Part shown: positions 1-25,947 of the stretch, piece after piece
Numbering within the stretch: position 1 is the stretch's first letter
Layout: every line of letters begins with the position of its first letter
IMG/VR virus record: IMGVR_UViG_3300025309_000048
Span: 1-25,947 of that record
Direction: 5' to 3' (one strand)
Length of the DNA stretch: 25,947 bases
Source of the DNA: a virus
The notes under the pieces: model-generated
Database searches by the model: none
Told to the model about the DNA's origin: nothing
The model's input: only the letters and a program-made list of their open reading frames with translations
Program-made: the position numbers and the translations under genes

Positions 1-217
1 TGATATCGTTCCTTTTGGATGCTATTTTCTCTATTGTCTTTTCTCCTCCCTTATCAAACATATAATAATGAAGCGGTCCCTTGGTGTAGGTTGCTGTGAA
101 GTGAGTTTTGCCAGAACCTGAATTACCAGTCAAGAGGAATTTAAGATTAAAGATTCGTTGCTTTTCAGTTAGCTTTGTCTTGTTGAAATTTGGTACTGTA
201 GCTACTTGTGGATTCAT
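1..217 (-). CDS. P-loop ATPase, N-terminal part (cut by window edge)
   Basis: The first 72 codons of a leftward gene are visible; the rest lies outside the window. Residues 31-38 read GNSGSGKT, a textbook Walker A motif, preceded by a hydrophobic strand (FLLT). This places it among P-loop NTPases. In phages, short N-termini of this kind are common in the AAA_24/Sak4-like RecA-fold ATPases that act in recombination or replication; that assignment is inference because Walker B is not visible. The start ATG at 215-217 has AAAGGAG seven bases upstream. It is the last visible gene of the leftward run and shares its neighbourhood with a Cas4/RecB-like nuclease and an SF1 helicase, which would suit a recombination or replication role. 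Confidence 0.85.
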   Translation of the reverse strand, partial: MNPQVATVPNFNKTKLTEKQRIFNLKFLLTGNSGSGKTHFTATYTKGPLHYYMFDKGGEKTIEKIASKRNDI

Positions 218-241
218 TTAAAACTCCTTTAAATAAAATAA

Positions 242-793
242 TTATGCCTTCTTATAATCCAAAACCAGCTTAACAAGTTCAGGATCAACCTCTATGATTT
301 TAATTAACTGTTTCAAAGTCTCAGTTAGTTTTTCCAGTTGCCAATTGTCAATCTTTGTAAGTTTTTCATCAACAGCAGAGAGTTTTTCCATATGAGTTTT
401 GATACTCTCAGAAGTGGAAAGCATCTTATCTTTGAAACGCTTTTCTGTAGCTGAAAATTTCTTTTCAATCTCTGCATACTTAGTCTCTGCTTCCTCAGAA
501 ATAGTTGAGAGAATTTCATATGCTTTATCAGCATGAGCTTTTGCTAGAACAGCCATGTCGTCCATGTTTTCAATACTAGTTTGAATTTCTCGTTTCTGTG
601 CCTCGGCAATAGTTAGGAGAAGTTTATCTGGATCAAGAACAGCAGCTTCTGTTTTGAGATGATCAATAAGACTTTGAGAAAGTTCACAATCTACCAGTTT
701 GTCATCAGCAAGATTGCTCTTAATCTTAATAGCTTCTTTACCTCTCCAGGATGAACCTGCTTCGATTGTGTAAACTAATTCAAATGTTTTCAT
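242..793 (-). CDS. Coiled-coil protein of unknown function, 183 aa
   Basis: The family is not recognised. The protein is rich in Lys, Glu and Ala. From about residue 75 to 165 it is almost entirely charged helix (for example KAYEILSTISEEAETKYAEI), consistent with a long coiled coil. No signal peptide, membrane segment or cysteine motif is visible. The ATG at 791-793 follows AAAGGAG at ideal spacing. It sits 24 bases upstream of the P-loop ATPase gene with the same style of ribosome binding site, so the two are probably co-translated. It could be an accessory or scaffold protein for the ATPase; this is inference from position only. Confidence 0.85.
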   Translation of the reverse strand: MKTFELVYTIEAGSSWRGKEAIKIKSNLADDKLVDCELSQSLIDHLKTEAAVLDPDKLLLTIAEAQKREIQTSIENMDDMAVLAKAHADKAYEILSTISEEAETKYAEIEKKFSATEKRFKDKMLSTSESIKTHMEKLSAVDEKLTKIDNWQLEKLTETLKQLIKIIEVDPELVKLVLDYKKA

Positions 794-840
794 TTAAAAC
801 TCCTTTAAATGATAGTAATAAAAAAGGGGGTGCATGAGGT

Positions 841-939
841 CTACCAATTATAATTATCAGTAAATACTACCACTAAAATAATAATTGCTGCAATTGCCAT
901 AGTAATGTAAAATCCTTTTGCAGTGCCTGGAAATAACAT
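841..939 (-). CDS. One-helix membrane protein, 32 aa
   Basis: A very short gene with a strong GGAGGTG ribosome binding site five bases before the ATG. After a 13-residue N-terminus, residues 14-27 are almost uninterrupted Met, Ala, Ile, Leu and Val, forming one transmembrane helix, followed by a short polar tail (FTDNYNW). Function is unknown. Its strong ribosome binding site and fit between neighbours suggest it is translated. Confidence 0.65.
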   Translation of the reverse strand: MLFPGTAKGFYITMAIAAIIILVVVFTDNYNW

Positions 940-963
940 AGTTACACCTCCAGCAATTTTAAT

Positions 964-1194
964 TTATTTTGACAAATAGCAAGAACAAGTTTTGTTTATA
1001 TAATCATGAATAACTTCTGTTACAAAATATTTATCATTAACAAAAATAATTTGTTCTTGTATTTTAGGAATCCATTGAAAACAAATTATCTCAGCAATAA
1101 TAGATCCATTATAAAAAAATCTCAAACAATCTTTTCCATATTCTGAAGAATGATCTAATTTAATCATTGTTGAATCATTTGAATAATGGCTCAT
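964..1194 (-). CDS. Unknown small protein, 76 aa
   Basis: The family is not recognised. I placed the start at the ATG at 1192-1194 (MSHYS) because GAGGTG lies four bases upstream, inside the end of the preceding gene; an in-frame ATG four codons earlier has no ribosome binding site. The protein mixes strands and short helices, with a repeated theme of Tyr, Asn, Ile and Lys and three cysteines, the last two near the C-terminus (KTCSCYLSK). No membrane segment is visible. It is translationally coupled to the gene at 1196-1426. Confidence 0.75.
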   Translation of the reverse strand: MSHYSNDSTMIKLDHSSEYGKDCLRFFYNGSIIAEIICFQWIPKIQEQIIFVNDKYFVTEVIHDYINKTCSCYLSK

Positions 1195-1195
1195 A

Positions 1196-1426
1196 TTACA
1201 CCTCACTATCAGATTGATAAGTTATCATTCCTAATAATTCTTTTTCATCCTTAGTAAGTTTAGCATTTATACTTGCTAATTGTGTTTGAACTTCGTATGA
1301 TGTTCCCCAAGTTTTACATTCTGCAACAAATGATTTAAAAAAATCACTTTGCACATCATCACCTTCATTAGCTAATACAGCTGCTATATATTTCCAATTA
1401 ATTTCTGTAATTATACCATGTTTCAT
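1196..1426 (-). CDS. Unknown small acidic protein, 76 aa
   Basis: The family is not recognised. The ATG at 1424-1426 follows GAGGTG with four-base spacing. Helix-forming segments run from residue 11 to 19 (WKYIAAVLA), 26 to 36, and 55 to 67 (KLTKDEKELLGMI). Its stop codon lies one base beyond the start codon of the next gene, so the two are probably coupled. It starts two bases downstream of the nuclease gene, placing it in the same operon. Confidence 0.75.
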   Translation of the reverse strand: MKHGIITEINWKYIAAVLANEGDDVQSDFFKSFVAECKTWGTSYEVQTQLASINAKLTKDEKELLGMITYQSDSEV

Positions 1427-1428
1427 AA

Positions 1429-2400
1429 TTACACCTCACCCAACCTTTGCTTAGTGTTTGCCTCGTGTAATTCCGGATCCCATTCAGAGAAATGAAATCC
1501 CTGAGGAGCTTTATCAAGCCACATTAATGGATTATTCCGAATTTTGCATATATCATAATATGGGCAGGTAGAAGAAAATGAAGTACATGAATATCCAGGG
1601 TTGCGATGAAAAGATTGTAATGTATCAGTTCGATCATGACAAGTAACCTTGTCGTTTTCAAGCAAAACTAGGTTCTTTTGAATCTCTGTTGCATAATGAC
1701 ATAGATCAGATAAAAAATGCTCAATAGATGCAGATCGTTTGTTAATCGTAATCGGGATGAAGTCAATCTTGGATTTCTGACACAAAGCTATGCGATAAGT
1801 AATGGTTGGAATTTTATCATAATATATCCGTCCAGCGGTTAAGTAACCGTCAGATTGATATGACATTTCGTAAGATTGTGAGGTCGTAGCATAGAGAGCT
1901 TTCGTAGTTTTGTGATCCAACACATCTACGCTATCACGACCATTTGAAAATACTAAATCTAGTCTGCCAACATAATTGGGAAGATGCGAACCATTGATAG
2001 AAAGATCAATTGAGAATGGTGCTTCAACAGCGAGGATTGAACGCTCGTGAACGTCAGCCTTAAGAAAGCGGTCCCAATAACCCTTATACATATTAGCTGC
2101 ATGTCCTGGGCTCTTGGGGAAGATTGCATCTTCATTTTTCCAGAAAGGCTCGCCGTCGAGCTTCCAGAGTTTGTTAAACGCCTTGATGGAGATTTCAGTT
2201 ACTTCGATAACATTAAGAGATGGGTTTTTAAGTAATTCGTTGTAAGCAGCCTCAAGGCCATAATGCCAACAGGAGCCAAAGACTAAATGGATGGACTGTC
2301 CAGCTGGTTTGAGATGCATTACATACTGGAAGAGAAACTTGCGTGGACATAACTGATAAGTGAATAATGCACTATAGTCTATTTTTTCGTAAAAATTCAT
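1429..2400 (-). CDS. PD-(D/E)XK nuclease, Cas4/RecB-like with four-cysteine cluster site
   Basis: Probable DNA exonuclease of the PDDEXK_1 (RecB C-terminal/Cas4) superfamily, 323 aa. Visible motifs in order are C18 in CPRKF, H47 in the CWHYGLE helix, D148 in GRLDLVF, and the catalytic D162-x-K164 in VLDHKTTK. A C-terminal triplet C272, C279, C285 follows. One N-terminal plus three C-terminal cysteines is the hallmark of the 4Fe-4S cluster in Cas4, AddB and related nucleases. Such proteins process DNA ends in recombination. With the P-loop ATPase to the left and the SF1 helicase further upstream it may form a phage recombination or replication set; that partnership is inference. No Cas1 or CRISPR array is present, so a CRISPR role is not supported. 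A ribosome binding site precedes the ATG (GAGAGGATTTCTCAA). Confidence 0.88.
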   Translation of the reverse strand: MNFYEKIDYSALFTYQLCPRKFLFQYVMHLKPAGQSIHLVFGSCWHYGLEAAYNELLKNPSLNVIEVTEISIKAFNKLWKLDGEPFWKNEDAIFPKSPGHAANMYKGYWDRFLKADVHERSILAVEAPFSIDLSINGSHLPNYVGRLDLVFSNGRDSVDVLDHKTTKALYATTSQSYEMSYQSDGYLTAGRIYYDKIPTITYRIALCQKSKIDFIPITINKRSASIEHFLSDLCHYATEIQKNLVLLENDKVTCHDRTDTLQSFHRNPGYSCTSFSSTCPYYDICKIRNNPLMWLDKAPQGFHFSEWDPELHEANTKQRLGEV

Positions 2401-2421
2401 TTGAGAAATCCTCTCGTTGAA

Positions 2422-2526
2422 TCTTACTAAGAAGCCGATTCCAACATCGTCATGCTGGCGATACCTGTCAATTCAGGTCGAATGGTGCGCATGGACTTGC
2501 TATCCAATGCGTTTCCGGCAGTAAGA
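2422..2526. other. Structured non-coding segment with closing 7-bp stem
   Basis: No convincing gene lies here. TCTTACT (2422-2428) pairs with AGTAAGA (2520-2526) and encloses further hairpins: ACCTG/CAGGT at 2463-2478 with a 6-base loop, and CGCATGGA/TCC-ATGCG at 2488-2511 with a 7-base loop and one bulged A. It abuts the tRNA-like element at 2534-2681. The strand is unknown, but leftward transcription from 3253-3281 would pass through it. Function unknown. Confidence 0.4.
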
Positions 2527-2533
2527 GTTAAAA

Positions 2534-2681
2534 AGTAGTGGGCAGGATTTGAACCTGCAATTGAATAGCCTTTACCCTCGATTACACTATTCGCTCTGTG
2601 TCCGGCCATAGAAACATGGGCTAGGTTTACTTATGGACACAATCGGCTGCGTCTACCATTTTTTATTTCGCCACCACTACT
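2534..2681 (-). ncRNA. Expanded tRNA-like RNA, about 148 nt
   Basis: On the minus strand AGTAGTGG (2681-2674) pairs perfectly with CCACTACT (2541-2534), forming an 8-bp acceptor-like stem followed by TTTTT. Directly inside the 3' side is a perfect T-arm: GCAGG, loop TTCAAAT, CCTGC. Directly inside the 5' side is a D-arm-like GCG...TGGTAGACGC, the signature of leucine tRNAs. Between them are two further stems, TGTGTCC/GGACACA with a large 31-base loop and GAATAG/CTATTC with an 18-base loop. The five-helix order matches a class II tRNA, but it is about 60 bases too long and no normal 7-base anticodon loop is seen. No CCA is encoded. It could be a degenerate tRNA, a tRNA with an insertion, or a tRNA mimic. 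Confidence 0.45.
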
Positions 2682-2701
2682 AATATAAGCAAATAAGAAA
2701 T

Positions 2702-2769
2702 GTCGGGCTTCCACCGACCCCCACTTCGCTTTAACGTATGCGTGTCCTATACGACTTGTCTTTCCAAGT
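2702..2769. other. Three consecutive small hairpins downstream of the 120-aa gene
   Basis: Perfect 5-bp stems occur at 2702-2718 (GTCGG/CCGAC, 7-base loop), 2735-2753 (CGTAT/ATACG, 9-base loop) and 2754-2769 (ACTTG/CAAGT, 6-base loop). On the leftward transcript they follow the stop of the 120-aa gene, and the last is followed by ATTTCTTATTT. They may act as a weak terminator or RNA-stabilising 3' end; no strong T-run terminator is present. Confidence 0.35.
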
Positions 2770-2781
2770 TGTCAGGCAAGC

Positions 2782-3144
2782 TTACCGATTGTTGAACTGC
2801 GCCAGAACTGCATCACGAACTTCCGGAGGCAGATTACCAAGAGCTTCCAGAGCTTTCTCCTCGGGAGTCTTAGTAATGCGAAGAGTCGGCTTCCAGTCGC
2901 TGAAGTCTTCAGCTGTGATGGCTTCGTCAGTATTGCTGAACTCGTTATTGTCATCTTTTTCTTCCAGTTTGCGCCGAATAACTGCGCGGAAAGAAACCTT
3001 CAGCTGGTTCTTGATCATGTTCACGGTAAGATCCTCACCGAGCGCCTGTACCATTTCTTCGATAGTTCCGAGGTTCAATACTGCCGGCTCAGTTACGGTG
3101 ATTTCACGAGATGCCTGGTTGCTAACTACTTTGATCATGCTCAT
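2782..3144 (-). CDS. Unknown 120-aa protein, first gene behind a consensus promoter
   Basis: The family is not recognised. The ATG at 3142-3144 follows GGAGAATC. The N-terminal half has beta-rich segments (ITVTEPAVLNLG), the middle is basic helix (KNQLKVSFRAVIRRKLEEKDD), and the C-terminus is a helix ending EKALEALGNLPPEVRDAVL. That C-terminal pattern (E-KA-EA---L-PE----) recurs in the 137-aa protein at 13760-14173, so the two may be distant paralogs. Both are more GC-rich than their neighbours and both sit directly behind a consensus sigma-70 promoter with a structured leader, suggesting abundant early expression. It is the first gene after the 3253-3281 promoter. A small DNA- or polymerase-binding role is possible but only a guess. 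Confidence 0.85.
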   Translation of the reverse strand: MSMIKVVSNQASREITVTEPAVLNLGTIEEMVQALGEDLTVNMIKNQLKVSFRAVIRRKLEEKDDNNEFSNTDEAITAEDFSDWKPTLRITKTPEEKALEALGNLPPEVRDAVLAQFNNR

Positions 3145-3226
3145 TTTTGATTCTCCTAATTAGTGGGTTTGTAGAATGGGCGACATGCCCGACTTGAAAA
3201 CGGCTTTTTACGTCCCTTGGTGCTTT

Positions 3227-3242
3227 CCGGTAAAATCCGGTA
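3227..3242. promoter_or_regulatory. 10-bp-spaced direct repeat CCGGTA at transcription start
   Basis: CCGGTA occurs at 3227-3232 and again at 3237-3242, exactly 10 bp apart, just downstream of the -10 box at 3253-3258 and so over the expected transcription start. This spacing suits a regulator binding two successive helical turns on one DNA face. A separate hairpin, GGGC/GCCC at 3178-3190, lies in the 5' leader of the following gene. Confidence 0.4.
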
Positions 3243-3252
3243 TTATTCGACC

Positions 3253-3281
3253 ACAATAACAGAAAAAATCGCCCTTGTCAA
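3253..3281 (-). promoter_or_regulatory. Sigma-70 promoter (TTGACA, 17 bp, TATTGT)
   Basis: On the minus strand a perfect -35 box TTGACA (3281-3276) is separated by exactly 17 bp from TATTGT (3258-3253). Expected transcription start is near 3246. It drives the 120-aa gene at 2782-3144 and would read on through the tRNA-like RNA to the nuclease and ATPase genes. Confidence 0.8.
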
Positions 3282-3360
3282 GCACTCTTTTCACTTTTTT
3301 AGCCTTTTTACTATTTCATAAAATCCTTAAATACTTACTCAATTTATAGGTAAATCCAAG

Positions 3361-3519
3361 TTATTTATCCAAACTTGTAATAACATTTCTATTAGAATAA
3401 GGTTGAAAAGCTGCTTGATCAATCGGAGGTGTGGGGTACAATTGATCAATAAGAAGGACAAATAATCCTACGATTATAAAAGATGCTAGAAAGATTAAAG
3501 TATTTTTTACAGTATTCAT
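3361..3519 (-). CDS. Membrane-anchored small protein, 52 aa
   Basis: This short gene has a GGAGG ribosome binding site six bases from the ATG. Residues 8-24 form a single hydrophobic helix (LIFLASFIIVGLFVLLI), followed by a polar, proline-containing domain of about 28 residues (DQLYPTPPIDQAAF). This N-in or signal-anchor layout is common among small phage envelope proteins. Function is not recognised. It is the last of a cluster of small membrane genes at 3361-3927. Confidence 0.65.
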   Translation of the reverse strand: MNTVKNTLIFLASFIIVGLFVLLIDQLYPTPPIDQAAFQPYSNRNVITSLDK

Positions 3520-3553
3520 TTTACCCTCCAAATATGTAGTCTAGCTATTCGCA

Positions 3554-3664
3554 TTATTTTTCTATCCTGATCATAAGAGCTTTTACTTTTTCGCGTAAAA
3601 AAAGAATTAAGGTTACACAGGCGAGTAAGAAGAGTATGAAGTATTCGAGTAATCTTTCGCACAT
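3554..3664 (-). CDS. One-helix membrane protein, 36 aa
   Basis: The start codon overlaps the previous stop by one base (TAATG), with GGAG five bases upstream. Residues 5-22 are a hydrophobic helix (LLEYFILFLLACVTLILF), followed by a basic tail (REKVKALMIRIEK) likely to be cytoplasmic. Its coupling to the membrane protein at 3664-3927 suggests that the two act together at the host envelope. A role in lysis control or superinfection is possible but not shown. Confidence 0.6.
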   Translation of the reverse strand: MCERLLEYFILFLLACVTLILFLREKVKALMIRIEK

Positions 3665-3927
3665 TATTTCTCCGTACTAATAGTTTGTTTAACCTCATCA
3701 AGTGCTTTCGTTTCATTAGTAACATCAATCAGCATGTAAGTTTTGCCTCCTTGCGTTACTTTACAAATGCCTAGTGCGTCAACAGTTACGACTGGCACTA
3801 AGTTTGCCCTTTCTTTCAGTTCAGCTATTCTTTTATTCTTTTCTAAGTCAGCTTTAAAAGCAAAAAATATTATAATAGCACTAAAAAGTATACCAATACT
3901 TATTATTATTTTATTATTAATGATCAT
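3664..3927 (-). CDS. Membrane-anchored protein, 87 aa
   Basis: I chose the ATG at 3925-3927 because AAGGA lies upstream; an in-frame ATG 15 codons earlier lacks a ribosome binding site. Residues 7-22 form an N-terminal hydrophobic helix (ISIGILFSAIIIFFAF). A charged linker (KADLEKNKRIAELKERA) and a small beta-rich domain (VVTVDALGICKVTQGGKTYML) follow. The arrangement suggests an inner-membrane anchor with an exposed domain. The family is not recognised. Confidence 0.7.
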   Translation of the reverse strand: MIINNKIIISIGILFSAIIIFFAFKADLEKNKRIAELKERANLVPVVTVDALGICKVTQGGKTYMLIDVTNETKALDEVKQTISTEK

Positions 3928-4014
3928 ATTTGTATCCTTATTGTCCAAATAGACAAGACTCAGAAGAAGCAAATCCTCCTATCTTTTCAAGAGTTCTATC
4001 TACAATACCATTTA

Positions 4015-4170
4015 TTATACCCTTTCTAGCTTCTGTAAACACCAAAGATATTGTGAAGAAGTATCGGCATTTACTAATGTTATTCCTATATCTTTTACAC
4101 AAGAAACAACCATAGCATCATATGAATTACCACTTGGACTAATGTATTTAATTCTCTTTCCTTCAAACAT
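4015..4170 (-). CDS. Unknown small protein, 51 aa (possibly frameshifted)
   Basis: The ATG at 4168-4170 is preceded by AAAGGGGC at about 7-9 bases. The predicted protein (MFEGKRIKYISPSGNSYDA...) has beta character. After its stop, one other frame remains open for about 25 more codons down to 3946 (…GIINGIVDRTLEKIGGF…) and looks coding-like. The gene may therefore be a frameshifted longer protein, or a second unlisted small gene may follow. The family is not recognised. Confidence 0.5.
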   Translation of the reverse strand: MFEGKRIKYISPSGNSYDAMVVSCVKDIGITLVNADTSSQYLWCLQKLERV

Positions 4171-4193
4171 TTAAGTGCCCCTTTTAATTTAAA

Positions 4194-4364
4194 TTATTTA
4201 TTAATAATTAATATTCTTTTCCCAACATCTGTAATAAAATAAATCAATTCGTTTGGCCTTTTATTAATGGCATGTTTATGATTCCAGGCATAAAAAGTTT
4301 CGTTGCGACCAGTCTGGTAAAGATTCATTCCGAAGAGTTCTGGCAAGAATTTGCGTTTGCTCAC
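4194..4364 (-). CDS. Unknown basic protein with GTG start, 56 aa
   Basis: A GTG start at 4362-4364 is used because CGGAG lies six bases upstream and no ATG fits. The protein is basic and compact (MSKRKFLPELFGMNLYQTG… to ITDVGKRILIINK), with a strand-rich C-terminus. The family is not recognised. It lies between the 176-aa and 51-aa genes with no room for anything else. Confidence 0.6.
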   Translation of the reverse strand: MSKRKFLPELFGMNLYQTGRNETFYAWNHKHAINKRPNELIYFITDVGKRILIINK

Positions 4365-4387
4365 AATTGGCTCCGTTATAAAAATTT

Positions 4388-4918
4388 TTACTTTTGATTA
4401 ACAATATCTTTCATAACTTTCGATAAAGCATCATGAGTTGAACTCATTTTAATTTCTTCAAGAATATCATTACAAAGTTTTGTATATTCTTTTAAGGCAC
4501 TACTTCTAGTTTCAGAAGTTAGTGTTTTTATAGTAGATTCTATTGCCTTTTCAATATTCCATTCTAGCCAAGTTTGACCTGAAGATGTACATCCTGAAAG
4601 TTTTTTACCAGAATTATCTACAGGAGATAATAATTTTTCATCCATTTGCTTTTTAATATAATCTTCAGGACTTCCAACAAATATTTTCTTTCCCCACTTA
4701 TCAGTGATTACAACATCCTCATTTAAAAGATTTCGCATTTTATTTTCAATAGTAACTTCAACTGCTGATTGAAGCATTATATTAATTTTATCAGAAATAA
4801 ATGCTTCTGCGCGTTTTTCAAAATCAGATGTTAATTTATAAATAATAGCATTTTCAATAGCTGTTTCAAATCCGTTTTCTTGTACATCATAAAAATCTAA
4901 TTCTACTGTTACTTTCAT
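4388..4918 (-). CDS. Unknown 176-aa protein
   Basis: The family is not recognised. AAAGGAG lies six bases before the ATG at 4916-4918. The sequence alternates a short beta N-terminus (MKVTVELDFYDV) with long amphipathic helices rich in Lys, Glu and Ile. A central loop contains KLSGCTSSGQTWLEW. The Trp-containing loop and flanking helices look like a folded enzyme or adaptor rather than a structural repeat. No metal or nucleotide motif is visible. Confidence 0.8.
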   Translation of the reverse strand: MKVTVELDFYDVQENGFETAIENAIIYKLTSDFEKRAEAFISDKINIMLQSAVEVTIENKMRNLLNEDVVITDKWGKKIFVGSPEDYIKKQMDEKLLSPVDNSGKKLSGCTSSGQTWLEWNIEKAIESTIKTLTSETRSSALKEYTKLCNDILEEIKMSSTHDALSKVMKDIVNQK

Positions 4919-4951
4919 TATAATCTCCTTTTTAGTTATTTATGCTTTAAT

Positions 4952-5125
4952 TTAACTTTTCTTTACATCAAGATCAAATATTAATTCATAAAAAGAATGA
5001 ATTGCAGTTCCTATTTCTAATGGAGTTTTTCCCTTCATTAAATCCACAATAACAGCTATGCAGATTTCACAAGATAAGCCTTCTCGATATAGGGTGATTA
5101 TTTTCTTTAGTTGTCGTTTGTTCAT
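4952..5125 (-). CDS. Unknown small protein, 57 aa
   Basis: Short gene with GGAG seven bases before the ATG at 5123-5125. The N-terminus is basic helix (MNKRQLKKIITLYREGLSC), followed by EICIAVIVDLMKGKTPLEIG and a helical acidic C-terminus. The compact all-helical pattern resembles small DNA- or protein-binding adaptors, but no family is recognised. It follows the 70-aa gene by 12 bases. Confidence 0.65.
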   Translation of the reverse strand: MNKRQLKKIITLYREGLSCEICIAVIVDLMKGKTPLEIGTAIHSFYELIFDLDVKKS

Positions 5126-5137
5126 AATTTAACTCCT

Positions 5138-5350
5138 TTATCTTGGATCATACATTGTAGTTGTAAATTCATTTTCTAGTTGTTCACGAATGACTCGTAA
5201 TTTTTCAACCCTTTGCATATAACCTTTATGATATGCTTCAATCTTATCTCGATCAGACTCTTGACTGCAATAATAATGATCTGCTGAAATTAAAGCACTG
5301 GATATCTCAAATGATAAGTTATTAATTATCTTCTGTTGTTTTGTATTCAT
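5138..5350 (-). CDS. Unknown helical protein, 70 aa
   Basis: The ATG at 5348-5350 lies inside the last codons of the helicase gene, with AAAGGAG upstream also inside that gene. The 29-base overlap implies translational coupling. The protein is almost entirely helix, with a charged second half (KGYMQRVEKLRVIREQLENE). The family is not recognised. Overlap with the helicase suggests, but does not prove, a helicase-associated role. Confidence 0.75.
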   Translation of the reverse strand: MNTKQQKIINNLSFEISSALISADHYYCSQESDRDKIEAYHKGYMQRVEKLRVIREQLENEFTTTMYDPR

Positions 5351-6842
5351 GCTTAGTCTCCTTTTCTGTCATTTGATCTACTTGCCATTGTTCATAGGCA
5401 ACCTTTCGAGCCTTGTCAAATGTGTGTGGCCAGCAAGCTTCACACTTGCTTACATCGAGTTGATGAAGTGCCCTGGATGCGGCTACATACAATATGTTGG
5501 TTTCTTCAGTAGTAGGGTTGCCCTGATCGCTGGGAACCTTGAAATCGTTAGCTAGCCTCACTCTAGGCCACTCCAGACCTTTTGCTTTATGGGCCGTAAT
5601 TATGGTTACGTCGGCTTCGTTTGGATCTTCCACAGTTGACTCTAGAATACTTAATAAGCGTTCCCTGCCATAGAGTTCGATTAATTTTAGGATTGGCTTA
5701 ATATCTCCGCCCATTGGAGAATTAGCATACTCGACTAGATCGACAAAGTTCTTAAAAAGGAATAAGTCTGGATGATTTGAATATCCCTGGAGTTTGAGCT
5801 GAATTATAGAGTTGATAAGATATGTAAGTTGTTGAGTACCTCCCAGGATGTGGACAGAAAGATTCTTATCAAGAGCTTCGATTGTTTCTGCAATAATTCC
5901 TTTGTTTGTTCGACAGAGAATGGCATCCACAGCTGGAAGGGGCTCGTAATGGATAGAAGAAACAACATCGTCGTTGCCATGAAATGGCACATAAGCAAAC
6001 TGATATGGATAATAGCCTATGATTATAGTGTTTGCCATATTGGCTATGTTTTCACCGAATCGGAAACTTCTAGTAATGTATAGCTTTGCCAAATTCTCGT
6101 CTTGCAAGGCATTGACTGCACCTCTCCAACTGTAGATTTGCTGGAAACAGTCTCCAACGAAGATCTTTTGACAACTTTGATTCTTGATTACTTGTGCAAT
6201 AACTGGGTTGCTATCTTGATATTCGTCAAAGAAGATAAAGTCTTTGTTAATGATTGGGTTTGTTAATGCCCAGATTTTGAGATAAACATCATGAGTTATT
6301 GGCATATGCTTATTAACATCAGCCATTTCATTAAATACAAGATTGGCATGGTGAACCAAATCTTCACGCATAATATCCAGGTCTGCATCCTGAAGAATTG
6401 TTAATCTTGGCAAATGTTTGTATTGAATAACTTCATCGCTAGAATAACAGTACTTGCGGATCGTATTTAGAATGAGGTATCCTTTGTTGGCTGGACTGTT
6501 ATATAACTGCCATTCTCCAATGTCGAAAGTATCAGCTAGTTGTTTGCCTGTCAGTTTGCTGAGCTTCTTCTTATATTTGTAACCAATTGCACCGTATGCT
6601 AAGGCATGGCCAGTTTTGCACATTATGTTGCTAGAAAACTTGGTTACAGCTTCTTGAGCGAGAAGTTTGTTGAATGAAATTGATAATCCGTATCCTGACA
6701 TTTTGCGCGCCATAGCGAGGAGTAAGAATGTTTTGCCACTGCCAGGAGGTGCTTGGATGGCATAATTGTTTCCATCAAGAATGGTATTGACATGCGACTC
6801 TTGTTCGGTGGTAAGAGTCTTGCCTTTATATTTCATTACCAT
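5322..6842 (-). CDS. UvrD/PcrA-like superfamily 1 DNA helicase, 506 aa
   Basis: ATP-dependent DNA helicase of superfamily 1A. Motifs appear in order: Walker A APPGSGKT (31-38), motif II IFFDEYQD (203-210), motif III GDCFQQIYSWRG (230-241), the SFRF block near 259, motif V AHKAKGLEW (417-425), and motif VI LYVAASRA (451-458) with the arginine finger R457. It is shorter than bacterial UvrD or PcrA (about 700 aa), as is usual for phage versions. GGAG lies eight bases before the ATG. Known relatives unwind DNA during repair, recombination or replication. With the Cas4/RecB-like nuclease and P-loop ATPase downstream it could supply a RecBCD-like function split over separate genes; that is inference. 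Confidence 0.95.
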   Translation of the reverse strand: MVMKYKGKTLTTEQESHVNTILDGNNYAIQAPPGSGKTFLLLAMARKMSGYGLSISFNKLLAQEAVTKFSSNIMCKTGHALAYGAIGYKYKKKLSKLTGKQLADTFDIGEWQLYNSPANKGYLILNTIRKYCYSSDEVIQYKHLPRLTILQDADLDIMREDLVHHANLVFNEMADVNKHMPITHDVYLKIWALTNPIINKDFIFFDEYQDSNPVIAQVIKNQSCQKIFVGDCFQQIYSWRGAVNALQDENLAKLYITRSFRFGENIANMANTIIIGYYPYQFAYVPFHGNDDVVSSIHYEPLPAVDAILCRTNKGIIAETIEALDKNLSVHILGGTQQLTYLINSIIQLKLQGYSNHPDLFLFKNFVDLVEYANSPMGGDIKPILKLIELYGRERLLSILESTVEDPNEADVTIITAHKAKGLEWPRVRLANDFKVPSDQGNPTTEETNILYVAASRALHQLDVSKCEACWPHTFDKARKVAYEQWQVDQMTEKETKHEYKTTEDN

Positions 6843-6845
6843 AAC

Positions 6846-7082
6846 TTAATCTCCATAATCATAATAATCTGGTTCATCCATCTCAGCATCTGGAACGTCT
6901 GCCTCGCAGCAATCAGTTACAGGTGAGCCATAATCAGATGGATAGTGAATGCCAGCTTGGCCATAAGTGCAATGAGTGCCAGAATAACTGAATGAATCGT
7001 CTAAGGCAATTATGCGACAGGGCTGATTGCAGGCTGGACAAAGAAAGTTAGTTGGTGTCTTATAGTGTGGGAGTTTTTTCAT
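6846..7082 (-). CDS. Zinc-ribbon-like acidic protein, 78 aa
   Basis: Residues 15-18 are CPAC, with a further Cys at 22, then Cys and His residues in the THCTYGQAGIH segment and a CC pair in TDCCEAD. This spacing suggests one or two zinc sites. The C-terminus is very acidic (DAEMDEPDYYDYGD), as in proteins that contact polymerase or single-stranded-DNA-binding partners, though that is a guess. The ribosome binding site is weak, so coupling from upstream is possible. It directly precedes the helicase gene (3-base gap). Confidence 0.75.
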   Translation of the reverse strand: MKKLPHYKTPTNFLCPACNQPCRIIALDDSFSYSGTHCTYGQAGIHYPSDYGSPVTDCCEADVPDAEMDEPDYYDYGD

Positions 7083-7121
7083 GGTGATTATTTATTATTT
7101 AACCAGTCGTTAAACTTCTTT

Positions 7122-7364
7122 TCACTTCCCACAACATAAGCTTGGTGCTTCATTATATAAAAATTCTATGTATGCTGGCAGCTTTTGAATGTTTTCGTTA
7201 TCTGCATGGTTAATAGCGCCGCGAAGATCATTTTTAAGAACTGCTGAGAGAAAACCTCCTGGTTTAATGTGCCCCTCAATATAACGCTCCAATCCATACA
7301 TCATACGTTCAGGGATATAAAAAGTACGAAAAGAATATTGCGCATTCTTAGTGAAGTCCCACAT
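7122..7364 (-). CDS. Conserved phage protein of unknown function, 80 aa
   Basis: The core pattern (IPERMMYGLERYIEGHIKPG, then FLSAVLKNDLRGAINHAD, N, and YNEAPSLCCG) matches a small protein I recall from many phage and prophage early regions, with the consensus GxxRYIexGxxPGxFLxAVLxNDLxxA--AD--N and a YNxAPSxCxG tail. No function is established to my knowledge. AAGGAG lies before the ATG at 7362-7364. Confidence 0.8.
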   Translation of the reverse strand: MWDFTKNAQYSFRTFYIPERMMYGLERYIEGHIKPGGFLSAVLKNDLRGAINHADNENIQKLPAYIEFLYNEAPSLCCGK

Positions 7365-7377
7365 AATAGTGCTCCTT

Positions 7378-7494
7378 TTAATATTGAACTACTGGTTCTT
7401 GTTGCGAGATGGTATGTTGATAATCCATTTCTCCTGCAATGCCGAATAGGATTAAGATGATAAGGGCTGTAAGAAGTTTGAATATTAATTTCAT
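7378..7494 (-). CDS. Small membrane or secreted peptide, 38 aa
   Basis: AAAGGACC lies upstream of the ATG at 7492-7494. Residues 2-19 are a short basic start followed by a hydrophobic stretch (KLIFKLLTALIILILFGI), then a polar tail (AGEMDYQHTISQQEP). This could be a signal peptide or a single membrane anchor. Function unknown. Confidence 0.6.
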   Translation of the reverse strand: MKLIFKLLTALIILILFGIAGEMDYQHTISQQEPVVQY

Positions 7495-7522
7495 TGTTTT
7501 TGGTCCTTTATTATGAGTACTC

Positions 7523-7873
7523 CTAACTAAAAATACAATTTATATTATTACTGCCATCATAATCTGATTCTACTCTTTTAAATGGGGCTAATTTTCCTGT
7601 AGAATTAATTTCATTTAAATCCATTAAAGCAATTTCAAGTTCCCTTTCTACTGAGAAGTCTAAAGATGCTAAGCACCAAGTACCATCTTGTTCAGTTTTA
7701 AATCCTTCATCTCTTGGACAAAAACCATCTTCTGTTCTGTCAGATAATGAAAATAAAGATATACCTTTCTGTGGATCAACTACTTTTACAAAAGCCTTTG
7801 TTATACTTCCATTCCTGTCAATGTAATCAAATTCAACTCCAAGCATTGTTTTCATATTATCTCTTGTTATCAT
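7523..7873 (-). CDS. Unknown 116-aa protein, possible paralog of 9609-9929
   Basis: I placed the start at the ATG at 7871-7873 because AAAGGAG lies eight bases upstream; the open frame extends 14 codons further without a ribosome binding site. The fold looks beta-rich: GVEFDYIDRNGSITKAFVKVVDPQKG, then SLFSLSDRTEDGF, WCLASLDF and a helix. The 106-aa protein at 9609-9929 shows the same order (G-EF-Y, AYVKKID, LLSFWSFSLVTDSGY, CCLGY) and a similar cysteine-containing C-terminus, so the two probably arose by duplication. Function unknown. Confidence 0.75.
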   Translation of the reverse strand: MITRDNMKTMLGVEFDYIDRNGSITKAFVKVVDPQKGISLFSLSDRTEDGFCPRDEGFKTEQDGTWCLASLDFSVERELEIALMDLNEINSTGKLAPFKRVESDYDGSNNINCIFS

Positions 7874-7920
7874 TTTTATGTCTCCTTTGATTGTGAGTTC
7901 TTTAAAATCTTGCAAGATTA

Positions 7921-8178
7921 TTATTCCAGATCAGTTAAGAGCATTCTCCTGGTTACTTTTGTCTTGCTGAATTTCTGCCTTACAAAGTCTATGGATTCTT
8001 GACTCGGTGGAGATTTTGGATCTTGGCAGAGATAAATGATTCCATAATAAAAAGTAAGTTTGATAATTTGACTAGTTGTTAATTCAGCTGGGTCTATGCC
8101 TTTAGCAAGTAGGCCATCACGAGCTTTGGCAAGATCTTCAATAGTCATTCGGGTTGAAACTACGCGGGCTTTACTCAT
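7921..8178 (-). CDS. Ribbon-helix-helix-like DNA-binding protein, 85 aa
   Basis: The start is the ATG at 8176-8178 (MSKARVVSTRMT) with AAAGGAACC upstream; an earlier in-frame ATG has none. Residues 3-10 form a basic strand (KARVVSTR), followed by helix IEDLAKARDGLLAKG, a Pro-turn, and helix LTTSQIIKLTFYYGIIYL. The strand-helix-helix order suits the Arc/MetJ/CopG fold. Two other genes here (8514-8795 and 12030-12605) show the same pattern (strand, A-helix, S/T-SQ--K helix). Such proteins act as dimeric repressors or partition proteins. Its target is unknown. Confidence 0.65.
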   Translation of the reverse strand: MSKARVVSTRMTIEDLAKARDGLLAKGIDPAELTTSQIIKLTFYYGIIYLCQDPKSPPSQESIDFVRQKFSKTKVTRRMLLTDLE

Positions 8179-8206
8179 AGTTGGTTCCTTTATTAATTGA
8201 CTGATG

Positions 8207-8512
8207 TTATTTACCAAAAGAACACACATTCCAATGGCGTTCTAAATCTTGTTTATACTCTTCAGTGCTTATCCAATTCTTAGCTTCTTCTTCCGTATCA
8301 AATACTCGATTAAGATTGTTTATATATGATTCATTTTCATATTCAATACCAATATCAGACAAGTACCAGGCATAAGTAAAATTTGTTCTGAAATTATGTA
8401 CTGTATCTTTAGGTATCATTATCTCTTCAAATTGTATTGCTGATATTGAACCCACACATACTGCATAATATGTTTTACATATAACAATATTGTTTACGTG
8501 TATTCTTTTCAT
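8207..8512 (-). CDS. Unknown 101-aa protein
   Basis: The start is the ATG at 8510-8512 because a perfect AGGAGG lies six bases upstream, inside the last codons of the 8514-8795 gene, indicating coupling. The N-terminus is beta-rich (MKRIHVNNIVICKTYYAVC). The C-terminal part includes FDTEEEAKNWISTEEY, which resembles the helix found in many small phage proteins with an "EEA--W" motif. No catalytic motif is visible. Confidence 0.75.
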   Translation of the reverse strand: MKRIHVNNIVICKTYYAVCVGSISAIQFEEIMIPKDTVHNFRTNFTYAWYLSDIGIEYENESYINNLNRVFDTEEEAKNWISTEEYKQDLERHWNVCSFGK

Positions 8513-8513
8513 A

Positions 8514-8795
8514 TTATACCTCCTGATGAGTGAAGTTTTCCTCATCAGCCAATGATATCAAGTTGATTTCTCTCTTTCTGGGATTTAAGATAAAAACTTG
8601 GGTTTCTTGCATAATGTCTGGATTTACTTCATCTGTTTGGCTAAGGGTCATTTTTGCCAGGTAATCAGTATAGATGATCTTGACTAGTTGGCTAAGACTA
8701 GTAAGTTGGAAGTTCGGCTCCAGGCTGCGGACAATTTGCAGGCCACGAGCAAGTTGATAGGTTGTGAAGCGGAATGTAATGATTGGGCTTGACAT
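8514..8795 (-). CDS. Ribbon-helix-helix-like protein, 93 aa
   Basis: The N-terminus MSSPIITFRFTTYQLARGL, followed by IVRSLEPN and SLSQLVKIIYTDYLAK, aligns by eye with the N-terminus of the 191-aa protein at 12030-12605 (MSSP---FR---YQLA--L-I---LEPN---SLSQ--K-I--D). The strand-helix-helix layout suits a ribbon-helix-helix DNA-binding domain. The remaining 40 residues are polar, with a short strand (TQVFILNPRKREIN). AGGAACC precedes the ATG. It probably binds DNA as a dimer; the site is unknown, though the iterons near 12.7-13.2 kb are candidates. Confidence 0.7.
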   Translation of the reverse strand: MSSPIITFRFTTYQLARGLQIVRSLEPNFQLTSLSQLVKIIYTDYLAKMTLSQTDEVNPDIMQETQVFILNPRKREINLISLADEENFTHQEV

Positions 8796-8824
8796 TGTAA
8801 TGGTTCCTATTAATTGGAAAATAT

Positions 8825-9148
8825 TTAATCTTTAACTTTTCTAAACATCGCAGGCGGTATCATGCCAGGAAATGCAGTTATTTCAGCAAATCTAATATTA
8901 TTCAAGAAAAGACGAAATAACTTCTCTTGAATAGTGGCATTACGCATTACAAATGGATGAGTAAGGTCCTCAAATATTTTAATGGATTTAACTGGAATGT
9001 ATGTATCACATATTTCAGCCAATTTCATTGTAATATATTTGTCATCATCATTAAGGCGAATGTAGAAACGACGACGAATAGATTTAAGTCTTTTATAAGG
9101 ATCTTTACTTTTGCATGCTCTAATAAATAGTTGGTCTATTTTAGTCAT
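8825..9148 (-). CDS. Unknown basic protein, 107 aa
   Basis: The family is not recognised. The N-terminal third is strongly basic (MTKIDQLFIRACKSKDPYKR, then LKSIRRRFYIR), compatible with nucleic-acid binding. A helix (KYITMKLAEICDTYIP) and a proline-rich C-terminus (FPGMIPPAMFRKVKD) follow. AGGAT lies upstream of the ATG at 9146-9148. No zinc or nucleotide motif is visible. Confidence 0.8.
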   Translation of the reverse strand: MTKIDQLFIRACKSKDPYKRLKSIRRRFYIRLNDDDKYITMKLAEICDTYIPVKSIKIFEDLTHPFVMRNATIQEKLFRLFLNNIRFAEITAFPGMIPPAMFRKVKD

Positions 9149-9153
9149 TTTAG

Positions 9154-9597
9154 TTATCCTATGGTTTGAGTTGCTTTAAAGGTTTGAATAATAGCCTGTT
9201 GTTGTTCTTTACTTAGGGTAGAAAGAATCTGCTGGCAAAGAAGCTCAATGTTGACTGGTTCACTAGTTTTTGGCACTCTTATCTTGGTTGATTCTTTCAT
9301 TTTGATTGCATGTTTATTCATGTTGAGATTGTAATCGATAGCTTGATAAATGCTGGCTACTTCTTTCCATGCTTCATAGGCTTTATGGTATGCAGTCTGA
9401 GTAATTTCTTTTTCTTTGTTCAGCGGAATTAAAGTAGCTTTGGTAGATTCTAGCCTGGTTGCAAGTTCTTTCTGGTAACAGGTCTTGCAAAGCTGTTCGG
9501 ACAAACCAATCTTACGAATGTTATGAATTTCTTTTTCAGTTAAGTTGAAGCCGATTGCTTCATTGAGGGTGTTGCAAATTGGACAGAGTTTTTTCAT
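9154..9597 (-). CDS. Zinc-finger coiled-coil protein, 147 aa
   Basis: The start is the ATG at 9595-9597 (MKKLCPICN) with AAGGAG nine bases upstream. CPIC at residues 5-8 and CKTC near 37-40 form a four-cysteine zinc site around a short helix (LTEKEIHNIRKIGLS). A long helix follows (about 50-95, rich in Lys, Ala, Glu and Tyr), then a helical C-terminus (LCQQILSTLSKEQQQAIIQTF). The layout suggests a small adaptor with a zinc knuckle and dimerising coil. The family is not recognised. It lies 11 bases downstream of the 106-aa gene. Confidence 0.75.
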   Translation of the reverse strand: MKKLCPICNTLNEAIGFNLTEKEIHNIRKIGLSEQLCKTCYQKELATRLESTKATLIPLNKEKEITQTAYHKAYEAWKEVASIYQAIDYNLNMNKHAIKMKESTKIRVPKTSEPVNIELLCQQILSTLSKEQQQAIIQTFKATQTIG

Positions 9598-9608
9598 GTC
9601 TAAGCTCC

Positions 9609-9929
9609 TTAGAATGGACATCCGTCAAAATAAATTCCTGTTTGTTTAGATAAATGTTTTCTAATAGTTTTTATTTCTGTAATAAATTCAATAATTTTAT
9701 CTAATGTATTTGAATAACCTAAACAACAAGCACCCTCAATTTTTTCTTCATCATCTAGTGGTTCAAACTCATATCCGCTATCTGTAACTAGTGAAAAGCT
9801 CCAGAAAGATAATAGTTCTTTTTCTAAGTCTATTTTCTTAACATATGCTGACATTGTATCGTTATCTTCGAACACGTAGGTAAACTCGTGCCCTTGGAAA
9901 GACATAATCTCTTCTGATGTCATTGTCAT
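9609..9929 (-). CDS. Unknown acidic protein, 106 aa, possible paralog of 7523-7873
   Basis: The start ATG overlaps the upstream stop (TAATG), with CGGAG six bases upstream. The protein is acidic and beta-rich in its first 70 residues (GHEFTYVFEDNDTMSAYVKK, then LLSFWSFSLVTDSGYEFE), then helical, ending GIYFDGCPF. The order of segments parallels the 116-aa protein at 7523-7873. Function unknown. Confidence 0.75.
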   Translation of the reverse strand: MTMTSEEIMSFQGHEFTYVFEDNDTMSAYVKKIDLEKELLSFWSFSLVTDSGYEFEPLDDEEKIEGACCLGYSNTLDKIIEFITEIKTIRKHLSKQTGIYFDGCPF

Positions 9930-10117
9930 TATGATCTCCGCAAGATTTTGAAGATTTCATTACTGTGAGAGTCCTTAGTCAGGATTTGTTTCTGAAATCT
10001 TAATGTGTTGCCTGCCTTGAGCCAGTTAAGCAGTTCAAAGTATGTCACATTGGCAAGGTATTTCCAGCCCATATGGGTTCCAAATCTGTTGTAGAAACGA
10101 ATCGTTTTGCCTTTCAT
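9929..10117 (-). CDS. Unknown basic protein, 62 aa (PhaR-N-like pattern)
   Basis: Basic protein whose layout (YNRFGTHMGWKYLANVTYFE, then LLNWLKAGNTLRFQ, then KDSHSNEIFKILRR) loosely recalls the PhaR/PHB-accumulation regulator DNA-binding domain (N-R-Y...YxxLxxL...G...DxxTxxD). Several conserved positions are missing, so this is only a hint. GGGGAG lies about 12 bases before the ATG at 10115-10117, and the stop overlaps the next start. Confidence 0.6.
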   Translation of the reverse strand: MKGKTIRFYNRFGTHMGWKYLANVTYFELLNWLKAGNTLRFQKQILTKDSHSNEIFKILRRS

Positions 10118-10227
10118 AATTATAACATTCTCCCCTTAGTGTAAATTGTTGTAATGGTTGTTCAAGGATGAACAGCGAAACTAAACATTTGGTCATATCT
10201 AAGGTTATTAAATTGACTAACTCATAA

Positions 10228-10271
10228 CCAGGGGGGGGGCAAAGCTCAATATTGCAAAGTCTTTGCCCTGG
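10228..10271. repeat. Hairpin carrying a 9-G tract
   Basis: GGGCAAAG (ending at 10244) pairs with CTTTGCCC (10261-10268), and CCA/TGG flanks extend the stem around a run of nine G (10231-10239). It follows the stop of the 68-aa gene on the leftward strand. No T-run follows, so it is not a standard terminator. The rest of 10118-10274 shows no gene. Confidence 0.5.
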
Positions 10272-10274
10272 TGA

Positions 10275-10481
10275 TTAGGCAGGCAATTTAGTTATGCACT
10301 GGCAGTCCTGCATCAAGCCTTTTTCTTCGTGGTACATGTTGGGCTGGCTTTCCGATTGAGATTCTGTGACACCTGTAGCAAAGAAGGTCTTTGCTATTTT
10401 CTTACTAAAGAGGTTCATTTTAATTGGTTTTCCACATTTACAGAAATAATCAGACTGAATTTGGTAGCTTTGCTTATTCAT
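10275..10481 (-). CDS. Small cysteine-rich protein, 68 aa
   Basis: CKC near residues 14-16 and CQC near 60-62 are the only cysteine groups and could jointly bind one zinc ion. The segment between is basic then polar (KPIKMNLFSKKIAKTFFAT). GGAG lies before the ATG at 10479-10481. The family is not recognised. It is one of five small cysteine-cluster proteins in the leftward block. Confidence 0.65.
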   Translation of the reverse strand: MNKQSYQIQSDYFCKCGKPIKMNLFSKKIAKTFFATGVTESQSESQPNMYHEEKGLMQDCQCITKLPA

Positions 10482-10540
10482 GCTTTGTTCTCCTTGATTG
10501 GCTGGTGGTTAAAAGCGGGCAACTCCGTTGCTTGGATTGG

Positions 10541-10960
10541 TTAGACAATTTTAGCCTTATCTGATTTTAGTAATGAACAGAAAGCAGAAAAATAAAACCT
10601 TTCAATTACTCCTTCATACTCTATAGGAGTAAATTCAATTTTATAGACATGATACCAATGTCCTGGATGAATAGTATTTTCTTTCTCTATTAATGGATTA
10701 TATAAATCATTTTTATTATTAATCATTCTACAAAGAGTAGCAGTTTTATTACTAGAACACATAGCAATTCCAAAAAAAGGGGTTTTATGAATACTGGCTT
10801 GTGGTGTTGCTGGTAAAATAACTCTTACATTATCAATGCCAATATATCTAAAATAAGCTAAAATATCTTCTTCACGTTTATACTCAATAGATAATAATTC
10901 TTCTAAAGACATTTTATAAGGAATTTCTTTTTCATAATAAGAGTCATATCGAGTTTCCAT
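10541..10960 (-). CDS. Unknown 139-aa protein
   Basis: The start is the ATG at 10958-10960 (METRYDSYY), with GGAG six bases upstream; an ATG four codons earlier has no such site. The protein is mixed alpha/beta, with an aromatic-rich N-terminus and a pattern PGHWYHVYKIEFTPIEYEG in the second half. The family is not recognised. Downstream of its stop is a small GCAAC/GTTGC hairpin. Confidence 0.75.
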   Translation of the reverse strand: METRYDSYYEKEIPYKMSLEELLSIEYKREEDILAYFRYIGIDNVRVILPATPQASIHKTPFFGIAMCSSNKTATLCRMINNKNDLYNPLIEKENTIHPGHWYHVYKIEFTPIEYEGVIERFYFSAFCSLLKSDKAKIV

Positions 10961-10975
10961 AATAATCTCCATAAG

Positions 10976-11263
10976 TTAGATTATGCGAAAGAAGTTTGCA
11001 ATCTTGCCGTCACTTCCAAAGATGTAACCTGTCGCTGTTTGGTTCTTGACTTCAATCCAAATGACATCACTAGGTGCAATGGCTCCGATCTTGAGCCTTT
11101 CAGAGATTTGAAATAAGTAGCTCAAGTCGCAGGTAGCAATGATTTGTGAGGGTTCCCAGATTGCTTGGTCAAGCGGCTGGGTTTCAGGCATCCAAATTGT
11201 GCATTGCTCTTGCAGGTGGAACAGCTCACTTGGGGCAATGGCATAATAGAATGTTGTGTTCAT
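10976..11263 (-). CDS. Unknown 95-aa protein
   Basis: The start overlaps the preceding stop by four bases (ATGA), and AAGGAATC lies upstream. The sequence is beta-rich (MNTTFYYAIAPSELF, AIAPSDVIWIEVKNQTATGY, IFGSDGKIANFFRII). The SDVIWIEVKN segment could be a small SH3-like barrel, but this is only an impression. The family is not recognised. Confidence 0.75.
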   Translation of the reverse strand: MNTTFYYAIAPSELFHLQEQCTIWMPETQPLDQAIWEPSQIIATCDLSYLFQISERLKIGAIAPSDVIWIEVKNQTATGYIFGSDGKIANFFRII

Positions 11264-11547
11264 ATTTTAGATTCCTTAACAACTTCGTCATCTTTCTTAC
11301 AGACTGTACTGATAGTAATGGTTTCTTTAGCACCATTTTGAATCTTTTGGCATTCTTTGCAGCAATTAATTAGGTTGAGATTGTTATCTTTGATTCTGGT
11401 ATCTAGGCAAATTCGTAAAGTTAGTTGGTGACAGAAATTACATGGAAATGGCTTCTTAGTTGTATAATTAATAAGAACCGTTCCTTTGCTGATTGTGGCT
11501 CTAGCATTGGAGGTTACAAGATAATAGTTTGCTTCGGAAGGTTTCAT
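11260..11547 (-). CDS. Zinc-ribbon-like protein, 95 aa
   Basis: CNFC near residues 36-39 and CCKEC near 62-66 form a four-cysteine zinc ribbon around TLRICLDTRIKDNN. The layout (C-x2-C with Leu-Ile, then NxLINCCxxC) resembles the HNH-type zinc scaffold, but the catalytic His and Asn of an HNH nuclease are not evident. GGGAG precedes the ATG at 11545-11547. The gene overlaps the following one by four bases. Confidence 0.75.
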   Translation of the reverse strand: MKPSEANYYLVTSNARATISKGTVLINYTTKKPFPCNFCHQLTLRICLDTRIKDNNLNLINCCKECQKIQNGAKETITISTVCKKDDEVVKESKI

Positions 11548-11560
11548 GATAACTCCCGGA

Positions 11561-11695
11561 TTAATTTGTAAAGATATTCTTTAAAACTGTATCGTTATTG
11601 ATAATCTGTTGAGCCTGTTCTGCTGTAAAACCTATTGAAAATAAAAATAGTACTACTGTTTCGCGCGCTTGGTCTGTTGGAAGAGCGCTTGCAAT
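11561..11695 (-). CDS. Small helical protein, start uncertain
   Basis: The open frame ends at 11561 and its C-terminal part (LPTDQARETVVLFLFSIGFT, then AEQAQQIINN) looks like a real helical protein. The only in-frame GTG upstream (11777-11779) has no ribosome binding site and lies upstream of the -35 box of the 11741-11769 promoter, so it cannot be the start for that transcript. GAGGA at 11706-11710 points to a non-ATG start near 11695 (ATT). About 44 residues would result. The family is not recognised. Confidence 0.45.
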   Translation of the reverse strand: MASALPTDQARETVVLFLFSIGFTAEQAQQIINNDTVLKNIFTN

Positions 11696-11711
11696 TGCTT
11701 TGATTTCCTCT

Positions 11712-11733
11712 ATGGCTGTAGTATGGCTGTAGT
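11712..11733. repeat. Tandem 11-bp repeat over the transcription start
   Basis: ATGGCTGTAGT occurs twice in direct tandem (11712-11722, 11723-11733), immediately downstream of the -10 box at 11741-11746. Its position over the expected start of transcription suggests an operator. Confidence 0.5.
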
Positions 11734-11740
11734 ATGTGTT

Positions 11741-11769
11741 ATTGTACCGTATACACGTGGGTTTGTCAA
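11741..11769 (-). promoter_or_regulatory. Sigma-70 promoter (TTGACA, 17 bp, TACAAT)
   Basis: On the minus strand TTGACA (11769-11764) is followed after exactly 17 bp by TACAAT (11746-11741). Expected start is near 11734. It drives the genes from 11695 leftward. Confidence 0.8.
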
Positions 11770-11777
11770 CAAAAAAC

Positions 11778-11813
11778 ACGTAGGTGGTTTACGGCGAAGC
11801 CGTTGTGCTACGT
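11778..11813. promoter_or_regulatory. Nested palindrome upstream of promoter
   Basis: ACGTAG (11778-11783) pairs with CTACGT (11808-11813), enclosing ACGGC-GAA-GCCGT (11791-11803). It lies just upstream of the -35 box at 11764-11769, where a regulator could bind. The neighbouring stretch 11814-11972 is G-rich on the top strand and shows no credible gene. Confidence 0.45.
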
Positions 11814-11972
11814 TGTGGTAGTTGGTTGGTGGCGTGTATATAGTATGGTGGCCGGGCGAAATAGGGGCTAGAAGGGCGTAGGATGGCCGTGACAGGCCGT
11901 AACGGGACGGTGGGTATGGTGGCATGGACGGTCGGGAACGTGGCGTGGCGGCCGTTGTGGTGGCTAAGCGGG

Positions 11973-12014
11973 GGGCATAACGTAAAAACTGTGTAATTCC
12001 ACCACGTTATGCCC
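11973..12014. repeat. Perfect 11-bp inverted repeat downstream of the 191-aa gene
   Basis: GGGCATAACGT (11973-11983) and ACGTTATGCCC (12004-12014) form a perfect stem with a 20-base loop. On the leftward transcript it follows the stop of the 191-aa gene. No T-run follows. A hairpin with the same GGGCATAA core lies after the gene at 13760-14173. Confidence 0.5.
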
Positions 12015-12029
12015 GTTCATTTGTTGTGT

Positions 12030-12605
12030 TTACTCCTCGCTGTCAATCCAATCTTTCGGTGGGCTGAAGTCAGTTATAGTTGATATTTCTGACTCGGTGA
12101 TGTTTGGATCATGGAATTCTGACGGTTTGGGAAGTGGTTTTCTTGTTTGCAAAGATAGCTCTATTTGTGTATCAAGCTCTTTATCTTTTAATTCTTGTGC
12201 TTCTTTTAATACATGTTCACGTCTGAGCTGTTCAAAGAGTCTGGTATCTTCAATATCTCTTTGTATTTGTTGGGCTGATTTCTGTGCCTGGGCTTTTATC
12301 TGTAATGATTGTTGTGCCTGGAATGGTTGTTGAGCTTTTGCTTGTGCCATAATGTTTTGTATGGTTGTGTATGGGTCTATTTGGTCTACCTGCAGTGTAT
12401 TGATTAACTTGATTGCGTTTATGTCTGCTTGAGCGCATTCTAATGATGTATGGATGGAGTGCTTTGATATCCAGTCAATGATTATTAATTTTGCTGCCTG
12501 GGATAGCGATGCTATTGGTTGGTTGGGTTCTAAGGTTACAAGGATTCTTAATGCTTTGGCTAGTTGGTAATGATTTAGGCGAAATGACATGTGTGGGCTT
12601 GACAT
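12030..12605 (-). CDS. Ribbon-helix-helix-like protein with long coiled tail, 191 aa
   Basis: Residues 1-48 (MSSPHMSFRLNHYQLAKALR, then LVTLEPN and SLSQAAKLIIIDWISK) align with the 93-aa protein at 8514-8795 and suit a strand-helix-helix DNA-binding domain. From about 85 to 150 the sequence is Gln/Ala/Lys-rich helix (AQAKAQQPFQAQQSLQIKAQ), likely a coiled coil for oligomerisation. The C-terminus is acidic and proline-containing. The gene borders the iteron array at 12657-13176, and two octamers (12668-12675, 12689-12696) lie beside and inside its likely promoter at 12677-12705. Autoregulation by binding the octamers is therefore a reasonable inference. Centromere-binding ribbon-helix-helix proteins such as ParG and omega act in this way, but no ParA partner is visible here. 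Confidence 0.75.
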   Translation of the reverse strand: MSSPHMSFRLNHYQLAKALRILVTLEPNQPIASLSQAAKLIIIDWISKHSIHTSLECAQADINAIKLINTLQVDQIDPYTTIQNIMAQAKAQQPFQAQQSLQIKAQAQKSAQQIQRDIEDTRLFEQLRREHVLKEAQELKDKELDTQIELSLQTRKPLPKPSEFHDPNITESEISTITDFSPPKDWIDSEE

Positions 12606-12676
12606 AATGGTTGCTCCGTTGGTTGAGGTTTGTTGTTACCGGGCGTTTTGTGTCCGGTTGGTACGGTTTGGTGACG

Positions 12677-12705
12677 GTTTAACACGGGTTGGTGCCATTT
12701 GTCAA
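12677..12705 (-). promoter_or_regulatory. Candidate promoter (TTGACA, 17 bp, TTAAAC) with embedded iterons
   Basis: On the minus strand a perfect -35 TTGACA (12705-12700) is 17 bp from TTAAAC (12682-12677), a weak -10. An iteron at 12689-12696 lies in the spacer and another at 12668-12675 adjoins the -10. It is placed to drive the 191-aa gene. Confidence 0.55.
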
Positions 12706-12874
12706 GGGTTTGGTGCCTGGTGGTGCCGTTTTTGGTGATTGGTGGTAATGTTTTGGTGACGGTTGGTGACAGGATGCTTGTGTAAGTGGTTGATATTGTT
12801 GGGGAATTTTAGGGCTGTGTACGGTTGGTGCCAAAAGAGTCCGTGCGTACACCTCCCCCCGACCATTCTATTTA

Positions 12875-12900
12875 AGTATTTAAAAAAAAAATTAAATACT
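12875..12900. other. A-tract palindrome between C-rich runs (possible unwinding element)
   Basis: AGTATTTAA (12875-12883) and TTAAATACT (12892-12900) flank a run of A. C-rich blocks sit on both sides (12853-12860 and around 12909-12919). An AT-rich, easily melted segment inside an iteron array is typical of DNA unwinding elements. No DnaA box (TTATCCACA) was seen nearby. Confidence 0.5.
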
Positions 12901-13252
12901 AAAACAGACCCCCTCTCCCTTCACGACACAGGGGGGTGGTGTACGGTTGGACACTATTGGACACTTTTGGACACACAGGCACGCAAGTATTTGAAATGAT
13001 TACCTTTTTCTAACGTACCTGTGGCCATCTGGTGCCAATAGATGTTAATGTGGTGACAGGTGGTGCCAATTATGTGTGTTCATCCGGTGCCAGGTGTTTA
13101 TGTTTGGTGTACGTCTGGTGCCAATTATGTGTGTCCATGTGGTTACGTTTGGTTACGTTTGTCCTCACCTGGACACCTTTGAATACACTATATCCTGTTC
13201 ACCATCGAACGCCCATACAACCATCATCTAATCACTAATCATGCAATTCAGT

Positions 13253-13353
13253 TTGTTAGGCAATTTACAGGTTGTTAGGCATTAGCAATAAGAAAAAGCC
13301 CGAAAAGGTTACAGGAACCTAATCAGGCTAAGATTAAAGCCAGGTTGTTAGGC
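13253..13353. repeat. Three copies of TTGTTAGGC
   Basis: TTGTTAGGC occurs at 13253-13261, 13272-13280 and 13345-13353; the last two share a longer CAGGTTGTTAGGC (13268-13280, 13341-13353). The third copy forms part of the rightward terminator hairpin. They may be a second protein-binding repeat at the edge of the iteron region. Confidence 0.45.
13289..13329 (-). terminator. Intrinsic terminator, leftward
   Basis: On the minus strand AGCCTGATTAGGTT pairs with AACCTTTTCGGGCT over 12 of 14 positions around a CCTGT loop and is followed by TTTTTCTTATT. It lies downstream of the gene at 13361-13576 and would stop most leftward transcripts before the iteron region, so the genes left of it need their own promoters. 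Confidence 0.7.
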
Positions 13354-13359
13354 TTTTTT
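13336..13359 (+). terminator. Intrinsic terminator, rightward
   Basis: AAAGCC (13336-13341) and GGCTTT (13351-13356) form a stem followed by T to 13359. It could block any rightward transcript leaving the iteron region before it opposes the leftward genes. Confidence 0.5.
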
Positions 13360-13360
13360 A

Positions 13361-13576
13361 TTAACGAGTTAGTTCAATACAAATGCCTGTCTGAATGGCC
13401 TTGTTGTATCGTTCAGGCATCAGGCCAAGATACTTCAGCACACGAGAAACATTGTGGCAATCCTGGCATAATATGCACCTAACAACTTTCATTTCTTCTC
13501 GATCTGAAGTAAGCTTAATCGCTTTAGCAAAACTAATTCCGTATGTAACATCTTTTGAGAGTTTGGAAATTTTCAT
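13361..13576 (-). CDS. Small cysteine-cluster protein, 71 aa
   Basis: The middle contains CILCQDCHN near residues 34-42 (C-x2-C-x2-C-H), a compact possible zinc site. It is followed by a helix (VSRVLKYLGLMPERYNKAI) of helix-turn-helix or initiator-like appearance, ending QTGICIELTR. The start ATG overlaps the stop of the 42-aa gene by four bases (ATGA), with GGTGA upstream. The family is not recognised. It is the last gene before the leftward terminator. Confidence 0.75.
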   Translation of the reverse strand: MKISKLSKDVTYGISFAKAIKLTSDREEMKVVRCILCQDCHNVSRVLKYLGLMPERYNKAIQTGICIELTR

Positions 13577-13701
13577 GATGCTTTCACCAGGTGGAAGTCA
13601 ACTTCATTAAATTGCATATACCATGCTTCGATTACCCACTCAGGCAGGTATGGAGCGGATTTGCGATTAAAGAAACTTATGAAACGTTTTGAATATTTCA
13701 T
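13573..13701 (-). CDS. Unknown small protein, 42 aa
   Basis: The ATG at 13699-13701 has a strong GGAGGTG seven bases upstream. The protein (MKYSKRFISFFNRKSAPYLP, then EWVIEAWYMQFNEVDF) is basic at the N-terminus and rich in aromatic residues. Its stop overlaps the start of the next gene, showing coupling. The family is not recognised. Confidence 0.65.
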   Translation of the reverse strand: MKYSKRFISFFNRKSAPYLPEWVIEAWYMQFNEVDFHLVKAS

Positions 13702-13716
13702 GCTTGCACCTCCAGG

Positions 13717-13747
13717 CTCGGGCATAACCGCTATGATTATGCCCGAG
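13717..13747. repeat. Perfect 11-bp hairpin downstream of the 137-aa gene
   Basis: CTCGGGCATAA (13717-13727) and TTATGCCCGAG (13737-13747) form a perfect stem with a 9-base loop just after the stop of the gene at 13760-14173. There is no T-run, so it may stabilise the mRNA end or only partly terminate. Its core is shared with the hairpin at 11973-12014. Confidence 0.55.
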
Positions 13748-13759
13748 GTTAGATGGTTG

Positions 13760-14173
13760 CTAATTATTTACTTGCATACCTGCGATGATTACTGCAAGTT
13801 GTTCCGGGCTAAGTTTGGCCATAGCTTCAATGGCTTTTTGCTCGTCACTCTTGGCACTTGCCGGACGTTCAGCAGCTTCCCATTTCATCTTGTCCACGTT
13901 CTCTTGTCCAAGCGCAGCCGACCATTCAGCACCTTTCTTTGTGGCTTTGAAGGTTGCTCGTGCATCAATCAACTTTGCCTGTACTCCTTTCTGCAAACAT
14001 GCATGCAGACATCCGCTTTCCTTTGCCCATGCAACCAACTTTTCTTCATCGCTGAATTGTTCAGAGGTCGGAAAGATTGACCGGGGCAATGTATGGCTTA
14101 CCATGATACCAACTGCCGGGACTGAAGTCTCTGTTTTCAACGTATCCAGTGTTACAAATATTGACTTTGCCAT
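13760..14173 (-). CDS. Unknown 137-aa protein, first leftward early gene
   Basis: The family is not recognised. AAAGGAG lies before the ATG at 14171-14173. A beta-rich N-terminus (SIFVTLDTLKTETSVPAVG) is followed by a helical middle (EEKLVAWAKESGCLHACLQK, then GVQAKLIDARATFKATKKG). The C-terminal helix has EQKAIEAMAKLSPEQLAVI, which matches the pattern at the end of the 120-aa protein at 2782-3144. Two consensus promoters in tandem precede it and a strong hairpin follows it, so it is probably one of the most abundant early products. Codon use is more GC-rich than neighbours. A role as an early host-takeover or DNA-binding protein is possible but not shown. Confidence 0.85.
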   Translation of the reverse strand: MAKSIFVTLDTLKTETSVPAVGIMVSHTLPRSIFPTSEQFSDEEKLVAWAKESGCLHACLQKGVQAKLIDARATFKATKKGAEWSAALGQENVDKMKWEAAERPASAKSDEQKAIEAMAKLSPEQLAVIIAGMQVNN

Positions 14174-14212
14174 GATAAAACTCCTTTATGATGGGTTTAA
14201 CTCCTTATGACT

Positions 14213-14227
14213 GAGACCTTTTCTCAG
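14213..14227. promoter_or_regulatory. Inverted repeat in early leader
   Basis: CTGAG (starting at 14211) and CTCAG (ending at 14227) enclose 7 bases and lie just downstream of the expected start of the 14240-14268 promoter. This could be an operator or a leader hairpin. Confidence 0.4.
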
Positions 14228-14239
14228 CCTGTTAATTAC

Positions 14240-14268
14240 TGTATATCAACTGTGGAAAGGATTGTCAA
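14240..14268 (-). promoter_or_regulatory. Sigma-70 promoter (TTGACA, 17 bp, TATACA)
   Basis: On the minus strand TTGACA (14268-14263) is 17 bp from TATACA (14245-14240), driving the 137-aa gene and those downstream. Upstream of the -35 lies AAAATAACTC, shared with the second promoter. Confidence 0.85.
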
Positions 14269-14319
14269 GAGTTATTTTCCACCTTGTTTCATTTTCTAAT
14301 TAATTGTCCTTTCCCAATT

Positions 14320-14348
14320 ACAATAGCCCATCATGTCCAGGTTGTCAA
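14320..14348 (-). promoter_or_regulatory. Second tandem sigma-70 promoter (TTGACA, 17 bp, TATTGT)
   Basis: On the minus strand TTGACA (14348-14343) is 17 bp from TATTGT (14325-14320). The 17-bp segment covering the -35 and upstream flank (14342-14358) is repeated at 14262-14278 over the first promoter. Confidence 0.8.
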
Positions 14349-14680
14349 GAGTTATTTTGCCCCCCAGTCTGCTTGGTACAACTTGTCTGGTCATTTGCAA
14401 TATAGCCTAGTGTAACTTGCTTGAAGGCTGTCAAGGTTGCCAGGCCCATCATATTAAAATATTCTATCTGTTGAAATGTTCCACAGTTTGCCAGGATTTA
14501 TCTGCTTGCCTGGTGCATCTCTTGTGTGGTTGCGACGTATGTCGCGGGAACAATTATTATTGTGTGTAACCTGCCTGTATGTGGATGCCTCGATCCTACT
14601 GTAGTGGATTAGGGTTTCTATATAGAGTTGCGGAAACAAGCAACTTCTCATTGCCGTCAATTGGTACATATACATACCGT

Positions 14681-14695
14681 GTTCACTTATGAACA
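14681..14695. repeat. 15-bp near-palindrome shared with 23176-23190
   Basis: GTTCACTTATGAAC plus the next base is the exact reverse complement of the 15 bases at 23176-23190. Each copy is a hairpin with 5-bp arms GTTCA/TGAAC. It lies in the divergent control region 14349-14817, which otherwise shows a GCGAC/GTCGC inverted repeat at 14532-14545 and no credible gene. Confidence 0.35.
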
Positions 14696-14753
14696 GCCAG
14701 GCCAGCCATCAACTAATCGGGAACAATCATAACTAGCCAACCAGTCATCTTAG

Positions 14754-14759
14754 TATAAT
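14754..14759 (+). promoter_or_regulatory. Candidate rightward -10 box TATAAT
   Basis: A perfect TATAAT, but with no good -35 at 16-18 bp. A second TATAAT lies at about 14887-14892, also without a clear -35. One or both could start the rightward morphogenesis operon, perhaps with a phage activator. Confidence 0.35.
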
Positions 14760-14817
14760 TAGCCGAACTGTAGCCAGAATTAACTTGGCAGTCCTTACAT
14801 ATTATAGGAGGCTCAAT

Positions 14818-14871
14818 ATGATTGCCGTCATTATGGAAAAAGCAGGAAAATTAAGGCCTTATGCATTTTAA
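14818..14871 (+). CDS. Possible 17-aa leader peptide
   Basis: A perfect AGGAGG (14806-14811) sits six bases before ATG, opening a 17-codon frame (MIAVIMEKAGKLRPYAF). Its position ahead of the rightward operon suggests a leader peptide or a decayed gene. Nothing is known of its function. Confidence 0.35.
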   Translation: MIAVIMEKAGKLRPYAF

Positions 14872-14873
14872 TA

Positions 14874-14899
14874 TTGACCTTTTCACTATAATATGTCAA
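14874..14899. promoter_or_regulatory. Inverted TTGACC/TGTCAA pair around TATAAT
   Basis: TTGACC (14874-14879) and TGTCAA (14894-14899) face each other around a TATAAT. On the minus strand TTGACA with an 18-bp spacer leads to AATATT, a possible weak further leftward promoter. Alternatively the pair is an operator. Confidence 0.35.
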
Positions 14900-15018
14900 C
14901 GTAAAATAAGACAATTCCAAAAGGTTCACAACATCCATTTAACCTATTAATCCAGTAGAGCTATTTATCACTTGATTAATTTAAAGAACTGAAAAGCCAG
15001 CACCGCAACATTATCCAG

Positions 15019-15663
15019 ATGGCCTTTAACGGGTACAAAAATCAGGAGATCGCTGAGCGTCTTGGTATGGCACAATCCTCTGTATCGACAATTCTGCGTT
15101 CACCGCTTGGGCAAGCCTACTTGAATGGCCTTCAAGACAGGGCGCACGAAGCAACTTTGGACGTCCGTAAGAAGCTCGTCAGCCTCAACAAAGAAGCACT
15201 CGCAACCTTTGAACATTTGCTCAACTCTGGTTCACGCAAAGCTGTACCAGCATCCGTACAATTTAATGCAGCCAAAGATGTTCTCGATCGCAATGGGTAT
15301 AAAGCTCCAGATCGGTTGAACATCGACATGACACTGCAAACCAAAACGGATGAAGAGCTCGATGCTGAAATAGCAGCCATAGAAGAAGCTATCAATCGCA
15401 CAGGGGGTAAAAATCTTCCAGAGATTAAAAAGTCCTTACGACAAAACCTATCCTTTACGACCATTCCTCTTACCTCAGATCATGCTGTTGTCACGATGCC
15501 TGCTAACGAGGATGATTTATCTCTGGAAGATTTATTCTGTACTGAAGAACAAGAAGGACTCTTTATTCCTGATGAAGATTTTGAAGAACCCATTCTGATG
15601 GAAGACACTTCAATTTTAGAAGATTTATCATTTGACCCCTTTCACAATATTAAAAGGTCATAA
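15019..15663 (+). CDS. Terminase small subunit-like protein, 214 aa
   Basis: DNA-recognition subunit of the packaging motor, judged by position and domain. Residues 8-31 form a helix-turn-helix (NQEIAERLGMAQSSVSTIL), followed by a long helix and an acidic C-terminus (EDDLSLEDLF, IPDEDFEEP). It directly precedes and overlaps the large terminase gene. The ATG at 15019 has no clear ribosome binding site. In-frame codons upstream (ELKSQHRNIIQ before the Met) read like the missing first helix, so the true start may be a non-ATG codon near 14986. Known relatives bind the packaging site and load the large subunit. Confidence 0.8.
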   Translation: MAFNGYKNQEIAERLGMAQSSVSTILRSPLGQAYLNGLQDRAHEATLDVRKKLVSLNKEALATFEHLLNSGSRKAVPASVQFNAAKDVLDRNGYKAPDRLNIDMTLQTKTDEELDAEIAAIEEAINRTGGKNLPEIKKSLRQNLSFTTIPLTSDHAVVTMPANEDDLSLEDLFCTEEQEGLFIPDEDFEEPILMEDTSILEDLSFDPFHNIKRS

Positions 15664-17132
15664 TGATGGATCTTTCCCACCTTGATAGAGACCGCAAAGA
15701 GCAATACCTCAAACTATTGCAAGCCAAAAACATCCGGATCAAGCAAAACAAGATTGCACAATATTATCCAGATGACGGCGAGCTGAGTCGAAATAACTAT
15801 CCTAAGCACATGGCATTTTTTGCAGCCGGAGCAGACTTTTCTGAGCGTTGCATCATGGCCGCAAATCGCATAGGCAAAAGCGAAGGTATTGGTGCATACG
15901 AAACAACTCTTCATGCAACCGGCAGATATCCTGCTTGGTGGGCTGGCAAGAGATTTACCAAACCAGTTTCTATTTGGGCATGTGGTACGACCAGTACAAC
16001 TGCCAGAGATATCGTTCAGTATAAGCTGATCGGCAATCCTGAAGAGTACGGTACTGGCCTTATCCCCGAAAAATATATAATCAAAACTAGTCCGAAAGCC
16101 GGCGGAGTAGCTAATGCCATCGACATGATCTTGGTCAAGCATATTTCTGGTGGCATATCTCGTATTAAGATCAAGTCTTATGCTGAAGGACGCAAGTCTT
16201 TTGAAGGAACTGAGCAAGACCTGATCTGGCTGGACGAAGAATGTCCATTGCCAATCTATACTGAATGTATAACTCGGACCATGACGACAAATGGTTTGAT
16301 TATGCTTACATTCACTCCTCTTGAAGGCTTAACTGACACTGTTCTTCAGTTTATGCCGAATGGAAAGATTGAGGATAATCAAGAAGGTAGCAAATTCCTA
16401 ATCCAGGCGACATGGGATGATGCTCCACACCTCACCAAAGAACAGAAAGATAAACTCTGGGCAGCCCTTCCACCTCACCAACGAGACGCTAGGTCGAAGG
16501 GTGTTCCACAACTTGGGGCTGGTGCAATTTATCCAATCCTCGAATCTAATATCACTGTCGCTGATTTTGCTATTCCCGATCATTGGCTTCGCTGTTATGC
16601 GTTGGATGTTGGCTGGAAGAAGACTGCAACTGTTTGGGCAGCCACAGATCCGACTAGTAACATAACTTATCTGTATTCTGAATATTACCAGGGACAACAG
16701 TTGCCACTGATCCATGCAGATGCCATTAAGGCTCGTGGAACATGGATTCCTGGTGTGGTTGATTCAGCTGCACATGGCCGCAGTCAAGATGACGGAAAGC
16801 AACTTTTTGAACAATACCTAGGTTTAGGTCTTGACCTTGAGAATGCCAACAAATCTGTTGAAGCTGGCCTGTATGCTGTGTGGCAAATGCTGAGTACTAA
16901 CAGACTAAAAGTATTTGGTTCGTTGGTTAATTGGTTTAGTGAGTTTAGAATTTATCGCAGGGATGAGATCGGTCAGATAGTTAAGGACAAGGACCACCTT
17001 ATGGACTGTACTCGGTATTTGGTTATGTCTGGACTCAAACGTGCAATCGCTAAGCCTTATTGGGAATTTCAGGCGTGGGAAGAAAGCGAACTTTACAATC
17101 ACCAGGAAGCAAGTCTGGTTACAGGATACTAA
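15663..17132 (+). CDS. Terminase large subunit, 489 aa
   Basis: ATP-driven DNA packaging motor and nuclease. The N-terminal ATPase has a Walker A variant AANRIGKS (66-73), Walker B LIWLDE (187-192) and coupling motif TFTPLEG (216-222). The C-terminal RNase H-like nuclease begins at about DVGWKKTATVWA with further acidic positions in VVDSAAHG and KDHLMDCTRY. Length is normal for the family. The start overlaps the small-subunit stop (TAATG) with AAAGG upstream, and the stop abuts the portal start. It acts at the portal vertex to translocate and cut DNA. Confidence 0.97.
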   Translation: MMDLSHLDRDRKEQYLKLLQAKNIRIKQNKIAQYYPDDGELSRNNYPKHMAFFAAGADFSERCIMAANRIGKSEGIGAYETTLHATGRYPAWWAGKRFTKPVSIWACGTTSTTARDIVQYKLIGNPEEYGTGLIPEKYIIKTSPKAGGVANAIDMILVKHISGGISRIKIKSYAEGRKSFEGTEQDLIWLDEECPLPIYTECITRTMTTNGLIMLTFTPLEGLTDTVLQFMPNGKIEDNQEGSKFLIQATWDDAPHLTKEQKDKLWAALPPHQRDARSKGVPQLGAGAIYPILESNITVADFAIPDHWLRCYALDVGWKKTATVWAATDPTSNITYLYSEYYQGQQLPLIHADAIKARGTWIPGVVDSAAHGRSQDDGKQLFEQYLGLGLDLENANKSVEAGLYAVWQMLSTNRLKVFGSLVNWFSEFRIYRRDEIGQIVKDKDHLMDCTRYLVMSGLKRAIAKPYWEFQAWEESELYNHQEASLVTGY

Positions 17133-19343
17133 ATGGCTAATAATGGTTTTGAATTTCCTGTAGAGGAACTTGTTGACCCAGGCAATCCAGCGACTCCTAT
17201 GGCGAATGCGATTATTGCGGGTCAAGCAGCGAAGCTGCCTACACGAACCAATTCTACTCTTAACACGGGCTCTAATCTACCTGATGACGAACAGGCTAGT
17301 CTCATGGGCCAAGTTCCTTTTTGGGCAACTGAAGAACCAATTGAAGATATTATTGCTCCAGTGCAAGTTGATCCTACCACGACTGCTCTTGTGGAAAAAG
17401 AAGCTCTCAGAGCTGAAGCAGTTGTACTTATCACTAACTTGGCTGATAAACAAAATAAGGAAACCTTAGCAGATATTACAACCAAAGTACTTGAGGGATA
17501 TAAGCTTGATCTAGCTAGCCGCACTGAATGGGAAGCACTCAATGTGCAGATCATCGATCTTGCTAAGTTGCTCGTAAAGAAGAAAGTCTACGCAGGCGAA
17601 GTTGTTGCCAATGTTAAGTATCCATTAATAATTAATGCTTGTATCCAGTTTGCTGCTAGAGCATATCCTGAACTGATCAAAGGTAACGAGGTTGTCAAAG
17701 GCAAGGTAATAGGGACTGATCCAGACAACCGTAAGTTCGACAAAGCCAACCGCATTTCTCAGTTTATGTCTTTCCAGCTTCTATCGCTAATGGAAGACTG
17801 GGAAGAAGGAGTTGATCAGCTACTTTTTACGTTGCCAGCAATCGGTTGTGTGTTCAAAAAGAGTTACTTCGATTCAATTGAGCGGAAGTCCGTATCTCAG
17901 ATAGTCTTTGCTGATGATTTGGTTGTAAATTATTTTGCTGAATCACTGGAACGGGCTCCACGAGTTACACATAGAATCTATTTGTATCATAATGAAATTG
18001 TTGCTCGAATTAATTCTGGAATCTTTATCAAGTTTGATGTAGCCGAGCTTGGTCAAGCAACTAGCGATAAGACTGCCGATGTAGATGAAGATACTCCACA
18101 TTTGTTCCTTGAGCAACATCGGTGGTATGACCTGGATGGGGATGGTTATCAAGAGCCTTATGTAGTAACTGTTCATGAACAATCACAGAAGTTAGTAAGG
18201 ATTTCTCCTCGGTTTGCCACGGATGGAATTATTCGCAAGTCTGATGAAAGCGGAGTAACTGATCCAGACGGACCGATTGTTAAAATAATTCCTGAACAGT
18301 ATTTTACTCGCTTTATTTTCATGCCTGCGATTGATGGTGGCTTTTATGGCATGGGGTTTGGCTCACTTTTGATGAGCAGTAACTCAGCCATAAACACAGT
18401 TATTAATCAGTTGCTGGATGCGGGTACTTTATCAAATCGACAAAGCGGTTTTCTGGGAAGAGGCCTTAAACTGGGTAGAGGCAAATCCATTCAGGTTAAG
18501 TCCGGAGAGTGGAAGCCAGTTGATGCAACGGGCGACGATCTTCGCAAGAACATCTTCCCAATGCCAGTACGTGAGCCAAGTAATGTTCTTTTCCAATTGC
18601 TCGGACTGCTAATCGAGAGTGGCAAAGAACTTGCCGGCATGACAGAGATTCTTGCTGGTAATTCTCCAGGCGCGAATGTTCCGGCTGAATCTGTTCTTGC
18701 ATTGATTGAACAAGGCTTACAAGTCTACAGTGCCATCCATAAGAGACTTTATCGTAGCCAGTATAAAGAGTTCATAAAGTTACGGAGGCTGAATGCTCTT
18801 TATCTAGATCAGATGACTTATAAGGCTGTTCTCGATGATAGTAATGCAATTGTTCAGGCAGACTTCTCTAGTGCAGACTTTGATGTTGTGCCAGTTAGTG
18901 ATCCGAACAGCACCACAATGATGCAGCGGTTGCTCAAGGCTAAAGCCATGCTAGAGTTGCGGGGTCAAGGATTGAATGACCAGGAAATCTTGCGACAGTA
19001 TTTACTTGCACTTGATATCGAAGATGTTGAGAGATTCTTTCCTGCAGAAGACCAGCCTGATCCAGCTGAACAACTCGCTATGCAGAAACTCCAAGCTGAG
19101 CTTGGAGAACTTCAGGCGAAGGTCGCTAAATTAAATGCAGAAACACAGCAAATTATAGCAAATATTCCAAAAGCGCAACTCGAGCAAGAGAAGACAATTG
19201 CAGATATGGACAATGAGGTTATAGATTTAGCTCTTAAAGATAAGCAAATCTCTGGACAGCTTGAGCTTGGACGATCTCAGCAAAGTCTTGGCAAAGCACC
19301 TGGTGGATTAAAAGAAAGTACGATTGAACGTGAATATAGTTAA
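17133..19343 (+). CDS. Portal protein, P22-type, 736 aa
   Basis: Forms the dodecameric ring through which DNA enters and leaves the head. Length is close to P22 gp1 (725 aa). Conserved features include the wing region (FDKANRISQFMSFQLLSLME), the DGDGYQEPYVVTVH strand, the long helix after FGSLLMSSNSAINTV and a C-terminal coiled coil (about 650-720) rich in Gln, Glu and Leu. It starts immediately after the terminase stop. The identity is supported by position between the terminase and the co-chaperonin and scaffold genes. Confidence 0.93.
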   Translation: MANNGFEFPVEELVDPGNPATPMANAIIAGQAAKLPTRTNSTLNTGSNLPDDEQASLMGQVPFWATEEPIEDIIAPVQVDPTTTALVEKEALRAEAVVLITNLADKQNKETLADITTKVLEGYKLDLASRTEWEALNVQIIDLAKLLVKKKVYAGEVVANVKYPLIINACIQFAARAYPELIKGNEVVKGKVIGTDPDNRKFDKANRISQFMSFQLLSLMEDWEEGVDQLLFTLPAIGCVFKKSYFDSIERKSVSQIVFADDLVVNYFAESLERAPRVTHRIYLYHNEIVARINSGIFIKFDVAELGQATSDKTADVDEDTPHLFLEQHRWYDLDGDGYQEPYVVTVHEQSQKLVRISPRFATDGIIRKSDESGVTDPDGPIVKIIPEQYFTRFIFMPAIDGGFYGMGFGSLLMSSNSAINTVINQLLDAGTLSNRQSGFLGRGLKLGRGKSIQVKSGEWKPVDATGDDLRKNIFPMPVREPSNVLFQLLGLLIESGKELAGMTEILAGNSPGANVPAESVLALIEQGLQVYSAIHKRLYRSQYKEFIKLRRLNALYLDQMTYKAVLDDSNAIVQADFSSADFDVVPVSDPNSTTMMQRLLKAKAMLELRGQGLNDQEILRQYLLALDIEDVERFFPAEDQPDPAEQLAMQKLQAELGELQAKVAKLNAETQQIIANIPKAQLEQEKTIADMDNEVIDLALKDKQISGQLELGRSQQSLGKAPGGLKESTIEREYS

Positions 19344-19352
19344 GGAGACAAT

Positions 19353-19520
19353 ATGGATGAATTAGACAAGAAGAAGAAAGGTACGTTTTCTTTTTTACGT
19401 GCACTTGGTTTGGGTAAAAATAAGAATGATGCTTCAGACAAGAATGTTTTTTATGCTGGAAATGTAACAACTGCTGCAACTAAGAGGAAGAAAGAATTGG
19501 AGAAAGCTAATCAGAATTGA
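19353..19520 (+). CDS. Unknown small basic protein, 55 aa
   Basis: AAGGAG lies six to seven bases before the ATG. The N-terminus is Lys-rich (MDELDKKKKGTFSFLRALGL) and the C-terminus is basic helix (TKRKKELEKANQN). It lies ten bases after the portal gene and could be a minor head protein. The family is not recognised. Confidence 0.7.
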   Translation: MDELDKKKKGTFSFLRALGLGKNKNDASDKNVFYAGNVTTAATKRKKELEKANQN

Positions 19521-19530
19521 GGACATTACG

Positions 19531-19785
19531 ATGCTAACTAGTGAACAATTCCAAGAATGGAAAACTAATGCAGTCACAACAGAGATTCTTACAGAACTTA
19601 GAAAAGTTCGTAAGGTTATGGAAAGTAAGTTAAGTAATGGAAATACTATTGGCAAAAATGCATATGAGACTCATGGCATGACAAATAGGATTGTTGGAAA
19701 TATTGAAGGGCTTGATCAAATATTGAATATTTCCTTTGAAGGTGATTCTGTAGAGAATGACGTTGACGAGCGTAGTGGTTACTAA
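19531..19785 (+). CDS. Unknown small protein, 84 aa
   Basis: GAGGAC lies upstream of the ATG. Residues 4-35 form a helix (EQFQEWKTNAVTTEILTELR), then a Gly/Asn-rich linker, then a short helix and acidic end. Its place between portal and co-chaperonin suggests a head-assembly accessory. The family is not recognised. Confidence 0.75.
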   Translation: MLTSEQFQEWKTNAVTTEILTELRKVRKVMESKLSNGNTIGKNAYETHGMTNRIVGNIEGLDQILNISFEGDSVENDVDERSGY

Positions 19786-19832
19786 GCATACACATTTGTT
19801 GAGAATAACAATTATTTAAAAGGGTAATAATT

Positions 19833-20168
19833 ATGAGCGACGAACACATTATGGATATTAATCAATCTGGTATTATTCCGACTGGCGGGCATTTGTTGGT
19901 ACTTCCTGAGAAGGTTGAAGAAAAGACTAAGGGCGGAATCTACTTGCCACAAACAACTCTGGAAAAGGAACAGCAAGCAGCTACGGTCGGAACTTTGATT
20001 GCCATCGGACCTACGGCCTGGAAAGACCTTGACGACGGAGTTGCCTGGGCAGAAGTCGGAGATAAGATTAGTTATTCCCGTTATGCCGGTGTATCTATGA
20101 TCGGGAAGGATGACGACTCTTATGTATTGATTAATGACAATGATGTTTTAGCTCGATTACTCTTTTAA
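19833..20168 (+). CDS. GroES-like co-chaperonin, 111 aa
   Basis: Matches the Cpn10 fold by layout: strand GGHLLVLPEKVEEK, mobile-loop-like TKGGIYLPQTTLEKEQ, strand ATVGTLIAIGP, then GDKISYSRYAGVSM and a final VLINDNDVLARLLF strand. Host GroES (about 97 aa) caps GroEL; phage relatives such as T4 gp31 replace it for folding the capsid protein. The IYLP stretch is the expected GroEL-contact motif of the mobile loop. Its place between portal and scaffold, upstream of the capsid gene, suits that role. No phage GroEL is seen here, so it presumably works with host GroEL. Confidence 0.88.
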   Translation: MSDEHIMDINQSGIIPTGGHLLVLPEKVEEKTKGGIYLPQTTLEKEQQAATVGTLIAIGPTAWKDLDDGVAWAEVGDKISYSRYAGVSMIGKDDDSYVLINDNDVLARLLF

Positions 20169-20180
20169 ATAGGTGTTATT

Positions 20181-21137
20181 ATGGCAGAAGAATTTGTGCA
20201 AGACATTATTATGGCAGCCGAAGCAACTGATGGTTCTTCTACAGAAGCAACAGAAACCAGTAATGAGACTGGCAAGTCTGTTGTGGCAGCTAAATCTGGT
20301 GATGATCAATCTTCCAATCAAACTAAAACCCCTGAAGGTAATGCTGATTCTGATCAAACCAAAATTGCTCCTTCTGTAGAAGAACTTGCTGCTCAACTTG
20401 GCTGGCGTGCTGATCATGTAGGTGAAGATGCAGTTGATGCAGTCACATACATTCTGAGGTCGAAAGACATTCAGAAGGCAATGAGTAAGCACAACAAAGA
20501 CTTAAAGGAGAATCTTAGTGCTGTTCAGGCATCTGTAAATGCACTTAAAGAGCACAATGAGAAAGTCTATCAGACTGAAGTTAAGAAACTAACTGCTGAA
20601 ATAGAAACTCTTAAAAAGGAACGTAAGTCTGCAATTGAACTTGCTGATGTTGATAAAGTAGAAGAACTGGACGCACAGATCGAAGCAAAGAAAAATGATC
20701 TTGCTGCCCCCAAAATAAGTGCTAACAAGTCTGATGCTGGTGCTGTTGAAAATCCTGTCTATGATGATTGGATTCAGGATAATCAATGGTACTTGGAAGA
20801 CAATGAAATGGCACAGTTCGCTGATAGTGTAGCGCAGAATTATGTTGGAGCACCACTGCCGAGGATTTATGCATTAGTACGACAGAAAGTTCAGGAGGTT
20901 TTTCCAGAAAAGTTTGCTCCTAAAACTACTTCAGCAGCACCTGCTACTACTGGGACTGTTAAGCCAATCGGACCTGTTTCTCCTGTTGATAAAGGATCAA
21001 ACAATAAAGGTGCTACGAATTCTTTCAGCAAAGCTGATCTTACACCTGACCAAATTAGTATAATGAATCAATTTGTTCGCGGAGGCATAATGACCGAAGA
21101 ACAATACATTAAAGATATTGCAAGTATGCAAGAATAA
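20181..21137 (+). CDS. Scaffolding protein (putative), 318 aa
   Basis: Called scaffold by position and composition. It has an acidic low-complexity N-terminus (about 1-60), a long charged coiled coil at about 100-170 (KHNKDLKENLSAVQASVNAL, ELDAQIEAKKNDL), and a polar C-terminal linker rich in Thr, Ala and Pro ending with a helix. Scaffolds guide capsid assembly and then leave. No protease domain is visible. AGGTG lies upstream of the ATG. It follows the co-chaperonin by 12 bases. Confidence 0.75.
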   Translation: MAEEFVQDIIMAAEATDGSSTEATETSNETGKSVVAAKSGDDQSSNQTKTPEGNADSDQTKIAPSVEELAAQLGWRADHVGEDAVDAVTYILRSKDIQKAMSKHNKDLKENLSAVQASVNALKEHNEKVYQTEVKKLTAEIETLKKERKSAIELADVDKVEELDAQIEAKKNDLAAPKISANKSDAGAVENPVYDDWIQDNQWYLEDNEMAQFADSVAQNYVGAPLPRIYALVRQKVQEVFPEKFAPKTTSAAPATTGTVKPIGPVSPVDKGSNNKGATNSFSKADLTPDQISIMNQFVRGGIMTEEQYIKDIASMQE

Positions 21138-21152
21138 TAAGAGGATTATGTT

Positions 21153-21566
21153 ATGACAGAGCAGGCAAATAAAATAGAGAGTGTTAAAAGCGAGCAACCG
21201 CGAAAAAGAATTCCCCTTGGGTCGAGGAACATTTTAACTGCACCGAAGAAGGTCGGTTTCGTGCGCCGATTTGTTAATGATACTGGAGATCGCATTCAGA
21301 TGTTTAAGGATGCTGGATGGAACGCTGTTGATGATGGTTCACCTGTTGGGGATTCAAAGATTGGCAGACCAACTCAAATCGGTAGTGCTACTAATCCTAG
21401 TGTGGGTAACAATCAGCGCGCTGTTCTAATGGAGATCCCAGAAGAGATTTATGAGGCAGACCGAGCCGAATCACAAGCCAAGATTAGTGAGGTAGAAAAC
21501 CAAATTAAGCGGAACTCTCGTGGCGAGGGTAGAGATGGCTTGTCTGGAAGTGTGACTATTTCGTAA
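21153..21566 (+). CDS. Unknown head-region protein, 137 aa
   Basis: GAGGA lies before the ATG. The N-terminus is basic (KSEQPRKRIPLGSRNILTAP), followed by a compact strand region (VGFVRRFVNDTGDRIQMF) and a charged helix near the end (EEIYEADRAESQAKISEVE). The sequence pattern recalls small proteins often found between scaffold and capsid genes in podovirus-like phages. No function is known to me. Confidence 0.75.
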   Translation: MTEQANKIESVKSEQPRKRIPLGSRNILTAPKKVGFVRRFVNDTGDRIQMFKDAGWNAVDDGSPVGDSKIGRPTQIGSATNPSVGNNQRAVLMEIPEEIYEADRAESQAKISEVENQIKRNSRGEGRDGLSGSVTIS

Positions 21567-21594
21567 AATTTAAATCTTTGTTGAGGTAAAAAAT

Positions 21595-22191
21595 ATGGCA
21601 AATCTTGATACTCCTTTCGGCTTTAAGCCGGTCAAACATTTGAACGGTTCTCCCTGGAACGGGCAGGCAAATGTTTATTACATTCCGTCTACGGATAATA
21701 CTGCAACTTTTAAAGGTGATGCAGTTAAAAGTGCTGGATCTGCAGATGCAACTGGCAAGTATCCTACTGTCGCACAAGCAACCGCCGGCGCAGCTGTACG
21801 AGGTGTTGTAATTGGTTTTGGTGATAATCCTTATGTAATGATTCAGGCTGATGCTCCGCTTCGTGCATATAGGCCTGCTGCTACTGCAATGTATTGCCTG
21901 GTAGTTGATGATCCTCAGGTTATTTTTGAAGTTCAGGAAGATAGTGATGCCAACTCTATTACTGCTGCAATGGTTGGACTTTCTACTAACTTTGTAGTTG
22001 GCTCGGGATCGACTGCTACTGGCAAGTCTGCCATGGAACTTGATTCTAGTGATACTGCAACCGACACTGCTGGTAACTGTAGAATTTTGCGGTTGGCAAA
22101 TCGAGATGATAATGAACTTGGAAATTATGCCAAGTGGGAAATTCTTTTCGGAGAGCATGAGCTTGGTCTGACTATTTCAACTGATGTTTAA
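21595..22191 (+). CDS. Putative capsid decoration or cement protein, 198 aa
   Basis: Resembles a family I recall next to major capsid genes in many podovirus-like phages, starting MA-LDTPFGFKPVKHLNGSPW and rich in Ala, Gly, Thr and Asp. It is beta-rich throughout (GVVIGFGDNPYVMIQ, YCLVVDDPQVIFEVQ). Such proteins are predicted to sit on the outer head surface and stabilise it; that role here is inference from family and position. GAGGT lies upstream of the ATG. It directly precedes the capsid gene. Confidence 0.75.
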   Translation: MANLDTPFGFKPVKHLNGSPWNGQANVYYIPSTDNTATFKGDAVKSAGSADATGKYPTVAQATAGAAVRGVVIGFGDNPYVMIQADAPLRAYRPAATAMYCLVVDDPQVIFEVQEDSDANSITAAMVGLSTNFVVGSGSTATGKSAMELDSSDTATDTAGNCRILRLANRDDNELGNYAKWEILFGEHELGLTISTDV

Positions 22192-22243
22192 TTAGTTGCT
22201 TATTAACTTTGGCTATTTAACCATCATTTAAAGGAGCTTACAA

Positions 22244-23167
22244 ATGGGTATTATTACTACTAGTAATTTTGCAAAAGATCTGGTGCCTGGGGTCAAGACT
22301 TGGTTCGGGCAGAAATATAAAGAATATCCGATTGAGTATTTGGATATTTTTGAAAAGGGTAACTCTACAAAGGCTTTCGAAGAGGAAGCTGGCGTAACTG
22401 GTTTTGGCCTCGCAGCGGTAAAGACTGAGGGTGGTGGGATTGCGTATGATGAGCAAGAGCAGGGCTTTGTTAGTCGCTATACTCATGTAACGTACGGCCT
22501 CGGGTTTATTATTACTCGGGAAATGTACGAAGATGGTATAGCTGTCACTGTAGCGCTGCGTCGTGCAAATGCGCTGGCCTTTTCTATTCGGCAGACCAAA
22601 GAGATCATTGGGGCAAACATTCTCAATCGGGCGTTTACCTCTACTTATACTATGGGAACTAATTCTGATGGCAAGGAACTTTGTGCTACTGACCATCCGA
22701 ATAAATCCGGCGGAACTTGGCGGAATGAACTTGCTACTGCTGCTGACCTCAGTGAGGCAGCTCTCGAGCAGGCTTGCATTGACATTGCTGCATTCACTAC
22801 TGATCGTGGACTCAAGATTGCGATTATGCCACAGAAGTTGATTATCCCGACTGCTCTTGAGTTTGATGCTATGAGGATTCTCGAATCTATTGGGCAATCC
22901 GGCAGCGCGAATAATGATATCAATGCAATTCGGGCATCAAAGAAGTTTCCCCAAGGCATTGCTGTGAATCATTACCTGACGGATAGTAATGCATGGTTTA
23001 TTAAGACTAACTGTCCTGATGGCCTGAAGTATATGGAGAGGAGGCCAGATGCATTTGGTACCGAGAATGACTTTGATACGGAGAATGCTAAGTTCAAAGC
23101 AACTTTCCGTGGTTCATTTGGTTGGTCGGATCCAAGAGGCATATTTGGTTCCCCTGGTGCTGCATGA
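22244..23167 (+). CDS. Major capsid protein, 307 aa
   Basis: Main shell protein, related by eye to the Mu gpT-like or short HK97-fold capsid proteins. It has the N-terminal block KTWFGQKYKEYPIEYLDIFE, the central strand YGLGFIITREMYED and a long helix (RRANALAFSIRQTKEII). Towards the C-terminus are the beta sheet and loop (KFPQGIAVNHYLTDSNAWFI). Length is normal for the group. AAAGGAG lies seven bases upstream of the ATG. A strong hairpin follows the gene, as often found after highly expressed capsid genes. Confidence 0.9.
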   Translation: MGIITTSNFAKDLVPGVKTWFGQKYKEYPIEYLDIFEKGNSTKAFEEEAGVTGFGLAAVKTEGGGIAYDEQEQGFVSRYTHVTYGLGFIITREMYEDGIAVTVALRRANALAFSIRQTKEIIGANILNRAFTSTYTMGTNSDGKELCATDHPNKSGGTWRNELATAADLSEAALEQACIDIAAFTTDRGLKIAIMPQKLIIPTALEFDAMRILESIGQSGSANNDINAIRASKKFPQGIAVNHYLTDSNAWFIKTNCPDGLKYMERRPDAFGTENDFDTENAKFKATFRGSFGWSDPRGIFGSPGAA

Positions 23168-23175
23168 TAACTTGG

Positions 23176-23190
23176 TGTTCATAAGTGAAC
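23176..23190. repeat. 15-bp near-palindrome shared with 14681-14695
   Basis: TGTTCATAAGTGAAC, with arms GTTCA/TGAAC, occurs 9 bases after the capsid stop. The exact reverse complement lies in the divergent control region. It may be a regulator site or part of the 3' end of the capsid mRNA. Confidence 0.4.
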
Positions 23191-23213
23191 GCACAAGACT
23201 AACAGGTTCAACT

Positions 23214-23250
23214 GACCGTTCTTTGTGACGAGCTTAGAACGGTCTTAATA
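23214..23250 (+). terminator. Terminator-like hairpin after the capsid gene
   Basis: GACCGTTCT (23214-23222) and AGAACGGTC (23236-23244) form a perfect 9-bp stem followed by TTAATAAATT. The T-run is weak, so partial termination or mRNA stabilisation is likely. Confidence 0.6.
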
Positions 23251-23324
23251 AATTGGGTAAATGAAAGTTAAAATCTTTCAGGCAGTTCTTTGAGATAAGA
23301 AGAATTGTTCCAGTGGAGAAAATT

Positions 23325-24263
23325 ATGGGCGTAACGAACTTTCCAAACGGTATTACATGTGATACTTCCAGAAATAGGTCAATGGCTTCAGGATCTACGG
23401 TTCCTGCATCTGGAATAGCCGGCTATAATCCTGGCTGTACATTTACTAAGACTAATGTAGCTCTTGGGCAGGCAGCTCAATGGATAAATATGGGCACTGC
23501 TGCATCGTGCTTGTTTGTTCCTGTTGGCCCAACTTATGGCTATGGAATCAAGTTAGCTGAAGGGCCAGTTACTTCTGCTGGTGGAGATACGACTGAAGTC
23601 ATTACTCGAAGTGGACTGATTCTTTCTACTGACATAGCTATTGTTAATCATGAAGTTTCTGATGATAATGATCAGATAGTTTCTGCTATAGCTACTGATA
23701 ATACAATTACTATTGTAGGTAGTGCAGATCCTAGTACAGCACATGGATATGATTATGCATTGTTAAGGAATAGATGTATTCCTGAATGGGACATAGTTGC
23801 AGCCGGTACGCATGTTACGGCTGGTGGTGCTGCTGCAGAAGCTATTACAGCTGCTGGAGTTCTTGCAACTGATATGGCTTTTGTTAATTATGGTGCAACA
23901 GACGACACTGATACTATTAGTGATATAGTTTGTACTGCTAATACTATAACGGTTACTTGTTCTGCAGATCCTGCAACTGCACATAGCTTGCATTATGTTG
24001 TTATCAGGCCTCGTGGGACGTTCAAGCCAAGTCATTATATTGCTTATGCTGGAAAGCATACAACAGTTGGTGGAGCAGCAGCTGAGGCAGTAACAATAAC
24101 TGGGGCACTTGCTACAGATATTCCTATCGTCATTTATAATACAACTAACGATACGGATAGCATTCTCAAGGTTGTGATGACTGCTGATACTATGACAGTT
24201 ACATGCTCGGCTGATCCTAGCACTGCACATGCATTTAGTTATATGCTGCTTCGAGCATATTAA
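23325..24263 (+). CDS. Triple-repeat surface protein (putative head fiber or decoration), 312 aa
   Basis: The start is the ATG at 23325 because GGAG lies 6-7 bases upstream; a GTG four codons earlier overlaps that site. After about 75 unique residues (MGVTNFPNGI...), three repeats of about 80 residues follow. Each ends with SADP-TAH and Y--LR: SADPSTAH at 133-140, SADPATAH at 213-220, SADPSTAH at 295-302. Each begins with a GG--AEA-T-L-TD pattern. The repeats are Thr/Ala/Ile/Val-rich beta domains without cysteine clusters or enzyme motifs. Its place after the capsid gene suggests a head fiber or decoration protein. A tail protein is also possible. Confidence 0.7.
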   Translation: MGVTNFPNGITCDTSRNRSMASGSTVPASGIAGYNPGCTFTKTNVALGQAAQWINMGTAASCLFVPVGPTYGYGIKLAEGPVTSAGGDTTEVITRSGLILSTDIAIVNHEVSDDNDQIVSAIATDNTITIVGSADPSTAHGYDYALLRNRCIPEWDIVAAGTHVTAGGAAAEAITAAGVLATDMAFVNYGATDDTDTISDIVCTANTITVTCSADPATAHSLHYVVIRPRGTFKPSHYIAYAGKHTTVGGAAAEAVTITGALATDIPIVIYNTTNDTDSILKVVMTADTMTVTCSADPSTAHAFSYMLLRAY

Positions 24264-24270
24264 AAAAGAA

Positions 24271-24308
24271 CTTGTAATAATAAGGGAAACTTTATTATTA
24301 CAGGTTTT
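24271..24308 (+). terminator. Intrinsic terminator
   Basis: TGTAATAATAA and TTATTATTACA pair over 11 bp (13 with C-G and T-G ends) around GGGAAACT, followed by GGTTTTGTGTT. It lies after the triple-repeat gene. The stem is AT-rich, so strength is moderate. Confidence 0.6.
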
Positions 24309-24358
24309 GTGTTAATATAAACATTCTTTTAATCATGATTATCATATAGGAGAATATT

Positions 24359-24643
24359 ATGAGTATGATTATTCCTAAGCAAACTGCAGCTGCTACTGAA
24401 AGGCATTATTTTCCGGCGCATTCGTTGCCAAAGACTGTTGCAGTTGCTGGTATTCTTGTAGCAGAAACGATTGCAGTAAATGTACTTGATGAAGTTGGAG
24501 TAGCTTTGGCTTTGTATGATGAATTTGGAGCAGCAGTAACCATGACTGCAACTTCACCACCATTGAAGATTGATTCACCTATTACCTTACAATTCGTTAA
24601 GGGTGTAACTGCTAACGAAGTCGGTGTTCAGTTGGTGGATTGA
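24359..24643 (+). CDS. Unknown small protein, 94 aa
   Basis: AGGAGA lies seven bases before the ATG. The protein is beta-rich and mostly hydrophobic (TVAVAGILVAETIAVNVLDE, ITLQFVKGVTANEVGVQLVD), with no membrane segment of usual length. Its size and place between the head and tailspike genes suggest a small structural or head-tail connector protein. The family is not recognised. Its stop overlaps the next start (TGATG). Confidence 0.75.
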   Translation: MSMIIPKQTAAATERHYFPAHSLPKTVAVAGILVAETIAVNVLDEVGVALALYDEFGAAVTMTATSPPLKIDSPITLQFVKGVTANEVGVQLVD

Positions 24644-25947
24644 TGACTGTCGCTAAGAGTATATTCAAGTCGATCTTCAAGGGTTATGGTCGCGGATTTG
24701 CTGGTGGTGAAACCACTGGGCCAGACCAAGCTAATCTCTTAGGCTACTATCCTAACAGTCCCATCGTAGACGGCAAACTAATCGCTAGAGCGCCCGTATC
24801 CTCCCACATCACACAGCAAGTAAAGAGCAGCGGCTTCCTCGGCGCGGGCAGCTCCCCCTGCCCCGGCCTGTTGACCACCGACACCATCACCGCCACCGGC
24901 GATGCCCCGACATGCAGTGTGGATGGCACCTTGACATTTCCTGGGCCGGATTGCTGGGATATTGATGTGTTCCGGGATGGTGTACTGTGGGCGAGTTGGA
25001 AGGGTATAAATGTCGGCCAGGCGACTGAGCTGGATGCCTCGGGTAATGGGCATCATTTGGTAGGGCTGGTTGGTACGGCGATCACTGAGAGACTGGATGG
25101 AAGCGGGACGAATTTCTATAATGAGATCGGAGGCAACGTCTATGGATCGTCATTCAGATTACCACGGATTCCATGTCCTGGGGGGTATCGCCTCAACAAC
25201 GGAATAACTATTGATCCAATCAATAGCATCGCTGGGGCCACTGTTACCGGCACAGGTACGTATTCTATCGTTACATCAATAATGGGTGAAAGGGCCGGGT
25301 TGTTATTTACGCAAGGGGATGGATCAGCGTCACGGCAGGTTATATTTACAAAAAGTATAGCCCCGGCAGATTTAAGAAATACTGATGTTATATCACTGTG
25401 GATTTACCTCAGCAACGGAAACCAGGGCATAGGTAACTGCGGGGTTGCTGTAATTTCATTTGGCACTGCTGGCGGGTTTACAGAGAACGCATATAAATCG
25501 TTTGTTGGTGAGTCGGGGTGGAATCTTCTCCAGTTTGCTAAAAGCTCGTTCATCAAGACGGCCGGGTGGGATTGGTCAAGTTTGTCAAGAATCCAGATAC
25601 GTTATGACACGACAAATTCCGCCGGCTATGCGTTTATGTCACAGTTGGTTGTGGGTACAAAATCACGGCCAAAAGTATTGCTTACGTTTGACGACAACGA
25701 CATATCCCAAGTTAATGCGGCTGGTTATGCAAATTCCAAAGGTATAAATACAACCCTGTATGCGATTAAAACGCTCGCCACCGATGAGAATTCTGGCTAC
25801 ATAAAAACAGCAGGACTAAAAACACTGTACGATAGCGGAAATGACATTTGCGGGCATCACGAGACGAACCTAACCACCGTCCCTTTGATTGATGCAACTG
25901 CAAAGATGACAGAGGCAAGGGACTGGCTAGTTGCATCAGGGATGCCG
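24643..25947 (+). CDS. Tailspike-like protein with polysaccharide-deacetylase-like domain (cut by window edge)
   Basis: The frame is open from the ATG at 24643 to the window end (435 codons) and overlaps the previous stop by one base. About residues 1-60 are a short N-terminal module (MTVAKSIFKSIFKGYGRG...). About 90-340 are beta-rich, with Gly/Ser/Thr/Asn-rich segments typical of tail fibers. Near 342 begins a NodB-like pattern: PKVLLTFDD (motif 1, Asp350-Asp351), GINTTLYAI, and CGHHETN at 403-409 in place of motif 2. The usual second zinc His of motif 2 appears to be Leu. The family removes acetyl groups from polysaccharide or peptidoglycan. Here it would act on the host capsule or cell wall during adsorption. 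Part of 24.79-25.08 kb is GC-rich unlike its neighbours, suggesting module exchange. Confidence 0.8.
   Translation, partial: MTVAKSIFKSIFKGYGRGFAGGETTGPDQANLLGYYPNSPIVDGKLIARAPVSSHITQQVKSSGFLGAGSSPCPGLLTTDTITATGDAPTCSVDGTLTFPGPDCWDIDVFRDGVLWASWKGINVGQATELDASGNGHHLVGLVGTAITERLDGSGTNFYNEIGGNVYGSSFRLPRIPCPGGYRLNNGITIDPINSIAGATVTGTGTYSIVTSIMGERAGLLFTQGDGSASRQVIFTKSIAPADLRNTDVISLWIYLSNGNQGIGNCGVAVISFGTAGGFTENAYKSFVGESGWNLLQFAKSSFIKTAGWDWSSLSRIQIRYDTTNSAGYAFMSQLVVGTKSRPKVLLTFDDNDISQVNAAGYANSKGINTTLYAIKTLATDENSGYIKTAGLKTLYDSGNDICGHHETNLTTVPLIDATAKMTEARDWLVASGMP

Follow-up and report, generated by a model that had tools for sequence, protein, structure and literature searches.

In CE4 proteins, as set out in the accessible part of PMC5855634, motif 1 provides the catalytic base and the metal-binding Asp, motif 2 with the sequence H(S/T)xxH the two metal-binding His residues, and motif 5 the acid His. 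Two proteins lacking the second of these His residues have been described, namely CtAxeA of Clostridium thermocellum (PDB 2c71) and BoPDA of Bacteroides ovatus (PDB 4dwe); in the portion of PMC11713874 available, the latter is counted as the second dyad case after CtAxeA. The same portion gives the motif of BoPDA, printed as 213-HDLN-217 with no doubled His, and describes Co2+ held through an Asp-His dyad and four waters; CtAxeA was active on acetylxylan, whereas BoPDA had no activity on the substrates tried. CtAxeA, which prefers Co2+, is a domain of a cellulosomal xylanase with Tyr at the second-His place (HSWSY in our profile alignment of the 2c71 chain). BoPDA is, according to the available text, a lipoprotein of a bacterial capsule locus, in which the NodB domain is inserted into a beta-sandwich carbohydrate-binding domain. 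A viral dyad CE4 protein was not found in the literature searched, of which subscription papers were mostly outside the scope.

Phage attachment proteins that deacetylate are already known. For SGNH receptor-binding proteins, deacetylation of the host polysaccharide or acetyl esterase action has been demonstrated or proposed (PMC9569702 and PMC13123978, each in the part available), and the accessible text of PMC8471582 describes a tailspike deacetylase of the Acinetobacter phage Aristophanes. In the archaeal virus HFTV1 (Haloferax tailed virus 1), furthermore, a deacetylase domain comes after a galactose-binding-like/jelly-roll domain in the capsid-located turret head protein gp31 (PDB 8qpg; PMC12494034), with the canonical His pair (NHGYNH) and a modelled Zn. 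NodB proteins also occur in actinophages, and many of these, including phage relatives of gp10 of Arthrobacter phage Qui, are annotated as minor tail proteins.

The locus described here lies at the end of the window, by which we mean the whole stretch of 25,947 nucleotides analyzed, and its features are collected in Table 1. An open frame leaving the window end on the plus strand, as the earlier note had it, was confirmed, with alternative starts at TTG 24640 or ATG 24643; the product from 24643 begins MTVAKSIFKSIFK. The complete gene was found in another viral contig, IMG/VR 3300025012_000439 (L002; labeled L067 as a whole contig), where it encodes 657 residues from the ATG at L002:5104-7077, corresponding to L067:7845-9821 (window position = L067 position + 16795). 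The match between L002 and the window extends over 6,408 nt with seven mismatches, none of which is within the deacetylase-like gene. As regards the surrounding genes, the best phage match of the terminase is EBPR podovirus 1 (53.1% identity) and that of the head protein is the environmental podovirus MW202785 (56.4%); the 316-aa protein encoded after the head protein gene had no Pfam or PHROGs match.

Table 1. Features of the deacetylase-like locus in window coordinates
Feature	Position	Strand	Basis or remark
Major head protein gene	22244..23167	+	PHROGs, tblastn; upstream of deacetylase-like gene
316-aa protein gene	23313..24263	+	Three similar stretches of ~75 aa (by eye)
orf94, 94-aa protein	24359..24643	+	Conserved beside exchange slot in related phages
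Deacetylase-like protein gene	24640..25947	+	Open frame; truncated by window end
N-terminal module, aa 1-157, anchor MTVAKSIFKSIFKGYGRGFAGGE	24643..25112	+	SIFK anchor in related contigs
Exchanged block, start of (aa 158-578; L067 8318-9581)	25113..25947	+	Replaced in L068, L069, L070 and L073
Jelly-roll domain, aa 183-339	25189..25659	+	AlphaFold2 model; most like CBM family 11/30
NodB-like domain, aa 340 to ~560 (340-435 inside window)	25660..25947	+	Pfam, AlphaFold2 model, structure matches
Motif 1, D350 and D351	25690..25695	+	CE4 roles of base and metal ligand (PMC5855634, available part)
Motif 2, H405 H406 E407 T408 N409	25855..25869	+	H405, first metal His; N409 at place of missing second His

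When compared with the Pfam profile Polysacc_deac_1 (PF01522), the 435-residue part encoded in the window scored only 16.1 bits, under the curated cut-off of 23.1, whereas the whole protein scored 29.1 bits and a 263-residue domain stretch 31.6 bits. The NodB domain is therefore real, and the profile match by which the earlier note proposed to judge its reading is obtained with the complete gene only. A chance occurrence of the motif is ruled out by the Pfam and fold matches. A phmmer search of PDB sequences with the NodB domain gave no match, while profiles did match. Based upon an alignment of 13 proteins (the window protein, 11 from viral contigs, and one bacterial), AlphaFold2 predicted a jelly roll at about 183-339 with block means of pLDDT of 50-87 and a NodB barrel at 340-560 with block means of 64-97 except for 56 and 34 (461-480); the block containing motif 2 (401-410) has a pLDDT of 90. 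The mean over the model is 58.1, and residues 1-182 and 558-657 are unreliable. Over both domains together, the HFTV1 turret structure 8qpg was the top match among solved structures, with a Z of 23.3, an rmsd of 6.3 and 336 residues aligned, and Foldseek likewise ranked it first. NodB-fold structures came next with Z values of ~14-19 over 171-215 residues, so that the barrel fold is recognized in the model. BoPDA, which like the window protein combines a CE4 domain without the second metal His and a beta-sandwich carbohydrate-binding domain, matched with a Z of 14.0, and the jelly roll matched CBM11 with a Z of 13.6. Among viral models, Foldseek placed gp673 of Bacillus phage G first and the esterase of Arthrobacter phage Qui third.

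The match to the HFTV1 turret, in which galactose-binding-like and deacetylase domains are paired as in the window protein, raises the possibility that the protein is a capsid turret or head fiber rather than a tail fiber or tailspike, a reading that is compatible with the others discussed below. The gene indeed follows the head genes, and in relatives it precedes the lysis genes; in one related contig (L081), the corresponding slot lies between head genes and genes for a spanin-like protein, a lysozyme and an SU10-type adaptor. Nonetheless, gene order does not fix the place on the virion, and the minor tail annotation given to many of the phage proteins related to that of Qui speaks for the opposite assignment. 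Weak PHROGs matches are in mutual conflict, with a tail protein matched by the jelly roll at E 0.0048 and a minor head protein by the NodB part at E 0.037, and neither a relative of the N-terminal 187 residues in phage records nor a turret base protein was found. We regard the turret reading as tentative and, given the turret match and the gene order in L081, assign roughly equal likelihood to a head-attached fiber and to a tail part, the tailspike of the earlier note being one candidate only. HFTV1 gp31 also differs from the window protein in that the latter lacks the second metal His and has a further module C-terminal to the deacetylase domain, with which gp31 ends. When bacterial and archaeal genomes were scanned, a single relative was obtained, from Flavobacterium, and a scan with the Arthrobacter pair as a query gave none.

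At the metal site, motif 1 reads T348 F349 D350 D351, which provides both the base and the metal-binding Asp of CE4, and the TFDD at residues 348-351 and the GHHETN at 404-409 noticed earlier are both present. D350, D351, H405, P444 and H516 are invariant across the 13 aligned proteins, with H516 corresponding to motif 5, and FAWPQ resembles the AYPYG form of motifs 3/4 given in the part of PMC10967932 available. Motif 2 departs from H(S/T)xxH and hence from the His-His-Asp triad; it reads H405-H-E-T-N409, in which the second metal His is absent, as the earlier note had stated. That note, however, took the second of the two adjacent His residues as the first ligand and accordingly placed Leu at the second zinc His; this register is off by one. 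H405 aligned with the first metal His in alignments of 8, 26 and 13 rows (window protein included), the distance between motifs 1 and 2 is 55 residues in the window protein and 54 or 55 in 24 of 30 proteins with hand-assigned motif positions, and Asp or Glu stands four residues ahead of the first-metal-His position in all 30. The partner position is thus N409, at which Gln is found in two Arthrobacter phages, and L410 comes after an apparent two-residue deletion in the alignment; Leu as a substituted ligand is ruled out by alignment and spacing. With the second metal His missing and the remaining catalytic residues kept, the sequence is that expected of an Asp-His dyad CE4 protein, and such an altered motif is not new in kind given the precedents of BoPDA and CtAxeA, the latter with Tyr where the window protein has Asn. 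If true, a CE4 type so far represented by two proteins would gain a viral member with this altered site, from which it could be learned whether dyad sites function as enzymes.

Among the 30 proteins, the window protein included, motif 2 takes the form HxxxH in nine, HxxxxxxH in ten and HHxxN/Q in five, while five others are without the second His and one (L007) is without the first; another (L031) has DH instead of DD in motif 1. From these counts, the second His is the loose element of the metal site in the sampled phage proteins. The HHxxN/Q form is carried by the window protein, two proteins from other contigs (L016 and L036) and the close pair of Qui and Lilmac1015; gp10 of Qui, the nearest actinophage protein with HHTAQMTTL, shares the NodB domain at 25-26% identity over a third of the protein. 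In a tree of 29 of the 30 (L012 was left out for its insertions), the HHxxN/Q proteins do not form one clade but require three changes, so that a single origin and several origins are both possible; the placement of the window protein, on a long branch, is unsure. A degenerate DNA pattern, W(D/E)...HHxTN, hit 26 stretches in viral contigs, and only two of these have an in-frame DD upstream, both encoding NodB and belonging to the L036 and L016 contigs (L043 and L056, respectively); the other 24 have none. All five HHxxN/Q proteins combine the doubled His with the Asn/Gln and continue with (L/F/M)TT, a pattern resembling a two-residue deletion, which could be taken to mean that the ligand role of the second His is filled directly by H406 or N409 and no dyad is formed. 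Such a rearranged triad seems quite improbable, however; BoPDA, which also has an Asn nearby, has water at the position of the missing His in the available part of PMC11713874.

Two other variants were observed in this set. The HxxxxxxH spacing, a separate variant of the site, is present in ten of ten proteins that form one starred branch of the tree, namely all nine from Gordonia phages (L022-L026, L029, L030, L032 and L033) and that of Arthrobacter phage Gorpy (L028). The TM7 (Saccharibacteria) phage DolZOral124_53_65 (L027) encodes a NodB protein without the second metal His (HDTSN), and its gene adjoins one annotated as pectate lyase superfamily.

The surroundings of the gene were compared in 21 viral contigs found via orf94, among which L077-L080, L081/L087, L083/L084 and L075/L085 seem to be near copies by ORF lengths. 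With the exception of L086, the ORF that follows orf94 begins with the SIFK anchor in every contig (20 of the 21), and four of the contigs (L068, L069, L070 and L073) have GDSL/SGNH hydrolases between similar breakpoints in place of the jelly roll-NodB block. Of these, L069, L070 and L073 are less closely related than L068. L069 is 95.7% identical to L067 up to 8317, and its match is taken up again at 9582 (94%); L073 is 83% identical up to 8316 and also resumes at 9582 (70%). The part unmatched in these two, L067 8318-9581, encodes residues 158-578 and hence both the jelly roll and the NodB domain. L070 breaks at 8222 (83% before) and resumes at 9594 (78%), and L068 matches at 99.4% over 3,394 nt to 8101, inside the gene, then at 70% to 8316, resuming at 9582 (89%); the L068 head protein is identical to that of the window in 307 of 307 residues. 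Two records, the window and L067, contain the left junction (window 25113), and one contains the right junction (L067 9582) of the NodB form. In L068, L069 and L073 the hydrolase score exceeds the Pfam cut-off, and GDS and DxxHP can be aligned across all four. L070 is below the cut-off (24.7 vs 32.9), and the predicted structure of its SGNH part (mean pLDDT 34.9) was set aside, so that its assignment rests on the sub-threshold Pfam match, PHROG 15881 "tail protein" (E 1.3e-14) and the motifs. The replacing fold, different from NodB, is of the kind found in the SGNH tail fibers G7C gp63.1, Possum gp66 and Klebsiella prophage proteins. That fragments of phage proteins are shuffled is itself already known, as the entry for PMC10684548 indicates, but this locus constitutes a natural experiment, in which close phages, with 99.4% identity next to the slot in one pair, carry different enzymes in a single, sharply bounded block; the influence of the enzyme on host range can thus be addressed directly.

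Since the sister phages replace the NodB block with SGNH domains, the block would be expected to modify a host surface glycan, and the role on a surface polymer suggested earlier gains indirect support from this exchange. Because the catalytic residues are kept as well, we infer that the NodB domain would be active. With a little more confidence than doubt, we consider the protein a modular virion attachment protein that combines a jelly-roll glycan binder with a predicted active Asp-His dyad deacetylase of the CE4-like NodB type. The N-terminal module would fix the protein to the particle, the jelly roll of carbohydrate-binding type would hold a host surface glycan, and the barrel would strip acetyl groups from the same glycan, with its metal held by the Asp-His dyad and completed by water as in CtAxeA and BoPDA, possibly with the help of N409 or H406.

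Alternatively, the barrel might have lost catalysis together with the second metal His and be retained as a glycan-binding surface. BoPDA, which is close in motif, was inactive on every substrate tried in the available part of PMC11713874, and in that of PMC5855634, BA0150 is an example of CE4 proteins that lack the metal triad and are not regarded as functional deacetylases. Further residues are also lost in related phage domains, as in L007 and L031 above, and with five of 30 proteins without the second His and one without the first, decay to a binding domain is possible in this group. The catalytic Asp, the metal Asp, the first metal His and the motif 5 His are, however, all present in the window protein; the recurrence of HHx(T/A)(N/Q) in distant phages disfavors simple decay, and the same slot in sister phages holds hydrolases with the GDS and DxxHP motifs. 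Such a pseudoenzyme is accordingly unlikely in our estimation, and the "binding-only" option of the earlier note seems less likely than a putative active enzyme, with one of the two published dyad CE4 proteins active and no activity observed for the other.

Extending the preferred reading of an active dyad deacetylase to the whole slot, in which unrelated glycan-active folds would interchange between conserved end modules beside near-identical neighbors, gives a proposal that we hold with slightly more doubt than confidence. The slot of L072 has another NodB protein just under the cut-off (22.2 vs 23.1) with FDD and HSYSH, for which no relative was found in phage records, and other slots contain a beta-helix (L071), a GH56-like protein (L083) and CBM5/12 (L081). 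The scanned parts of L074, L075, L076, L077, L082 and L085 had no Pfam match; of the groups L077-L080, L083/L084 and L081/L087, the scans covered L077, L083 and L081, respectively. With such unmatched proteins also occupying the slot, "esterase slot" is too narrow a term. A small ORF of its own encodes the C-terminal module in L068, L069 and L085, and the module is fused in L067, L070, L072, L073 and L074.

Some minor observations were also made on these contigs. The 224-aa slot protein of L083 (4349-5023) matches Pfam Glyco_hydro_56 (hyaluronidase) above the cut-off (E 3.8e-9), which is unexpected in a phage attachment locus, and L086, the sole contig without the anchor, has a gene for an M28-type peptidase nearby (5595-6620). 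Also, the G+C content of the ends of the deacetylase-like gene (0.55 at L067 7800-8199 and 0.59 at 9400-9799) is higher than that of the exchanged block (0.46-0.49) and of the upstream head genes (0.36-0.46).
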